Of a DNA stretch of 64,000 bases, positions 1 through 64,000 are shown piece by piece. How positions within the stretch are numbered: position 1 is the first letter of the stretch; each line of letters opens with the position of its first letter. Origin of the DNA: Longimicrobiales bacterium. Lineage in GTDB: Bacteria; Gemmatimonadota; Gemmatimonadetes; Longimicrobiales; Gaopeijiaceae. The notes under the pieces were generated by a model. It did not search any database and was not told where the DNA came from. It saw nothing but the letters and a program-made list of their open reading frames with translations. A program made the position numbers and the translations under genes. The stretch covers positions 1 to 64,000 of the forward strand of contig JAPKBW010000008.1 in NCBI GenBank assembly GCA_028823235.1, in the 5' to 3' direction.

Positions 1-472
1 ATTCTGGTCCACTCCAATACGGATAGTCCGACTCCCGAGGCAGGCCTGCCGAGTGGGTAAGCAGTCCTTCTAAAGTGACAGGTGTCGACTCGTCATACCC
101 CTGCTCAAGGTCGTAAAACGACAAGTGTTTTTGGACGGGGTCTCGCAGGTCAAGGCGTCCTTCGTCCCTGAGCTGCATGACCGCTATGCTCGTGAAGAGC
201 TTGGAGATCGAACAGATCGAATAGAGCGTGCTCGAACTCGCGGGCCTGCCCGCGTCGATATCAGCCATGCCGACCGCACCACTCCAAACAAGCTCCTGGT
301 CGTGCACAATCGCAGCAGCGACGGATGGCAATCGTTCGTAGTCTTTCTGCGCGTCTAGCCAGATGCGTGCAACCTCCAGAGCCTCGGCAACGTGTGTGTC
401 GTCCGCCACCGATTGGGCAACCACTGGCAGAGGGGCGAGAAGAGCGAGAGCAAATAACAGGGCTTTCTTCAT
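1..472 (-). CDS. Serine hydrolase, beta-lactamase/transpeptidase-like family (C-terminus cut by window edge)
   Basis: Reading leftwards from an ATG at 472, the frame is open to base 1, giving 157 residues of a longer protein. Residues 1-20 are a clear signal peptide (MKKALLFALALL, cleavage near VAQ-S). The mature part has the features of class C beta-lactamase-like serine hydrolases: an N-terminal LPSVAAAIVHDQELVW strand, then the SxxK nucleophile motif SISK in CSISKLFTSIAVMQL, then LLTHSAGLPRE. The YxN and C-terminal HxG motifs lie outside the window. In the family the Ser attacks beta-lactams, esters or peptides; the substrate here cannot be told. Likely periplasmic. Family assignment is strong, function open. 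Confidence 0.85.
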   Translation of the reverse strand, partial: MKKALLFALALLAPLPVVAQSVADDTHVAEALEVARIWLDAQKDYERLPSVAAAIVHDQELVWSGAVGMADIDAGRPASSSTLYSICSISKLFTSIAVMQLRDEGRLDLRDPVQKHLSFYDLEQGYDESTPVTLEGLLTHSAGLPRESDYPYWSGPE

Positions 473-597
473 TCGGATGATCCTTCGCCAAGTCTGGTAA
501 GGCTGAGTCGAAACATGCGCCTGCCCTCAGAGGATCCGCAACTTGGTCGAGGGTCCCGTCACCGTGCGTGCAAAACAGTGTTGGTGGGTGCTAGTGA

Positions 598-843
598 CTA
601 GGCTCTGACGTCGTGGTCCATGATGGCCGCCGCGTCGTTGATCCCCTGGATGTACTTGTCTACGTGGATGTTCTCGCACGGGGCGTGGAGATTCGCCCCA
701 GGGTTAGCGAGGCCTGAACCGATAGAGGGGATCCAGGCATGGCCTAGGATTGCTCCCTCCGCGGACACCCCATTTACGAATGAGAGTTCGCCGTCGACTT
801 CAGAGGCAGTCGCAATGATCGCCTGGCGGATGTCCCCCTTCAC
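598..843 (-). pseudogene. M20 metallopeptidase C-terminal remnant
   Basis: An 81-codon frame ending at 598 looks like the extreme C-terminus of an M20/M25/M40 peptidase: GSGLANPGANLHAPCENIHVDKYIQGI matches the usual region where the final metal/substrate His sits in an HAPNE-type motif (here HAPCE). Nothing upstream resembles the catalytic N-terminal domain: in frame there are about 10 codons of unrelated sequence, then a TGA at 874-876. A complete M20 enzyme has 400 or more residues, so this is a decayed fragment. Its 5' break lies just left of a dispersed repeat copy starting at 884. The GTG at 843 is only the first possible start and is unlikely to be functional. Confidence 0.6.
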
Positions 844-883
844 TTTAGGGCACCTGTTTTGAAACCCTAATCCTCACCTAGTC

Positions 884-957
884 CATCCGTGGCACCCAGC
901 CACACGAACTGCCTGAAACGAGTCGCGAATGACGTGCCCGACTCGCTTGCCAGACCT
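884..957 (+). repeat. Dispersed intergenic repeat, copy 1
   Basis: Contains the shared core CCGTGGCACCCAGCCACAC followed by CTGCCTGAAACGAGTCGC and a downstream half ending in CCAGACCT. The downstream half matches the copy at 8381-8455 with only two changes. It contains a 7-bp inverted repeat, CGAGTCG/CGACTCG, separated by 13 bases. It lies between the M20 remnant and the cytochrome b gene. Confidence 0.75.
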
Positions 958-1000
958 GTCGACCGTTATATACGAGCCAAGGATCGAGGACCGGCCCCGG

Positions 1001-1711
1001 ATGGAGACGGCGAACAGCGTGTATCGGCACAACCGCAACGTGCGAATCTGCCATTGGATCAATGTGATCGCCTTCTGCTATCTCGTGGTAAGCGGCGTAC
1101 ACGTCTTTCTCGATTTCCCGGAGTTGTACTGGGGGAAAGTGGGATTTCGAGGCCATCCAGCCGTGTTCAGGCTCTCGGACTGGGGGATTTCCTGGGATCA
1201 AGCCGGGGCGATGGGCGACCGCAAGTGGGGGAGAAACTACCATTTCCTCTTTGCCTGGATCTCCGTCATCAATGGCCTGGTCTACGTCTCCTGGAACGTG
1301 TGGAACAAACACTTTCGGCGGAATCTACTTCCCAGCCGTGACGAGCTGACCCGTCAAAGCCTCAAGACTGACCTGGTGGACCACCTCCGGCTTCGTTCGC
1401 CCGTGGCCAAGGCGGCAGGCCGCTACAGCGTCCTGCAGAAGATCTCCTACTTCATTGTGATCTTCATTGTGTCCCCGTTCATGATCCTGAGCGGACTTGC
1501 CCAAATGCCTGCCTTCACGGCGATTTCTCCGGAACTGATCGATCTATTCGGTGGGCGTCAAACGGCGCGCACGCTTCACGTAATCGGTATGCTGTGGATG
1601 ATCCTTTTTGTGCTCGTACACGTGTTCGAGGTGTTCGTGGCCGGGGTGGTGAATGAGGTGCGTTCTATGATTACCGGAAAGTACGCAGTCCAAGGGGAGG
1701 ACACGGAATGA
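1001..1711 (+). CDS. Cytochrome b561-type membrane subunit
   Basis: 236-residue integral membrane protein with four or five hydrophobic helices. Candidate haem-ligand histidines lie in RICHWINVIAF, NYHFLFAW, ARTLHVIGM and LVHVFEVF, the pattern of the cytochrome b subunits of formate dehydrogenase, Ni-Fe hydrogenase and the COG3658 family. It overlaps the following molybdopterin oxidoreductase by ATGA, so the two are translationally coupled. It probably links that periplasmic enzyme to the quinone pool. I place the start at the ATG at 1001, with GAGGA upstream. A longer frame from 929 would encode an unconserved leader running through the dispersed repeat. Confidence 0.85.
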   Translation: METANSVYRHNRNVRICHWINVIAFCYLVVSGVHVFLDFPELYWGKVGFRGHPAVFRLSDWGISWDQAGAMGDRKWGRNYHFLFAWISVINGLVYVSWNVWNKHFRRNLLPSRDELTRQSLKTDLVDHLRLRSPVAKAAGRYSVLQKISYFIVIFIVSPFMILSGLAQMPAFTAISPELIDLFGGRQTARTLHVIGMLWMILFVLVHVFEVFVAGVVNEVRSMITGKYAVQGEDTE

Positions 1712-2460
1712 AAAAGCTCGTCTCCCGTCGAACATTTCTGGCCGGATCAGGTGCGGCTGCCAGCATGGCACTCCTGGGCCGCGACCCCACGACCTATTTG
1801 CCGCCCGATGTGAGGGGCGGACTGATGGGTGCAGCCGACGTGCTGACCATGGCGACCCAGAGGCTGCTGTTGTCCGGCCAGCCTCTGGCCCAGGAGCACG
1901 ACGTCAGCGAGATCACCAGAGACTTCCCGACCTGGGGGAACACCAACCCGCGACAAGAAGACTATCAAGACCTGCTCAGCGGCCAATTTGTCGATTGGCG
2001 CCTTACCGTCGGCGGGCTTGTCAATCGGCCGATGTCTTTTTCGCTCGAGGAACTCAAGCGTCTTCCTCAGCGGACACAGATTACGATGCACATCTGTGAG
2101 CAGGGATGGTCCGCGATTGGCCAGTGGACGGGCACACCTCTTCTGGAAGTGCTCCGCGCGGCGGGAGACGTCACCGATGAGGCGCGCTACGTCGTGGTGG
2201 AAACGTACGACGGCTGGTACGAGGGGTACGACATGTTCGACGTCGTCCATCCCCAGACGATACTCGCGTATGGTCTGAACGGGACGGACCTGCCTGTGGG
2301 CAACGGCGCGCCGGTTCGACTCCGAGTGGAGCGGGCCTGTGGTTACAAGAACCTCAAGTTTCTAAAGTCCATCAATGTCGTCTCGTCCATGGCCGGCATT
2401 CGCGCTGGCACCGGCGGCATCAATTCGGACAACGATTGGCACTGGTACGCGGGTGCCTGA
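1708..2460 (+). CDS. Tat-exported molybdopterin-dependent oxidoreductase, sulfite oxidase/MsrP-like
   Basis: 250 residues. The N-terminus carries a twin-arginine signal (SRRTFLAGSGAAASMALLG). The rest matches the sulfite oxidase molybdopterin domain: the Mo-ligand Cys is C130 in TMHICEQGWSAIGQW, followed by the VVETYDGWYEGYDM and NGAPVRLRVERACGYKNLKFL segments. There is no C-terminal dimerisation domain, as in YedY/MsrP and COG2041 enzymes. With the cytochrome b just upstream (4-bp overlap) this forms a periplasmic, quinone-linked redox pair. The substrate (sulfite, methionine sulfoxide, other S- or N-oxides) cannot be deduced. No maturation genes are adjacent. Confidence 0.87.
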   Translation: MKKLVSRRTFLAGSGAAASMALLGRDPTTYLPPDVRGGLMGAADVLTMATQRLLLSGQPLAQEHDVSEITRDFPTWGNTNPRQEDYQDLLSGQFVDWRLTVGGLVNRPMSFSLEELKRLPQRTQITMHICEQGWSAIGQWTGTPLLEVLRAAGDVTDEARYVVVETYDGWYEGYDMFDVVHPQTILAYGLNGTDLPVGNGAPVRLRVERACGYKNLKFLKSINVVSSMAGIRAGTGGINSDNDWHWYAGA

Positions 2461-2598
2461 TGGCGATTCGGACACTCCGGTGGTTCGGGGACGATGGGCT
2501 CCTATCGCAAGGAGTTAGTCCCGTCTGACGGATGAGTGAGCGGTGGGGCCAGGACGCCGTGCTCCCATCCCTCGTCCGCTTCCGGGTTCGACGTGGAC

Positions 2599-4071
2599 CT
2601 ACGTCCGCCAGGGGTACTCCGGTCTCCTGAGGTGCCAGTCCGTCTCGTTCTGGAAGGACATGCCGAAGTCGAGCGTAGCCTGATCGTCGAAGGGTGAGGC
2701 GACGATCTGTAGGCACAGCGGCATCCCGTCTGGATCGAAGCCACACGGGATGTTCAGGCCGGGGTGCCCCACCAGATTGGCGATGTAGTTGAGCCGCGGT
2801 GTGCCGACGTCGAAGTCGCTCGGGGGCTCCCATTCGTGACGGGCAGGAATCGGCCAGCCGTCGCTCACTTCCCGCAGGCCGGCTCCATTCGGCCAGGTCG
2901 GGGCGATGACCGCATCGTACCGTGAGAGGATCTCGTCGGATTCACGGGTGAGCTGGCTTCGAATCCGCTGTGCGGTCAGGTAGTCCGACGCGGACATCAT
3001 CCGTCCGGCCATCCACCCGGCAGCCCGTTCCTCGTTGAACGAGAACATTCCGGCGGCGCTGCCGTCGGCGAAGAGTGGCTCGAAGATGGTTCCGCTCTCG
3101 ACCGTCACGATCGTGGAGAATAGGGGGCCGGTCGGGTACAGGGGCAGATCGATGTCCTCCACGGTCACCCCCATCGACGCCCACACGTCGAGTGCTTCCT
3201 GGAAGACCTGACGGTTGTGGTCGGATTGCGTCAGCAGGAACTCGCGCCGGTGAACACCGAGCCGCCGGCCCCTCATTGATCCGGGATCGGCCCGGAACGC
3301 GAAGGGACGATCGCTCGACGAATTGTCGCGCGCATCAAAGCCGTTGATCTGCTCGAGGACGTATCCACAATCCTCCGCCGACCGACCCACCGGCCCGATC
3401 TTGTCCAGACTCCAGGAAAGCGGCATGCATCCGAATCGACTCACGCGGCTGAAGGTGGGCCGGAGTCCGGAGGCCCCGACCGAGGAGGCCGGGAAGACGA
3501 TGGACCCGCCGGTCTCCGTCCCGATCCCGAAACCGATCAGTCCCGCGACCGCAGCCGCGACGGTACCGCTCGACGACCCGAAGCTGGTGCGATCCAGCTT
3601 CCATGGATTCAGTGCCGAGCTGGTGTTGCCCCCGGCGAACTCGCCGAGTGACATCTTCGCCATCAGGACCGCCCCGGACGCGGCCAACCGGTCGATGACC
3701 GCCGCGTTCCGCGTCGGAACACGGTCGTGGAAGATCCTCGATCCCCACGTCGTGCGGATGCCGTCGGTGTCGAGTAGATCCTTCACGCCGTAGGGAATCC
3801 CGTGGAGGATGCTGCGTCGCCGGCCTGCACGGAGTTCGTCGTCGGCACGCTCGGCGGCTTCGAGCGCGTGCTCACGCGCGATCGTCACCATGGTCGAGAG
3901 CATCCCGTCGTGATCGGAGCGGGGTTCGCTCGGAAGCTCGAAGGGAGGGGGGTCGAGCTCGTCGGCGCGGTCCAGAAAGTGTCGCGTCAACTCGACGGAG
4001 GTGATCTCACCCGAGGAGAGAAGGTCCGCCTGCTCCCGAATCGTCATGAAGTGAATCGGTGTCGACTGCAT
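2599..4071 (-). CDS. Amidase signature family hydrolase
   Basis: 490 residues. It has the amidase-signature triad: Lys in GIPYGVKDLLDT, the cis-Ser in FGSSSGTVAAAVAG and the nucleophile Ser in GTETGGSIVFPAS, followed by GLRPTFSRVSRFG and, near the C-terminus, NYIANLVGHPGLNIP. The family hydrolyses amides. No signal peptide is visible on this chain, but the upstream gene encodes a small Tat-signal protein and the two overlap as TGATG, sharing one base. This suggests co-translation and possibly co-export. The substrate is unknown. Confidence 0.9.
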   Translation of the reverse strand: MQSTPIHFMTIREQADLLSSGEITSVELTRHFLDRADELDPPPFELPSEPRSDHDGMLSTMVTIAREHALEAAERADDELRAGRRRSILHGIPYGVKDLLDTDGIRTTWGSRIFHDRVPTRNAAVIDRLAASGAVLMAKMSLGEFAGGNTSSALNPWKLDRTSFGSSSGTVAAAVAGLIGFGIGTETGGSIVFPASSVGASGLRPTFSRVSRFGCMPLSWSLDKIGPVGRSAEDCGYVLEQINGFDARDNSSSDRPFAFRADPGSMRGRRLGVHRREFLLTQSDHNRQVFQEALDVWASMGVTVEDIDLPLYPTGPLFSTIVTVESGTIFEPLFADGSAAGMFSFNEERAAGWMAGRMMSASDYLTAQRIRSQLTRESDEILSRYDAVIAPTWPNGAGLREVSDGWPIPARHEWEPPSDFDVGTPRLNYIANLVGHPGLNIPCGFDPDGMPLCLQIVASPFDDQATLDFGMSFQNETDWHLRRPEYPWRT

Positions 4072-4358
4072 CAGCCTCTCCGGAAGATCGTCAGCGGCTG
4101 CTCGTCCTCACTCAGCGGGAACGCTCTGAGCTCGTTCGCTATGCGCGCACTGTTCGCGATGGCCCTGCGAAGACGGTCGAACTCTTCGGCGTTGTCGTAG
4201 ATCCCGCGAGGGCCCTGAGCGTCGAGCAGCGTTCTGACCGTCTCCGCCGAGACCTCTCCCGTTTCGGAGAACTGAGTACACGCCAGTTGCCACGCGACGG
4301 CCATCGCGGCCGCACCTGCGCCGGCGACCTTCGTGAACTGTCTGCGATCGATCGTCAT
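4071..4358 (-). CDS. Small Tat-signal protein coupled to the amidase
   Basis: 95 residues from the ATG at 4358, which has a good ribosome site (AGGGGGCGAC directly upstream). The N-terminus reads MTIDRRQFTKVAGAGAAAMAVAW, a twin-arginine motif plus hydrophobic stretch, followed by QLAC, so a lipid-modified Cys is possible. The remaining ~65 residues (LLDAQGPRGIYDNAEEF to LTIFRRG) have no domain I can name. The stop codon shares its A with the amidase start codon. I infer a partner that carries the signal-less amidase through Tat, as small Tat subunits do for some dehydrogenases. The longer frame from 4433 lacks conserved character. Confidence 0.7.
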   Translation of the reverse strand: MTIDRRQFTKVAGAGAAAMAVAWQLACTQFSETGEVSAETVRTLLDAQGPRGIYDNAEEFDRLRRAIANSARIANELRAFPLSEDEQPLTIFRRG

Positions 4359-4664
4359 GTCGCCCCCTGCACCCGCGACTGCTGTCGCGATACCGGGGCT
4401 ACCTTTCCGCTCCTCACTGTTCCTCTTGCTCACGCGGTCCCTTCGTGGCGGGGTGGTGGCTCATCTCGCAGGCGGACAACATGATAGTGAGGTCGTCTGT
4501 TCGCACGTGCGCCTTTGTATCGAGACGCCGTGATGCTCTAGCAGCCCCTCCTCGATTCCACTGCCACTGACTCAGAACACTATAAACTGTGTTCTACTCA
4601 GGGGCTTTTTGTTTTTCAAATCCTCTAGAAGTCCCTGCTCAGATCCGATCACCCAGGAGGGGGT
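4359..4664. other. Intergenic region between the amidase pair and the M48 protease
   Basis: No coding frame is convincing here. It contains the nested hairpin with T-tract described separately (4543-4616) and, at its left end, the ribosome site of the Tat protein gene. The promoter of the amidase pair must lie here, but I see no clear -35/-10 pair. Confidence 0.5.
4543..4616 (+). terminator. Nested hairpin followed by a T-rich tract
   Basis: Outer 7-bp stem AGCCCCT (4543-4549) with AGGGGCT (4600-4606); inner 7-bp stem AGAACAC (4574-4580) with GTGTTCT (4589-4595) around loop TATAAACT; then TTTTGTTTTT at 4607-4616. On the plus strand this is a terminator-like structure, although no plus-strand gene feeds it. 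On the minus strand it lies about 50 bp after the M48 protease stop, without a U-tract. It may end that transcript, or an antisense or small RNA. Confidence 0.4.
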
Positions 4665-5519
4665 TCAGGTCTCGCAGTTCCTCTTCTCCGATCTCAGCAG
4701 CCTTCGCGAGCACGTGGCCAGTTCTTTATCGCCTGCTCTGTATAATTCGAGTGCGGTGGGCATCCACCGTTGGAGATCGGCGATGCGCGTGTCGTGGCTC
4801 GGGTGGGTGCTGAGGATCTCGGGTGGTGCGCCGTCGCCATTGCTATCCACCATGCGTTCCCAAAAACCGATCGCCGCACGGGGGTCGTAGCCCGCTGCCG
4901 CCGCGAAGTATAGACCCACCTCGTCAGCCTCCGACTCGTGCAGTCGGCTGAACGGCAGCGCGATGCCGATCGAACTGAGTCCTGACAGTGCCTGCAACGT
5001 GGCGTCACGTTCCGATGCTGACATATCGCCTAGGGCCATCGACGCAAGCCCAAGCGTACCCTCCAGGAGGAGGCTCTGCGTTATCCGCTCGAGGCCGTGC
5101 TGCAACACTGCGTGGGCGATCTCGTGCCCCATGATGACTGCGAAACCGTTCTCGTCCCTGGTGATCGGCAGCAGACCCGTGTAGACGGCCGTCTTGCCTC
5201 CCGGCAACGCCCATGCGTTCGCTGTCTCGGGCTCGTCGATCAGGATGAACTCCCAATCGAAGGCCGACGTGGGCTCGGGGATCATCTGCTCGGCCGCGAC
5301 GGCGATCCGCTGACCGATGAGTTGCACCATCTCAAAGGCGAGCCCGCTCGAAATCAGTTCGGACATCGACTTCGCCTCAGCGTAGGCATCGACGCCGAGC
5401 TGTAGTTCGATCTCTAACGGGATCAGCGGCTTTAGGCGGCTGCGTCCCGTGATGGGAGTGGTCGCACACGAGGCGAGCGACAGTGCCAGCATCAGGACGA
5501 CTAGGGCGCGAATCCGCAT
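4665..5519 (-). CDS. M48-family metalloprotease lipoprotein
   Basis: 284 residues from the ATG at 5519, preceded by GGAGG. Residues 1-18 form a lipoprotein signal (LALSLASC, lipidated Cys18). The zinc site is HEIAH at 132-136, and the third ligand is expected in SRLHESEADEVGLYF (around residue 195). This is the Oma1/BepA/LoiP type of peptidase, which in Gram-negative bacteria acts in periplasmic quality control. It has no TPR extension like BepA and ends with a charged tail. A longer frame to 5594 adds 25 residues that would bury the signal peptide, so I reject it. Confidence 0.9.
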   Translation of the reverse strand: MRIRALVVLMLALSLASCATTPITGRSRLKPLIPLEIELQLGVDAYAEAKSMSELISSGLAFEMVQLIGQRIAVAAEQMIPEPTSAFDWEFILIDEPETANAWALPGGKTAVYTGLLPITRDENGFAVIMGHEIAHAVLQHGLERITQSLLLEGTLGLASMALGDMSASERDATLQALSGLSSIGIALPFSRLHESEADEVGLYFAAAAGYDPRAAIGFWERMVDSNGDGAPPEILSTHPSHDTRIADLQRWMPTALELYRAGDKELATCSRRLLRSEKRNCET

Positions 5520-5736
5520 GGCGAGCCTCCGATCAGTTGAACTGAGGAACTGTAATAGTGACCACGAATCCACTGCGGCAAGTGTACTCCACATATCGCA
5601 CCAATCGCTGCGCGTCTAACACCCCTGCGACGCCGGGTAGGCGCTCACCTCTTGTTAGCCCAAGCTGACGGGCCCGCGAGTTTCATCTTTCTCTTTGCAA
5701 CAACTCCGCTGAGGACGCTTCGTCGAGGTGCACTGT

Positions 5737-6744
5737 TCAGCGACTGAGTGTACGATCCAAGAAGCCGAGTACCCTCGGCCAAGCATCGACGCGGGCCTGC
5801 GCGTCGGCCTCTGGTGTGCCACCACTTCGAGGATCGACGATCGGCTCCGGCTGTCCACCTGCGATGTTGTGCCCAGCTTCCACGTAGTTGAGCACATCGG
5901 TCGTCAGTCCTGCAGCCGCGCGCGTTTTTTGGATATTCCGCGCCATTTGCGCTGAGTTCCAGAGGGCATCGCGTTCCCCAGCGACCAACATCAGTGAACC
6001 GCGGAAATTCTCGATGGGAATCCGAGCGCCTTCCTCAAGTTCCGGGTGGTCATGACGCCCGTTCTCGTGGATGGCCCGGAGATCGGCCGAGGGACCAGTT
6101 TTTAGTCCTTCTACGAAGCCTCGGTAGGGCATGAACACTAGGGGCTCACCCTCGAACGAGAAGGAAGAACGTGTGCCTTCTGCCTCGAGCATCTCCAGAC
6201 CCCATCCCTCCCAGACCAGATCGGAAGGGGCATACGCGACAACAGATGAGATCCATGGATAGCGGCTCGCCGCGAGGAGTGCGAACTCCGAGCCCTTGGA
6301 TCCCGCGAATAGCCCAAAACGCTCAACGTCTAGGCCTGGCAGAACACTCAGCGCGTCTCTCAAGTCGCTGAGCTGATCGACTCGGATGTCTATGAAACTG
6401 CCCGGTACGTCGGGAAACTCCGGCGGCGGTTGGAGATCGCCCCAGTCTGGCGAGTAGTATGTGAGGCTCACAGCCCCATATCCGAGTCGGGCGAGAATAG
6501 GACCAAACCTGCGTCCCGCTCCATTCCCGCCCTCGGCGCCTCCAAGAATGACGACGACCGGCCGCGGTCGCTCGCCTGAAACCAGATACAGGACGCTGTT
6601 CGGGAAGCCCTCGACTGGTCTTTCTGTGACGAGCGCCCCTTCGGAGGTTGCGCCTGGCCGTGACTGGGCCGAAGCGGATGACGCGGGCAGTATGCCTACC
6701 CCGATCGCCATGACGATCAAGCATATCGCCTGCGTCCGAGTCAC
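5737..6744 (-). CDS. Secreted BAAT/acyl-CoA thioesterase C-terminal-like alpha/beta hydrolase
   Basis: 335 residues with a signal peptide (ICLIVMAIGVGILPASSASA). The alpha/beta-hydrolase core shows the oxyanion segment VVVILGGAEGGNGAGRRFG, the nucleophile elbow GLFAGSKGSEFALLAASRYP (Ser of G-S-K-G) and a late His in NYVEAGHNIAGG. The order matches the BAAT C-terminal domain (acyl-CoA:amino-acid acyltransferases and thioesterases), but the signal peptide puts it in the periplasm, where it is more likely an esterase or peptidase-like hydrolase. Neighbours are monocistronic in appearance. Confidence 0.82.
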   Translation of the reverse strand: MTRTQAICLIVMAIGVGILPASSASAQSRPGATSEGALVTERPVEGFPNSVLYLVSGERPRPVVVILGGAEGGNGAGRRFGPILARLGYGAVSLTYYSPDWGDLQPPPEFPDVPGSFIDIRVDQLSDLRDALSVLPGLDVERFGLFAGSKGSEFALLAASRYPWISSVVAYAPSDLVWEGWGLEMLEAEGTRSSFSFEGEPLVFMPYRGFVEGLKTGPSADLRAIHENGRHDHPELEEGARIPIENFRGSLMLVAGERDALWNSAQMARNIQKTRAAAGLTTDVLNYVEAGHNIAGGQPEPIVDPRSGGTPEADAQARVDAWPRVLGFLDRTLSR

Positions 6745-6853
6745 TAGTTTGGTCTCCCCATTGTTGGGGCAGTTTCGGTTAATGGTGTGTTACCGAAAAT
6801 TTAGTGGGGGGGGGGCACCTGCTGTCTATCTGTGCCACAACCCCAATAACGGC

Positions 6854-7219
6854 CTAGTCGTTGAGGGAATAATAGCTCACCGAAACCTGTTTGGTGATTA
6901 AATCAACTTCCCACCGTACAAAGTTCATGTCGCCGTTGCTGACACAGTCAGTGAAAAAGAGTTCCGCTCTTGTTCCATTGCGGCGAAATGTTCCTCTTAG
7001 CGGTGATGAGATAAGAGTTCCATCGTTGCCCAATACTCGAGCCTCTCCCTCCATCGTTCCTCTTGTTCTTCCCTCGTCTACCGCTTCCCAATATTGGGTC
7101 GAGTAAACGGTGCCGTAGCCCTCAACCGGACCTTCAAAATTATAGGTAGTGCCCGACTGGTCTATCGTAATGTTAGTAATTGCGACTGAGCCCGTGCCAT
7201 CTGGTTGTGATAGATCCAT
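6854..7219 (-). CDS. Hypothetical protein of unknown function
   Basis: 121 residues from the ATG at 7219, which has GGGAAGA at good spacing. The frame is open further to an ATG at 7348 (164 residues), but that one has no ribosome site. No signal peptide and no recognised domain. The sequence is rich in Gly, Thr and Glu with alternating beta-like strands (GSVAITNITIDQSGTTYNF, RGTFRRNGTRAELFFTDC), so a small beta-barrel or lipocalin-like fold is possible. Local base composition is visibly more AT-rich than the surroundings, which fits recent acquisition. Confidence 0.5.
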   Translation of the reverse strand: MDLSQPDGTGSVAITNITIDQSGTTYNFEGPVEGYGTVYSTQYWEAVDEGRTRGTMEGEARVLGNDGTLISSPLRGTFRRNGTRAELFFTDCVSNGDMNFVRWEVDLITKQVSVSYYSLND

Positions 7220-7661
7220 TTCTCTTCCCGTGGTCCTATGATTTGTAAGAAGTGATACGTCCCCGCGGCGAACTCTGTTCGAGGTTGGCAGGTCCGGGTG
7301 ATCAAGGTACTGCCCCCCAGTGTCCGGTGCCCGTCCGTCGCCAAGCATCGCTCGGCTCGATTTTGTTTAAGGGTGGCGCGTTAGGGAGAACACCGAGGCG
7401 CCCGACATCTTGAAATCACACACTTTGTGGACGCTCACGGGAGCTAGGTCACCGGGTGTCTTCTTAACCACTCGGATGTCCTGGAATGGCGATATCCATT
7501 CACTTCCGAGACCTGTTTAGCCATGCGCTGTAAATGTATGCGCGCCAGTCTATTGTGTAACTCGCCCTCTCCTCCGTGGCACCCAGCCGGATCTAACTGT
7601 CCAGCAGCGTTCTGCGCGTCCTTGGTTGCGGGTAAGAGTGGGGCAGGGGCAGAATGAAGGC
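7220..7661. other. Intergenic region holding repeat copy 2
   Basis: Apart from the optional N-terminal extension of the hypothetical gene (7220-7348) and the repeat core around 7571-7610, I see nothing coding here. It should contain the promoter of the MORN-repeat lipoprotein gene, but no clear -35/-10 pair stands out. Confidence 0.4.
7571..7610 (+). repeat. Dispersed intergenic repeat, copy 2 (shortest)
   Basis: CCTCCGTGGCACCCAGCC is identical to copies 3 and 4; after that it diverges (GGATCTAACT) and then gives GTCCAGCAGCG, related to ATCCAGCAACG in copy 4. It lies about 50 bp upstream of the MORN lipoprotein start. Confidence 0.65.
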
Positions 7662-8378
7662 ATGAAGAAAACCCTGTTGTTCGTGCTCGGCCTGATAGCG
7701 TCTGGGTGTGCTGACCCCATTCCAAGGAATCTGGATGACCTGCCTATGCAGGGACCACAGTACCTGGACTCGGAGACGCTAGAGCCGTACAGCGGTTCAG
7801 CCCACCGGATGTCTGTGTACGACTCAACGGTGATCGCGCTGAGGGTCAATCTCAGAGATGGAAGATTCCACGGTGACTTTGAGGACTTCGAGCCTGAAAA
7901 TGCCGCACGCGGTCTGGGGCTATACCAAAAAGGCACCTACCGGGACGGCCAACGAGAAGGTCCTTATGAGTACCTCTATCCAAGTGGCGTCATCAGGGGC
8001 CGTGGCACATACGAGAACGGTCTAGAAGAGGGGCCTTACGAGTCATGGTTCGAGAGTGGTGAGCCAAGAAGTAGGATCACCCACCTGGCTGGTGCGGTAG
8101 ACGGACCGGCTGAGGGCTACTACGAGAACGGTCAGTTGGAGGAGAAGACCACCTACGCGGCTGGTGAGGTAGACGGACTACTAGAGACCTACCACGAGAA
8201 CGGTCAGTTGCGGGGGAAGTCCACCTACGTGGCTGGTAAGCCAGACGGACTGTATGAGTCCTACTACGAGAACGGTCAGGTGCAGGCGAAGGGCCCCCTT
8301 AACATGGGTGCGCAGTGTGGTGAGTGGATTGAGTACGCTGAGACGGTCACCTACGACCCCTGTCCTCCCGGCAACTAG
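7662..8378 (+). CDS. MORN-repeat lipoprotein
   Basis: 238 residues from the ATG at 7662. Lipoprotein signal MKKTLLFVLGLIASGC with Cys16. From about residue 85 it consists of MORN-like repeats (Y-x-x-G-x-x-x-G-x-Y/W, for example GTYRDGQREGPYEYLYPSG and YYENGQLEEKTTY). The last units repeat almost exactly at DNA level with a 72-bp period. MORN variants of this kind occur in many secreted or surface proteins, and the common database name YwqK antitoxin has little functional meaning. Probably on the outer or inner membrane surface. The stop codon lies inside repeat copy 3. Confidence 0.82.
   Translation: MKKTLLFVLGLIASGCADPIPRNLDDLPMQGPQYLDSETLEPYSGSAHRMSVYDSTVIALRVNLRDGRFHGDFEDFEPENAARGLGLYQKGTYRDGQREGPYEYLYPSGVIRGRGTYENGLEEGPYESWFESGEPRSRITHLAGAVDGPAEGYYENGQLEEKTTYAAGEVDGLLETYHENGQLRGKSTYVAGKPDGLYESYYENGQVQAKGPLNMGAQCGEWIEYAETVTYDPCPPGN
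8118..8333 (+). repeat. 72-bp in-frame tandem repeat within the MORN gene
   Basis: Units begin at 8118, 8190 and 8262, each opening with codons for Y-Y/H-E-N-G-Q. The first two are close copies over their full length; the third diverges after about 45 bp. Each encodes 24 residues of MORN sequence. This suggests recent unit duplication and possible copy-number variation. Confidence 0.75.
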
Positions 8379-8455
8379 CCCCTCCGTGGCACCCAGCCAC
8401 ACCTAGCTGCCTGAAACGAGTCGCGAATGACGTGTCCGACTCGCTTACCAGACCT
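8369..8455 (+). repeat. Dispersed intergenic repeat, copy 3 (longest)
   Basis: The first 40 bp (8369-8408) are identical to 11434-11473. The remainder (8409-8455) matches copy 1 with two changes and contains the inverted repeat CGAGTCG (8417-8423) / CGACTCG (8437-8443). The left end includes the last two sense codons and the stop of the MORN gene. From 8456 to 8651 I see no gene. Confidence 0.8.
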
Positions 8456-8651
8456 AACGAATGACGCAGTCCGAAATACCTTGTCGCCGTGACTTAATTG
8501 GTTCGACGTGGGATGGACGGAGTACGCTCGACTGCTACCTCACTTCGATGCTCTCGTGGAGATGGTGAGTACAGAAATCGAGTGACAGCTTAGAGGCCTT
8601 CGATACTTCTCGATTTTATAAGTCGTCACGAGGGTACATGTTTACACCGTC

Positions 8652-9497
8652 TCAACGGTGGACAGTGGAACGTGACTGTCTCTCTAGGAACGCTGCCATG
8701 TCGTGCTCGATCCACAGCTGGGCACCTTGGTCGACCACCAGTTGTTCGATGCGCTCCATGGTCGCAACAGTGAGCGCCGAATCTACGTTTATGCTTGGGA
8801 CCCGTCTGTCTGACCGACTCTCGCGGAAGTGGTAGAGGTCGCCAGCCAGAACAACAGGCCCCTCTTCATCCAGATCCACGAAGAGCACTTGATGCCCGGG
8901 CGTATGGCCTGGTGCAGGAATAATTCTCACCCTGCCATCTCCAAACACGTCGTGCTCTCCGTCGAGCAGTTCCCGCGGCACATTTCGGAGACTCTCGTAT
9001 ACAGCCGGATCATAGAATGGCACGGTTACGCTGTCCGCGAAGGCCGCGTCAAACTCAGCTTGCTGGATAAGGAGCGTTGCGCCTTGTACCTCACTTGCCA
9101 CTCCGACATGGTCGAAATGCATGTGAGAGAAAGCCACGTAGTCAAAAGCGTCGATAGCGTGGCCAATGGCGGGGAGTTGGTCAGCGAGCGTCTGATTCAA
9201 TCGTAGCAACACCGGCGGTGATTCCACCCAGTCCCCGGCTTCGGCAAGGCCTACTGGCAAGCCCCCCTCCCACAGTAAACTGCCTGCGGGATGTTCCACT
9301 ACGTAACAGGGAACGATCATGTCACGGACATCGGTCTCGTCGTCACCGATGCCGAACATCGCAACGCTTTCGAAGCGAATGACACCACAGTCGAACTCAT
9401 GCAGCGTGAGCGGTGACTCTGCTGGCGCGCAAGCCGTCGCAAGAACCGACGACACTGCGGTAAAAAAAAGAGTCGACCTTCGCAGTTTTGTTCTCAT
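8652..9497 (-). CDS. MBL-fold metallo-hydrolase lipoprotein, lactonase-like
   Basis: 281 residues from the ATG at 9497, which has GGGGA upstream (a TTG 18 bases earlier is less likely). Lipoprotein signal ends in VLATAC. The metallo-beta-lactamase dinuclear site HMHFDH is at about 125-130, followed by APGHTPGHQVLF, LAGDLYHF and a final His in IEHDMAAF. The overall plan, with an N-terminal CYVVEHPAGSLLWEGG strand, is that of the AHL-lactonase/AttM branch. Being a lipoprotein it works outside the cytoplasm. It could be a quorum-quenching lactonase or a generic esterase; the substrate is not determined. Confidence 0.85.
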   Translation of the reverse strand: MRTKLRRSTLFFTAVSSVLATACAPAESPLTLHEFDCGVIRFESVAMFGIGDDETDVRDMIVPCYVVEHPAGSLLWEGGLPVGLAEAGDWVESPPVLLRLNQTLADQLPAIGHAIDAFDYVAFSHMHFDHVGVASEVQGATLLIQQAEFDAAFADSVTVPFYDPAVYESLRNVPRELLDGEHDVFGDGRVRIIPAPGHTPGHQVLFVDLDEEGPVVLAGDLYHFRESRSDRRVPSINVDSALTVATMERIEQLVVDQGAQLWIEHDMAAFLERQSRSTVHR

Positions 9498-9586
9498 TGT
9501 TTCCCCATTGCTCAATTTCGAAGTTTCGCCGATGCGGACGCAGGCGAGGAGGCTCCCTGAGCAAGCATTGCGCTACGTGTGCTCGC

Positions 9587-11368
9587 TCACCAAGTAATCC
9601 CAGCTTCTTCGAGCAACGCTTGGTATCGGGAGTCGTCGCTGAGAAGGTCTCCGAAGGGCAATGAATGGGTGCTGCCCGCCCATCCGTATGCCCCCGACCG
9701 GATAAGGACTTCGAACAGCTCGATAGCTCGGTCGGGCTGGCCGCTCTCGGCGTACATAATGATCTGCCCCCTCGGATTCTCGTCGTGGTCCGGAAACGTA
9801 TTCGGGTTCCCGGTCTCACGATAGCGAACCATCGCTTGATACGCCGCCGTCTGAATGGCGACGTCCAAGTTGGCAAGCCGCGCATAGTTGAGCCATGCCT
9901 CCAGGCCCTCCTCGTATCGACCCTCGATCAACAGTGCATGCCCTAGGTCGTACCAGGGGGTTGCCCACTCCGGTGCGAGGTCTACGGTCTTCTGGAGCTG
10001 TTCGATCGCTTCTTCCATTTGGGTCGCAAACAAGAATACCTCGCCCAAGACGAGAGAGATCACCCGAGAGACCGGATCGAGTTCAAGCGCACGCTGTGCG
10101 GAGCCCACCGCCTCGCCGGCCCTTCCGGTGGAGGACAGCACCCATGCCCGCCACATGTGGCCGATAGCATAACCTGGATTCAACTCGATCGCCCTTTCAA
10201 GCTCCCGAATCGCGTTCTCCCAGTCGCCGACCATCCAAAGGCCAAACCCAAGTGAGGCGTGAGCCATGCCGAGGTCGGGACGGAGAGAGGTGGCTCTTTG
10301 CGCTGCGGCGAGTCCCAGCTCTGAGTTCGTCCCATAGTCCGGCATCGTCCGGAATACGTAATTGTCTAGAATCAGGTAGGAGTCCGCGAGTCCGGAGTAT
10401 GCCTCGGCGTAGTTTGAGTCCAGATCTACAGCGCGCTGAAACTCGCTGATCGCGGTTCGGATACTCTTTTCGGTGCGTTGGTTCCAGAAGTAACGCCCTC
10501 GTAAATAAGCCTCGTAGGCCTCGGTGCTCGCGGTCCCCTCACCCACGAGTCGCGCCTGCTCGGCTCCCGAGAGACTTACCTGAAGTTGATCGGCGATGGC
10601 CGAGGCAATCTCGCGCTGGATGGCGAAGATGTCGGTGAGCTCCCTCTCGAACGTGTCCGACCATAGATGGGCGTCGGTCTGTGCATCGATGAGCTGTGCG
10701 GTGATCAGCACCGTGTTTCCTTGGCGACGAACGCTTCCCTCTAGAATGTGCGCAACGTCGAGGGTGTCGGCGATTTGCCGGATCGTGAGCCCCCCGTCCT
10801 TGAATGCGAATGAGGATGTGCGCCCCGGAACGCGAAGGTCTGGTAACTGCGCGAGCGCGTTGAGCAGCTCCTCGGTAATCCCGTCCGAGAAGTATTCGTT
10901 GTTGGAGTCGCCGCTCATGTTCACAAAGGGGAGGACCGCGACCGACCGTTCGATTGTCGGTTCGTCATCCGTTGTGCCGCTGATGCCGCCGCCGAACAAA
11001 ACCCATCCGATCCCGACGAACCCTAGCAACACAAAGGCACCGACGAATCCTAGAGCGTTCCGCCGGGTGAAAAGGCCAGAGACGCTACCCTTGGCAGCGT
11101 CCGTGGGATCAGGAAGCAGGTCCAAGTCCCCATCGACTCGGTCCTGTCCGCCATCCTGGATGAACGCCGCGGCGAGAACGACGGGCAACCCGACGATGAG
11201 GAGTGCGAGCGCGAGGGAAGGAAACCAGTCCGGCAGGTTGAGCGCGTCTCCCAGCGTACCGACACCGCTGAGTACGGCCCAAGACGCAACCGCATAGATC
11301 CCCAGTACTTGCCAGAGACTTTTGCGATGGATTTCACGTACGAGGCGCTTGAATGGACCGTTGACCAT
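9587..11368 (-). CDS. TolB-like/TPR protein with N-terminal membrane helices
   Basis: 593 residues. Residues 1-70 resemble the N-terminus seen in many adenylate-cyclase-like TPR proteins (WQVLGIYAVASWAVLSGVGTL, then a second helix); another membrane helix follows near 108-128. Then comes a TolB/FlgO-like domain (SVAVLPFVNMSGDSNNEYFSDGITEEL to HLWSDTFERELTDIF) and about seven TPR motifs to the C-terminus (AEAYSGLADSYL, AHASLGFGLWMVGDW, YAIGHMWRAWVL). No catalytic cyclase domain is present. Likely an envelope-anchored scaffold facing the periplasm. Such proteins are common in Gemmatimonadota and some Bacteroidota. The partner is unknown. Confidence 0.83.
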   Translation of the reverse strand: MVNGPFKRLVREIHRKSLWQVLGIYAVASWAVLSGVGTLGDALNLPDWFPSLALALLIVGLPVVLAAAFIQDGGQDRVDGDLDLLPDPTDAAKGSVSGLFTRRNALGFVGAFVLLGFVGIGWVLFGGGISGTTDDEPTIERSVAVLPFVNMSGDSNNEYFSDGITEELLNALAQLPDLRVPGRTSSFAFKDGGLTIRQIADTLDVAHILEGSVRRQGNTVLITAQLIDAQTDAHLWSDTFERELTDIFAIQREIASAIADQLQVSLSGAEQARLVGEGTASTEAYEAYLRGRYFWNQRTEKSIRTAISEFQRAVDLDSNYAEAYSGLADSYLILDNYVFRTMPDYGTNSELGLAAAQRATSLRPDLGMAHASLGFGLWMVGDWENAIRELERAIELNPGYAIGHMWRAWVLSSTGRAGEAVGSAQRALELDPVSRVISLVLGEVFLFATQMEEAIEQLQKTVDLAPEWATPWYDLGHALLIEGRYEEGLEAWLNYARLANLDVAIQTAAYQAMVRYRETGNPNTFPDHDENPRGQIIMYAESGQPDRAIELFEVLIRSGAYGWAGSTHSLPFGDLLSDDSRYQALLEEAGITW

Positions 11369-11433
11369 GGCGGAAAAGATGGTTCCTTACCGTTCGTGGT
11401 GGCAAGCAGATACCGTCCGCCCGGCCTAGAAGA

Positions 11434-11483
11434 CGGCAACTAGCCCCTCCGTGGCACCCAGCCACACCTAGCTATCCAGCAAC
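11434..11483 (+). repeat. Dispersed intergenic repeat, copy 4
   Basis: 40 bp (11434-11473) identical to 8369-8408, including GGCAACTAG, which in copy 3 is the end of the MORN gene although no gene ends here. After ATCCAGCAACG it diverges, with CGAGTCGGG nearby. It lies between the divergent-side 5' end of the TolB/TPR gene and the 3' end of the SGNH hydrolase gene. Confidence 0.8.
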
Positions 11484-11577
11484 GAACGAGTCGGGTTGCC
11501 CACCTCAGCCTTCCACCTGAGCGAACAGATGGAAACCAGGCCCAGGCGGAGGCCGCTGTCGAGGCACAGACACCGAA

Positions 11578-12438
11578 CTAGGGCCGGCGACGGGCCTCAA
11601 CGGTCTCCCACGCAACGGACTGCAGGTACCGAGCTGTCTCGTGAGGCAGCCGCACCAGGGGCACGATGTCGTCGGATACGAATGCGCCCGGGGTTTGCAT
11701 CTGGCGACCGTGCAACTCGCGGGGAGCCCCGACGGCCGATCGTCCAGTCAGTGTCGAGTACATCACGGAAGTCACGAGGTACGTTCCCGCCGGCGACGGG
11801 TGTGAACCGTCGGGGTGGAACAGCTGAATATCAGGCCGCTCCTCGCGCACTCGAGCCCACGCGATGCCGGCGGCCGCAACGTCCGCGCCGTGTGCGTCCC
11901 CCGCAGATTCGTACGCGTCGGCAATTGGGTCGGCCTGTCCCGGGAACACTTCCTTAGCCCATGTCATGTAAAAGACCGGCCTTGCTCCAAGGCCTAGGAT
12001 CAGATCGACAACCTCGGCGGCGGCCTCGAAAAACGGCTCGGTGTCACCGATGGTACCGAACTCCTCGTTCTCATAGGGCGCTCCGATTCTACTCTGTTCC
12101 TGAAGGACGACGACGTCCCAGGGCGCTCCATCTTGCGTGGGCTGCGCGAGGGCATCGGGAAGGTGTCCATCTTCCAGGTGTCGACGCAGTGTGAAGCCTC
12201 CGTGCAGATGATGTGCGGTTCGGAGAAGAGGCCCCTCGGTAAGGGATTCCGACATCGCCTCCAGCTGGCCCGGGAGGTTGTTGTAGTAGATGTAGCTGTT
12301 CCCGACGAAGAAGACGTCCACCGTCTCGCGTGCCTGCGCCTCAGCCGATTGAGGGAGGGTGCAAAGGAAAGCTGCGACGAAGGCCACATATCGAGAGAGC
12401 GAAACCGTCGAGAACTGGACTCGGGCAGGACACGTCAT
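11578..12438 (-). CDS. Secreted SGNH/GDSL-like hydrolase
   Basis: 286 residues from the ATG at 12438 (a TTG at 12447 is possible). Signal peptide YVAFVAAFLCTLPQSAEAQ. The mature protein starts with VDVFFVGNSYIYYNNLPG, the block I variant GNS used by SGNH hydrolases of the DUF4886 kind, and ends with FHPDGSHPSPAGTYLVTSV, the D-x-x-H block V. VVVLQEQSR and MTWAKEVFPGQADP are also typical. The family includes carbohydrate esterases and lipases; the substrate here is not deducible. Periplasmic or secreted. Confidence 0.8.
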   Translation of the reverse strand: MTCPARVQFSTVSLSRYVAFVAAFLCTLPQSAEAQARETVDVFFVGNSYIYYNNLPGQLEAMSESLTEGPLLRTAHHLHGGFTLRRHLEDGHLPDALAQPTQDGAPWDVVVLQEQSRIGAPYENEEFGTIGDTEPFFEAAAEVVDLILGLGARPVFYMTWAKEVFPGQADPIADAYESAGDAHGADVAAAGIAWARVREERPDIQLFHPDGSHPSPAGTYLVTSVMYSTLTGRSAVGAPRELHGRQMQTPGAFVSDDIVPLVRLPHETARYLQSVAWETVEARRRP

Positions 12439-12659
12439 GCGTTGCAATCAGGTGGCAGGAGGGAACGGTCGCGACAGGCGGCCTTCTTCGAGTCAATGTA
12501 GGGCTCAGGCCACGGAAAACGAGTCGAACTACTTCGTCGGCGTCGGGGGCGCCACGTTGCCGACCGATGCCGAGCGGGCTCTATTCCACTCCGTGGCGCT
12601 CGCACCGGTGCTCGCGTGCGCAGACCCTTCCGTTACTTCACTTCCCGGTGGACAACCGC

Positions 12660-13652
12660 ATGTCCCATCCTGACCAGACTCGGTCCGGTAGCTCTCGTTT
12701 GTGGCTGCTTCTACTCGCGCTGGCTGCCTGTGGGGGTGAGGTCGCAGACGGTGCGGCGTCGCCGGGAGAAAGCACAGTCCTTCCCGACGGGGCGGAAGCG
12801 TTTTCGTTCCTGGGCGAACCGCTCTATCCGCCTGAGCAGTCTGAGGCTGTTCGGGCGATCTACCTCGAACGGTATGCAGAAGCTGAAGATGCTCTGGTTG
12901 CCGCCCCCGCGGACGTCGACGCGCTCATCTGGATGGGACGCCGGACGGCATATCTCGGTCAGTACCGGGCCGCGATCGACATCTTTTCCCATGCCATCGA
13001 CCTTCATCCCGACGACGCGCGGATCTACCGACACCGAGGTCACCGGTACCTCACAGTCCGTGAACCGGATCTCGCGATCGCTGATTTCGCGCGGGCTGCG
13101 GAACTGACCGAAGGCGAGCCGGATCAGGTCGAACCCGACGGGTTGCCCAACGTGATGAACACCCCGACGAGCACCCTCCAGTTCAATATCTGGTACCACC
13201 TCGCTCTCGGGCACTACGTCCAGGGCCACCTTGAACAGGCGCTTGCGGCGCAAAAGGCCTGCCTTGAGGTCTCTGAGCATCCCGACTCCGTGGTGGCCAC
13301 TTCGTACTGGCTCTACATGACGCTGGTGCAACTCGGTCGCGACGAGGAGGCAGCCGAAGTACTCGCTGGTATTAACGAAGACATGGAGATCATCGAGTCC
13401 ATCGCGTATCTCGACCTTCTCCTGCTGTTCAAGGGCGAACGCACCTTGGAAGATCTCGTCGGCCCTTCGGGAGATGCCGCCACGCTTCAGAGTACGACGA
13501 CCTCATACGGCTTGGGTGTCTGGCACCTGGTGAACGGTCGAGCCGCGGAAGCACATGCAATGTGGGAGAAAATGATGACATCGCCGAACCAGTGGTCCGC
13601 GTTTGGTTTTGTCGCGGCCGAGGGCGAGCTAAGTCGATCCGCCGTTCGGTGA
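12660..13652 (+). CDS. TPR-repeat lipoprotein
   Basis: 330 residues from the ATG at 12660, with GGTGGA upstream. The frame continues to 12330, but those 110 residues are compositionally unlike protein and overlap the SGNH gene in antisense. Signal LWLLLLALAAC gives a lipidated Cys. The body has TPR-like helices (ALIWMGRRTAYLGQYRAAIDIF, ARIYRHRGHRYLTV, WYHLALGHYVQGHLEQALAAQ). No enzymatic motif. Likely an envelope adaptor protein. It reads towards the LVIVD gene 67 bp downstream and may be cotranscribed with it. Confidence 0.8.
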   Translation: MSHPDQTRSGSSRLWLLLLALAACGGEVADGAASPGESTVLPDGAEAFSFLGEPLYPPEQSEAVRAIYLERYAEAEDALVAAPADVDALIWMGRRTAYLGQYRAAIDIFSHAIDLHPDDARIYRHRGHRYLTVREPDLAIADFARAAELTEGEPDQVEPDGLPNVMNTPTSTLQFNIWYHLALGHYVQGHLEQALAAQKACLEVSEHPDSVVATSYWLYMTLVQLGRDEEAAEVLAGINEDMEIIESIAYLDLLLLFKGERTLEDLVGPSGDAATLQSTTTSYGLGVWHLVNGRAAEAHAMWEKMMTSPNQWSAFGFVAAEGELSRSAVR

Positions 13653-13719
13653 AGTGACCAACTCGTAACATCGTACACACCACGTATTTCTACCCTTCAG
13701 ACATCAGACGTCACTGCTT

Positions 13720-15627
13720 ATGGGCAACGGAATCGCGACGCTCTTCATGATTGCGGCCTTCCAGGCCGTCCCGGCTCAGGTCGAGATTACACCCGAACGA
13801 GCTGAAATCGAGGTGGCCTCAACCACTCAACTTGAAGCCCGCGCCCTCGATGGGGCCGGACGTGTCATTGACGGGGTCGATATCCGATGGATCGCCTCAA
13901 CGCCGGAGCTGGCCACCGTCGATCAGGACGGTACGGTCACGGCGTTGAACGCCGGGATGGCCAAAATTACTGCTGTCATCGGGGGGCAGCCCACGTCGGT
14001 GTCGGTTGTGATCCGGGCTCTTCCTGCCGCAGAGCTGCGGGTTTCGCTGGGCAGCTCCGAGCCCTACTCGGGGCAAGTGGTTCCAGCACGCGTTCAGGCC
14101 TTCAACCGGCTGGGTGAGTCCGTAGATGACCCGGAATTGACCTACACGAGTAGTGATCCCTCGGTCGCCGACGTAGACGGTGCCGGACTCATTTTCGCGC
14201 GTGCCGTGGGCAACGCGACGATTCAGATCTCCGGCGCGGGGGTCAGCACCGAGGCGTCTGTGACCGTGCGCCCAGATCCTGGGGTCAGCTACACCCTCGC
14301 TCCGATCGATAGTCGGATCCGGACCGGCGATGTGGTTCGCTTCACCGCGACTGCCCAGACCGGGAATGGTACAGACGTCCAGGCGTTTCCTGAATGGTCG
14401 CTCAATGGGGTTGGCGCACAGCTCGAGGATGACGCGGGGCAGGGCGTGTTCGTCGCAGAGGAGCCGGGCACCTACCGAGTGACCGCGCGAATGGGTGAGA
14501 AGGATGTCGTGAGTGGAGTCGTCCGCGTCGAGGCTCGAGGGGCCGATGCCGAATTGATCCAGGTGGGCCGTGGAGGCATCGGCGAGCATCACTCCGGTGA
14601 CGTCTGGGTGTTCGAGGGTATAGACGGACGTGACTACGCGTACATCGGGACATTCATGTGGGATTGGATGAAGATCTTCGACGTCACGGATGCGTCGAAT
14701 CCGATTCTGACCGATTCGATTCAGCTCGACGCACGTCGCATCAATGACGTGAAGATTCACCCCAACAACCGTCTGGGCATCGTGACGCGCGAAGGTGCGT
14801 CGAGTCGACGGAACGGCATGGTGTTTCTCGATCTTTCGATCCCGGCGCATCCCACGATTCTTTCGGAGTACACGGAAACGGTGACCGGTGGTGTGCACAA
14901 CGTATGGATTTCCGGAGAGCATGAGCTCGTTTACGCAGTCCATAACGGGACTCGAGCCGTTCATGTGATCGACATCTCGAACCCCGAGGCGCCGCACGAA
15001 GTAGGGCGTTGGGGCATCGACAATCAGCAGCGTTCGCTACATGACATCATGGTTCAGGACGGATATGCCTACCTGTCGTACTGGGACGACGGGGCCGTGG
15101 TCCTGGATGTCGGGGCTGGGACGCACGGTGGGACGCCGACCACTCCGACCTTCGTAAGTCAGTTTAAGTATCCGATCGGAAACACCCACGTAGTATGGCG
15201 TTACGGAAAATACATGTTCGTGGGAGATGAAATTTTTCCCGCCGGGTGGGACGCCGATCAGGCAATCCATGCGCGGGGTTACATCCACGTGCTCGACATG
15301 ACCGACATCGAGAATCCGGTCGAAGTCGCAAAGTACGAGGTGCCTGAGGCCGGAGCCCATAATATCTGGATCGAAGACGACAAGATGTACGTCGGTTACT
15401 ACCAGGCCGGGCTGCGCGTGGTGGATATTTCGGGCGAACTCCGCGGGGACCTGTACAAACAGGGCCGTGAAATCGCGACGATCATGACGACCGATTCCGA
15501 GACCATGACGCCGAACTGGTCGATGGCCTGGGGAGCACAGGTGTTCAAGGGCCGGATCTACTCATCCGATCTGAATTCAGGGCTCTGGATTACTGAATTG
15601 AAAGAACGCGCACGGGTCGTCTTCTAG
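13720..15627 (+). CDS. Secreted Ig-like (BIG2) plus LVIVD beta-propeller protein
   Basis: 635 residues. Short signal peptide (IATLFMIAAFQAVPAQ). Residues ~20-100 and ~105-190 are BIG2-type bacterial Ig domains (ITPERAEIEVASTTQLEARALD, VTALNAGMAKITAVIGG; DPSVADVDGAGLIFARAVGNATI). A third Ig-like stretch follows to about 270. From ~285 there are LVIVD repeats (DYAYIGTFMWDWMKIFDV, LVYAVHNGTRAVHVIDISNP, GYAYLSYWDDGAVVLDV, KMYVGYYQAGLRVVDIS) forming a propeller with many His and Asp residues. Probably a surface or secreted binding protein. No catalytic motif is recognised. Confidence 0.85.
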   Translation: MGNGIATLFMIAAFQAVPAQVEITPERAEIEVASTTQLEARALDGAGRVIDGVDIRWIASTPELATVDQDGTVTALNAGMAKITAVIGGQPTSVSVVIRALPAAELRVSLGSSEPYSGQVVPARVQAFNRLGESVDDPELTYTSSDPSVADVDGAGLIFARAVGNATIQISGAGVSTEASVTVRPDPGVSYTLAPIDSRIRTGDVVRFTATAQTGNGTDVQAFPEWSLNGVGAQLEDDAGQGVFVAEEPGTYRVTARMGEKDVVSGVVRVEARGADAELIQVGRGGIGEHHSGDVWVFEGIDGRDYAYIGTFMWDWMKIFDVTDASNPILTDSIQLDARRINDVKIHPNNRLGIVTREGASSRRNGMVFLDLSIPAHPTILSEYTETVTGGVHNVWISGEHELVYAVHNGTRAVHVIDISNPEAPHEVGRWGIDNQQRSLHDIMVQDGYAYLSYWDDGAVVLDVGAGTHGGTPTTPTFVSQFKYPIGNTHVVWRYGKYMFVGDEIFPAGWDADQAIHARGYIHVLDMTDIENPVEVAKYEVPEAGAHNIWIEDDKMYVGYYQAGLRVVDISGELRGDLYKQGREIATIMTTDSETMTPNWSMAWGAQVFKGRIYSSDLNSGLWITELKERARVVF

Positions 15628-15676
15628 TCGCTGAGACTCTGCGCATGTACCGGCCCGTCTCGACGTTCCCCACGAC

Positions 15677-16711
15677 ATGGTGACTCTCGACTTCGACCAC
15701 GCCCGCAGGGCAGTGGCCAGGCACGGCCGTGTGACACCGTTGTTGCCCGCGCCCGGACTCACTGAACAGTTGGGGCGTGAGGTCTACCTGAAGGCCGAGT
15801 GCCTTCAGAATACGGGGTCATTCAAGGTCCGTGGGGCCTCGGCGCGCCTCGAAGCACTCTCCGAGAACGAGAGACTGGAGGGCGTAGTCGCGTGCTCCAG
15901 CGGGAATCACGGTCGGGCCGTGGCATTCGTCGCCGATCGGATGGGGATTCCTGCCACGATCTTCGTGCCCGAGTGGGTCGACCCGGTGAAGCTCGCGGGT
16001 ATTCAGGCAGCCGGAGCCGAGGCCCGGACCATAGGGAGCACCTTCGATGAGTCCGAGTCCGCTGCTGTGGCGGAAGCGGCGGAGACGGGCCGCACGTATG
16101 TCTCGGCGTACGATGATCCCTGGGTGATCGCTGGCCAGGGGACAATCGCGTTCGAAGTCGAAAGTGCGCTTGGCGAAAGGCCTTCTGCGATCATCGCGGC
16201 GCTTTCTGGCGGCGGGCTTCTTGCTGGAATCGCTGGCGCCTTCAGTGAGGAACGAGCGGCGGTGGATGGAAACTCGAAAGGCCACAGCAGGAACGAGGCA
16301 GGACGGCAGTCACCGGTTCGCACCGTCGGTTGTTCTGCCGCCAATGCCGCTGTCATGTTGGCTAGTGTGCAGCAGGGTCAGCCGGTAGAGCTGCCGGAGC
16401 AGGACACGTTGGCGAACGCACTGGCAGGGGGCATCGGGTTGCAGAATCGATTCTCTTTCGACCTCGTTCGTGACTTGGTCGATGACTATCCCGTGGTCGA
16501 CGAAGCTGCGATCGCTGATGCCATGCGGTACACAGTAGAACGACTGCATTTGGTCGTCGAAGGCGGTGGTGCTGTTGGGCTCGCGGCTGTCCTCAGCGGA
16601 GCCTGGTTACCTCCGAGCGACCTCGGTCCCGGCCCCATCGTGATCGTCCTGAGCGGAGGGAATGTCGCAACTGACACACTTCTCGAGATCCTTCGCAGGG
16701 GTGATCGCTAG
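15677..16711 (+). CDS. PLP-dependent threonine/serine dehydratase (or racemase)
   Basis: 344 residues of fold type II PLP enzyme. The Schiff-base Lys is K50 in NTGSFKVRGA; the phosphate/carboxylate loop is SSGNHGRAVAF; the glycine loop is ALSGGGLLAGIAG; a C-terminal LSGGNV holds the ring-nitrogen Ser/Gly segment. There is no regulatory ACT domain, so it resembles catabolic threonine dehydratase, serine racemase, or the EutB-like dehydratases of hydroxyectoine use (ANALAGGIGLQNRFSFDLVRDLV is suggestive). No ectoine genes are adjacent. A short hydrophilic stretch at ~195-213 (GNSKGHSRNEAGRQ) looks inserted. Confidence 0.85.
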   Translation: MVTLDFDHARRAVARHGRVTPLLPAPGLTEQLGREVYLKAECLQNTGSFKVRGASARLEALSENERLEGVVACSSGNHGRAVAFVADRMGIPATIFVPEWVDPVKLAGIQAAGAEARTIGSTFDESESAAVAEAAETGRTYVSAYDDPWVIAGQGTIAFEVESALGERPSAIIAALSGGGLLAGIAGAFSEERAAVDGNSKGHSRNEAGRQSPVRTVGCSAANAAVMLASVQQGQPVELPEQDTLANALAGGIGLQNRFSFDLVRDLVDDYPVVDEAAIADAMRYTVERLHLVVEGGGAVGLAAVLSGAWLPPSDLGPGPIVIVLSGGNVATDTLLEILRRGDR

Positions 16712-16730
16712 GACCAGAAGGGTGGTCCAG

Positions 16731-17513
16731 CTAGATGTCGAGGAGGAGCGTTGGCAGGATATCCCCGGCCAGCCCCATTAGACTCACATTCGCTCGGCTA
16801 GAGAGCTGGGTCTGTTCGAGGTTGAGCTCGATTATGGCTCCGCCCTTGCTGGCCGTGACGTCCGGCAAGGACGCCGCAGGATGGACGAGCGCGCTCGTTC
16901 CAACCACGAGGCACACATCAGCTTCCCGCGCGGCCTCGAAAGAGGCGCCGATCACAGCGGGGTCAAGCATCTCGCCGAACCAGACCACGTCCGGTCTCAT
17001 CAGCGAGTCACATGTGTCGCAATGCGGCAGGGTGTCGGGTGAGGTCGCGTCGACCGGTGGTGGTTCATGGTCCAGTCCCCCGCACCCACTGCATTTGTCT
17101 CGGTGGATCGCTCCGTGCACCTCCAGCGGATAGGCACGGGTCGGGTTGCCGGGGCCGGCCGCGATCCTTGCACCCTTATGGTGCAGCCCGTCCACGTTTT
17201 GCGTGACCAGCGTGGTACGCCCGGGATGTCGGAGCGCCAGTCGGGCGAGAGCGATATGAGCTGCGTTTGGCGTGCAGTCCCTGATGAGCTCGCGGCGCCA
17301 CTCGTACCACTCCCACACGAGTCTCGCGTCTTTCGCAAAGGCCTCGGGCGTGGCGAGACCCTGCGGACTCAGTGACTTCCAAAATCCATCCGGGCCGCGA
17401 AAGGTCGGCACGCCTGACTCTGCCGAGATACCCGCGCCCGTCATGACGAGAATGCGAGGGGCGTCGAGGAGAAGCCCCCTCGCCCGCTCGATCAATTTCG
17501 TATCGCCGTCCAT
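16731..17513 (-). CDS. cobB: NAD-dependent protein deacylase, sirtuin (CobB/SIRT5-like)
   Basis: 260 residues. NAD-binding GAGISAESGVPTFRGPDG, catalytic EVHGA (His133), TQNVDGLHHKG, a zinc site C141-x2-C144 and C165-x2-C168, and GTSALVHPAA near the end. The Tyr70/Arg73 pair in WYEWRRE is the Y-x-x-R signature of class III sirtuins, which remove succinyl or malonyl groups. This suggests desuccinylase activity besides deacetylation. Start chosen at the ATG at 17513; an ATG at 17528 is possible. The gene overlaps the DUF423 gene by about 20 bp and is probably cotranscribed with it. Confidence 0.9.
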   Translation of the reverse strand: MDGDTKLIERARGLLLDAPRILVMTGAGISAESGVPTFRGPDGFWKSLSPQGLATPEAFAKDARLVWEWYEWRRELIRDCTPNAAHIALARLALRHPGRTTLVTQNVDGLHHKGARIAAGPGNPTRAYPLEVHGAIHRDKCSGCGGLDHEPPPVDATSPDTLPHCDTCDSLMRPDVVWFGEMLDPAVIGASFEAAREADVCLVVGTSALVHPAASLPDVTASKGGAIIELNLEQTQLSSRANVSLMGLAGDILPTLLLDI

Positions 17514-17857
17514 GCCAGGAGTACCCATCCGATAATGAGGGCGACCCCGCCGATCGGGGTGATAGCTCCGAGCCACCGCATTCCTGACAATACGAGCACA
17601 TAGAGACTCCCCGAGAAAATGATGATCCCGACGACGAAGGCCCAGCCAGCCCAGGCGACGGTTGGTGCTTCCCATTGAGTCGAGGCCCACGCGACGACGA
17701 ACAGTGCAAGTGCGTGCGCCAACTGGTACCTCACCCCGATTTCGAACGTCGCTAGGTCAGCGGGTGAAAGCGCAGTCCGGAGGGCATGCGCCCCGAACGC
17801 CCCGAAGAGCACAGCCAGGCCGGCGAAGACCGACCCGAGTACGAAGAAGAGCCTCAT
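17492..17857 (-). CDS. DUF423 small membrane protein
   Basis: 121 residues, four transmembrane helices, with the family opening LGSVFAGLAVLFGAFGAHAL and VRYQLAHALALFVV, and the conserved SGSLYVLVLSGMRWLGAITPIGG. YgdD of E. coli belongs to this family, whose function is not known. Start at the ATG at 17857, 11 bp after the ggt stop. The 3' end overlaps the sirtuin start. The tight packing suggests a ggt-DUF423-sirtuin transcript. Confidence 0.87.
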   Translation of the reverse strand: MRLFFVLGSVFAGLAVLFGAFGAHALRTALSPADLATFEIGVRYQLAHALALFVVAWASTQWEAPTVAWAGWAFVVGIIIFSGSLYVLVLSGMRWLGAITPIGGVALIIGWVLLAWTAIRN

Positions 17858-17868
17858 GGAGTCAGTCC

Positions 17869-19626
17869 TCAGTAGGCGAGAGCGTACGCTTCGCGTCTCG
17901 GGTCCGCTGCTGCTGTGAGGACTCCGGTCGTCGGGTCGAAGACGATCATCTGAGCGCCACCGAACGTGGACGTCCATCCCTGGATCAGTCGCAGCGAGTG
18001 CCCTCGAGCCATGAGACCCTTCGCCGCCTCCTCGGTCACGCGATCCTCCAACGAAACCTGGAGGCCAGACATCGAGCGGAACCGGGGAGCCTCTATGGCC
18101 TGCTGAGGCGTCATGTCAAAGATCAGCATGTTGTTCACGATCTGAATCAGGGACTGCGGCTGGCTGTCTCCGCCTGGAGTTCCCAGAGTGAACGCGAAGC
18201 CTCCGTCCGTGTCGAGTGCCATCATCGGGGAGAGTGTGTGATAGGGCCGTTTCCCTGGAGCCACCTGGTTAGGATGGCCGTCGGCCAAAGTGTACAGGGC
18301 GCCGCGATTGTGGAGCAGAATACCCGTCTCTGGTTCGAGGAGACCTGATCCGAAACCCGCAAAGTTGCTCTGGATCCAACTCACTGCGTTGCCCCACTGG
18401 TCGACGGCCGTCAGGTACACGGTATCCCCGGCATCGTCCATGTCCTCTTCCAAGCCGGCGTGATCGTCGCCAAACCCTGGCCCCACTTCCTCCGCCGCGT
18501 GGTCCGCGTCCACTAGGGTGGCGCGATCTTGCAAATACTCAGTGTCCAGCAGGCGGGCGATCGGGACGTCCGCCTTCTCGGGGTCCGCAATCCATCGGTC
18601 CCGGTCAGCAAAGGCCAGCTTCTTCAACTCAATCAAAGTGTGGAGATAGGCGTCGCTGTTGTGGCCCATAGACGGCAGTTCGTGCTCTTTTGCCATCTGC
18701 ATATAGGCGAGCTGCGCCGGACCTTGAGTGTTGGGCGGCATGACGATCATCGTGTGGTCGAGATAGTCCCCACGAAGTGGTTCGACCCAGGTCGAAGTGT
18801 GAGCCTCAAAGTCTGCGGCCCGCAGGTGACCACCCTCGGACTCCACGAAGGCAGCCAGCTTCCGTCCAATATCCCCGGTGTAGTAACCGGCCTTTCCCCG
18901 CCTGGCGATCGTCTCGAGCGAGGCCGCGAGTTCCGGATTCTTGAGGAGCGATCCGACCGGCGGCGCTGAGCCGTTCGGGAGGTACAGCGCACGCCCGAAT
19001 TCATTCAGGCTTCCACCCTGATCTTCGAAGTCCATGGCAAGACGAGTCGAAACAGCAAATCCGTCGCGCGCAAAGTGGATGGCGGGTTGCAACAACGCGG
19101 GAAAGGGCTTTGTCCCGAAGCGCTCATGAGCATCGACCCACCCCGCGACGGCACCCGGCACGCTCACTGATAGGCCACCCTCCTGTGGGACCGCATCGAC
19201 ACCGGCCGCCGCGAAGAAGTCCGGTGTGGCGAGCGCTCCAGACCGGCCACTCGCGTTCAAAGCCGTGACCTGTCCAGTCGCGCCATCATAAAAGATGCCA
19301 AACGCATCGCCACCGACGCCGTTCATGTGTGGTCTGGTGACCGCCAACACGCTGGCCATCGCGACGATCGCGTCGGTGGCCGTGCCCCCGTCCTTGAGGA
19401 CTGCGAGCCCAGCCTGGGCAGCGAGAGGGTGCCCTGCGGAAACCGCACCGGTGGTGCCGCGCACATCCGGTCGGTTCTGAGGCGCGTATACCGTGGTCGT
19501 GACTTCAGCGACCGCGTCTCCGACGGAGTCAGCCGTACCACAAGCCGATAGAGCGGCCATCGACAGTGCGGCAACCGTACGTCTGATGCGGGTGGCGGTC
19601 GGTGCTGGGATCTTGAAAATCTGCAT
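17869..19626 (-). CDS. ggt: Gamma-glutamyltransferase family protein
   Basis: 585 residues. The N-terminus carries a signal, probably lipoprotein (LSMAALSAC). The large-subunit features are AVSAGHPLAAQAGLAVLKDGGTATDA and GVGGDAFGIFYD. The small subunit begins at the autocatalytic nucleophile Thr402 in DAGDTVYLTAVDQWGNAVS, followed by GFGSGLLEPETGILLHNRG and TLGTPGGDSQPQSL. The enzyme is an N-terminal nucleophile hydrolase of the periplasm that cleaves gamma-glutamyl bonds (glutathione, cephalosporin side chains). The Thr is preceded by Asp rather than the usual Asn/His-Thr context, so the acyl specificity may differ. Confidence 0.9.
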   Translation of the reverse strand: MQIFKIPAPTATRIRRTVAALSMAALSACGTADSVGDAVAEVTTTVYAPQNRPDVRGTTGAVSAGHPLAAQAGLAVLKDGGTATDAIVAMASVLAVTRPHMNGVGGDAFGIFYDGATGQVTALNASGRSGALATPDFFAAAGVDAVPQEGGLSVSVPGAVAGWVDAHERFGTKPFPALLQPAIHFARDGFAVSTRLAMDFEDQGGSLNEFGRALYLPNGSAPPVGSLLKNPELAASLETIARRGKAGYYTGDIGRKLAAFVESEGGHLRAADFEAHTSTWVEPLRGDYLDHTMIVMPPNTQGPAQLAYMQMAKEHELPSMGHNSDAYLHTLIELKKLAFADRDRWIADPEKADVPIARLLDTEYLQDRATLVDADHAAEEVGPGFGDDHAGLEEDMDDAGDTVYLTAVDQWGNAVSWIQSNFAGFGSGLLEPETGILLHNRGALYTLADGHPNQVAPGKRPYHTLSPMMALDTDGGFAFTLGTPGGDSQPQSLIQIVNNMLIFDMTPQQAIEAPRFRSMSGLQVSLEDRVTEEAAKGLMARGHSLRLIQGWTSTFGGAQMIVFDPTTGVLTAAADPRREAYALAY

Positions 19627-19795
19627 GGTTTCGCGCGTTCGACTGCGGGGGAAGCTCTAGGATGACGCCGACCGTGGCCGTCGTGGCTTCGGTACGTTGC
19701 GACGCGGTGATGGCCGGCGCCAGTAGAGGTGCGGAAGACCTCTCGATTCGGTTATTCTTGGGCTTCGATTAGCGCCCCTTTTCTCCCGTACGTCG

Positions 19796-21064
19796 TTGGA
19801 GCCGCACATCTTGCAGGCCGCGCCACAACCCGCTGCGTCGCTGCGGGATCGACGGTCGGCGCTCCGGCTCGCGCTGGTCATTGCAGCCGCCCATGCGGTG
19901 AACGATGCCTACGCGTCGTTCATCCCACCGCTGCTGCCCAGGATCATGGACGAGTTGGGGCTCTCGATCGCCCTCGCGGCCACTTTGGCCGTCGCGTTCT
20001 CGATTGCGGCATCCTTGCCGCAGCCGTTGTTCGGATATCTGGCAGATCGGTATGGCCGGAGAATCTTTGCGGTACTCGGACCCGTGCTGTCCGCCGTCTT
20101 CGTCTCGACAATCGGCTGGGCGAATGGATTCTGGACGCTCGTCATCTTTCTGATCATTGGAGGGATCGGCAGCGCTGCTTTCCACCCGCCGGGTGCGTCC
20201 TACGCAGTGCGAGTGGGCGCAGGGAAGGGGGGTGGAGCTCGCTACTCGGTGTTCTCCTTCGGCGGCGCGATCGGGTTTGCCCTCGGTCCGCTGATCGCGG
20301 TGGGGCTCGTCCAAGCAAGAGGACTCGATGGCCTCTGGATCGCAATGTTGCCCGCAGTCGCTCTGGCGCCTCTCATATTCTTTTCACTGCCCAGCGGACG
20401 CGCAGAAGCTCGGGATACCCGTAGGACGCCACCGCCACCGGCAGCGGTCGTTCTTCGTCAACTTCGTGGGCCACTGGGACTCATTTTCGGCGTCAGCGCG
20501 ATCATGGCGTTTGTCCAGCGCTCATTCCTCACCATGGAGCCGATCATCATAGCCCAGTCGGGTGGGTCCGAGACGCTCGGGGCCGTCGCACTCACCTTCT
20601 ACCTCGGTGCCCAGTCTTTGGGTACGGTTGCCGGTGGGGTACTCGCAGACCGAGTGGATCGTCGACGTCTGTTGGCTCAACTTTGCTTCTGGGCTGTGCC
20701 GACCCACTTGGTGGCTGTGTGGATCGGACCCGAAGGCGCACTTGGGCTGACTGCGTTATCGGTTGCCGGATTCCTCGGGATGGCGACGTTGCCACCGATC
20801 GTAGTCATGGCTCAGGAGTTGGTGCCCTCGGGCACGGCTGTCAGTTCCGGCATCGTCATGGGGCTCGCCTGGGCGACCGGTTCCTTTGCCGTGCTTGGGA
20901 CAGGCGCGCTCGCGGACGTGATTGGGCCCCAGGCCGCCACCATGGCGGTGATTCCTGTGGCGTTGGTTGCCGTGGGATTGGCGCTCCATCCCGCCCTCGG
21001 CGGCAGTGGCTCTGCGCCAGGGCCTGGCGAGGGAGATACTGTGGTCACGGCGGGCGGAGACTGA
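19796..21064 (+). CDS. MFS transporter, fosmidomycin-resistance-like (Fsr)
   Basis: 422 residues, about 12 hydrophobic helices. AHAVNDAYASFIPPLLPRI in helix 1, GYLADRYGRRIFAVLGPV between helices 2 and 3, and GSAAFHPPGASYAVR are hallmarks of the Fsr subfamily of drug-efflux permeases; ADRVDRRRLL marks the second half. The start is a TTG at 19796 with weak support; no ATG occurs before helix 1 in this frame. The substrate is not predictable. The broken Crp/Fnr gene begins 4 bp after its stop, so a regulator may once have been cotranscribed. Confidence 0.85.
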   Translation: MEPHILQAAPQPAASLRDRRSALRLALVIAAAHAVNDAYASFIPPLLPRIMDELGLSIALAATLAVAFSIAASLPQPLFGYLADRYGRRIFAVLGPVLSAVFVSTIGWANGFWTLVIFLIIGGIGSAAFHPPGASYAVRVGAGKGGGARYSVFSFGGAIGFALGPLIAVGLVQARGLDGLWIAMLPAVALAPLIFFSLPSGRAEARDTRRTPPPPAAVVLRQLRGPLGLIFGVSAIMAFVQRSFLTMEPIIIAQSGGSETLGAVALTFYLGAQSLGTVAGGVLADRVDRRRLLAQLCFWAVPTHLVAVWIGPEGALGLTALSVAGFLGMATLPPIVVMAQELVPSGTAVSSGIVMGLAWATGSFAVLGTGALADVIGPQAATMAVIPVALVAVGLALHPALGGSGSAPGPGEGDTVVTAGGD

Positions 21065-21068
21065 GTCG

Positions 21069-21747
21069 ATGCCGTTTCGCCTGAGCCCGCCCAGAGATCG
21101 GAAGCTGTATCGACTGGTGAAGAGGTCCGAGTCGGTAGAGTTGGCGAAGGGGCGAACACTCTAAGCGCCGGGCGATGAATCGCCCTGGATCTATCTCGTC
21201 CGAGAGGGCCTCATGCGACTCGTGCTGCCTGGTATGGAACGTGGGCAAAGAGAGCGGACCGTCCTCCGTGGCGCTCCCATGGGAGACCTTTGGCGACGAG
21301 GCACTGACCGACGGCCACCGACGGTACGGAGCCATCGCCGGGTCGTCGTGCACGGTCAGTCTACTACCGAAAACCGGTGTATTGCAGGGATTGAAGACCG
21401 CGAAGAGCAGCCACTCTGCGTATCTGGAGAGTCAGGAACGTGAACTGCATCGGCTCCGGCACGCTCAGGGTGGTTCGCACGGACCGAAGGCGGCACAGCG
21501 CCTCGCTGAAGTATTGATCGATCTCGGCGCGCGCTGCGGCGAGCCCTCGGGACGTGCCGTCCGATTCTCTGAGCGCCTCACGCATCAGGTGCTAGCGGAT
21601 CTCGCGGGCGCGCATCGCGCGACGGTGACGACACTCGTCAACGACTGGTTGTACGATGGAGTGCTCGAATTCACTGACAAAAACCGTCTCACAGTGGTCC
21701 GGCCCAAGGACCTCTGGGTTCTGGCTGGATATCAGGCCCCCGACTAG
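21069..21747 (+). pseudogene. Disrupted Crp/Fnr-family transcription regulator
   Basis: From the ATG at 21069 the frame reads into a cyclic-nucleotide-binding-like domain but meets TAA at 21162-21164 within ELAKGRTL-stop-APGDESPWIYLVREGLMRLVLPG, where family members have an aromatic or other residue. The frame continues in phase to about 21287 (ERTVLRGAPMGDL), then the rest (FGDEALTDGHRRYGAIAG onwards, with the helix-turn-helix ERLTHQVLADLAGAHRATVTTLVNDW) is in the +1 frame. So there is one nonsense codon and one frameshift. The C-terminal part can be read from 21175 as 190 residues. Either a decaying gene or two sequence errors. Confidence 0.75.
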
Positions 21748-21859
21748 CTTGGGGACGGGGGCAGGTGTTCGTTGACCCAAATCCCCGCGCTGTCTAGCTT
21801 TCCACGCTGTTCAGGATGCGGCGGCATGCCGCTGAAACCCTAGGTTGGAATCAAACGTC

Positions 21860-22552
21860 ATGTCGCAGCGCCATCCCGGAGCTCATAGAGCTTCTCACAA
21901 CTCGCCCAATGATCCCGAAGACAAGTTCATCGCCGGGATTTTTGAATTCACCACTTGGGCCAAAGGCAACCAACAAGTCCTGACCGTCGCGGCAGTCGTG
22001 GCCGCGATTATGGTCGCCGGTGGCCTCTACTACAACAGCTACCGGGGCCAACTGAATACACAGGCCGCACAGCAACTCGAGGTCATCCACCAGTCAATTT
22101 CCATTCGGGACACCGAGGGCGCGAAGATCGACCTTGCGACCTTCCTGGATCGATTTGGCGGTACGGTGTTCGAAGGCGAAGCCCGGTTGATACTAGGCGA
22201 GATTTACCTCGAGTCGAATGATCCACAGCAGGCTGTGGCGGTCCTCGAGCCACTTTCGTTGACTCCTCGCGAGCCGATCGAGTTCCAAGGGGCTGCGCTA
22301 CTCGGTGCTGCCTACGAACAGGATGGCCGGTGGGGCGACGCGATCGACGTGTATCTGACGATTGCCTCGCGCTCAGATCTCGACTTCCAGATTCGGGATG
22401 CTCGAACCGCCGCCGCCAGGATCAGCACCGATCAGGGCGACGTCGCCGGAGCTATCGAGTTGTACGAGCAGTTGCTCGCTGAACTCGATGAGAACGCCCC
22501 GGAGCGCGGGATGTATGAGATGCGCATCGCCGAGATCCAAAGGGACTCCTGA
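21860..22552 (+). CDS. YfgM-like membrane-anchored tetratricopeptide protein
   Basis: 230 residues from the ATG at 21860. Cytosolic N-terminus of ~45 residues, one transmembrane helix (VLTVAAVVAAIMVAGGLYY, ~50-68), then TPR-like helices outside (EARLILGEIYLESNDPQQAVAVLEPL, AALLGAAYEQDGRWGDAIDVYLTI, GDVAGAIELYEQLL). The layout matches YfgM/COG2976, the ancillary SecYEG/PpiD protein, and related TPR proteins. It has its own leader region after the regulator pseudogene and ends 107 bp before the dif site. Function inferred only from architecture. Confidence 0.75.
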   Translation: MSQRHPGAHRASHNSPNDPEDKFIAGIFEFTTWAKGNQQVLTVAAVVAAIMVAGGLYYNSYRGQLNTQAAQQLEVIHQSISIRDTEGAKIDLATFLDRFGGTVFEGEARLILGEIYLESNDPQQAVAVLEPLSLTPREPIEFQGAALLGAAYEQDGRWGDAIDVYLTIASRSDLDFQIRDARTAAARISTDQGDVAGAIELYEQLLAELDENAPERGMYEMRIAEIQRDS

Positions 22553-22561
22553 ACTAGAGCT

Positions 22562-22580
22562 GCCGGGAATATTCCCTGGC
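22562..22580 (+). terminator. Palindromic hairpin after the YfgM-like gene
   Basis: Ten bases past the stop, GCC-GGGAATATTCCC-T-GGC can fold as a 7-bp stem with one bulge. There is no T-tract, so termination is only suggested by its position between convergent genes. Confidence 0.35.
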
Positions 22581-22659
22581 GCAGGACGGTCCTCAGAGCA
22601 TGAGATCGGGGCACGGGGTCAATATTTGGCTTAGTGTGACCCTTTCTTCATTTAAGGGG

Positions 22660-22687
22660 ACTTCGTATAATACATATTATGTTAAGT
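22660..22687 (+). other. dif: dif site, chromosome dimer resolution sequence (XerC/XerD target)
   Basis: 28-bp site: XerC arm ACTTCGTATAA (22660-22670), 6-bp spacer TACATA (22671-22676), XerD arm TTATGTTAAGT (22677-22687). The XerD arm differs from the E. coli arm TTATGTTAAAT at one position. The XerC arm keeps the T-x-CG-x-ATAA core and its left end is like that of B. subtilis dif. The inner ATAA/TTAT ends are inverted as expected. It lies in an AT-rich patch between convergent genes, and gene orientation becomes almost uniformly minus on its right. A Xer recombinase gene lies at 45897-46796. Confidence 0.88.
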
Positions 22688-22750
22688 TGCCTTGGTGAAG
22701 CGAAGGTGGTGCCTTGGTCCACTAAACAACCCCGCTAGCCCTAATTGCGC

Positions 22751-23287
22751 CTAGCGCGCTGTCCGAGACTGCCACGGCTCCACAGCCTCAACGCGCACTG
22801 ACACGGTGCCGGTCTCGACCATACCGAGCCGTATCGCGGCCGCGTAGGAGACGTCGACTATCCTCCGGTCAGGATCAGCGAACGGTCCTCGATCGTTCAC
22901 CCTGAGGAGGAGGCTGCGCCCGTTGGCCAGGTTCGTGACCCGTACCCAGGCCGGAAGCGGAAGTGTTCTGTGCGCAGCGGACAGCTCGTTCATTTCGAAA
23001 GGTTCCCCGCTACTGGTGGGCCGTCCCTGAAACTGCTCCCCATACCAGGATGCGATGCCGCGCTCATCATAGCCGTAGGACGAATCGAGGACGCGGTACG
23101 TGCGCCCACTTTGTTCGTACTCGATCATGTTTCCACCTCGACTGGGAGGCTCCGCCGTCGGTAGGCTCTCTGGAATGCCCTGAGGAGGGGGTAGCGGGCT
23201 CTCGAGCTTTGGTGAGCCAATCATGGTACAAGCACCGAAGGCGAGCGCGGCCACGAGAGCTAACCCCCTGCGTTGAGACCTCTCCAT
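22751..23287 (-). CDS. rlpA: RlpA-like septal ring lytic transglycosylase lipoprotein
   Basis: 178 residues; the ATG at 23287 follows a strong AAGGAGG. Lipoprotein signal LALVAALAFGAC. The double-psi beta-barrel domain contains GIASWYGEQFQGRPTSSGEPF, ELSAAHRTLPLPAWVRVTNL and the catalytic-Asp region LLRVNDRGPF, then RIVDVSYAAAIRLGM. In the family it cleaves denuded peptidoglycan at the septum. There is no C-terminal SPOR domain, so targeting must differ from E. coli or P. aeruginosa RlpA. It sits next to dif, on its own transcript with a 286-bp upstream region. Confidence 0.9.
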   Translation of the reverse strand: MERSQRRGLALVAALAFGACTMIGSPKLESPLPPPQGIPESLPTAEPPSRGGNMIEYEQSGRTYRVLDSSYGYDERGIASWYGEQFQGRPTSSGEPFEMNELSAAHRTLPLPAWVRVTNLANGRSLLLRVNDRGPFADPDRRIVDVSYAAAIRLGMVETGTVSVRVEAVEPWQSRTAR

Positions 23288-23573
23288 CCCCGAACCTCCT
23301 TGTAGGCCTTCTTAACGGGCTTGTGCTGCACCCTTGCGGGCGTGTTAGTTAACATCTTGTTAATAAAGCGTTTGTCGTCGGTTACTTAACGTAACATCAA
23401 TACACCGGCCGGCGGCCCAGGAACCTGCTCCTCATCGTGCTGCAACTCGATCTCTAGAAGCGCGAGGCCATCCAGGGTGCCCATAAAACGATCTAACTCG
23501 CATGGCCCAGGCGGAACCAGGCCGCCTCGTCCACCCTCACGAGGAAACGCCGCTCAATTTCCCATGCCACCTA
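23288..23573. promoter_or_regulatory. Upstream region of rlpA with AT-rich inverted repeats
   Basis: Within otherwise GC-rich DNA this region contains two small inverted repeats: TTAACA-TCT-TGTTAA (23349-23363) and GTTAC-TTAAC-GTAAC (23381-23395). They lie 62-110 bp upstream of the rlpA start and could be operator or promoter elements. The region also includes the 3' flank of the methyltransferase gene. No coding frame is convincing. Confidence 0.35.
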
Positions 23574-24290
23574 TCAGTTTTCTCCAACTGGTTTTCTACC
23601 CAGAACTGCGATCCTGCGCCGCATGAAGGGGAGAAACCACTGAGTCGCGCGCTCAATCGCCCGGAAGCCGGGCAAGTGCGATTCCGCGTAATAGGCGCGT
23701 TCAATCTTAAATCCAGCATTAGCGAGGAGGCCCCGCATGGCATCCATCGACTTGTAGTCCACGTGCGATATGTCCCTTTTGAGGATGATATCGTGATTCT
23801 TCAGTACTTCCAGAATGTGTCCGCGATGTGGCGTCCACGTGGCGAACCGTCCACCAGGCGCCAGAATCCGGTATGCCTCCGCCGCAATGCGTTGCGAATC
23901 CTCAGGATAGATGTGCTCGAACAGGTCCGCGGCGAGCACGAGGTCGAAGCTGTCACTCGGTAATCCAGTTGCTCCCGCGTCCACGCAAAGGAAGCGCAAA
24001 TTCTCCGTCGGCTTCTCGGCGAGTCTCTCCTCGCAGATCGCGATGGAGCGCTCGCTGAAGTCGACGCCGGTGATCTCGGCGACACCGGAAGCGAGTGCGA
24101 ATCCGAAGGTGCCCCACCCGCAGCCAAGGTCGACCATACGGTCGTCCGGCCCCGGCACGTGGATCTCACGGACCTTCTGGATTCGGTACCGCTGGAACGG
24201 GCTGTCGTGATCGTTGAGATGTAACGTGCCTTGATTCTCGAAATAGTCACTTGAGTCATAAAAGTCCTTCCCGATGCGCTCTGTCGTCAC
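23574..24290 (-). CDS. Class I SAM-dependent methyltransferase
   Basis: 238 residues from a GTG at 24290, two bases after the upstream TGA. The longer frame to 24440 overlaps the neighbour in antisense phase and is not conserved in character. Motif I is MVDLGCGWGTFGFAL, then ITGVDFSERSIAICEERL, LRFLCVDAGATGLPSDSFDLVLAADLFEHI and YRILAPGGRFATWTPHRGHI, as in the Methyltransf_11 family. The C-terminal part could bind a lipid or glycan substrate. It is the last gene of the polyprenol-glycan cluster, so methylation of a lipid-linked sugar or glycan is a fair guess. Confidence 0.87.
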   Translation of the reverse strand: MTTERIGKDFYDSSDYFENQGTLHLNDHDSPFQRYRIQKVREIHVPGPDDRMVDLGCGWGTFGFALASGVAEITGVDFSERSIAICEERLAEKPTENLRFLCVDAGATGLPSDSFDLVLAADLFEHIYPEDSQRIAAEAYRILAPGGRFATWTPHRGHILEVLKNHDIILKRDISHVDYKSMDAMRGLLANAGFKIERAYYAESHLPGFRAIERATQWFLPFMRRRIAVLGRKPVGEN

Positions 24291-24292
24291 CG

Positions 24293-25018
24293 TCAGAGCT
24301 TCCCGAAAAGGTCTTGGATGCGTAGCCACCAGACCCGCCAGACGGCTTCGCGCACGATCGCTGGTGACATCTTTGACTCGCCGGTATCCCTTTCTGTGAA
24401 CAGAATGGGGGTCTCCGCGAGCGTAAACCCAGCGCGCCAAGCCCGGAACTTTAGCTCGATCTGAAAGGCGTATCCGTTAGACTGCACCCGGTCGAGGCCG
24501 ACCTTCTCAAGCACTTCACGTTTCCACCCGTTGAAGCCGCCTGTCCCGTCCCGAACCGGCATGCCGGTGATGATCCGGGCATAGTGGCTCCCGAAGTAGC
24601 TCACCAGCAATCGACTCATGGGCCAGTTCGATACCGTGACCCTGCCGTCCACATAACGTGACCCGATCATAACATCGGCCTCTTCGAATCCGGCGATCAG
24701 AGCGGGGAGTGCTTCTGGAGGGTGTGAAAAGTCGGCATCCATCTCGAAAAGGATGTCGTAGCCGAGGTCCAGGCCCTGTTTGAAGCCTGCTAGGTAGGCG
24801 CGACCGAGCCCTTCCTTTCCCGGGCGATGTAGAACCGAGATCCGATCATTCTCCTCGGCCATGGCGTCAGCAATCGTCCCCGTTCCGTCCGGGGACCCGT
24901 CATCAACCACGAGCACGTCGACACGGGAATCCTGCTCCAACACGCACGGCACGATCCGGGGCAGGTTTTCTGCCTCATCGTACGTGGGAATGATGACCAG
25001 GATGCGGGGGTTACTCAC
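24293..25018 (-). CDS. Polyprenol monophosphomannose synthase-like glycosyltransferase (GT2)
   Basis: 241 residues, start GTG at 25018, overlapping the preceding gene by 8 bp. GT-A fold family 2: ILVIIPTYDEAENLPRIV, VLVVDDGSPDGTGTIAD, then FEMDADFSHPPEALPAL, the DxD metal site, and GTGGFNGWKREVLEKVGLDRV. The arrangement and length match Dpm1/Ppm1 enzymes, which transfer mannose (or another hexose) from a GDP/UDP-sugar to polyprenyl phosphate on the inner face of the membrane. It has no C-terminal membrane helices, as in the short Dpm1 type. Its neighbours supply flippase-like and GT-C-like membrane proteins. Confidence 0.88.
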   Translation of the reverse strand: MSNPRILVIIPTYDEAENLPRIVPCVLEQDSRVDVLVVDDGSPDGTGTIADAMAEENDRISVLHRPGKEGLGRAYLAGFKQGLDLGYDILFEMDADFSHPPEALPALIAGFEEADVMIGSRYVDGRVTVSNWPMSRLLVSYFGSHYARIITGMPVRDGTGGFNGWKREVLEKVGLDRVQSNGYAFQIELKFRAWRAGFTLAETPILFTERDTGESKMSPAIVREAVWRVWWLRIQDLFGKL

Positions 25019-25937
25019 CGGACTGCGCTGCTCCTTCGGATGTAAGATGCCGGACCCAGAATGCCGCTGCGGGAATAACCTCGATGACCGTCGTCCACAA
25101 GCGAGCGGTCACCGCCACAGCTCCGGCCGTTGTCACACCGAAGTGAGGGGTCAGGAGCAGCGTCAGCGTGGCCTCCCGAACACCCAGCCCAGCGGGTGCG
25201 AACACTGCAACGTACCCTAGAACGTAGGCAGCGGCGAAGGCTGACGCCGCGCTGAGGAGAGGAGCCTGAAGGCCCAGACCGGACACGAGCATCCCGAAAG
25301 CGAGACTGTAGGTACACCAGTTCAGAAAGGCGACGGTAAGCCACCTGATGGCATCGCTCGGCGCGAGACCCTCGGGCTCTGGTGTGCCGGCCACCCGAAA
25401 CCATGCACGTGTGACCGCGGAGAAAACCGGAGGGAGGAGTCCGAAGGCGATCCCGCTGATGAGGCAGATCGGCACTACCCATTTCCAACTCGCCCCATCC
25501 GCGAGCGTCCAGACCGAGCCAAGTCCAATAAAGAGGGCCGATACGAGCGCGAGGCCTTGTCCCAGGATGGCCGCTGCGGTCGCTGTCTGCGCGGGAATAC
25601 CCCACTTTCGGGAAAGTGCGACCAACCCTGCGATCTGCCAGACCTTTCCTGGGACATAACGCCCTAGGTTTGCGATCATGAAGAGCCGGACACGCACGGC
25701 AGGGGGTAGCGGGGGGCCACCCAGGCCGTGAACGATCATGCCCCACAAGAACCCGGTCGTGAAGTATCCGCCCAGCAGCGCGGCACAACTTGTGGCGATC
25801 ATGCCCCACCGCAGGGTCCAGCTGGAGAGGTCGAAGGCTTGGAGTTCGACGAACGAAAGCCCGGCCCGACTCAGCACGAACCAAGTAACGAGGACCGTTG
25901 CCCCAAGCTGGGCGAGGCGGCGTGCAATCGTCTTCAG
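25011..25937 (-). CDS. Lysylphosphatidylglycerol synthase/UPF0104-type membrane protein (flippase-like)
   Basis: 308 residues if started at 25937, with 7-8 transmembrane helices. ANLGRYVPGKVWQIAGLVAL and VFAPAGLGVREATLTLLL are signatures of the LPG_synth_TM/AglD family of polyprenol-linked sugar handling. The first canonical codon in frame is a GTG at 25877, but it falls inside the first hydrophobic helix (RRLAQLGATVLVTWFVLSRAG). The only plausible upstream initiator is a CTG at 25937 overlapping the YfhO stop as CTGA, with GGGGT upstream. Between this CTG and the in-frame TAA at 25983 there is no ATG, GTG or TTG. Family call firm, start uncertain. Confidence 0.82.
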   Translation of the reverse strand: MKTIARRLAQLGATVLVTWFVLSRAGLSFVELQAFDLSSWTLRWGMIATSCAALLGGYFTTGFLWGMIVHGLGGPPLPPAVRVRLFMIANLGRYVPGKVWQIAGLVALSRKWGIPAQTATAAAILGQGLALVSALFIGLGSVWTLADGASWKWVVPICLISGIAFGLLPPVFSAVTRAWFRVAGTPEPEGLAPSDAIRWLTVAFLNWCTYSLAFGMLVSGLGLQAPLLSAASAFAAAYVLGYVAVFAPAGLGVREATLTLLLTPHFGVTTAGAVAVTARLWTTVIEVIPAAAFWVRHLTSEGAAQSGE

Positions 25938-28486
25938 GAAAGTGACCCCGCGGACGTCGGCTCGGATGATGTTGCCGGAACCTTATGCGCCCTCACCTTC
26001 CAGAGGCTGAAAGCCCAAGCCCCGAATAGCGTTGTCATGACGATCAGGCTCAAGATGAGACTGCGATCCAGAATCTTGGATTCGTACCACATTTCGACGG
26101 TACTCGTACCTGCCGGCACCGGTACGGCGCGGAGAGAGTGGTAGGCACGGAGGACCTCGGTGTTCTCCCCGTTTACGGTCGCTCTCCATGCTGGGAACCA
26201 GTTGTCGGCAACGATGAGGAGGGCGGGCTGGTCAGAGACGACCACCAGGCGGTGCACGTCGGCGTCACGCTGAGCCCACACGACACTTCCCTCTACCGCG
26301 CCACCGCTGAGCTCGACACCCGGCTCCTCTACCAGGACGGCTTCGAGCGATGGGTCGTGATCCTTGCTCAGCATATAGGGAATCGCATTCGCGTCGTTCT
26401 TCACAACTGCACTTCCGACAAGACGTGCACGCGGCAGTCCTCCATCGGCTAGGAGGGTGTTGTAGGTACGGCCGTCCGAATACTGTGTTCGCGATACCAC
26501 AGTCCCCTGTGGAGCCGGCCCGCGTTCGTTATCAGGCCACAGGATGTAGCGAACATTGAGGATCTTCCGAATGTTGAGGTTGCCGAGATTCGCCGGAGCG
26601 CTCGTCCCCACCATGCCGATCAACTCATGGTACCTGGATAGGTTATTCGGGTGGTTGCCGGCCGCCAACTCCACCCCGTGCATGGCGGGATTTACGTCTT
26701 GGCTCGACCTCGACAGAGACCACAGTCTGTAGGGTTCCCCGCCTTCCTCCCGCTCTACCATCGCCTGGATGTTCGGGTCCGGCTGTGACCACCCGTAGTA
26801 ATCCATCGTCCCGATAAAAGGGGAGTCCACCCGCGCCTCGTCGACGACGACGAGGGCGACCAGAATCGCGAAGGCAACGCGGACCGGCACACGGCCCGAT
26901 CCGAGTGCCCAAACTGCTCCGGCTGTGGCGCCTGCAAGCAGCGCAGCGATCGAGGCCCCCAGTACAATGTTGGGAAGGTGAGCAGACAGCACCTGCAGCT
27001 GCCGTTCCCCGATGGAGCTGTATACCATCGTGGTCCAGGCCGTCGTGAAAACGCCGCTCGCGATCAGGAAGGCAATGACGGTTACGCTGCCGGCTCCTAC
27101 CCAGAGAACCCTCTGGATGCGAGCGAGTTCGTGGTTGTCGCCCGCCGCAGTGACCTGCAGGATGCGGTCGACGCCCAGCGATGCCAGCGTGATCGTCCCG
27201 AAGCCGAAGAGGAAGATCGCCATCCCCGGGGCGCGGAATAGGGAGATCCCCGGGAGCAATGCGTACAGGATGCCCCACACGGGGGTGTTCGCCCCGAGTG
27301 CAAAGGTGAAGGAAAGAAGGCCTAACCCCACGAAGAAGAATCTGAGGTGTCGCCGAGCCCCGCCGAAGAAAGAGACCGCTGCCAGCAACAGCACGACCAG
27401 CCCGGCGTACTCGTGGTTGTCCTTCAGTCCATTACGCCCCCAGTAGGTACCAGTAGTCCAGGCGTTACCACCAGCCATATTGCCAGCGAATTCGGGGACG
27501 ATGAGAGACATCGCCTCTTCCGGATTCATGGAGTACGAACTCGACCAGGTCTTTCCACTTCTCCCGGCGGTCTCGTCCGTCGTCTGAATACGGCGTGAGT
27601 AGGTGGTAACGTAGTCCACGGCCGGGAAAAATTGATAGGCTGCCCCGGTCGCACCGAGAACAGCGGCAACGAGAAAGAGGGCGAACCTCATTGCGCCCGC
27701 CTTGCGCCTCGACGTTCCGGCTTCCCCGGGCAGTTTCGATCCGGGAGCGTTGCCAAGGTCATCCGCGCCGCGGGCGATCTGGAAAGATCGAAACATCCCG
27801 AACAGTCCCACACCTCCAAACAGGAAGTAGGCCATTTGGAAGTGGGTGGTATACAGAATCAACGCGACTAGGAGCCCGATACCGCCGATCGATCCCAGGC
27901 CTGGCTTTGCGAAGTGGCGCTCTGTTGCCCAGAAGAGCAGCGGAGTCAGCGCCGTGACAAAAATTTTGCCGTCATGCCCAGGCTGGACGAAACTCACCAT
28001 GAACGGCGCCAGCATATAGGCAGCGCCACCCAGGAACGCCGCCGCCCGCGTGCCCCCAATCGCCCGGACCCATCCGAAGAAAAACAATCCCGCAAGAAAA
28101 ATGTGTAGGACCAGCTTCCACCCGAGAGCACGATGGGGAGCAGAAATTAGGAGAAGAAGGAGTGACGGCGGATAGAGTGAGTCTCCGGCACTCAAGGATT
28201 CCAGGAACGGCATCCCGCCCAAAATATGCGGAGCCCACCCCGGTATCCTCCCAAGTGAATGCAACGCCTGCGCATAAAGATCCCGCACGACATAGCCCAT
28301 CCCGACAACGGTGTCAGAGCCAAACAGCATCTCATCGCTGAAGATGAACGCCCGGAAGAGAAAGACCGCGATGGCCGCGTAGGCTGCCACCGGGACCCAT
28401 CTCGGAATACTGGGAATCGGCTGAGGCTCGATTCCACCCTGTCGGCGGTCGGAGGCCTTCTCTGAGGTGCCTTTCTTTTTCGCCAT
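25934..28486 (-). CDS. YfhO-family large membrane protein (GT-C-like)
   Basis: 850 residues with about 12 transmembrane helices and a large extracytoplasmic C-terminal part. The first loop after helix 1 (FGSDTVVGMGYVVRDLYAQALHSLG, with acidic residues) and PHILGGMPFLESLSAGDSLYPPSLL are typical of YfhO proteins, which resemble the GT-C glycosyltransferases using polyprenyl-phosphate sugars. The tail (RLVVVSDQPALLIVADNWFPAWRATVNGENTEVLRAYHSLRAV, one motif split here by description) is the characteristic C-terminal beta domain before the last helix. In B. subtilis YfhO is needed to glycosylate lipoteichoic acid. Fits the Dpm1-like neighbour as sugar donor maker. Confidence 0.85.
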   Translation of the reverse strand: MAKKKGTSEKASDRRQGGIEPQPIPSIPRWVPVAAYAAIAVFLFRAFIFSDEMLFGSDTVVGMGYVVRDLYAQALHSLGRIPGWAPHILGGMPFLESLSAGDSLYPPSLLLLLISAPHRALGWKLVLHIFLAGLFFFGWVRAIGGTRAAAFLGGAAYMLAPFMVSFVQPGHDGKIFVTALTPLLFWATERHFAKPGLGSIGGIGLLVALILYTTHFQMAYFLFGGVGLFGMFRSFQIARGADDLGNAPGSKLPGEAGTSRRKAGAMRFALFLVAAVLGATGAAYQFFPAVDYVTTYSRRIQTTDETAGRSGKTWSSSYSMNPEEAMSLIVPEFAGNMAGGNAWTTGTYWGRNGLKDNHEYAGLVVLLLAAVSFFGGARRHLRFFFVGLGLLSFTFALGANTPVWGILYALLPGISLFRAPGMAIFLFGFGTITLASLGVDRILQVTAAGDNHELARIQRVLWVGAGSVTVIAFLIASGVFTTAWTTMVYSSIGERQLQVLSAHLPNIVLGASIAALLAGATAGAVWALGSGRVPVRVAFAILVALVVVDEARVDSPFIGTMDYYGWSQPDPNIQAMVEREEGGEPYRLWSLSRSSQDVNPAMHGVELAAGNHPNNLSRYHELIGMVGTSAPANLGNLNIRKILNVRYILWPDNERGPAPQGTVVSRTQYSDGRTYNTLLADGGLPRARLVGSAVVKNDANAIPYMLSKDHDPSLEAVLVEEPGVELSGGAVEGSVVWAQRDADVHRLVVVSDQPALLIVADNWFPAWRATVNGENTEVLRAYHSLRAVPVPAGTSTVEMWYESKILDRSLILSLIVMTTLFGAWAFSLWKVRAHKVPATSSEPTSAGSLS

Positions 28487-28491
28487 CTTGC

Positions 28492-29610
28492 CTAGGCCGT
28501 CCGCCGGCGACGAATGAGTTCTTCGTAGATCTCGATGTGAAGTTCAGCGAGCCGGGCGTTGCTCCACTTCTCGACTACACGTTGCCTGGCCTGCTTGCCG
28601 AGGCTGGGAAGGTCGGTTCGCCCTAAGAGTACCGACACTTCGCGAGCGAGGTCCTCAGGATTCGCAGGCTCGAACAGTGTCCCCACCTGAGCATCCACGA
28701 TTTCGGGAAGACCTCCAACGTTAGACGCCGCGACGGGCACCTCACACGCCATGCACTCGAGTGCGGCGACGGAGGTGGCCTCCATTAGGGAGGGGAAGAT
28801 CGCGAGCTCTGCCGAGCACAGGATTCCCGGCATGTCTCGGTGGGCCTGGACACCCAGAAATCGCAACCGTTCCCCTACCCCGAGTTCGCCACCGAGCCTC
28901 TCCAGGGCGTCTCTCTCCGGCCCGTCACCAACTAGGACCATCTCAACATCGAAGCGCTCTGCGATCAGCGGTAGCGCTCGGACGGCATACTCCACGCCGT
29001 TCTTCTCGAACAGACGACGGGGGACGACGATACGTCGTCGCCTACCGATGGGCGGTAGCAGCGAAGCGGCGACCGGAGCGAAGATCGATGTCTCGACGCC
29101 ATTGGTCACCGGTTCGACACGATGGCCGGGGGCCAGGCGCTCTCCGACGTCCGCGATCTCGCGGCTAGCAGCCAAATTCACGTCGACACTCGAGACCATG
29201 CGCCCGAGTAGTTCGCGCCATCCCGGGCGCATAGCGAGCTTCAAGAAATGCGACGTGTGCCATGTCGCAACGAGGGGGGTGCCACGTATCGCTCGGACGG
29301 TCTGGAGTGGCGGGATAGACTGAAATGCCTGGGCATGTAGGACATCTGCGCCTCGAGATGCCGCTATGGCTCTAGGCAGTGACCCCGCCGCGTGCGCGAT
29401 CCAGCCGCTGGTCGACTTTCCTGGAAACCAGGTGCGCCAAACGCTGACCCCGTCTCGCTCTTCGAACGGGTCCGTTTCGGGCATCGAACGAGAGGTCACG
29501 ACGTCGACCTGATGCCCGCGCTCGACCAGGGCACGACAGAGAAAATGGACGTGACTCTCGAGGCCCCCAACCTCGGGCGGATAGTACACGCAATGCATCA
29601 GGATTTTCAC
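28492..29610 (-). CDS. Glycosyltransferase family 4
   Basis: 372 residues from a GTG at 29610 preceded by GGCGG. The longer frame to 29805 is unconserved. N-terminal domain opens with KILMHCVYYPPEVGGLESHV (glycine-rich acceptor loop) and the C-terminal donor domain shows RRIVVPRRLFEKNGVEYAVRA, ERLRFLGVQAHRDMPGIL and FPSLMEATSVAALECMACEVPV with the E-x7-E motif, then NVGGLPEIV. GT-B retaining glycosyltransferase acting on the cytosolic side. First gene of a five-gene glycan cluster, 5 bp before YfhO. Confidence 0.9.
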   Translation of the reverse strand: MKILMHCVYYPPEVGGLESHVHFLCRALVERGHQVDVVTSRSMPETDPFEERDGVSVWRTWFPGKSTSGWIAHAAGSLPRAIAASRGADVLHAQAFQSIPPLQTVRAIRGTPLVATWHTSHFLKLAMRPGWRELLGRMVSSVDVNLAASREIADVGERLAPGHRVEPVTNGVETSIFAPVAASLLPPIGRRRRIVVPRRLFEKNGVEYAVRALPLIAERFDVEMVLVGDGPERDALERLGGELGVGERLRFLGVQAHRDMPGILCSAELAIFPSLMEATSVAALECMACEVPVAASNVGGLPEIVDAQVGTLFEPANPEDLAREVSVLLGRTDLPSLGKQARQRVVEKWSNARLAELHIEIYEELIRRRRTA

Positions 29611-30048
29611 GACGGTGCCGCCGGGGAAAACTCTCGCTGTCGGTTGAAGTGTACCCGGCGTCATGCAGCGGATCAACACGCGTAATCCCACGCCCCTGCT
29701 GCACTTCCGGCGCGGTGCGATCTTTGCGGGAGGCCACCCCAACCACGTGAACTGTGCCCGAGCCGTTCCGTGTGGACAGGAGGTTGGGCTCCACGGCGGT
29801 ATCAAGCTGCCCGGTGGCAGGTCGAAACCGACGAACGGAGCGAGGCCCCGTTCGTCGAGGAAGTCGATGGACCCTTGGTGACGCTTTTGGAAGTATCCGA
29901 GGGTTAGCGCTCCGCTCGGTTTCGCGTCCCTAGGCTGGACCCACGCCGGAGTTCTTGTCTCGCATCCCGCAGGAGCACGGGTCTGCGGACTTCTATGGCA
30001 CGCCGGATAAGGGAGATCTCAAGTTGCTCTAGCACTCACCGCTTGCCT
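29611..30048. other. Intergenic region with possible plus-strand gene relic
   Basis: No intact gene. On the plus strand, 29812-29907 reads RWQVETDERSEAPFVEEV and onwards to LVTLLEVSEG-stop, and in another frame 29934-30029 reads AGPTPEFLSRIPQEHGS and onwards to GDLKLL-stop. Both look protein-like but lack starts and lie in different frames, so they may be remains of one gene. The promoter of the GT4-led cluster must also lie in this stretch. Confidence 0.3.
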
Positions 30049-30078
30049 GCCTAGCATCCGGCGGGCCGGATGCTAGGC
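30049..30078 (-). terminator. 13-bp perfect hairpin closing the envelope operon
   Basis: GCCTAGCATCCGG (30049-30061), loop CGGG, CCGGATGCTAGGC (30066-30078). It begins 14 bp past the wecB stop in the direction of transcription. The stem is long and GC-rich but lacks a U-tract, so it may act as a terminator with a factor, or as a 3' end stabiliser. Confidence 0.6.
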
Positions 30079-30092
30079 CTACGAAGCTTTGC

Positions 30093-31241
30093 CTACCGGT
30101 TCCAGTCGGTGGTCTTTCTGGGTTGACCCGTCAGGTCTGAAACAATGATGTCTGCGATTCGCTCCCCTGCCCGACCATCGCCGTAGGGGTTCTCTGCCAG
30201 CGCTAGCCTTTCTCCACCGAGGACGGCCCGGGCGCGCTCCAAAATTTTGTCTCGATTCGTGCCCACCAGCTCCGCGACCCCCGCTTCGATTCCCTCTGGC
30301 CGTTCGGTCACCTCCCGAAGGACGAGCACATGTGTGCCAAAGGTGGGGGCCTCTTCTTGAATCCCCCCTGAGTCGGTCAGGACCAAATCGGCTGCCTTAA
30401 GAGCACCCACGAGGTCAAAGTAGTCCAGGGGTGGAGTCAGATGGATTCGGGGGTGTCCCGCGAGCAAATCCTGGGCCGGGCCCTGCACGTTCGGGTTGGG
30501 ATGCACAGGGTAGACGATCGCAACGTCCTCGAACTCGTCCGCGAGGGCACGAACCGCTCCAAATAGCTCTCGGAGGGGCTCACCAAACGATTCACGCCGA
30601 TGCGCAGTGAGGAGAATCAGCCGCGTCTCCTCCGCCAAGACCTCACGCAGTGTCGCGTTGGAGGTCGGTCGGTTCATCGCCGACACACCGCGTAGCGCGT
30701 CTACAACCGTATTGCCAGTCACAGAAATGCGATCGTGGGGCGTGTTCTCCTGGAGCAAAAGCTCCCGGGCCCGGGCAGTTGGCGCGAAATGGTAATCTGC
30801 GATCACATCCGTCATATGCCGGAGCGCCTCTTCAGGGAACGGGGCGCGCTTGTCCCCGCTCCGAAGGCCCGCTTCCACGTGCCCGACTCGCACATTTTCG
30901 AAGAAGCCCACGAGAGCTGCGCTGAACACAGTTGCCGTGTCTCCCTGCACCAATAGCACGTTCGGTCGGAACTCCTGCACCACGCGCCGCAGGCCGTCCA
31001 TGGCGCCGTGGAGGACATCGTAGAGGCTTTGCCCCTCCTTCATGATGCCCAGGTCATACTGCGGCTCGAGGTCGAACGCCGTGAGCACCTGGTCGACCAG
31101 CGTCGTGTGTTGTCCTGTGAGGGCTACTCGGGTCTCGACCAAGGGTGCAAACGTTCGGAGGGCCGCGGCTACCGGTGCCATCTTGATCGCCTCGGGGCGG
31201 GTTCCGACGACCACGAGGACACGGTGTTCAGTGATTGTCAG
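30093..31241 (-). CDS. wecB: UDP-N-acetylglucosamine 2-epimerase (non-hydrolysing)
   Basis: 382 residues from a CTG at 31241. GTRPEAIKMAPV at the N-terminus, GHVEAGLRSGDKRAPFPEE, GNTVVDAL, TAHRRESFGEP and LVLTDSGGIQEEAP are the family's UDP-sugar-binding and catalytic blocks. It makes UDP-ManNAc for enterobacterial-type antigen, capsule or O-antigen. The first canonical codon in frame (GTG 31214) would start at VVVGTRPEA and remove the first residues of the core beta strand. The CTG overlaps the upstream TGA (CTGA) and has AAGG at good spacing, so I favour it. Last gene of the kdsB operon. Confidence 0.9.
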   Translation of the reverse strand: MTITEHRVLVVVGTRPEAIKMAPVAAALRTFAPLVETRVALTGQHTTLVDQVLTAFDLEPQYDLGIMKEGQSLYDVLHGAMDGLRRVVQEFRPNVLLVQGDTATVFSAALVGFFENVRVGHVEAGLRSGDKRAPFPEEALRHMTDVIADYHFAPTARARELLLQENTPHDRISVTGNTVVDALRGVSAMNRPTSNATLREVLAEETRLILLTAHRRESFGEPLRELFGAVRALADEFEDVAIVYPVHPNPNVQGPAQDLLAGHPRIHLTPPLDYFDLVGALKAADLVLTDSGGIQEEAPTFGTHVLVLREVTERPEGIEAGVAELVGTNRDKILERARAVLGGERLALAENPYGDGRAGERIADIIVSDLTGQPRKTTDWNR

Positions 31242-32206
31242 AGGACCTTCTTTCGTGCCGCTTCGAGCTCGTCACGCAGTTGCGCGATCTGCTCGGACAC
31301 AAGGCCGAAGCCGAAAAGGAGGAAGCCGAGGGTCTCGAGGAGCATGACCAGGTACAGCAGTGGTCGATACCCCATGGGTGGGATGTATGCGTCGAACCCG
31401 AGCATCGGGTGGAGGAATCTGAGATACATGGTTACCGCGGTGACGAATAGCCCCGCCGCGGCCAGTGCGATGCCCGACCCTCCGAACAACAGCAGGGGCT
31501 TTCGGGAGAAGAGCAGCAGAAACCACACGGCCACGAGGTCGAGCAGTCCGACGAGGATGCGGAAGGAGCCCTGATACTTCGCCACACCGGCCCGACGGGG
31601 GTGCAGTTCGATGTCGATTTCTGAGACGGATGCGCCGCGAGCGTGGGCAAGCACGACAAAAAACCGATGCCAGTCGTGTCTCAGGAGAATTCCGTCGAGC
31701 ACCTCGGCCCGGAATGCCTTCATGGAATTCAGGTCCGAGACCGGTACATCGAAGATGCGCCGAGATAGACGGTTGTAGATCGTGGACACGCCACGCTTGC
31801 CGTACTTTCCGGTCTTCCGTCCGGTTATGATGTCCCAGCCCTCATCGAGCTTCTCGAGAAAGCGAGGGATCTCATCGGGAGTGTGCTGGAGGTCCGCGTC
31901 GAAGAGTACGATGTACCGACCGGATGCCGCCTCTGCCGCCGTGACCAATGCTTCGGTCTTCCCCAGATTCGTCGGGTGCCTGAGAACATGGAATTCAGGC
32001 CAGTCCAACGCCTCGGCCTCGGCCAGGTCAGCTGTGCCGTCCGTAGACCCGTCGTCCACGAGGATGACCTCGCCTTCGAGCCCATGACGCTCGAAGGTAG
32101 CCCGAAGCTCTCGGACCAGGTCAGGGATCACCGGAGTCTCGTTGAAGGCGGGTACCACGACGGTAAAGTCCCGGCGTAGCGATGTCTCGTCAGCGTGCTC
32201 GTTCAT
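31238..32206 (-). CDS. Family 2 glycosyltransferase with C-terminal membrane helices (DpgS/GtrB-like)
   Basis: 322 residues. FTVVVPAFNETPVIPDLV and VILVDDGSTDGTADLAEAEAL open the GT-A domain, VLFDADLQHTPDEIPRFL holds the DxD, and GRKTGKYGKRGVSTIYNRLSR follows. Residues ~225-300 contain two hydrophobic helices and a cytosolic C-terminal coil (EQIAQLRDELEAARKK). This matches polyprenyl-phosphate hexose synthases such as GtrB/ArnC. It starts 2 bp after rpoN, and its stop overlaps the CTG of wecB. Confidence 0.88.
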   Translation of the reverse strand: MNEHADETSLRRDFTVVVPAFNETPVIPDLVRELRATFERHGLEGEVILVDDGSTDGTADLAEAEALDWPEFHVLRHPTNLGKTEALVTAAEAASGRYIVLFDADLQHTPDEIPRFLEKLDEGWDIITGRKTGKYGKRGVSTIYNRLSRRIFDVPVSDLNSMKAFRAEVLDGILLRHDWHRFFVVLAHARGASVSEIDIELHPRRAGVAKYQGSFRILVGLLDLVAVWFLLLFSRKPLLLFGGSGIALAAAGLFVTAVTMYLRFLHPMLGFDAYIPPMGYRPLLYLVMLLETLGFLLFGFGLVSEQIAQLRDELEAARKKVL

Positions 32207-32208
32207 GG

Positions 32209-33717
32209 TCAGATGCGCTTCCGCATGCGAGCCGGCAGGATACTGAGCTGATCGCGGTACTTGGCGACGGTGCGCCGAGCGATCTTAACGCCCTCGTGCT
32301 TGAGCAATTCCACGATCGCCTGGTCGGTGAGCGGTTTCTTTGAGTCCTCGTTGGCGATCATGTGTTTAATCTTGTCCCGGACGCCACGCGCTGAGATGTC
32401 TTCACCGCTCGCGGTCGTCAGACCACTCGAAAAGAAGTACTTCAGTGAATACACGCCGCTCGGGGTCTGAACGAACTTCTTGTTGGTGACCCTTGAGACG
32501 GTCGATTCGTGCATCTCGATGTGGTCCGCGACTTCTCGCAATGTCAGCGGCTTGAGGTACTGGACCCCTCGCTCGAAGAACTCGCGCTGCCGATCGACGA
32601 TGAAAGTCATCACCTTGAGCATGGTTTGTCGTCGTTGTTCGATCGCCTGAATCATCCATGTAGCCGCATTCAGCTTGCTCGAGATGAACTCCTTGTTCGC
32701 GCCTGTGAACTGGCGGTGGTCCTTTGCGACGTCCCGGTACGACTGTGAGATCCGAAGACGTGGCAGGCTCGTGTCGTTGGCGAAAATCATATACTCCCCA
32801 TCGATCTTTTCAACGATCAGATCAGGTATCACACATTGGTCCGGGTCGACCGAGTACTTGAGCCCGGGTTTCGGATCGAGGTTGCTGATCGAATCGGCTG
32901 CGTCCTGGACGTCGAGGTGGGTGACGTCCAGCGTTTTCGCGACTTCTGCGAAGTGGCGGTTGATCAGGGCGTCGAAATGGTCCTCTACGATCTGATAAGC
33001 GAGGGAATCCTCTTCGCCGCGCAGGCGCAGTTGAATCAGAATTGACTCACGAACATCCCTGGCGCCCACCCCCGGTGGGTCAAGAGTCTGAATGACTAGG
33101 AGAAGCCGCTCGGCCTCGACGACTTCGTAGGGTCGGAATCTCGCCTCGATTTCAGCCAGTTCGTCCGATCTCGCGACCTCATTCGAAATCTGCCAAGCGG
33201 GCGAGAGAGCGGTGGCACGAAAATCCTCCAGCCACTCGTTCACGCCGACGACGGCTTCCGCGGGAGTGCAAGCGAGCATCCCCGCGTCATCGATGTTACC
33301 GATCAACTCTTCCCCCAGCCTGAGGCCCCGCTCCGACAGCGAGAGCAGCCGGAGTTGACCGTGCAGATGGTCGTGCAGGTCCTGCGCGTCCACTGGCGTG
33401 GGCTCGAAGAACTCGCGGTGCTCATACTCTTGGCGTCGCCCGCCAACATCGAATCCGTCGAGGAGAATCTCTTCCCAGTCGACAGAATCGTCGCTCATCG
33501 GTTCGTCGGGCGTGTCTTCCTTGAGTTCGACTTCCTGACTTTCGTCTGCCTCGACCATCTCTAGAAGTGGGTTTTCCGCGAGCTGATCCTTCAGATGTGC
33601 TTCCAGGTCCAGTAGGGGCATGTAGAGCAACTCCATCGCCTGATAAAGGCGTGGGTTAATCCGCATCTCTTGCCGGAGTTGGGTGCCCTGATAGAGCTTC
33701 GCGTTGAAACCGCTCAT
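32209..33717 (-). CDS. rpoN: RNA polymerase sigma-54 factor
   Basis: 502 residues. Region I is Gln/Leu-rich (LYQGTQLRQEMRINPRLYQAMELLYMPLLDLE), followed by an acidic stretch. The core-binding region contains TLDPPGVGARDVRESILIQL; the C-terminal DNA-binding part has LREVADHIEMHESTVSRVTNKKF and the RpoN box ARRTVAKYRDQLSILPA. It directs transcription from -24/-12 promoters with enhancer-binding ATPases. Placement after lptB is common in Proteobacteria; here it lies inside an envelope operon, 56 bp after lptB and 2 bp before a glycosyltransferase. Confidence 0.95.
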   Translation of the reverse strand: MSGFNAKLYQGTQLRQEMRINPRLYQAMELLYMPLLDLEAHLKDQLAENPLLEMVEADESQEVELKEDTPDEPMSDDSVDWEEILLDGFDVGGRRQEYEHREFFEPTPVDAQDLHDHLHGQLRLLSLSERGLRLGEELIGNIDDAGMLACTPAEAVVGVNEWLEDFRATALSPAWQISNEVARSDELAEIEARFRPYEVVEAERLLLVIQTLDPPGVGARDVRESILIQLRLRGEEDSLAYQIVEDHFDALINRHFAEVAKTLDVTHLDVQDAADSISNLDPKPGLKYSVDPDQCVIPDLIVEKIDGEYMIFANDTSLPRLRISQSYRDVAKDHRQFTGANKEFISSKLNAATWMIQAIEQRRQTMLKVMTFIVDRQREFFERGVQYLKPLTLREVADHIEMHESTVSRVTNKKFVQTPSGVYSLKYFFSSGLTTASGEDISARGVRDKIKHMIANEDSKKPLTDQAIVELLKHEGVKIARRTVAKYRDQLSILPARMRKRI

Positions 33718-33773
33718 TCGATTCTACGTGCGAGTGCTGTGCCGTCCGTTTTTCCCTAATGCACGGATTGGAC

Positions 33774-34646
33774 CTATCTCTGTTCTCCTCCTGAACGCGG
33801 GAAACGTCCTCTCATCCGTGCGGTCAGCGCGGGGCCAAGATAAATCTCTGCGACCTCGTCATTCCACACGAGTTCGCTCACTGTACCGCTCACGCGAATT
33901 CGACCTTCATACATGATGTATGCGCGGTCCACGATCTCCAATGTTTGTTCAACGTTGTGGTCTGAGATGACGACGCCGATTTGGCGATCCTTCAAGCCTC
34001 GTACGATTTCCTGGATGTCATGCACGGCGATTGGGTCGATACCCGCGAAGGGTTCATCGAGCAGCATAAACTTCGGCCGCTGGACGAGCGCACGGGTAAT
34101 CTCGAGTCGGCGGCGCTCCCCTCCTGAGAGCGCGTACGCCTTGCTCTTCCTGAGATTGGAAAGTCCGAGTTCGCCAAGTAGCTCATCGAGACGCGCGTTT
34201 TGCTCAGCCTTGGGTAGTCCAAGTGTTTCGAGAATCGCGAGCACGTTGTCTTCGACGTTCAGCTTACGGAAAATCGAGGGCTCCTGCGCCAGGTACCCGA
34301 GCCCTTTTCGGGCCCGCTTGAACATGGGAGTCCGTGTGAGGTCCTCATCATCGAGGTGCACGCTCCCTGCCTGTGGGGGAATCAGGCCGACCATCATGTA
34401 GAAGGTCGTTGTCTTCCCCGCCCCGTTGGGCCCGAGCAATCCGACGATCTCACCCTGATTCACTTCGATTGAGACGTCGTCCACCACCTTGCGATTGCGA
34501 TAGCTCTTGGTCAGTCCCTTTGCCCAGACCCGGCTGGAGCCGGCGTGTTGCTCCACCCCGGCGACCGGGGTCGAGTCGACGTGACTGTCCGTAGTCGCTG
34601 GTGCGTTTTCTTCGTGCATATCACTCGGCTCTAACGTTGTGTCCAC
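33774..34646 (-). CDS. lptB: LPS export ABC transporter ATPase
   Basis: 290 residues from a GTG at 34646 with GAGGA upstream, overlapping the preceding gene by 16 bp; an ATG at 34619 is possible. Walker [11 protein letters not shown]-loop [12 protein letters not shown], signature LSGGERRR, Walker [14 protein letters not shown] and switch His [10 protein letters not shown]. The residues [11 protein letters not shown] and VRDHNV-like tail are typical of LptB rather than branched amino-acid ATPases. It powers LptFG extraction of LPS; lptF and lptG are not in this window. About 35 residues of hydrophilic N-terminal extension are unusual. Confidence 0.92.
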
Positions 34647-36301
34647 GGTGCATCCTCGCGCGGGGGCGTTTCTTTCGCTGGTTCAGATCGTTCTTCTCGC
34701 GGATGAGGCTCCTGGCCCGACCCACTGCTTTGAATCTCTACCGCATCGTCGGAACTCACAGTGTCGATCGCTGTGGTATCCTGGATGACTCTTGACGTGT
34801 CGGCTGCCGCGCCAGCGGAGTCGGGTCCCACCAGAGCCGTATCTGCCGGCGGAGGGGGGAGGATCAATGGCTCTAGATGAACCCCGCGCGTCTGCCCCAC
34901 CACTTGCATCGCAGATACTTGACCCGCATCCATGTCGATCCGGATCTCTGTGCCGGTGACATAGTGCACTGCGGGGGGATCCGTTCCAGTTACCGCACTA
35001 GAATCGTTGGGCGGAAGTCGGTAAAGACTGCGAGCACCAGCGAGCGCGACGATGTGCTGCACGTCCATCTGGCCGTCGTCGGCTCCTTCATCGCGAGGTG
35101 CGAAAGTGACGACAATAGTGTCCCCCTCGAGCCAGTCCTGAAGCGCGACATCGGGGAGCAATGGGACGTTCAGAGAGTCCCCCGACGAGGAGACGCTGCG
35201 CGCTGATCCGGATGCAAACACTCGTTCCTGACGCTCGTTCGGGGCGATGACCTCCAGGGAGTCAGCCGTGAGTCGAAACGTCTTGATGATCGCCTCCGGA
35301 CGTTCGGCATCGGAGGAGGAGCGCTCGCCATCGACGCGGCGTAGCGACGTGGCCACCAGGCGCTCGAGCGCGCCCTCCCGGAGGAACATCCTGATCTGGG
35401 CCGCGGTCAACTCGAGGTCGGTAGCGATCAGCTTCGCGTCACGGGTCGCCCGGACTTCATTGGTCGCAGCACCTGGCGACCCCATTAGAATGGATCGACC
35501 TTCGAGCTGATAGGCCGAGCTCTCGACTCGCCCACCACCCTCGAGATTCAACCCGCTGCCGGCCTGGTCGTACTCCGCAGAATCGGCCCAGGCAAAGAGC
35601 GAGTCGCGCTGGATCTCGACGGAACCCGCCGCGGCGAAGTATCCACCCCCGCGAAGGAACATTCGATCGCTGACCACCCGGTACGGCTCAGTCGAGGCCG
35701 TCTCCTCCGGAACCGGGGGGCGTACCTCGGTGATTGCCGAGCTGTCACCCTCTGCGACTTCCTCGGGCAGCTCAGTGATCAGGGGCGGTGGAGCAAGTCG
35801 TGCCACGGGGCGAATTCCGTTGGCTGCGGTCGAGACGGTCATCTCCTCTTCGTCACGGAAGTCCGTCACCAGGAGGAGAACCAGGTCCCCATTATCGATT
35901 GTGGAGCCGCCCTCACCGTCTCGAATCGAAACATTGCCGTTGGCCTGGAGGCGGCCTTCGCGCTGAAAGTACCGCGCCTCGTCCGCTCGAAGCTCACGCC
36001 CGGGGGCAAGGTAGCGAACCCGACCAATGAGATCCTGCATCCCCCGGTTCTCGTAGGAGACGACAGAGTCAGCAAAGATTTCGACACCGTCGGTACAAAC
36101 GAAGTGGGGCCCGCCGATATACCAGACCGGTCCAATCTGCGGCAACGTCCGCAAGATGCCGTCATTGCGACCTTTAGAGCCGAACTCGCATCCGTCCATC
36201 TGAGCCGCGGCGACGGTGACATCACTTGCCAACAGCGCGCCGAGCAGCACCGATGCGTAGAGGAGGAGGCGACGCGAGGCCGGCCGGCATGGGATGATCA
36301 T
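34631..36301 (-). CDS. OstA/LptA-like periplasmic LPS transport protein (large)
   Basis: 556 residues from the ATG at 36301. Signal [23 protein letters not shown]. The N-terminal two thirds are OstA-like beta strands ([74 protein letters not shown]). The C-terminal ~90 residues are low-complexity Pro/Ser/Asp/Glu. LptA of E. coli has only ~185 residues, so this is an expanded version with several OstA repeats, perhaps spanning more of the periplasm. It lies between lptC and lptB, as lptA does. A GTG at 36349 is an alternative start overlapping lptC. Confidence 0.8.
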
Positions 36302-36323
36302 CAGAGAGGCCGAGGTAAGTGTG

Positions 36324-36890
36324 TTACCGGTTCCGCGGGAGCCCGCCACGCATTCCGCGGATCGCCAGATTCTGAAACGTCATGTCCGATTCAAAGGCCG
36401 TGCCGCTGAAAACCGATCCGTCCTTCATTGTCCGGACCGTCGTCAAGTCGCTCCAAACTTTGTCGATGGCCTGATCGTAATAGATCTCGGCGCTCTCGAT
36501 CCGACTGGAGTCGGAATGAATCAGCAGGACGACGCCACCACGGGCGACCATGCGATTCGTCGCCTGGTTCCACTCGCCATCGGTCCCGCTGACAGTAGCA
36601 CGTTCGGCTCCATACTCGTCATAGAAGACGAGGGCCATCTGCCGCAATAGAGCGGTTGATGTCTCTTCGTACACAAAGGCGGTGTCTGCTTCCATCCTAC
36701 CCGAACGTACACCGTTGTCGGTTACGTAGCTGAGCATGCCAAACACCACATAGTCCGCCTCCATCGCCTGTAACTCTGCGTCGGCCACTGGCGTCTCGAG
36801 GTCTCGGTCACAGGCACTGAGTGCACCTGCCAGAACGAGTACGGTAAGACCGCGTACGGCCGAGGGGGCGGATATTCGTCGCGTCATCAT
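36324..36890 (-). CDS. lptC: LptC-like LPS export lipoprotein
   Basis: 188 residues. N-terminal lipoprotein signal (TVLVLAGALSAC). The rest matches the LptC/YrbK OstA-like fold: MEADYVVFGMLSYVTDNGVRSGRMEADTAF, LVFYDEYGAERATVSGTDGEWNQATNRMVARGG (two separate strands) and FSGTAFESDMTFQNLAIRGM, the last being the typical C-terminal strand EGxxFESDxxFxxY. Typical LptC is an inner-membrane-anchored bitopic protein; here a lipid anchor replaces the helix. Four bases separate it from kdsD. Confidence 0.82.
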   Translation of the reverse strand: MMTRRISAPSAVRGLTVLVLAGALSACDRDLETPVADAELQAMEADYVVFGMLSYVTDNGVRSGRMEADTAFVYEETSTALLRQMALVFYDEYGAERATVSGTDGEWNQATNRMVARGGVVLLIHSDSSRIESAEIYYDQAIDKVWSDLTTVRTMKDGSVFSGTAFESDMTFQNLAIRGMRGGLPRNR

Positions 36891-36894
36891 TGGG

Positions 36895-37878
36895 TCACAC
36901 TGCTCCAGCTTTCATCAGGTCATGCAGATGGATCATGCCCTCCAACCTCCCGTCACCCCCCACCACTGGAAGAGCCATGATTCCGTGCGCCTCCATCCTA
37001 CTCACTGCAGCCGACCCGAGTTCATTTGGATTTGCCGTCTTCGGCCCGTGGGTCATGACGTCTCGTACGGGGCAAGTTAAAAAATCTGCACTCCGCTCCA
37101 TGAGTCGAGTCAGATCACCGGCTGTCACTACGCCGCATACGGCTCCGGTCTCATCGACAATCGGCACTGTGCCGCGCATCTCGGCCAGGGGGCCGATCGT
37201 ATCTCGCATCACCGATGAGTCGCTGAGTGAGGGGTAGGTATCGGAGACCATCACGTCGGTAACCCGGACGGACAGTTTCTGCCCCAGCGCGCCTCCGGGG
37301 TGAAGCGCAGCGAAGTCGTCGGGCTTAAAGCCGTTGAGTTGCAGGACGGCAATCGCCAGCGCATCGCCCATCGCGAGAGCGGCCGTACTGGACGAGGTCG
37401 GTGCGAGGTCCATTGGGCAGGCTTCCTCCTCTACCGAACAGTCGAGGGCCACGGTTGCCTGCGCGGCGAGTGGGCTCTCGGCTGCCCCGACAAGTGCGAC
37501 AATCGGCACGCCGAGTCGACTGAAATAGCCGAGGAGTCCATCCATTTCGCCTGCCCGGCCGGATTTCGATACAACGAGCGCCACATCGTCACGAGTTACG
37601 ACGCCGAGGTCGCCATGGAGGGCCTCGACCGGGTGAAGAAAAATCGCCGGCGACCCAGTCGACGTGAGCGTCCCCGCCAACTTCCGGGCGATGTGACCGC
37701 TTTTGCCGATGCCACATGTGATCACACGTCCACCTGCCCTTGCGATCAGTCGACAAGCGTCGGCGAAGTCTGTGTCGAGTCGATCTGACAAGGCAGCCAC
37801 CGCTGCGGCTTCCAGCTTCAGTACCCGTCGACCCTCTTCTACCATGCGGCTGACGTCGATCTCGGCCGAGCTCGTCAT
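36895..37878 (-). CDS. kdsD: Arabinose-5-phosphate isomerase (SIS plus CBS domains)
   Basis: 327 residues. SIS domain with CGIGKSGHIARKLAGTLTSTGSPAIFLHPVEALHGDLG and VVSKSGRAGEMDGLL, a metal/active His in ALHPGGALGQKL, then a CBS pair (VSDTYPSLSDSSVMRDTIGPL onwards; GVVTAGDLTRLM and the C-terminal HLHDLMKAG). Converts ribulose-5-P to arabinose-5-P, the first step of Kdo synthesis. Overlaps kdsC by 4 bp. The KpsF/GutQ/KdsD paralogues cannot be told apart by sequence, but the context assigns it to Kdo. Confidence 0.93.
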   Translation of the reverse strand: MTSSAEIDVSRMVEEGRRVLKLEAAAVAALSDRLDTDFADACRLIARAGGRVITCGIGKSGHIARKLAGTLTSTGSPAIFLHPVEALHGDLGVVTRDDVALVVSKSGRAGEMDGLLGYFSRLGVPIVALVGAAESPLAAQATVALDCSVEEEACPMDLAPTSSSTAALAMGDALAIAVLQLNGFKPDDFAALHPGGALGQKLSVRVTDVMVSDTYPSLSDSSVMRDTIGPLAEMRGTVPIVDETGAVCGVVTAGDLTRLMERSADFLTCPVRDVMTHGPKTANPNELGSAAVSRMEAHGIMALPVVGGDGRLEGMIHLHDLMKAGAV

Positions 37879-38444
37879 GTGACAGATCGCGCTTTGACGT
37901 ACCGTTCAATGATCTCGCTCAGTACACCCCTTGCTTCGAGCAGAGCATCGCAAAATTCACGTGCTGCCCCGTGCCCACCTGACCGCGTCGCCTGCCAGTC
38001 CGCGACAGCGACGATCGGCGCGGTCGCATTTCTGACAGCCGCCTTGAGTCCGACTAGGCGCATGACGGCCAGGTCCGGAATATCGTCACCGATCATGGCG
38101 ACCTCGTCCCAGTTGACGCCTTTTCGCTCCAGGAGCTTCTCGACCACCTTGAGTTTGTGAGCGTCCGGCTCTTGGTGACATTCGTCGATGCCGAGTTCCC
38201 GCGCTCGCAGCGCGGTCGCTTCCGACACGCGGCCCGAAACGATCGCGACTTCAATGCCGCCCCAGCCGAGCATCTTGATACCGACACCGTCCTGAATGTC
38301 GAAGCGCTTCAGTTCCAGAGTTGAGCCGTCGCTAGCCTCACCCAGGTATAAACCTGCATCGGTCAGCACTCCATCTACGTCGAAGATCACGAGTCGGATC
38401 TTTTGAGCTAGGATCGCATCAATCGGGTTCGCCTGCACGCTCAT
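37875..38444 (-). CDS. kdsC: 3-deoxy-D-manno-octulosonate 8-phosphate phosphatase
   Basis: 189 residues. HAD superfamily, C0-type with no cap: nucleophile Asp22 and acid Asp24 in LVIFDVDGVLTDAGLY, SGRVSEATALRARELGI with the motif II Ser, the Lys in the following helix (DAHKLKVVEKLL) and MIGDDIPDLAVM as motif IV. Removes phosphate from Kdo-8-P. Start overlaps kdsA stop by 4 bp and its stop overlaps kdsD, so all three are coupled. Confidence 0.93.
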   Translation of the reverse strand: MSVQANPIDAILAQKIRLVIFDVDGVLTDAGLYLGEASDGSTLELKRFDIQDGVGIKMLGWGGIEVAIVSGRVSEATALRARELGIDECHQEPDAHKLKVVEKLLERKGVNWDEVAMIGDDIPDLAVMRLVGLKAAVRNATAPIVAVADWQATRSGGHGAAREFCDALLEARGVLSEIIERYVKARSVT

Positions 38445-39256
38445 GACTGTGCACCTCCAGTTGATACCGCCGGAAGGCTCAGAGCAGCACGAATGCGAAG
38501 GACGTCCTCGATTAGGCTAGGCAACTCCGTGAGCGGTAGCATATTCGTGCCGTCCGAGGGCGCCCTGGCAGGATCGGGATGGGTTTCGAGAAAGAGTCCG
38601 TCGCATCCAGCAGCAACGGCGGCGCGGACAAGCGCGGGGATATGGGTCGGATCACCCCCACTGGCCCCATCAGCAGCTCCTGGACGCTGAACGGAGTGCG
38701 TGCCGTCGAAGATGGCAGGCGCGCCTGTCGCAGCCCTGAGGCGAGCGAAAGAGCGCATATCCACGACGAGATCCCCGTACCCGTGAATCGTCCCGCGTTC
38801 GGTGATTGCGATGTCAAATGCACCGGATTGGCGCACCTTGTGCGCGGCCGCTGTCATTTCCTCTGGTGCCATCCATTGACCCTTCTTGATGTTGACCGCC
38901 TTTCCGGTTCGCCCGGCAGCCACCAACAGATCTGTCTGTCGACAGAGAAATGCCGGAATTTGCAGGACGTCCATCACTTCACCTGCGGGCTCCGCCTGAT
39001 AGGGTTCATGGATGTCGGTCAGTACGGCCAGTCCAGTCTCTGCTCGTACCCGCTCAAGTCGAGTCAGCCCGTTGGTAAGGCCTGGTCCGCGCGGGGCCTC
39101 GAATGTCGACCGGTTTGCCTTATCGAAAGAGCCTTTGAAAACGATGTCGAGTCCCGTGCTCGCGGCCAAAGCGACAAGTTCTCTCGCGACTTCGAGGTTG
39201 AGTCCGTCGTCTTCGAGGGTGCATGGCCCCGCGATGAGTAGGAATCGGTCGAACAT
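38441..39256 (-). CDS. kdsA: 3-deoxy-8-phosphooctulonate synthase
   Basis: 271 residues, TIM barrel. LIAGPCTLEDDGLNLEVARELV, VFKGSFDKANRSTFEAPRGPGL, VLTDIHEPYQAEPAGEVMDVLQIPAFLCRQTDLL, NIKKGQWMAPEEM and FDGTHSVQRPG are the conserved PEP and arabinose-5-P sites. Condenses PEP with arabinose-5-P to Kdo-8-P. PAFLCRQTDL and the metal-type residues suggest class assignment by the Asn/Cys switch near the N-terminus: the position after IAGP is Cys (CTLE), which is the feature of metal-dependent KdsA. 21 bp after pyrG. Confidence 0.94.
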   Translation of the reverse strand: MFDRFLLIAGPCTLEDDGLNLEVARELVALAASTGLDIVFKGSFDKANRSTFEAPRGPGLTNGLTRLERVRAETGLAVLTDIHEPYQAEPAGEVMDVLQIPAFLCRQTDLLVAAGRTGKAVNIKKGQWMAPEEMTAAAHKVRQSGAFDIAITERGTIHGYGDLVVDMRSFARLRAATGAPAIFDGTHSVQRPGAADGASGGDPTHIPALVRAAVAAGCDGLFLETHPDPARAPSDGTNMLPLTELPSLIEDVLRIRAALSLPAVSTGGAQS

Positions 39257-39277
39257 GTCGTCGCGCCCCGAGGGAGA

Positions 39278-41724
<2,447 letters not shown>

Positions 41725-41825
41725 CTGACTTTTCCGAGGCCGGAGAGGCGGAGCGTAGAAACAAAAATCACGCCTGGAAAGCTATCGTGAGGCAGGGTGC
41801 AGGGTCAACCAGTGGGCAGACAGCA

Positions 41826-41960
41826 TCAAAGCTGAAGAAAGTGTTTGACGAGCGGTCTTTTGTGCGTGCTGATCAAGGACTCAGAATGAAACTGAATCCC
41901 CCAAAAGCGCGAGCGTTCCATATCGAATGGACTGGATCTAGACACGATCCTCGTGGGAAG
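41826..41960 (-). pseudogene. C-terminal relic of a TrpG/PabA-like glutamine amidotransferase
   Basis: On the minus strand the last ~26 codons before the stop at 41826 read RFWGIQFHSESLISTHKR followed by PLVKHFLQL, which matches the end of anthranilate/aminodeoxychorismate synthase component II (GVQFHPESILTEHG...LLxNFL), with the catalytic His and Glu retained. Upstream, the frame (to 42296) no longer resembles the family, and no catalytic Cys block exists. Hence a short relic. The left limit at 41960 is approximate. Confidence 0.45.
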
Positions 41961-41990
41961 CGCTGCATGCGGTCGCTTCGAGCTCCCTAG

Positions 41991-42290
41991 GTTACCGAGA
42001 ACCACATTTTTGAGACCGCCATTCTGATTCAGGAAGGTGGTCCGCCGAAGGACCTCGCGCGTATCGTGGTGCGGGATGGAAAGGGACTTGGAGATCTCCG
42101 CCGAACGGAAGGCATCGCCCTCGAGATCGCCGTCAACGATGCCAATGAGCAGCAGCTGCTCGAACTGGAGCTGGCGGAACTCGAAGCGCACTGGAGATGA
42201 GAAGAAGAACTCGCGTCGATCATCGACGGTGAACTGACGCCGGCCCCCATTCTCGAACAGCTGTGTCGGATGGTCTCGGCAGGCAGCTAG
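41991..42290 (+). pseudogene. Start-less relic ORF with internal TGA
   Basis: On the plus strand a protein-like frame runs from GTT at 41991 (directly after an in-frame TAG) to TAG at 42288-42290, interrupted once by TGA at 42198-42200. Its translation begins VTENHIFETAILIQEGG and includes ALEIAVNDANEQQLLELELA, LEAHWR-stop-EEELASIIDGELTPAPILEQL. The amphipathic Glu/Leu-rich helix before and after the TGA stays in phase, so the TGA looks like a point mutation of an Arg codon. I do not recognise the family. No start codon or ribosome site: a dead fragment. Confidence 0.5.
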
Positions 42291-42322
42291 CTCCACGCGG
42301 CCAATCCCTCAAGCTAGAGACC

Positions 42323-44140
42323 TTAATAGTCGACCGGGCGTAGATAGAACTCTCCAATGGCGCTGGAGGACAGCACTGCGACAGTAGGAAGCTCTCTCTT
42401 CCAGTGCGTTGACCCCAATCGCTTGTGGACCAATTCGACGGCCTCCGCATCGAATCCCATCTGAAGCAGATCCTCAACCTCATGGCCCCGCACCATCCAG
42501 TGCAGGATCGGATCAGCATCGCGATACGAGACCCCGAGTTCGTCTTCGTCGTTGACCCCCTTTACCAGATCCGCCGTGGCAGGCTTGTCTATGATCGGGT
42601 CGGGGACGCCAAGATGTCTTGCGAGCGCCCACACCTGTGTCTTGAAGAGATCTCCGATCGGGTTGATCGGCGGAGAATCGTCGGCATGCCAAGTGAAGTA
42701 CCCGAGCAGGCGCTCGCTTTTGTTCCCGGTCCCGAGGGGCAGGGCGCCGATTTTCGCGGACTGGTCGAAGAGAATCACGGCGCGTAAGCGGGCCATGAGG
42801 TTCCCTTTCCGAAGCGCCGAAACATCGGGTTCATATGTCTGGACATACCTGTCGATCGACTCCGAAATCTCGATCGTCCGCTCATGCGCTCCCGTCGCCT
42901 CGAGCGCGAGAGCCGCGTGATCCAGGCTGTCGCTGCTTGAAGTGCGGTACGGGAGCCGAAATCCGTACACGTTTTCAGGCCCAAGAGCGGCGCAGGCCAG
43001 ATAGAGCGATACCGCTGAGTCCACTCCACCCGACACCCCCACCACGACGCGCCCGAAACCCCGGCGGCGGCGCACCTCTTCCCGAATAAACTCAATGAGC
43101 GTGCGTTCAACGAGTTCCGTATCCAGAGTCAGGATCGCCGGGTCCCGACGGGATGGGTGGTCGGGGGCGCTCGCGCCCGATCCGCTGAGAGTCCTAGGGC
43201 CCGTGGGGAGGTTGTCGGGCTTTTCAAAATCCTCAGGTGGTGGCTCAGGATCGCACGCGGTTCGAAGCGAGCGTTCGAGGTGGGGTAACATCTGCTCAAG
43301 GTCGGACAGGAGCGGAGTAGCCGCGCGCGTGCGATCGATCTCGGTTGCATCGAGATCGGCAATCGTGACTGACTCTTCGAAGAGCGGCCCTCGCGCGAGG
43401 TTCCGGCCGTCAGGCGCGACCGCCACTGACCCGCCGGGAAACAGTTTGCCCCCTTCGGACCCGGCAAGTTGCGAAACCGCTACGAACACTCCGTGCTCGA
43501 TGGCAGTCGCGGAGGCGAGTCGGTCCCACTGCTCGAGGTTGAGCGGTCGCCCGCCCTTCGTGGGCGTGAAATCTCGAGCGGGTGATGCACTGACAACCAG
43601 GATCAGTTCTGCCCCTCCGACAGCGAGGATCGTTGCGGGGAGCGCATGCCATGCGTCCTCACAGATCAGCATGCCCATACGCCCGAAGCGCGTGTCGAAC
43701 GCCCGGATATCCGTTCCTGGTTCTACGAAACGCGCCTCATCGAAGACGCCGTAGGTGGGCAGAAACATCTTCCTGTGAACGTGGCGAGCCTGATAGGCAC
43801 CCTCGCGGGGCTCGAGATAGGCGACGCTGTTATACAGACGCCGATTCCAGCGTTCGTAGAAGCCGACCACGATATCGGGCGCGCCATCCCTTGCCTGCCC
43901 TATCCCGGTGACGAGCTCCTCGATCGTCATCGCAGCCTCGGTCACTCCTCCTTCGAGGAAGTATCCGGACAGGGCCGCCTCAGGAAAGACTACGACGTCC
44001 GCCCGTGCACGAGCCTTGCCCGCGACAACGGATACACGACGGAGGTTTCCCTCAACATTGCCCTTGTCGGGCTTGAACTGCGCAAGTGCGAGCCTCAATG
44101 GCGGTCGCACCAAGTCTCGATTCATCGCCGGGGCTGGCAT
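42323..44140 (-). CDS. nadE: Glutamine-dependent NAD+ synthetase
   Basis: 605 residues. N-terminal nitrilase-type amidase domain with the triad Glu54 (VVFPEAALSGY), Lys124 (HRKMFLPTYG) and Cys160 (LICEDAWHA); C-terminal synthetase with the P-loop VVVGVSGGVDSAVSLYLA, LGTGNKSERLLGYFTWHAD and PATADLV. Converts deamido-NAD to NAD using glutamine ammonia. The ATG at 44140 has AAGGA just upstream. Divergent from the ctp protease gene, with 131 bp between starts. Confidence 0.95.
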   Translation of the reverse strand: MPAPAMNRDLVRPPLRLALAQFKPDKGNVEGNLRRVSVVAGKARARADVVVFPEAALSGYFLEGGVTEAAMTIEELVTGIGQARDGAPDIVVGFYERWNRRLYNSVAYLEPREGAYQARHVHRKMFLPTYGVFDEARFVEPGTDIRAFDTRFGRMGMLICEDAWHALPATILAVGGAELILVVSASPARDFTPTKGGRPLNLEQWDRLASATAIEHGVFVAVSQLAGSEGGKLFPGGSVAVAPDGRNLARGPLFEESVTIADLDATEIDRTRAATPLLSDLEQMLPHLERSLRTACDPEPPPEDFEKPDNLPTGPRTLSGSGASAPDHPSRRDPAILTLDTELVERTLIEFIREEVRRRRGFGRVVVGVSGGVDSAVSLYLACAALGPENVYGFRLPYRTSSSDSLDHAALALEATGAHERTIEISESIDRYVQTYEPDVSALRKGNLMARLRAVILFDQSAKIGALPLGTGNKSERLLGYFTWHADDSPPINPIGDLFKTQVWALARHLGVPDPIIDKPATADLVKGVNDEDELGVSYRDADPILHWMVRGHEVEDLLQMGFDAEAVELVHKRLGSTHWKRELPTVAVLSSSAIGEFYLRPVDY

Positions 44141-44271
44141 TCGGTCCTTTCGCTCTGTTCGACGGAGGTGAAAGATACGAGTTCGTCCGTGTCAGTGCAG
44201 GTCACGGAACGACCCCGGCCGAAGCGGGGTTAAAAAACTTGCCTACAAATCGTCGACATGAAGGGCGCTGG

Positions 44272-45885
44272 ATGATCAAGCGACTCGCCGCATCCGTCAC
44301 ATTTGCCTTCTTATTCACTACGGGAGCCGTCACCGCGCAGAGTGTCCCTGACTTTACGCGCCCGATGGGCGAGGGTCCGCCAGAGGTGGAGGTTCTCGTG
44401 AGCGCGGTCGACGCGATCTCCAGTATGCACATGGAGTCGTTCAGTGATTCCCTCCTTTGGGAGGGGGCAATCGACGGCCTTATCGAGGCCCTCGACGATC
44501 CGTATGCGGAGCTCTTTACGCCGCAGGACGCAGAGGAATGGGAAGAGGACACCACCGGGAATTACTCGGGCATCGGTCTTCAGATCACGCTGTTGAACGA
44601 CGAGATCACGGTAACAGCGGTCTTCCGAGGGTTCCCTGCGAGTGAGCACGGGCTGGCTGTCGGCGACGTCATCGTCGGGGTCAACGCCTACGACGCGACT
44701 GACTGGGATACCGGTATGGCCGCGGATACCATCCGTGGCCCTGTTGGCACCAGTGTTGAGGTGCACATCAAGCGCTTGGGGTATGAGCAGCCGATCACCT
44801 ATGACATCACTCGTGCCGCGGTTCACGTGCCGGCTGTGACCTGGGGCATTCTTGAAGAGGACATTGGGTACGTCATCATGGACCGAGTGGCTCGCAACGC
44901 CGCCCGGGAGATGAACGAGGCGCTCGCGGAGCTCGAGGGCCGCAAGGGACTGATTATCGATCTTCGTCGGAATCCCGGGGGCTTCCTCAACGAGTCCCTC
45001 ATGCTCGCAGATCTCTTTCTGCCGACCGGTTCTACGCTGGCGAGTACCGTCCAACGCGCGCCTGGGGGCAGTGCCGAAACGCCCGAAACGGAATCGTACG
45101 GAGACCGTTGGCCGCAACTCGTGCCTGACCTCCCGATTGTGATTCTCGTTGATGAGTTCACAGCCTCCGGTGCTGAAATTCTGGCCGGTGCGCTCCAAGA
45201 CTATGATCGTGCGATTGTCCTAGGCCAGCGGACCTTCGGAAAGGGCGTTGTTCAGACCGTAATGGATCTTCCGTACGGCCGGAAACTGCGATTCACTACG
45301 GGATCATGGCTCACGCCGCTCGGACGGTCTTTGCAGCGTCCGCGAGACCGTCAGATGGTCCCGCTCGAAGAGGATCTCGATAACGCGCCACGCATTCAGT
45401 CCGGCGAGGGTCGTGAATTGATCAACGCAGGCGGGGTTTTTCCGGATCTCGAGATCCAGGACGACACGCTAAAGACCACCGAACAGGACTTCATCCGTGC
45501 CTCGAACGAAGCCCAGTTCCCACTGGGGCTCAGGATTGCCGAGGCAGGACTCGCGACGGCGACAGTTCGCCGGGCAGCAAACGAGGGGCCGGGAATTACC
45601 GATTCAGAATTCGAGGACTTTCTGACTTCCCTTGTCGATGAAGGGCTCGAAGGCTCACTACTAGAAAGTGATGACGTTAATGCCTATTTGCGGTGGCGCA
45701 TGCACATGTCGACCGCCCAGCGAATGGATGACATCGCGGTCGAGGCACGCTTCCGCGCGGAGCGGGATCCTGTGCTGACCGAGGCGATCCAGCTGCTCCT
45801 CAATGCTCAGTCGCAGAGTGATCTAATCCAGGCCGTTGACGCCGCGCCGGGTGCAACACAGGCCCCTGGGTCAGGCGGCAGGTAG
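44272..45885 (+). CDS. C-terminal processing protease, S41 family with PDZ domain
   Basis: 537 residues from the ATG at 44272 (AAGGG upstream); the frame is open to 44086 but that part overlaps nadE. Signal peptide SVTFAFLFTTGAVTAQ. A PDZ domain spans ~95-180 (GNYSGIGLQITLLNDEITV, GLAVGDVIVGVNAYDA). Catalytic dyad Ser299 (LVDEFTASGAEILAGAL) and Lys324 (QRTFGKGVVQTV). Periplasmic tail-specific protease. About 200 residues after the catalytic core are an unassigned helical domain. The only plus-strand gene right of the dif site. Confidence 0.9.
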   Translation: MIKRLAASVTFAFLFTTGAVTAQSVPDFTRPMGEGPPEVEVLVSAVDAISSMHMESFSDSLLWEGAIDGLIEALDDPYAELFTPQDAEEWEEDTTGNYSGIGLQITLLNDEITVTAVFRGFPASEHGLAVGDVIVGVNAYDATDWDTGMAADTIRGPVGTSVEVHIKRLGYEQPITYDITRAAVHVPAVTWGILEEDIGYVIMDRVARNAAREMNEALAELEGRKGLIIDLRRNPGGFLNESLMLADLFLPTGSTLASTVQRAPGGSAETPETESYGDRWPQLVPDLPIVILVDEFTASGAEILAGALQDYDRAIVLGQRTFGKGVVQTVMDLPYGRKLRFTTGSWLTPLGRSLQRPRDRQMVPLEEDLDNAPRIQSGEGRELINAGGVFPDLEIQDDTLKTTEQDFIRASNEAQFPLGLRIAEAGLATATVRRAANEGPGITDSEFEDFLTSLVDEGLEGSLLESDDVNAYLRWRMHMSTAQRMDDIAVEARFRAERDPVLTEAIQLLLNAQSQSDLIQAVDAAPGATQAPGSGGR

Positions 45886-45896
45886 CGCCGGACTCT

Positions 45897-46796
45897 TTAT
45901 GCTCGCGGGTGAAACCTGCGGTGCAGATCACGCAGATATGCGCGATTCAAGTGGGTGTAGATCTGCGTGGTTGAGATGTCTGCGTGGCCCAGCAGTTCTT
46001 GGACGGCCGCGAGATCGGCGCCTCCCTCGACCAGATGCGTCGCGAACGTATGCCTCAAGGTGTGGGGTGAGACTTTCCGCGTGATTCCCGCACGTCGAGC
46101 GGAGTCTCGTACGATCGCCCAGACAGACTCTCGTCGGATCGGACGTCCGCGGGCGTTGAGGAATACGAGCCCCGCCCCTTGCCCCTGATCGAGGCCCGGC
46201 CGAACTAGAGCAAAGTATCGCTCAAGGGCGCGACGTGCGGGTCCACCGATCGGCACGAGGCGTTCCTTGGACCCCTTACCGAATACCACTGCAAACCCCT
46301 CCTCGAGGTCGACCGATGCGATCGGAAGTTCCGTGAGTTCCGAGACGCGAACTCCGGTGGCGTAGAGGAATTCCAAGATCGCGCGATCTCTCCAGTACAC
46401 CGCCTTGGTTTCATCCGGTGCGTCGAGAAGGCGGTCCGTCTCTTCCGGGCTCAGGAAGTCCGGTAATGACCGGGCTACCCTCGGTGAATCGAGTCGGTCG
46501 GTCGGGTCCGCCGAGATCGCCCCTTCAGCCAACAGGAAGCCGAAATAGGTCCGCACGGCAGACTGGGCTCGTCGTATCGACGTAGCGGCAAGGCCTTCGT
46601 CCTTCAACGCGAACACCCACGCTCGCAACGCCGCAACGCTGACCGACCCCGGCTCCGAGATCCCCTGCTCCGTCATGGATGCGAGCCACCGGTTGAGGTC
46701 TCGCCGATACGCCGAGACGGTGCGCTCGGACAGCCCCCGCTCAAAGGTCAGATAGTCGTGGAATTGCTCCATTCGGAAGGCTCGCAATTCACTCAT
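45897..46796 (-). CDS. xerD: Tyrosine recombinase XerD/XerC
   Basis: 299 residues. N-terminal core-binding SAM-like domain (FHDYLTFERGLSERTVSAYRRDL) and catalytic domain with all active residues: Arg150 (YATGVRVSEL), Lys174 (VFGKGSKERLVP), His245 and Arg248 (SPHTLRHTFATHL), His271 (LLGHADISTTQIY) and Tyr280. Resolves chromosome dimers at dif; the candidate dif lies 23 kb to the left. No second Xer gene is in the window, so whether it is XerC or XerD cannot be settled. Overlaps dedA by 8 bp. Confidence 0.9.
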   Translation of the reverse strand: MSELRAFRMEQFHDYLTFERGLSERTVSAYRRDLNRWLASMTEQGISEPGSVSVAALRAWVFALKDEGLAATSIRRAQSAVRTYFGFLLAEGAISADPTDRLDSPRVARSLPDFLSPEETDRLLDAPDETKAVYWRDRAILEFLYATGVRVSELTELPIASVDLEEGFAVVFGKGSKERLVPIGGPARRALERYFALVRPGLDQGQGAGLVFLNARGRPIRRESVWAIVRDSARRAGITRKVSPHTLRHTFATHLVEGGADLAAVQELLGHADISTTQIYTHLNRAYLRDLHRRFHPRA

Positions 46797-47400
46797 CTGG
46801 ATGCCTGCGGGTCCGCATCCACCACCACGCGCCCAGGAAACAAATAATCACGGCGAAGCCTGCCAGGACTCGATTCACTCCATCGAGTTGTCTTGCCAGT
46901 GAGTCCAGGTTCTGTCCCGCCATCGAGCCCAGCGAGACGAGTCCGCCATACCAGATCGCGGATGCCGCAGCGACGGGGACGGCGACGCGGATCCACGGCT
47001 GATGTGTCGCCCCGGCGAATACCGGAACGACGGCACGGACGCCGGGAAGGAAGCGTGACCCAAAGATGGCCAGCATCCCCCACTGCTCGTAAAACCGGCC
47101 AATTCGCTCCATCTGGTGGGGGCGAAAAATGTGGCACCCTGGTCCGCGCTGGAAGAACGTCGGGCCGTGCGAATGGGCGATGCGGTAGACAACAAGTGCG
47201 CCCGCTACGTTAAACGCCCACGTCCCGCCTGCAACCCAGCGCACGTCGAGGTCGCCTGCTCCCGCGAGGAATCCCCCCAGTGCTACGAAGGTGTCTGCGG
47301 GAATCATCGGTAGGATGTTCTCGATCGCCGCCCCCCCGAACAGGACCAAGTATACGAGTACATCGGGCAGCTGATTCATCCACGCGATGAAATCAGCCAC
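46789..47400 (-). CDS. DedA-family membrane protein
   Basis: 203 residues, 5-6 hydrophobic segments. IENILPMIPADTFVALGGFLAG is the first re-entrant region, YRIAHSHGPTFFQRG follows, and FGSRFLPGVRAVVPVFAGATHQPW carries the F/Y-x-R-x-x-P-x-x-R motif with the conserved Arg. Members (DedA/YqjA, UptA) recycle undecaprenyl phosphate or support proton-motive-force-dependent transport. In an envelope-rich neighbourhood a polyprenyl phosphate role is plausible. Confidence 0.88.
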   Translation of the reverse strand: MADFIAWMNQLPDVLVYLVLFGGAAIENILPMIPADTFVALGGFLAGAGDLDVRWVAGGTWAFNVAGALVVYRIAHSHGPTFFQRGPGCHIFRPHQMERIGRFYEQWGMLAIFGSRFLPGVRAVVPVFAGATHQPWIRVAVPVAAASAIWYGGLVSLGSMAGQNLDSLARQLDGVNRVLAGFAVIICFLGAWWWMRTRRHPDE

Positions 47401-47424
47401 GCCGTTCCTCCCGGTGCGTATCGA

Positions 47425-47904
47425 TCAGCGTTGAACGAGAGCGACCGCGTGAACCACGAGGCCCTCGCTCGCACCGATCCACCCCATGCCTTCGTTCGTC
47501 TTGCCCTTGATCGAAATGCATGTCGACTCGATTCCAATCGCCTTCGCGAGTCGGGCCGCCATCTGCTCCCGGTGCGGGCCGATCTTCGGTGTCTCGCATA
47601 CGACGGTGGCGTCCACGTTCACGACATACCACCCCGCCTGCGCGATAACCTCGCTGGCGCGCCTCAGGAGCCCGATAGAGTCGGCACCCTTCCATGTGTC
47701 GTCCGAGGGCGGGAAATGACTCCCCACGTCACCCGCTCCCGCCGCACCCAGAATCGCATCAATCAAAGCGTGCGCCAAAGCGTCCCCGTCCGAATGGCCA
47801 GCCAGGCCGGCGTGATCAGGGATCGTCACTCCACCAAGCACGAGCGGGCGCGCAACGTCGAACCGGTGCGAATCGTAGCCTGTGCCGACTCGGATATCCG
47901 TCAT
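47425..47904 (-). CDS. ispF: 2-C-methyl-D-erythritol 2,4-cyclodiphosphate synthase
   Basis: 159 residues from the ATG at 47904; the longer frame to 47964 would overlap fabF. RVGTGYDSHRFDVARPLVLGGV supplies the metal-binding Asp and His, GHSDGDALAHALIDAILGAAGAGDVGSHFP the third ligand and active site, and IKGKTNEGMGWIGASEGL the C-terminal CDP site. MEP pathway of isoprenoid synthesis (polyprenyl carriers, quinones). 16 bp after fabF, so part of the fab transcript. Confidence 0.95.
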   Translation of the reverse strand: MTDIRVGTGYDSHRFDVARPLVLGGVTIPDHAGLAGHSDGDALAHALIDAILGAAGAGDVGSHFPPSDDTWKGADSIGLLRRASEVIAQAGWYVVNVDATVVCETPKIGPHREQMAARLAKAIGIESTCISIKGKTNEGMGWIGASEGLVVHAVALVQR

Positions 47905-47920
47905 CGGCAGCCAGTCCCCC

Positions 47921-49183
47921 CTATTCCCAGGCTCGGAGCGCCAGGCAAACGTTGTGCCCGCCAAAGCCGAACGAATTCGTCAGAGCCAGTCCGACAGGGC
48001 GTTCGATCATGCCCCCGTGTGCGTACTCGAGGTCACATGCCGGGTCCGGCTCAGAGAAGTTGATCGTCGGTGGAATTTTTCCAGTCCGGCAAACCATCAA
48101 GGAAGCGATCGCCTCGAGGGCCCCTGCAGCGCCCAGAAGATGCCCTGTCATGGACTTCGTCGACCCGACTACGATGTTGGACGCGTGGTCCCCAAGAACT
48201 GCCTTGATTGCCTCAGTTTCAATCGCATCAGCCATCGTCGAAGTTCCGTGGGCGTTGACGTAATCAACATCATCAGCCGTGGCGCCTGCGTACTTGAGGG
48301 CCATTCGCATCGCAGCTTGAGCCCCATCCCCTCCCGGCGGTGGCGCTGTGATGTGATGCGCATCCGCGCTCAGTCCGTACCCAACCAATTCACCCAGGAT
48401 GTTCGCGCCGCGCGACTCAGCGTGGTCTAGCGACTCGAGCACAACGGCACCCCCACCCTCTCCCATGACGAATCCGTCCCGGTCGCCTGAGAAGGGTCGA
48501 CTGGCTCCGGCTGGATCTTCGTTCCGAGTAGACATTGCCTTCATCGAGGAGAATCCGGCGAAGGTCATGGGGGTAATGGTCGCCTCAGCTCCACCCGCGA
48601 TCATCGCGTCCGCGTCACCATGGCGTATGTGCCGCATTGCGTCTCCGATAGCGTGCGCAGAGGACGCACACGCTGACACGGTGGCGTAGTTCGGACCCTT
48701 GAGGCCCCAACGAATCGAGATCAGCCCGGCAGAGATATCCGGGATGAACATCGGAATGAAGAACGGGCTGACACGACCCGGGCCGCCCTCGATCAGTTTC
48801 CGATGCTGCTGCTCAAACGTGGAAATACCACCAATGCCGCTGCCAAAAATCACACCAAACCGTTCTGGGTCCGTCCCGGACGGCAGAGTCTCAAGCCCTG
48901 CGTCCTCCAGGGCCTGCGCCGACGCTGCGACGGCGAACTGAGACACTCGATCGTGTCTCCTGACCTCCTTCCGGTCCAGGTAGTCGAGGGGGTCAAACCC
49001 CTTCACCTCGCACCCGATGCGACAGGCGAAGTCGTCGGTTGCATCAAAATGTGTGATCGGCCCCCCGCCACTTACTCCGGCGAGCAGGTTCGACCACGTA
49101 GTCTCAAGGTCGCCACCGACGGGAGAAACCGCGCCCATCCCGGTGATGACGACCCGCTTCGCGGATACGTTACCCATCGTCAT
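47921..49183 (-). CDS. fabF: 3-oxoacyl-ACP synthase II
   Basis: 420 residues. KAS I/II fold: VVITGMGAVSPVGGDLETTW, catalytic Cys172 in TVSACASSAHAIGDA, first His in YVNAHGTSTMADAIE, Lys/His in STKSMTGHLLGAAGALEAI, and the C-terminal NSFGFGGHNVCL. Elongates acyl-ACP with malonyl-ACP. Two ATGs (49183, 49177) lie next to each other. Between acpP and ispF in the operon. Confidence 0.96.
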   Translation of the reverse strand: MTMGNVSAKRVVITGMGAVSPVGGDLETTWSNLLAGVSGGGPITHFDATDDFACRIGCEVKGFDPLDYLDRKEVRRHDRVSQFAVAASAQALEDAGLETLPSGTDPERFGVIFGSGIGGISTFEQQHRKLIEGGPGRVSPFFIPMFIPDISAGLISIRWGLKGPNYATVSACASSAHAIGDAMRHIRHGDADAMIAGGAEATITPMTFAGFSSMKAMSTRNEDPAGASRPFSGDRDGFVMGEGGGAVVLESLDHAESRGANILGELVGYGLSADAHHITAPPPGGDGAQAAMRMALKYAGATADDVDYVNAHGTSTMADAIETEAIKAVLGDHASNIVVGSTKSMTGHLLGAAGALEAIASLMVCRTGKIPPTINFSEPDPACDLEYAHGGMIERPVGLALTNSFGFGGHNVCLALRAWE

Positions 49184-49225
49184 GTCCTGCTTTTGAAAAC
49201 CCTGGAGAACTGTTGCTCCGGAGAA

Positions 49226-49468
49226 CTACTCCGGTGCGTTCTCCTTGAGGTACTTGATCGCATCGCCAACGGTACGCATCTGCTCGGCGTCCTCGTCGGG
49301 GATATCGATGCCGAACTCTTCCTCAAACGCCATGACCAGCTCGACCGTGTCGAGCGAATCCGCCCCTAGATCCTCAACGAATGCAGCCTCGTCAGTCACC
49401 TTCTCGGCCTCGACCCCGAGCTCATTGATGATGATCTCACGGACCCTCGCGTCGTTGGGCTCGCTCAT
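49226..49468 (-). CDS. acpP: Acyl carrier protein
   Basis: 80 residues from the ATG at 49468, preceded by GGAGGAAGC. Phosphopantetheine site Ser38 in [21 protein letters not shown], acidic helix II and III as usual. Carries acyl chains for the fab enzymes on both sides, PlsX and probably lipid A synthesis. Confidence 0.97.
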
Positions 49469-49533
49469 GTGTGCTTCCTCCTGGCAATATGAATTTCGCG
49501 CGGTGCGTAATGACAAATGACGGTGCCGCAAGA

Positions 49534-50277
49534 CTACATCACCATCCCGCCGTCTACCGCCAATACTTGGCCGGTAATGTAGCGCGCACCGGGCCCTACG
49601 AGAAACCGCACAACCCTAGCAATATCATCAGGTTGACCCAAGGCGCCCAGTGGGATCTGCGCCAGAAGCGCTTCAACCTGAGACTCGGTGAGTTCATCGG
49701 TCATGCTGGTCTTGATGAAGCCCGGTGCGATGGCGTTGCAACGCACGCCCCGGGAGCCCAATTCCTTCGCGACACTCTTGGTCAGCCCGACCATTCCGGC
49801 CTTCGAAGCGGCGTAGTTTGCCTGGCCTGCGTTGCCAGTGAGTCCGACCACGGAGGTAATATTGATGATTGAGCCGTCCCGCCTCTTCATCATTCCTCGT
49901 GTTACCGCGCGAATGAAGTTAAAGGAACCCTTGAGGTTGGCAGCGATTACTTCATCGAATTCCTCATCCTTCATCCGCATGAGGAGGTTGTCTCGTGTTA
50001 TTCCGGCGTTGTTCACCAGAATCCCCACGACGCCTTGTGACTCCTCAACAGCCTTGAGTGTAACTCCGACCTGCCCCGGGTCCGCGACATCACATGCGTA
50101 GCCGGCGTGCCCGACCCCGGGAAGCTCTTTCGCAGCCGCCTGCGCGTTCGCGCCTCCTCGTCCGACGACCGCCACACGAGCTCCACCCTCAGCGAGTGAC
50201 TGTGCGATGGCCCGACCGATGCCCCTCGAGCCGCCGGTGACTAGAGCGACAGACCCTTCAAGTTCTCTTGTGCTCAC
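49534..50277 (-). CDS. fabG: 3-oxoacyl-ACP reductase
   Basis: 247 residues. SDR family: NADPH loop [27 protein letters not shown], catalytic Ser142, Tyr155 and Lys159 in [23 protein letters not shown] (cited in two parts), and a C-terminal [19 protein letters not shown]-dependent reduction of 3-ketoacyl-ACP. Begins 2 bp after the broken fabD, whose translation may still help couple fabG. Confidence 0.96.
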
Positions 50278-50279
50278 GT

Positions 50280-50768
50280 TCAGGCCTCCAGGCCGTCGAA
50301 GTCGTCAGGTTCCCGTCGTGCAATGCGGAGGATTCCCTCGGAGTTTCTGCGATTCAGTCCGCTCAGGACCTTGGTAGTCCAATTTCCATAACGCGATCGA
50401 CTCTGGCATCCACCATAGTCGCGACCAAGCCGCTCCATTGAGTGGGAGAGGTTAGCAGCATGATGAGCATGTCTCTTACTGCGGCGCCAGTCACAACGAG
50501 TGCAGTCGCGACGTTCGAGACCAACGAAAATGCTCGGGTGTGGAAGTCTATGCTCAGCTAGATGAGCACGAAGGCTATCTGCCGGCGGCGTCATGAGTGC
50601 CGATTGAAAGGCGCCCGAACCCTTGAGCAGAATCGCCCGCTTGGCCCTACTGGCTTCAGTGGCTTCCTCCTCGAGGACCGCGGCAGCCTTTGACTGACCT
50701 CGCGCAAGAGCCTGAGTCATGACGTTGTATAGAGGTCCGTGCCCAAGTGAGAACAGTGCGAGAGACAT
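50280..50768 (-). pseudogene. fabD: Broken malonyl-CoA:ACP transacylase
   Basis: In the usual fabD slot, a 162-codon frame retains the two ends of FabD only. The first ~35 residues (MSLALF, then TQALARGQSKAAAVLEEE) are the FabD N-terminus with the GQGSQ loop altered to LGHGPLY. They join directly to the late segment AKRAILLKGSGAFQSALMTPPADSLRAHLAEHRLP, so about 140 residues including the active-site GHSxGE are missing. The late catalytic His (AFHSALM in the family) is Gln (CAA). After SIFV the frame shifts; VSNVATALVVTGAAVRDM to ARVDRVMEIG is in another frame, then TKVLSGLNRRN returns to the first. Non-functional. Confidence 0.88.
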
Positions 50769-50783
50769 TATGTCGGGACGAGC

Positions 50784-51779
50784 CTACAGGCGAAGCGTCA
50801 TTGCTCCCCACGTCAGCCCAGCCCCAAATGCGACCGTGAGGATATTCGAACCAGGGCCGGCTCGGCCTTGCTCAATTGCTTCGTCCAGCGCGATCGGGAC
50901 GGTCGCAGAACTCATGTTGCCATACTTGTTCACATTAACGAACACCTTCTCCATCGGGATGCCCGAGTACTTTGCGGTGGCTTCGATAATTCGGATGTTG
51001 GCCTGATGCGGCACCAGTAGATCGATGTCATCAGCCGTCATGCCGGCCTTCTGTAGCGCGAGATCGCATGCCTCCGCCATGTTTCGGACCGCACTCTTGA
51101 AGATTTCACGACCCAGCATCTTCATGAGGTGACGGCCTTCGTCGAGCACACTCTGACTGACCGGATCGACGGCCCCTCCACCGGGTCGATATAGTAGATC
51201 CGCCAGATTTCCATCAGATTGGAGATGGGAAGATAGAATTCCGCGCCCCGAGCCATTCGATCGTTTGACGACCGCAGCGCCCGCGCCATCTCCGAACAGC
51301 ACGGCTGTCGTACGATCCGTCCAGTCGATGATCGCGCTCATCTTTTCCGCAGCGATGACTAGTGCGACATCGCCGCGGCCCGCCGCGAGGTACCCTTCGG
51401 CCATGCTCAACGCATAGATGTGTCCCGTGCAGGCCGCTTGGATATCGAAAGCGAAGGCGTTGTTGCATTCGAGGAGGGGCTGCATGTCACACGCGGTGGA
51501 GGGCAGCCATCGATCGGGCGTCGCAGTCGAGACGATGAGTAGGTCGACCTCGCCCGGATGCACGCCTGCCCGTTCCATAGCCTGACGGCCGGCAGCACTC
51601 CCCATTTGCGCCGTGGTAAGCCCCTTCGGAGCGATTCGACGTTCGCTGATGCCGGTGCGCGTCCGGATCCATTCATCGGACGTATCCATTTGCTTCGCGA
51701 GGTCAGCGTTGGTCACCACATTGTCCGGGAGAAAACGGCCGGTGGCGACGATTTCTACGATTGGGGTCGGTGTGTTCAT
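50784..51779 (-). CDS. fabH: 3-oxoacyl-ACP synthase III
   Basis: 331 residues. Thiolase-fold initiating condensing enzyme: DEWIRTRTGISERRIA, catalytic Cys117 in DIQAACTGHIYALSMAEGY, His in LLVPHQANIRII and Asn in VNKYGNMSSATVPIAL. Joins acetyl-CoA (or branched acyl-CoA) and malonyl-ACP. Overlaps plsX by ATGA; 15 bp before the broken fabD. Confidence 0.96.
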   Translation of the reverse strand: MNTPTPIVEIVATGRFLPDNVVTNADLAKQMDTSDEWIRTRTGISERRIAPKGLTTAQMGSAAGRQAMERAGVHPGEVDLLIVSTATPDRWLPSTACDMQPLLECNNAFAFDIQAACTGHIYALSMAEGYLAAGRGDVALVIAAEKMSAIIDWTDRTTAVLFGDGAGAAVVKRSNGSGRGILSSHLQSDGNLADLLYRPGGGAVDPVSQSVLDEGRHLMKMLGREIFKSAVRNMAEACDLALQKAGMTADDIDLLVPHQANIRIIEATAKYSGIPMEKVFVNVNKYGNMSSATVPIALDEAIEQGRAGPGSNILTVAFGAGLTWGAMTLRL

Positions 51780-52750
51780 GGCTTCAAATCCTCAACACTG
51801 TGTTGGACCAATCCGGCCCGGACGGCTCGTGCGGCGACCGCCAGCGCGTTCCGAATTGCTTTTGGCGGAGAACTGCCGTGACAGATAATGGATACGCCTC
51901 CCAAGCCTAGTAGGGGTGCTCCACCATACTCGGCATAATCGAGGACCCGGAAGACATGGTCCAAGTCCAGTTTCTGATCTTTGGCCTCGCCAATCTCGTC
52001 GCGCAAGAGACCTACGATGTGTTCGGCGACCGATTCATAGAACTTCAGCAGGATGTTCCCAACGAATCCGTCACAGACGATCACATCGCACTCTCCCTGC
52101 ACGATGTCTCGGCCTTCAACGTTCCCAATGAAATTGATGCCATCCACACTGAGAAGAGCCTGGTATGTCTCAACCGTCAGGACACTTCCCTTGCTGGGCT
52201 CCACGCCGATATTGAGCAATCCCACTCTTGGATTTGTATAGCCCATCGCGTCACGGGCGTACACGCTCCCGAGATGAGCAAACTGCACGAGATGGTGGGA
52301 TTTGCACCCGATGTTGGCACCGGCATCCAGCAGAAGACAGAGCTCGCCGGCGGTTGGTAGTAGCGCACCAACGGGTGGGCGATCCACACCAGGAAGAGGC
52401 CGAAGTGTAAACAGCGAGGCTGCCATGACCGCTCCGGTGGAGCCTGCGCTGACGAAAGCGTCTGCTTCCCCGGCCTTGTGCAATTTCAGGCCCACCGCGA
52501 TCGACGAATCGGGCTTTCGGCGAATTACTGATGCGGGCGAGTCCTCGGGTGAGACGCGGTCCGGTGCATGATGTACACGGATACCCGTCGGGACGTCGTC
52601 GTACGTTGCTAGTTCTGCGCGGATCAGTCCTTCGTCGCCCACGAGTATGATTTCGGCGTCAGCTGCTGACTCCTGGAGTGCCTGAATGGCCCCCGCGACC
52701 TCAGGTCGCGGGGCGTGGTCGGTACCCATCGCGTCCAGTGCTATACGCAA
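51776..52750 (-). CDS. plsX: Phosphate acyltransferase
   Basis: 324 residues. RIALDAMGTDHAPRPEVAGAIQAL, VSPEDSPASVIRRKPDSSIAVGL, FVSAGSTGAVMAASLF, LLNIGVEPSKGS, FIGNVEGRDIVQGECDVIVCDGFVGNILLKF (conserved blocks). Makes acyl-phosphate from acyl-ACP for phosphatidic acid synthesis. 85 bp downstream of rpmF and coupled to fabH, the classical rpmF-plsX-fabH order. Confidence 0.95.
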   Translation of the reverse strand: MRIALDAMGTDHAPRPEVAGAIQALQESAADAEIILVGDEGLIRAELATYDDVPTGIRVHHAPDRVSPEDSPASVIRRKPDSSIAVGLKLHKAGEADAFVSAGSTGAVMAASLFTLRPLPGVDRPPVGALLPTAGELCLLLDAGANIGCKSHHLVQFAHLGSVYARDAMGYTNPRVGLLNIGVEPSKGSVLTVETYQALLSVDGINFIGNVEGRDIVQGECDVIVCDGFVGNILLKFYESVAEHIVGLLRDEIGEAKDQKLDLDHVFRVLDYAEYGGAPLLGLGGVSIICHGSSPPKAIRNALAVAARAVRAGLVQHSVEDLKP

Positions 52751-52835
52751 GGCGGTACTCCGCGTCCGGGGCTCAGCGATGATCCTTCGGAGGAAATGCG
52801 TCGGTCATCCTGCCGACATTCCGAAGAAGCTCGAA

Positions 52836-53018
52836 TCAGTCCAGGTCGATTTTGAGAACGGGTTCGCCCTTGTAGTGCCCACAACTCGGGCAGACACGGT
52901 GCGGAATCTTGTTATCACCACACTTGGGGCACGCGTGGACGGTTACGCCCTCGGCCTTGATATGGGTGCGCCGCTTCCGCTTGCGCTGCTTCGACGTGCG
53001 TTTCTTTGGTACGGCCAT
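52836..53018 (-). CDS. rpmF: 50S ribosomal protein L32
   Basis: 60 residues, basic N-terminus [18 protein letters not shown], then a four-cysteine zinc ribbon CPKCG...CPSCG. Large-subunit protein. Follows the DUF177 gene by 4 bp, as in most bacteria. Confidence 0.97.
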
Positions 53019-53022
53019 CGTT

Positions 53023-53535
53023 TCACTCGCTCTTCAAATTCCGGAGAGCACCCCATCTAGGGTCGACCTTCTCCTCTGTGCAGTCGCACGAACCTTCGTT
53101 CAGGTTCGTACCGCACATGGGACAAAGCCCTTGGCAATCCGGTTTGCAAACTGCGTATGGATTCATGGCGAGAATCACTTCCTCTCGCACCGCTTCACTC
53201 ACATCAAGTTCGGAGCCCTTCGGGTCCAACAAATACGCTCCGGTGTCCTCGTCATCAGTTTCTGACTCCTCGCTCTGAAACACGAGAGTGAGCCCCCCCG
53301 CAAACTGCGATTCCACTGGCTGAAGACAGCGCGTGCACTCTAGGTGGAGCGCGCCTCGGACCCTGCCTCTGACCACGACCTGACCCGTTCCAGCGAGCGT
53401 CGCCTCCAACTGCACATCAACGTCACTCGCCCAACGGATTCTCGTCTCACTCCACAGTCCGTCATCCGCTGCGACACTGGCCGCAAAGCTAACGGACCCC
53501 TCTCGGTCCAACAGCCCAAGGTCAACTTTGAGCAT
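53023..53535 (-). CDS. DUF177/YceD-family protein
   Basis: 170 residues. [22 protein letters not shown] and the C-terminal block [21 protein letters not shown] with four cysteines suggest a zinc-binding site; the last residues [10 protein letters not shown] are the family's signature end. YceD is linked to 23S rRNA accumulation/processing and almost always precedes rpmF. The Cys-rich C-terminus is the non-proteobacterial form. Confidence 0.92.
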
Positions 53536-53585
53536 AGTCGTAAAAGCTAGTAATAACCCGTTGAAAGTCTAGGGAAATCCGGGCG

Positions 53586-54014
53586 TCAGGAGCCCTGGAT
53601 CCCCAGCTGTTCGTGGGTCGGGAAAAAGAATTCGATCTCAATTGTAGCGTTCTCATCGGAATCCGATGCGTGGATCGCGTTTCGCCCCTTCGATTCCGCG
53701 TAGAGTTTCCGGACGGTTCCCTCTTCCGCTTCAGCCGGATCCGTTGCCCCGATCGCTCCGCGAAGCTTCGTAACCGCATCATCTGCCTCAAGCACCATGG
53801 GAATGACTGGACCTGAGGTCATGAACTCAACCAGTTCGTCGTAGAACGGTCGGCCTTGGTGGACTGCGTAAAACGCCCCGGCCTGGGCCTGGCTCAGTAT
53901 CGTCAGGCGGAGTGCACGAACTGTGAAGCCCCTGCCCTCCAGATGAGCGAGAACCTTTCCCGCCTTGCCCGAGCCTACGGCGTCGGGCTTAATGATTGCC
54001 AATGTAAGGCTCAT
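53586..54014 (-). CDS. ndk: Nucleoside diphosphate kinase
   Basis: 142 residues. LAIIKPDAVGSGKAGKVLAHLE at the N-terminus, HQGRPFYDELVEFMTSGP, and the phosphohistidine His115 in KGRNAIHASDSDENA. Balances NTP pools. The start overlaps the CBS gene stop by ATGA. Confidence 0.96.
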   Translation of the reverse strand: MSLTLAIIKPDAVGSGKAGKVLAHLEGRGFTVRALRLTILSQAQAGAFYAVHQGRPFYDELVEFMTSGPVIPMVLEADDAVTKLRGAIGATDPAEAEEGTVRKLYAESKGRNAIHASDSDENATIEIEFFFPTHEQLGIQGS

Positions 54015-54460
54015 GAAATACCTGTTGGTTCGTCGTTGTCAGATGATACTGCGTGCATCGCCTTCAGGATTGAATCACGCGTAACCAGCCCAATGAGCTC
54101 TCCATCGCGAACGACGGGAAGCTGCTCGACATTTCGGTCCACCATCTTCCGGGCGGCGTCGCCGAGCGTCTGTGTCTCTGACACGCACAGCACTGAGCGC
54201 GTCATGACATCACGAGCCGCCATCGGTCCGTCTGTCCCCATCTTATAGGTTGGCGCCTCTTTGAGTATGTGACTCAGGGCATCACCCGTCGTGATGACAC
54301 CCAAGACCTCATAGCGCTCTCCGACCACCGGCAGCGCACGAATTCCTCTTCGAACCATGAGGCCGATTACCTCGGAAAGCGGTGTGTCCGCGTAGACCCG
54401 GAACTGCGCCGGCTCCACGGCATGCTCCACGAGAAGCGTTTCATTGATGAGTGCTTCCAT
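54011..54460 (-). CDS. Two-CBS-domain protein
   Basis: 149 residues, two CBS motifs: VYADTPLSEVIGLMVRRGIRALPVV, VLGVITTGDALSHIL; and TRSVLCVSETQTLGDAARKMVDRNVEQLPVVRDGEL, LIGLVTRDSILKAM. Likely an adenine-nucleotide sensor. Coupled to ndk, so energy-charge related regulation is possible. Confidence 0.9.
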   Translation of the reverse strand: MEALINETLLVEHAVEPAQFRVYADTPLSEVIGLMVRRGIRALPVVGERYEVLGVITTGDALSHILKEAPTYKMGTDGPMAARDVMTRSVLCVSETQTLGDAARKMVDRNVEQLPVVRDGELIGLVTRDSILKAMHAVSSDNDEPTGIS

Positions 54461-54522
54461 TCTGACCTTCCTCAGTCCCCAGCGCCTAGTGCGACCGATC
54501 CTCGGGGTGCCCGTGCCCTTAC

Positions 54523-55407
54523 CTATGCGAGGGCTTCCTGAATCAGGCCCACGATATCGGCAGGCCGCTTCGCGACCGAAATGCCGTTGTCCTCAAAAGC
54601 CTTCATTTTCTCTTCAGCGGTTCCTGAGGATCCACTGATGATCGCACCGGCGTGCCCCATCTGGCGGCCTGGAGGTGCCGTCTGACCTGCAATAAAACCG
54701 ACCACCGGCTTGGACATATTTGCCTTCACCCACGCAGCTGCCTCTTGTTCGTCGGTGCCACCAATCTCGCCGATCATTACGACCGCCGACGTGTCCCCGT
54801 CCGCTTCGAAGGCTTCGAGACAATCTATGAAGTTCGTCCCAATCAGCGGATCACCACCAATACCCACACAGGTGCTCTGACCCAGCCCGACGTTGCTCAA
54901 CTGAAAGACTGCCTCGTACGTCAGCGTCCCCGACCGCGACACCACGCCTATCGGTCCCTCGGCTGTAATTTGTGCCGGCAGGATGCCAACCTTCGACTTC
55001 CCTGGCGACAAAAGGCCTGGGCAGTTCGGCCCTAGAATTCGGACTCCCTTGTCCCGGGCGAACGCGTGTGCGCGTGCCATGTCCAGCACCGGCACGCCCT
55101 CGGTGATCGCGACCACGAGTGCCACGCCTGAGTCGACGGCTTCGAGAATGGCATTCGCCGCGAATGCCGGCGGCACATAGATGACCGAAGTGTTCGCACC
55201 AGTCTGTGCAACCGCCTCGTCCATCGAGTTGAAAATCGGAGCTGTTTTGCCGCCCGGGCCTTCAAACGTCTGACCGCCCTTCCCCGGGGTGACACCAGCG
55301 ACGACCTGCGTCCCGTACTCCATCATCTGGCGGGTGTGGAACGAGCCGTCGCGGCCGGTAATGCCCTGAACGACGAGTCGGGTATCGGAATCAATAAAGA
55401 TGGCCAT
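54523..55407 (-). CDS. sucD: Succinyl-CoA synthetase alpha subunit
   Basis: 294 residues from the ATG at 55407. CoA-binding [19 protein letters not shown] and [29 protein letters not shown], and the phospho-His loop [23 protein letters not shown]-cycle substrate-level phosphorylation. 8 bp after sucC. The longer frame to 55794 lies antiparallel in sucC and is not used. Confidence 0.96.
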
Positions 55408-55415
55408 GGTTTCGC

Positions 55416-56549
55416 CTATGCCTTCGCTAGCTCGACGGCCTTTTCTACGACGTCGTCCATCGACGTGTAGGCCGAAAAGCCTGCTTCTTCGAGGATTTTC
55501 AAGCCGAGCTCTTCGTTCGTTCCCGTCAGACGGATCACGATGGGCGGCTTGATGTCGATACGTTTCGTGGCCGCCACGATTCCGTTGGCGACATCGTCGC
55601 AGCGGGTGATCCCACCGAAGATGTTGAAGAGAATCGACTTCACGTTCGGGTCGGACGTGATGATCTCGAGCGCGGAGACAACCTTGTCCGGATTCGATGA
55701 CCCGCCGATGTCCAGAAAATTGGCCGGTTCGCCCCCGTAGTACTTCACGAGATCCATCGTCGCCATTGCCAGCCCTGCACCGTTTACGCAACACCCTACA
55801 TCACCGTCGAGCTTCACGTAGGACAGCCCCGCCTCGCGAGCGATCCGTTCGGACGCAGGCTCGGCTGAAAGATCACGCATGGCAGCGACCGCGGGACGCC
55901 GAAACAGCTCGTTTCCGTCGATGGTCATCTTTGCATCGATGGCCTTGATATCACCCGCGGGTGTTGTGATGAGGGGGTTGATTTCCGTCATCGAGGCGCC
56001 GGAGTCCACGAAGGAGTCATAGAGCTGCGCGATGACCTTGGTGGCCTTCTTGATGTGCGCCGGATCTTCGTAGAGGAAATTTGCCAGCCAGAAAGCCTGA
56101 TGCGGAAGCAGCCCGTATCTCGGGTCGACCGCGAGCTTACGGATCGCATCGGGATTCGTGTGGGCGACTTCCTCGATGTCCACTCCGCCTTCAGGTGACA
56201 CCATGAACGTGGCCGACTGGCGCTTTCGGTCGATCAAGACACCAACGTAGGCCTCCGACTCGATATCCTCGGCTGGCGTGACGAGCACCTTTTCCACCGT
56301 CAGGCCGTTGATGTCCATACCGAGGATGTTGGTTGCATGTTCACGCGCTTCTGCGGCGTTGTTGCAGTACTTCACTCCGCCGGCCTTACCGCGGCCTCCA
56401 GAATGGACCTGAGCCTTCACCATCACAGCGCACGCGTACTCATTCGCGATAGACTCGGCCTGGTCGGGGGTCGTCGCGATCTGCCCGGGAGGCACCGGGA
56501 TGCCGGCCAGGGCGAAACACTCTTTCGCCTGATATTCGTGGATATCCAT
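55416..56549 (-). CDS. sucC: Succinyl-CoA synthetase beta subunit
   Basis: 377 residues from the ATG at 56549. ATP-grasp domain [64 protein letters not shown]-terminal flavodoxin-like domain [28 protein letters not shown] (two parts) and [19 protein letters not shown]. Pairs with SucD. The frame extends to 56654 but the extra residues are not conserved. Confidence 0.96.
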
Positions 56550-56714
56550 GCGGTCTCTGTGAGTATACGAGAAAGGGTCGGTTCGGCCGGCGGCCTGGCC
56601 CGGAGAGCACAAAAAGCTACCAGAGGCCTGAGGGGTGATCAACGCCAGCCCCAAGGCGGAAGCTCTATAGCAGAAGGGTCGTGCGAAACGGGAGAACCGT
56701 TCGTCTGTCGCGTC

Positions 56715-59507
56715 TCAGCGGTTCACTCCTTGGAACTGCTGCAACAGCAACCGCAGTTCTTCCAGGGCCTGACCGTACCCTTCCCAGTCCCCTTCTCGGG
56801 CACGGGCCTCGGCACGCTCGAGAAGCGTGAGCGCTTCGGCCGGCCAGGCTTCCGGGTTGCCGGACACGGCATCGCCCGAAAAGTCGGCCCCGACAGGAGT
56901 CGCCGAATCTTGCGTGAAGATTTCCCTGCCAGCGAGTTGCGCTACCGCTGCCGACAGCGACTCCGTCATTACGACTCCGCTCCCATCACTCACTACGAAG
57001 CGAGCAAGGTCGGGAATTGCATCTTCCTCGGCCGCGAGGAAAATGGGTTCCATGTACAGGAGCCGGTTCCCCACAGGCACTGCGTGCAAATGCCCTGTCC
57101 AGACTTCACTGCCGCCGTTTCGCCAGAGTGAGAACTGTTGGGAGATCACGGGGTCCTGTTCCACCAGCGCTTCGACCTGGCGTGGGCCCATGACCTGGTC
57201 CGCAACAGGTACATCCAGGAGGATCGTCTCCGGTACCCCGTCTTCGTCTGTCCGCGCAACCATGATCGCAGTCAGGTTCTCTCGACCGGCCGGGACGAAG
57301 ACGGTCGAAAGCTGGAATCGGGCGGATTCCTCCCCGGGAAGGCGATAGATCCCGTACTCAGGCACGTACGGCACGGGGTTCGCCGTGCTCGAGAGTTCCT
57401 GAGGTGCGCCCCACACATCCTGCTGGCCATGGAATGTGGCGGCCGTCTCCTGATGGTATTGCAGAAGCACGCGACTCTGCAGATCCATGAGGCTTCGGGG
57501 ATATCTCAGGTGGGCTCGGAGTCTGGCCGGCATGGCTGACATATCCTGCATCAATCCCGGATAGGCTTGGGCATAGGCGTCCGCTAGCGGATCCTCAATC
57601 GGGACGCGGTAGAAGTTGATATCACCCGTTACCGCATCGACGGTGACCTTCACACTGTTCCGTATATAGCTCACCCGCCTCCGGACGGTGCCGAAGTCCT
57701 GATCTGCTGACAGCGGATAAGCGAGTGAGCCTGTAAAACCCTCGAGGATCCATACGATTCGTCCCCCTTCCACGACGGGATAGGGTCGCTCCGGGAAACG
57801 CAGAAAGGGTGCGATCGCCTGAGCGCGCTGGGTCACACGACGGCGATGAATCAGGCGACTCTCATCGGAGAGTTCCGCGGAAAACAGGAGGTTGATGTCC
57901 CTAAAGCGCCAGGCAAGGAGAGCGGTCCGGATGCCCGACGAGAGAGAGATGCCTCCGGGAAAGTCGATGGCTGCGACGCCGATCGTCGAGTCCGGAGCCA
58001 GAAATTGGTCGGGACCAGGCGTGACGATCGCGTACTCTCCCTGAGGCCTCGTACCGAAAAAAATGTCTGGACGTTCGATTTCGAGGCCCTGCAACCCTGT
58101 GGCACCTGCATCGAATTCTGGGGGAATTCCGTTGACGAGCATCTGGGGACGCCCTGCCCGGGTGCGCGTCGCGGCTAGGCTGGCTACGGCACCCGCGCCC
58201 GCTACGTATCGCTGGCGCAGATGGAGGTTCTGCCAGTTCCGGTCGGGAATGCCTCCCGTATTGATCTGACGGACAGAGATGGAAATGGGCACGGGTCCGT
58301 CGGGCGTGTCATATCGGTCGATCGAAACCCCGTCGAAGTCGTAGTACCCGAACCGGGCCTCGACTTCCTCGTAGGTCGTCAACAGCGGCCCGGAGGTACC
58401 TGACCCCCAAACGGGGAGCCCTGCGAACTGTCGTTCCGCTTCTTCCCAGTCGACTGGAGCGGCCCCGTCATAGCTGAACGAGTCACGGGCCATGTCCTGC
58501 AGGCCGTACGCGTCTCTGGTGAAGTCCAGGCTGTACTCAATGTACGGCGTCTCACGCACGAGCTCGTTCGGTTCCACCCGGAAACTCTGGATGAGCGACG
58601 GTAAGAGGTTGCCGATCACGATCGTCCCGAACATCACCGCCCCGAATGAGGCGATGACCGGCCAGGGACGATTCTTCCACGCGCCCCACATCGTGGCGAC
58701 GGCCGCTGCCAAGCTGATAACAGTCAACGTCTGCATGGCGGGAAGGCGCGCCTGCGCGTCCGCGTACCCGAAGATGCCCTGTACGTCAGAGTTCCCGCCC
58801 AGAAGTAGGCCGTAGCGACCCAGCCAGAGCTGCGCGGCAAGCAGCGCGAAGAATGCGGCAAGAATTCCGCCAAGGTGAAGGCGTGCGATGCCATGAGCCC
58901 GGAGTCGACCGTTGATCCAAGTCACCGTACCGGTCGCGGCGTACCCTGCCGTGGCGAGCGTGAATACGAGGAATGCGATGATCAGGGCGTACGTGATCCC
59001 ACCTGCCAGGACAGGATACCAGAAGACGTAGAACCCGATGTCTTTGCCGAGTACCGGATCTACTGTGCCCCACGGCGATGAAGAAATCGCCAAAAGCAAC
59101 TGCCGGCCGATACTCGGCGAGACAGAAGTGCCAAACCACAGGCCGATGGTGGCGGCAGCGGACAACATCGCGAACAATACGTATCGCTTCGGTAGTTGTT
59201 TCGAAATTTCCAGATTCGCGAATTTCCGGCGAATCTGGAGCTCATTTAGTGTGGTCGACACGATTCGCAGATTCACGAATACGAGCGCCCCGACCATGAT
59301 CCCAACTAGCACGCGGACCCCCGCTTCCCAGGCGAGTCGCCGCCAAAACACAGGCAGGTAGCCGGATTGCCCTTGCCAAAGGACTTCGACGTAGAGCGAA
59401 GTCAGGCCACGCCCGAGCGCTGCCAGGATCCCGATCGTGAGGAGGACCGTGATGAGCAGTCTGCCGCCACGCAGCGTGGCAAGCAGGTCAGTTGATTTAG
59501 CGGCCAT
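56715..59507 (-). CDS. UPF0182 family membrane protein
   Basis: 930 residues. Seven transmembrane helices in the first ~310 residues (LLITVLLTIGILAALGRGLTSLYVEVLW, FWRRLAWEAGVRVLVGIMV), then a large extracytoplasmic domain with family blocks QRYVAGAGAVASLAATRT, GIPPEFDAGATGL, FFGTRPQGEYAIV and the C-terminal YQEAAATFHGQQDVW-like segment (here YHQETAATFHGQQDVWG). The last 30 residues form a helix (ALEELRLLLQQFQG). Function is unknown; large and widely conserved in Actinobacteria and Cyanobacteria. Confidence 0.9.
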   Translation of the reverse strand: MAAKSTDLLATLRGGRLLITVLLTIGILAALGRGLTSLYVEVLWQGQSGYLPVFWRRLAWEAGVRVLVGIMVGALVFVNLRIVSTTLNELQIRRKFANLEISKQLPKRYVLFAMLSAAATIGLWFGTSVSPSIGRQLLLAISSSPWGTVDPVLGKDIGFYVFWYPVLAGGITYALIIAFLVFTLATAGYAATGTVTWINGRLRAHGIARLHLGGILAAFFALLAAQLWLGRYGLLLGGNSDVQGIFGYADAQARLPAMQTLTVISLAAAVATMWGAWKNRPWPVIASFGAVMFGTIVIGNLLPSLIQSFRVEPNELVRETPYIEYSLDFTRDAYGLQDMARDSFSYDGAAPVDWEEAERQFAGLPVWGSGTSGPLLTTYEEVEARFGYYDFDGVSIDRYDTPDGPVPISISVRQINTGGIPDRNWQNLHLRQRYVAGAGAVASLAATRTRAGRPQMLVNGIPPEFDAGATGLQGLEIERPDIFFGTRPQGEYAIVTPGPDQFLAPDSTIGVAAIDFPGGISLSSGIRTALLAWRFRDINLLFSAELSDESRLIHRRRVTQRAQAIAPFLRFPERPYPVVEGGRIVWILEGFTGSLAYPLSADQDFGTVRRRVSYIRNSVKVTVDAVTGDINFYRVPIEDPLADAYAQAYPGLMQDMSAMPARLRAHLRYPRSLMDLQSRVLLQYHQETAATFHGQQDVWGAPQELSSTANPVPYVPEYGIYRLPGEESARFQLSTVFVPAGRENLTAIMVARTDEDGVPETILLDVPVADQVMGPRQVEALVEQDPVISQQFSLWRNGGSEVWTGHLHAVPVGNRLLYMEPIFLAAEEDAIPDLARFVVSDGSGVVMTESLSAAVAQLAGREIFTQDSATPVGADFSGDAVSGNPEAWPAEALTLLERAEARAREGDWEGYGQALEELRLLLQQFQGVNR

Positions 59508-59564
59508 TACGGGCGCAATCCTGGGCCGAACATCATAGGGGTACCGAAAGCAGACGAAAGTGGA

Positions 59565-60932
59565 TTAGGGAAGGGAAACGTCGTACTGGGAGAGCCATTC
59601 CGCGACCTCAGAACGAATTTCATCGAGTCGCTCCTGCGTACGAGCCTCGAAGCGAGCAACGATTACCGGCTGCGTGTTCGAGGTGCGTAGCAGCGCCCAT
59701 CCGTCGTCGAACTGCACGCGCGCACCATCGACCTCAATGACGTCGTGCGTCGTTTTGTAGTGCGTGACAGCCTTCTCAACGATGTTCCATTTCTGCTCTT
59801 CCGTGACGTCGATCCGAATTTCGGCCGTGGACACGTACTTCGGGAATCTATCGACCATCTCGGCGAGCGATCGTTCGGTATGGCTGAGCAGGGAGATCAA
59901 ACGACAGGCATCGTACAGCGCGTCATCAAAGCCGAAGTAGTCGTCCGCTACCATGATATGACCAGAAAGCTCGCCTGCGAGAAGCGCACCGGTCTCCTTC
60001 ATTTTGACCTTTTGCAACGAGTGGCCGGTCTTCCACATGATGGGCTCACCCCCAGCCGCCTCGAACACTTCGGGTAACGCCTGACTGCACTTCACGTCGA
60101 ATACGAGCTTTTGACCCGGGCCATGCTTCTTCAGTAGATCGAGCCCGAAGATCAGCAGGATGAGGTCCCCTCGTACGATGTCGCCGTTCGCGTCCACGGC
60201 TCCGATGCGGTCCGCATCTCCATCGAAAGCGACGCCGAGGTCATGAGGCGTCTCGCAGACGGTGCGAATGATGTCCTCGAGATTCTCATCAACCGTTGGA
60301 TCCGGGTGGTGGTTGGGGAACGTGCCGTCGGATTCACAGAACAACGGCGTGATCTCCACACCTAGCGCCGCGAAAAGCTGCTCAGCCACTAGAGCGCCGC
60401 TCCCGTTTCCACAGTCCACGGCAACCTTCATCGGCCGTCCGAGTGTGAATCGGCCAGCGATGTCGTCGACGTACCTGTCCAAGACTTCAATGGCCTCGAC
60501 GTCACCGGCACCTGAGTCGATGTCAGCAGATTGAATGCGCTGAAGCAGGCCCTGAATCGCGTCACCGTAGAGCGCCGCGCGACGGCATGTCATCTTGATG
60601 CCGTTCCACTCGGGTGGATTGTGTGATCCGGTGATCTGGACTGCGGCGTCGGTTTCGTAGATGAACTCAGCCCAATAGAGGACCGGGGTTGGCACCATTC
60701 CGATGTCGAGAACATCTGCTCCAGCCGCCCGAATCCCGGCGATCATTCCTGCAGCCAGCCCCGGTGAGGAAGAACGATTGTCGTGGCCGACTGCGATACG
60801 TGGCCGCCCAAGTCCCGTTTCTGCTCTGACGTGGGACGCGAGGGCGCGCCCCACCGCCTCGGTCACAGTCTCGTCGAGGTCCTGGCCCACAATGCCGCGG
60901 ATGTCGTACTGCCGGAAGATCTGTGGATTCAT
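59565..60932 (-). CDS. Phosphomannomutase/phosphoglucomutase
   Basis: 455 residues from the ATG at 60932. Four-domain hexosephosphate mutase: FRQYDIRGIVGQDLDE, active Ser in VQITGSHNPPEWNGIKM, Mg loop VAFDGDADRIGAVD, sugar loop LLAGELSGHIMVADDYFGFDDALYDACRL (two parts) and phosphate loop LLRTSNTQPVIVARFEA. Like AlgC/ManB, makes mannose-1-P and/or glucose-1-P for GDP- or UDP-sugar donors used by the envelope clusters to the left. Confidence 0.92.
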   Translation of the reverse strand: MNPQIFRQYDIRGIVGQDLDETVTEAVGRALASHVRAETGLGRPRIAVGHDNRSSSPGLAAGMIAGIRAAGADVLDIGMVPTPVLYWAEFIYETDAAVQITGSHNPPEWNGIKMTCRRAALYGDAIQGLLQRIQSADIDSGAGDVEAIEVLDRYVDDIAGRFTLGRPMKVAVDCGNGSGALVAEQLFAALGVEITPLFCESDGTFPNHHPDPTVDENLEDIIRTVCETPHDLGVAFDGDADRIGAVDANGDIVRGDLILLIFGLDLLKKHGPGQKLVFDVKCSQALPEVFEAAGGEPIMWKTGHSLQKVKMKETGALLAGELSGHIMVADDYFGFDDALYDACRLISLLSHTERSLAEMVDRFPKYVSTAEIRIDVTEEQKWNIVEKAVTHYKTTHDVIEVDGARVQFDDGWALLRTSNTQPVIVARFEARTQERLDEIRSEVAEWLSQYDVSLP

Positions 60933-61034
60933 TGTGTTGGTTCGGTGGTGACGGGAAGGAATACTCCGCCTAGACGCCCGGCCTCGATCGCGCGAAGTGC
61001 GCGGGCCTACCAAAACATAGAGGCGGGTACCGCC

Positions 61035-61060
61035 GGTTCGAGAACTCTGCCCCCCGAACC
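61035..61060 (-). terminator. Hairpin after nuoN
   Basis: GGTTCG (61035-61040) pairs with CGAACC (61055-61060), nine bases past the nuoN stop in its reading direction. Loop 14 nt, no U-tract. Weak support as a transcript end for the nuo operon. Confidence 0.3.
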
Positions 61061-61068
61061 AGTAGTGA

Positions 61069-62604
61069 CTATTGCCCCAACCCGAGCATGGTCCCGCTCA
61101 TTGCGCCGAGGCCCTCTACGCTGCTCTTGGCGAAGTCCAGCGCTGGACCAGGGAAGAAACCCAGGTAAACCACCACGAAAACTGAGGCGATCAGGGCGAC
61201 GCGCATCGGGAACGGCACCACAAACAGGTTGTGCTGATCTTCGCTGGCGGAGCGTTTCATCCACATGAACCAGGCGAGCCGCAAATAGTACCAGTACGAT
61301 GCGATGGTGGAGAGTACGAGGACGACCGACAGGTACCAGAGCTGTGCATCCGCCGCGCCTTGCAGTAGGTACATCTTGCCCATGAAGCCACCCGTTCCCG
61401 GGAAGCCCGCGAGCGAGAGCAGGAAGATCGTGAGGATGACGCCCATCACCGGCTGTGCCCAACCGAATCCGGCGTAGTCCTCGATCTGGAGCCGCTCCTC
61501 ACCGTGCTGCGCCACGGCGATCACGATCGCAAAAGCGCCGATATTCATGATCGTATAGACTAACAGGTAGAACAGGAGCGCGGCCGCCGCGGTCTCGTTC
61601 GCCGCTGTGATCGCGACGAGGAGATACCCGCCATGCGCGATGCTAGAATAGGCCAGCATCCGCTTCACGTTCGATTGCACGAGTGCGATCAGGTTGGCGC
61701 TGATCATCGTGATGGCAGCAAGCCACCACATGATCGGATACCAGGAATCGTAGGCTCCGTCGAAGCCGACGAAAAACACCCTGAGAAACGCGACGAAAGC
61801 CGCAGCCTTCACCGCCGCTGACATCCAAGCCGTGACGGGTGCAGGTGCGCCTTCGTACACATCTGGCGTCCACATGTGGAACGGTACTGCCGACACCTTG
61901 AAGCCAAAGCCGACCGTCAGGAACGCGATACCGATCGTGAGGAGTGTGCCAGTTCCCGCACCCGACGAAACACTCTGGCCGATGGCGGCAATGTTCGTGC
62001 TCCCTGTGGCGCCGTACACGAGCGCAATTCCGTACAGAAAGAATCCGGTCGAGAAAGCTCCGAGCAGGAAGTACTTGAGGCCCGCCTCCGCCGACTTCCT
62101 GTCCCTCCGATTGAAGGCAGCCAATGCGTACACCGCGATCGACATGACCTCGAGACCGAGGAAGATGACGATTAGGTCACGCGCGCCGGCCATGAACATC
62201 ATCCCTGCCGTGGCGAGCAGGATCAGGCCGTAGAATTCACCGGCCTGCAGCCGCTGCCGATACACATAGGCGAAAGAGACCAGAATGGTGAGAGCGGCCG
62301 CCACAAGGAAAATCCAGTTAGCGAAGAGTCGGAACCCATCGATGGCGATCATCGAGGTCCGGCCGACTTCGGTGACCCCGTAAAGCCATCCGTTCGCAAG
62401 AGCTGCAAGCAGGACCCCCGCGAGGGCTAGCCAACCGAGATCGGCGGCCCCACCAAAGCTCGGGTCATTCGAATCTTGTTCCATTCCCGGCTTGTGCTTC
62501 CCGGATACGCCGGCAACGAGCACACCCATCCCCCACACGCAGAGGATCACCTCCGGCATGAGCGCGAAAAAAAAGTGGAGCTGACGGCTGAAGTCTAGTT
62601 CCAT
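61069..62604 (-). CDS. nuoN: NADH-quinone oxidoreductase subunit N
   Basis: 511 residues, about 14 transmembrane helices of the antiporter-like family. FYGLILLATAGMMFMAGARDLIVIFLGLEVMSIAVYALAAF (cited as known block; the key Glu is in LGLEVMS), KYFLLGAFSTGFFLYG, PFHMWTPDVYEGAPAPVTAWM with the conserved Lys/His helix, and LSLAGFPGTGGFMGKMYLL. Proton-pumping arm subunit of complex I. 11 bp after nuoM, the usual last gene. Confidence 0.95.
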   Translation of the reverse strand: MELDFSRQLHFFFALMPEVILCVWGMGVLVAGVSGKHKPGMEQDSNDPSFGGAADLGWLALAGVLLAALANGWLYGVTEVGRTSMIAIDGFRLFANWIFLVAAALTILVSFAYVYRQRLQAGEFYGLILLATAGMMFMAGARDLIVIFLGLEVMSIAVYALAAFNRRDRKSAEAGLKYFLLGAFSTGFFLYGIALVYGATGSTNIAAIGQSVSSGAGTGTLLTIGIAFLTVGFGFKVSAVPFHMWTPDVYEGAPAPVTAWMSAAVKAAAFVAFLRVFFVGFDGAYDSWYPIMWWLAAITMISANLIALVQSNVKRMLAYSSIAHGGYLLVAITAANETAAAALLFYLLVYTIMNIGAFAIVIAVAQHGEERLQIEDYAGFGWAQPVMGVILTIFLLSLAGFPGTGGFMGKMYLLQGAADAQLWYLSVVLVLSTIASYWYYLRLAWFMWMKRSASEDQHNLFVVPFPMRVALIASVFVVVYLGFFPGPALDFAKSSVEGLGAMSGTMLGLGQ

Positions 62605-62615
62605 GGTGATTCGGC

Positions 62616-64000
62616 CTATTCGTCGCCGTCGGCGATGACATCTGCTGCGTCATCGCTCGTGGGATCTGCAGTCGGGTCGTCGGACACTGCGTTCGCATCG
62701 GACGAGCCCATTTCAATGAGGGCGGAAGTGGTTTCGCCCGGGAGGTCGAGGCCCTGCTCTTCAAGAAGCGACACCTGGGCGTTGGCTGACTCGACCCGCT
62801 CGATCACGGCGCGCACGCTGGGCTCCATGCGTTCGAGAACCGGGGTCGGATTCCAGCCGAGGATGATCATGAGGGCACAAAGAGGCGCGAGGATGACCAT
62901 CTCTCGCCGGCTGAGGTCTTCGATCTTCCGATTCTCTTCCGACTCAAGCTTGTTGAAGAAAACCGTCTGCACCATCGGTAGCATGTAGTAAGCTGCGAAG
63001 ATCACGCCCGTGGTCGCGAGAAAAGCCAGCACCGGGTGCGTTTCGAAGGCACCGAGCAGCACGAGGAACTCACCAACGAATCCGCTGGTCCCCGGCAGGC
63101 CGATGGATGCGAGTGCCGTGATCAGGAAGGCTGTTGCAAACCAGGGAGCGACGCGGGCGATACCACCGAATTCGGATATCGTCCTCGTATGCCTGCGCTC
63201 ATACAACATGCCGAGCAATAGAAACAAGGCACCCGTGCTGATTCCGTGAGAGATCATGACGAGCAAGCCGCCCTGTAGACCGTTCACAGTCAGCGCGAAT
63301 ATCCCAAGCACGACGAACCCCATGTGGGCTACAGACGTGTAGGCTACCAGTTTCTTCGCATCCGGCTGGACAGCTGCGACCCAAGCCGTATAGAGGATTC
63401 CGATGACCGCGAGCACCATCATAGTCGTCACGACCGTGGGGTGCTGCGCCGCGAGCGGGAAGAGCGGGAGTAGGAACCGGAGAAATCCATATGTCCCCAT
63501 TTTCAGCAATACAGCTGCCAGAATAACGGACCCAGGGGTCGGCGCTTCGACGTGGGCGTCAGGCAGCCATGTGTGAAAAGGGAATAGTGGGACCTTTACG
63601 CTGAAAGCCAATGCGAAGGCGGCAAAGAGCCACAGTTGCTCCGTGCCAGTGAGTGGTACCTGGAGAAGGTCCGCGTAGGCGAAGGTAGGGAAACCAAGGA
63701 GCGTCTTGGCCTTCCAGAAAAGGAAGAGGATCCCGACCAGCATCAGCAATGAGCCGAAGGCCGTGTAGAGGAAGAACTTGATGGCCGCGTAGATCCGGCG
63801 GTCACCGCCCCATACACCGATCATGAAGTACATCGGCACGAGGGTAAGCTCGAAGAATACGTAGAACAGGAATACGTCTGTCGCCGAGAAGACACCTATG
63901 ACGGCGGCTTCGAGCAGGAGCATGAGTGCGTAAAAAGCACGCTGCTTCTCGCCGATGTAGTTGAACGAACCCAGGATCGCGATGGAGGTGCTGAACGTCG
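62616..64000 (-). CDS. nuoM: NADH-quinone oxidoreductase subunit M (N-terminus outside window)
   Basis: 461 residues up to the window edge; the frame is open to base 64000 (residues GSFNYIGEKQRAFYALMLLLE precede the first internal Met; quoted in part as the family block). FYVFFELTLVPMYFMIGVWGG carries the key Glu, KFFLYTAFGSLLMLVGILFLF, FPFHTWLPDAHVEAPTPGSVILAAVLLKMG, LVAYTSVAHMGFVVLGIFAL and LASIGLPGTSGFVGEFLVLLG follow. The C-terminal ~75 residues form an acidic Asp/Ala-rich tail (DDPTADPTSDDAADV) not usual in NuoM. Confidence 0.93.
   Translation of the reverse strand, partial: TFSTSIAILGSFNYIGEKQRAFYALMLLLEAAVIGVFSATDVFLFYVFFELTLVPMYFMIGVWGGDRRIYAAIKFFLYTAFGSLLMLVGILFLFWKAKTLLGFPTFAYADLLQVPLTGTEQLWLFAAFALAFSVKVPLFPFHTWLPDAHVEAPTPGSVILAAVLLKMGTYGFLRFLLPLFPLAAQHPTVVTTMMVLAVIGILYTAWVAAVQPDAKKLVAYTSVAHMGFVVLGIFALTVNGLQGGLLVMISHGISTGALFLLLGMLYERRHTRTISEFGGIARVAPWFATAFLITALASIGLPGTSGFVGEFLVLLGAFETHPVLAFLATTGVIFAAYYMLPMVQTVFFNKLESEENRKIEDLSRREMVILAPLCALMIILGWNPTPVLERMEPSVRAVIERVESANAQVSLLEEQGLDLPGETTSALIEMGSSDANAVSDDPTADPTSDDAADVIADGDE

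Follow-up and report, generated by a model that had tools for sequence, protein, structure and literature searches.

The stretch of DNA analysed here (the window) is the opening 64 kb of contig C8, which is 132,750 bp long and belongs to a metagenome-type assembly of a Longimicrobiales bacterium (G000; 3.14 Mb in 90 contigs, 97.2% complete, 1.9% contamination). Its closest named relative among the retrieved records is a Gemmatimonadetes metagenome genome (L038) whose FabH is 83% identical. The minus strand of the window carries fatty-acid genes in the order rpmF-plsX-fabH-(fabD slot)-fabG-acpP-fabF, with the following features:

47921..49183, minus strand: fabF (KAS II), intact, 420 aa
49226..49468, minus strand: acpP, intact, 80 aa, DSL phosphopantetheine serine present
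49534..50277, minus strand: fabG, intact, 247 aa, GTG start at 50277, two bases past the TGA of the fabD remnant
50280..50768, minus strand: fabD remnant (pseudogene), an open frame of 162 codons from ATG to TGA, between fabH and fabG
50285..50289, minus strand: fabG Shine-Dalgarno sequence GGAGG, within the last codons of the remnant and 7 nt before the fabG GTG
50784..51779, minus strand: fabH (KAS III), intact, 331 aa, normal constraint, stop at 50784-50786
51776..52750, minus strand: a gene that we take to be plsX from recognition of its sequence, intact, upstream in the same gene run

Apart from the fabD slot the type II pathway is alive in G000, with fabH, fabG, acpP and fabF all intact and constrained, as a preliminary description of this DNA had claimed for the operon, and with fabZ scoring above its cut-off. 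The malonyl group is presumably accepted by the acpP product.

When aligned with the corresponding slots of eight genus-mates, the remnant resolves into FabD codons ~1-36 joined directly to codons ~179-307 (the C-terminal ~129). The intervening in-frame deletion measures 438 bp against G001 and G003 and 429 bp against the other six genus-mates, and the lost stretch carried the AQP (Q62), GHSLGE (S90) and RGE (R115) motifs, numbered as in the FabD of the sister genome G006. The remnant thus lacks both the nucleophilic serine of the GHSxGE block and the malonate-binding Arg and Gln. In the parts that survive, the catalytic His is replaced by Gln (AFQS for AFHS) and the GQGSQ loop reads GHGPL. 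A +1 insertion is followed by a −1 deletion, leaving ~57 codons out of frame between them, after which the original reading frame is regained, for TKVLSGLNRRNSEGILRIARREPDDFDGLEA. The preliminary description had reported the position of this slot (50280-50768), the fusion of the two ends, the missing serine block, the altered His and loop and the two-step frameshift, and all of these readings were borne out by the alignment.

This open frame is a remnant of fabD and not a chance similarity. The FabD model TIGR00128 matches positions 50378-50554 (E = 1.4e-4), at 22.2 bits against a curated cut-off of 260.9 bits, and a family FabD profile, for which 15 relatives supplied the sequences, picks out two pieces of the remnant at the syntenic position when the whole genome is searched (5e-11 and 1.2e-6). 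A Pfam search with the whole 162-aa ORF returned only chance matches, as expected for a decayed piece; descent from fabD is upheld by synteny and by the alignable ends. By operon position and by its surviving N- and C-terminal pieces the remnant belongs with FabD (TIGR00128/PF00698), but its active site has been removed and it is not a functional member of the family.

The surviving pieces have also decayed. Mean differences between the remnant and its relatives at codon positions 1, 2 and 3 are about 0.37, 0.33 and 0.64, compared with roughly 0.24, 0.20 and 0.59 among the intact fabD genes in the same columns. On a fixed tree for positions 1 and 2, the terminal branch of the remnant is 0.706 long (35% of the tree), whereas that of the adjacent fabH of G000 is 0.063 (11.5%), and neither fabH nor fabG of G000 has evolved faster than the copies in relatives. 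Constraint has therefore been relaxed in fabD alone and in G000 alone, which points to an old loss somewhere along the long terminal branch of this genome. The best explanation of these patterns is that fabD is a fixed pseudogene in the G000 lineage and was lost long ago.

Sister genomes, with which the preliminary description had proposed to date the loss, place it on the G000 terminal branch only. Full-length FabD is encoded in all eight genus-mates with an unbroken fabH-fabG stretch (G001-G007 and G013). More widely, FabD scores above the curated cut-off in 97 of 101 genomes of the family (at least 85% complete) and in 87 of 90 genomes of the order (at least 93% complete). The exceptions besides G000 are genomes in which fabD is cut by contig ends (G011 and G039) or in which the operon is missing from the assembly (G008 and G028). 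A contig end cuts fabD in G019 as well, and none of these five genomes supports a second, parallel loss. No other in-place fabD remnant was seen among the genomes examined in the family and order surveys.

In bacteria that use a type II pathway, FabD is generally regarded as essential, and it has been studied as a drug target, for example in the case of the Helicobacter pylori enzyme (work cited in PMC8003026). The preliminary description had suggested that the function had moved to a second fabD or to a polyketide-type acyltransferase. When PF00698, TIGR00128 and the family FabD profile were run against the whole genome (E ≤ 10), they revealed no second fabD in this 97%-complete assembly, nor a fragment of one at a contig end, and returned one intact malonyl-transferase, at C25:1335-2216 (TIGR00128 E = 5e-59). 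This is the MAT domain of Pfa2, a subunit of a PfaA-type PUFA (Pfa) synthase, and is thus of the polyketide type. Within the 97% of the genome that was assembled, then, there is no functional FabD and the Pfa MAT is the sole malonyl-transferase. The first destination proposed in the preliminary description was not found and the second was; the transfer of function itself we infer by analogy, as set out below.

The Pfa2 MAT is intact in its catalytic and malonyl-specificity residues. All six key positions are kept (the oxyanion Gln, the Q of AQP, the H and S of GHSxGE, the R of RGE and the H of AFH), the motifs GQGSQ, AQP, GHSFGE, RGE and AFHS are all present, and the domain aligns with FabD crystal-structure sequences along its full extent (3ptw, 1e-37). 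Pfa2 scores 1111.3 bits against the PfaA model TIGR02813 (cut-off 1010.1) despite being cut by a contig end, and it shares with PfaA-type PUFA synthases both the KS-MAT-tandem ACP-KR layout (KS, MAT and tandem ACPs on C25, KR on C18) and all of the malonyl-specificity residues. The operon encodes an ER subunit (PfaD family), Pfa2, the KS/CLF-AT-dehydratase subunit Pfa3 and a phosphopantetheinyl transferase (PPTase), in that order, and Pfa1, Pfa2, Pfa3 and the PPTase are all open frames in G000.

The G000 operon is split over two contigs (C25:1 and C18:55266; L005 and L006), with the break in the tandem ACP repeats; in G006, ER, Pfa2 and Pfa3 lie contiguously in one run. Pfa2 frames are truncated also in G002, G003, G007, G010 and G011, mostly near contig ends, so the number of ACPs is unreadable from these assemblies. 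As a cluster, the Gemmatimonadota genes form three subunits (ER; KS-MAT-ACPs-KR; KS/CLF-AT-FabA-type DH repeats, the last being Pfa3 at L006:2808-9557) followed by a PPTase gene, which distinguishes the arrangement in G000 from the five-gene pfaABCDE clusters of gammaproteobacteria. No paper naming Gemmatimonadota together with pfaA was found in the literature searched.

That a Pfa MAT may replace FabD has experimental precedent. Allemann & Allen (2021) found fabD to be dispensable in Photobacterium profundum, where fabD and pfaA are synthetically lethal, and pfa gene clusters rescue an E. coli fabD::kan mutant, except at 37 °C (PMC8174602). Likewise, the subunit-A MAT of the PUFA synthase of a thraustochytrid complements E. 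coli fabD(ts) when isolated from the rest of the enzyme, whereas the AT-like domain of subunit B fails to do so (PMC8003026). G000 resembles P. profundum SS9 in having a fabHDG operon with an inactivated fabD, a Pfa MAT as the only other malonyl-transferase and an otherwise intact type II pathway. In SS9, however, fabD was either deleted in the laboratory or inactivated by an IS insertion that was selected in MUFA mutants (PMC8174602), whereas the loss in G000 is old, occurred naturally in a lineage from a different phylum and has left a remnant decaying in place.

We consider it quite probable, by analogy with these systems, that the Pfa MAT has taken over malonyl-CoA:ACP transacylation in G000, with fabD a fixed pseudogene. 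The Pfa2 MAT (contigs C25 and C18) would load malonyl groups onto its own tandem ACPs and would also charge free AcpP in trans, and AcpP would then serve FabH, FabF and FabG. Both the activity of this domain on AcpP and its essentiality in G000 are predicted from the same analogy. The wider reading, which on balance we favour, is that this free-living lineage has naturally and for a long time run the whole of type II synthesis without FabD by means of the MAT of a PUFA megasynthase, that the synthase would now be essential, and that the dead fabD would be kept open for the sake of the genes downstream. In most genus-mates a Pfa MAT coexists with an intact fabD, and possession of a Pfa synthase therefore does not by itself drive the loss of fabD.

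The main rival to a takeover by the Pfa MAT is an intact second fabD in the ~3% of the genome that was not assembled; whether relocated or acquired, it would have made the old copy redundant and let it decay. Pseudogenes commonly arise when a second copy displaces the first, the assembly is in 90 contigs and 97.2% complete, and one member of the family, G127, does carry two FabD-like genes above the curated cut-off (C10:42432-43286 and C56:3664-4515). That genome is, however, the only such case among the 101 surveyed in the family, and the profile searches (E ≤ 10) detected no trace of a second copy in G000, contig-end fragments included; because of these two results we regard this explanation as unlikely. 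An intact alternative of an experimentally proven kind is, moreover, already present in the genome.

If the Pfa2 MAT has assumed a new partner, as we propose, signs of adaptation might be sought in the domain or in AcpP. The MAT of G000 carries 12 private substitutions, the most in the genus, but its terminal branch (14.0% of the tree) is ordinary beside those of FabH (13.5%) and FabF (14.6%). Its branch length is likewise ordinary relative to FabG, and the domain is under as much constraint in G000 as in sister genomes. It showed neither acceleration nor convergence towards FabD, and we claim no adaptive shift for it. AcpP shares 87-95% identity between G000 and its genus-mates, and neither protein shows adaptation to a new partnership. 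The laboratory precedents suggest that none would be needed.

Two other possibilities concerning the Pfa genes were considered and set aside. The AT domain of Pfa3 (C18:49056-49454) is a poor candidate for a stand-in: it reads GLSSGE for GHSxGE and so lacks the His, the malonate Arg is missing by eye, and the domain matches the PfaB family model weakly. It resembles PfaB-type off-loading domains (PMC12895367), and its counterpart in Thraustochytrium does not complement fabD (PMC8003026). The rescuing MAT and non-rescuing AT-like domain of the Thraustochytrium synthase match the pair in G000, where the MAT of Pfa2 is intact and the AT of Pfa3 has the changes just described, although that system is eukaryotic and was studied in a complementation test rather than through a natural loss. 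The Pfa contigs are also unlikely to be contaminants of the bin, given that their tetranucleotide correlation with the window is 0.96-0.98, that their GC content is 0.63 versus 0.61 and that the identities of their KS and MAT to those of sister genomes are similar to that of FabH.

A further question is why so decayed a gene has stayed open. Its deletion is in frame, the +1 and −1 shifts compensate each other, the original start and stop are kept and no internal stop has arisen. In neutral simulations that started from the sequences of relatives, imposed the observed indels and took their divergence from an estimate based on codon positions 1 and 2, the chance of remaining free of stops was ~6-10%, before restoration of the frame is counted. 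The Shine-Dalgarno sequence of fabG lies inside the remnant, and GGAGG or GGAGA occurs at the same place in two relatives (L015 and L025). A stop within the remnant would be expected to be polar on fabG-acpP-fabF, and the open frame may therefore be kept for the ribosome-binding site of fabG. Taken together, these features are suggestive of selection that keeps translation running into fabG-acpP-fabF, although they were judged after the fact and are not proof, and they lend weak to moderate support to the earlier proposal that the remnant is retained by coupling within the operon.

The same features (the in-frame 429-bp deletion, the compensating shifts, the retained start and stop and the low neutral chance of an open frame) would also be expected if the 162-aa product were a small protein that had acquired a new function, such as ACP binding or regulation of the pathway, and if the frame were selected as protein. 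We consider this very unlikely: one third of the product is read in a frame other than that of FabD, the catalytic residues are gone, codon positions 1 and 2 are much less constrained and no family matches the whole product. Translation for the sake of polarity or coupling explains the open frame with less.

Also very unlikely is a supply of malonyl-ACP that needs no transacylase, through self-malonylation of ACP or a non-homologous enzyme. Self-malonylation has been reported for the PfaA ACP domains of Moritella marina (Santin & Moncalian 2018, as cited in PMC12895367), and E. coli fabD(ts) suppressors exist whose mechanism is unexplained (PMC8174602), but the AcpP of G000 is nearly that of genus-mates that keep fabD (87-95% identity, as above) and a homologous enzyme is at hand. 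Least credible of all is an artefact in which a collapsed or chimeric region of this metagenome-type assembly hides a normal fabD: collapse, which the preliminary description had named as a possible refutation, would spare the remaining bases, whereas what survives has decayed at constrained codon positions, and has done so in this gene and this genome only, a strong argument against it, and the 132,750-bp contig is continuous with intact neighbours.

A takeover of the FabD function by the Pfa MAT would have a mechanism already known from laboratory mutants, and G000 would be its natural, fixed case. The laboratory work of 2021 predicted that Pfa-bearing bacteria might do without FabD (PMC8174602), and no natural loss of fabD alongside a Pfa synthase was found in the open-access literature that we searched, which leaves most subscription journals outside. 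If our reading is true, a natural lineage without FabD would show that prediction realised in evolution and would indicate that a megasynthase of the secondary-metabolite type can join core metabolism. The MAT domain and AcpP of G000 offer a ready pair for testing how megasynthase domains recognise a free carrier protein.

Two minor observations concern FabH. Most genus-mates carry a second FabH-like gene that is 42-43% identical to the operon FabH; no such match was found in G000, and this paralogue may have been lost from the genome or may never have been present in it. Separately, two records labelled as other taxa, PLNQ01000171 (L046; Acidimicrobiaceae) and JADFKG010000014 (L079; Chloroflexi), encode FabH proteins that are 59% and 71% identical, respectively, to that of G000, both within the range of the Gemmatimonadota matches, and these records are probably mislabelled or mis-binned.
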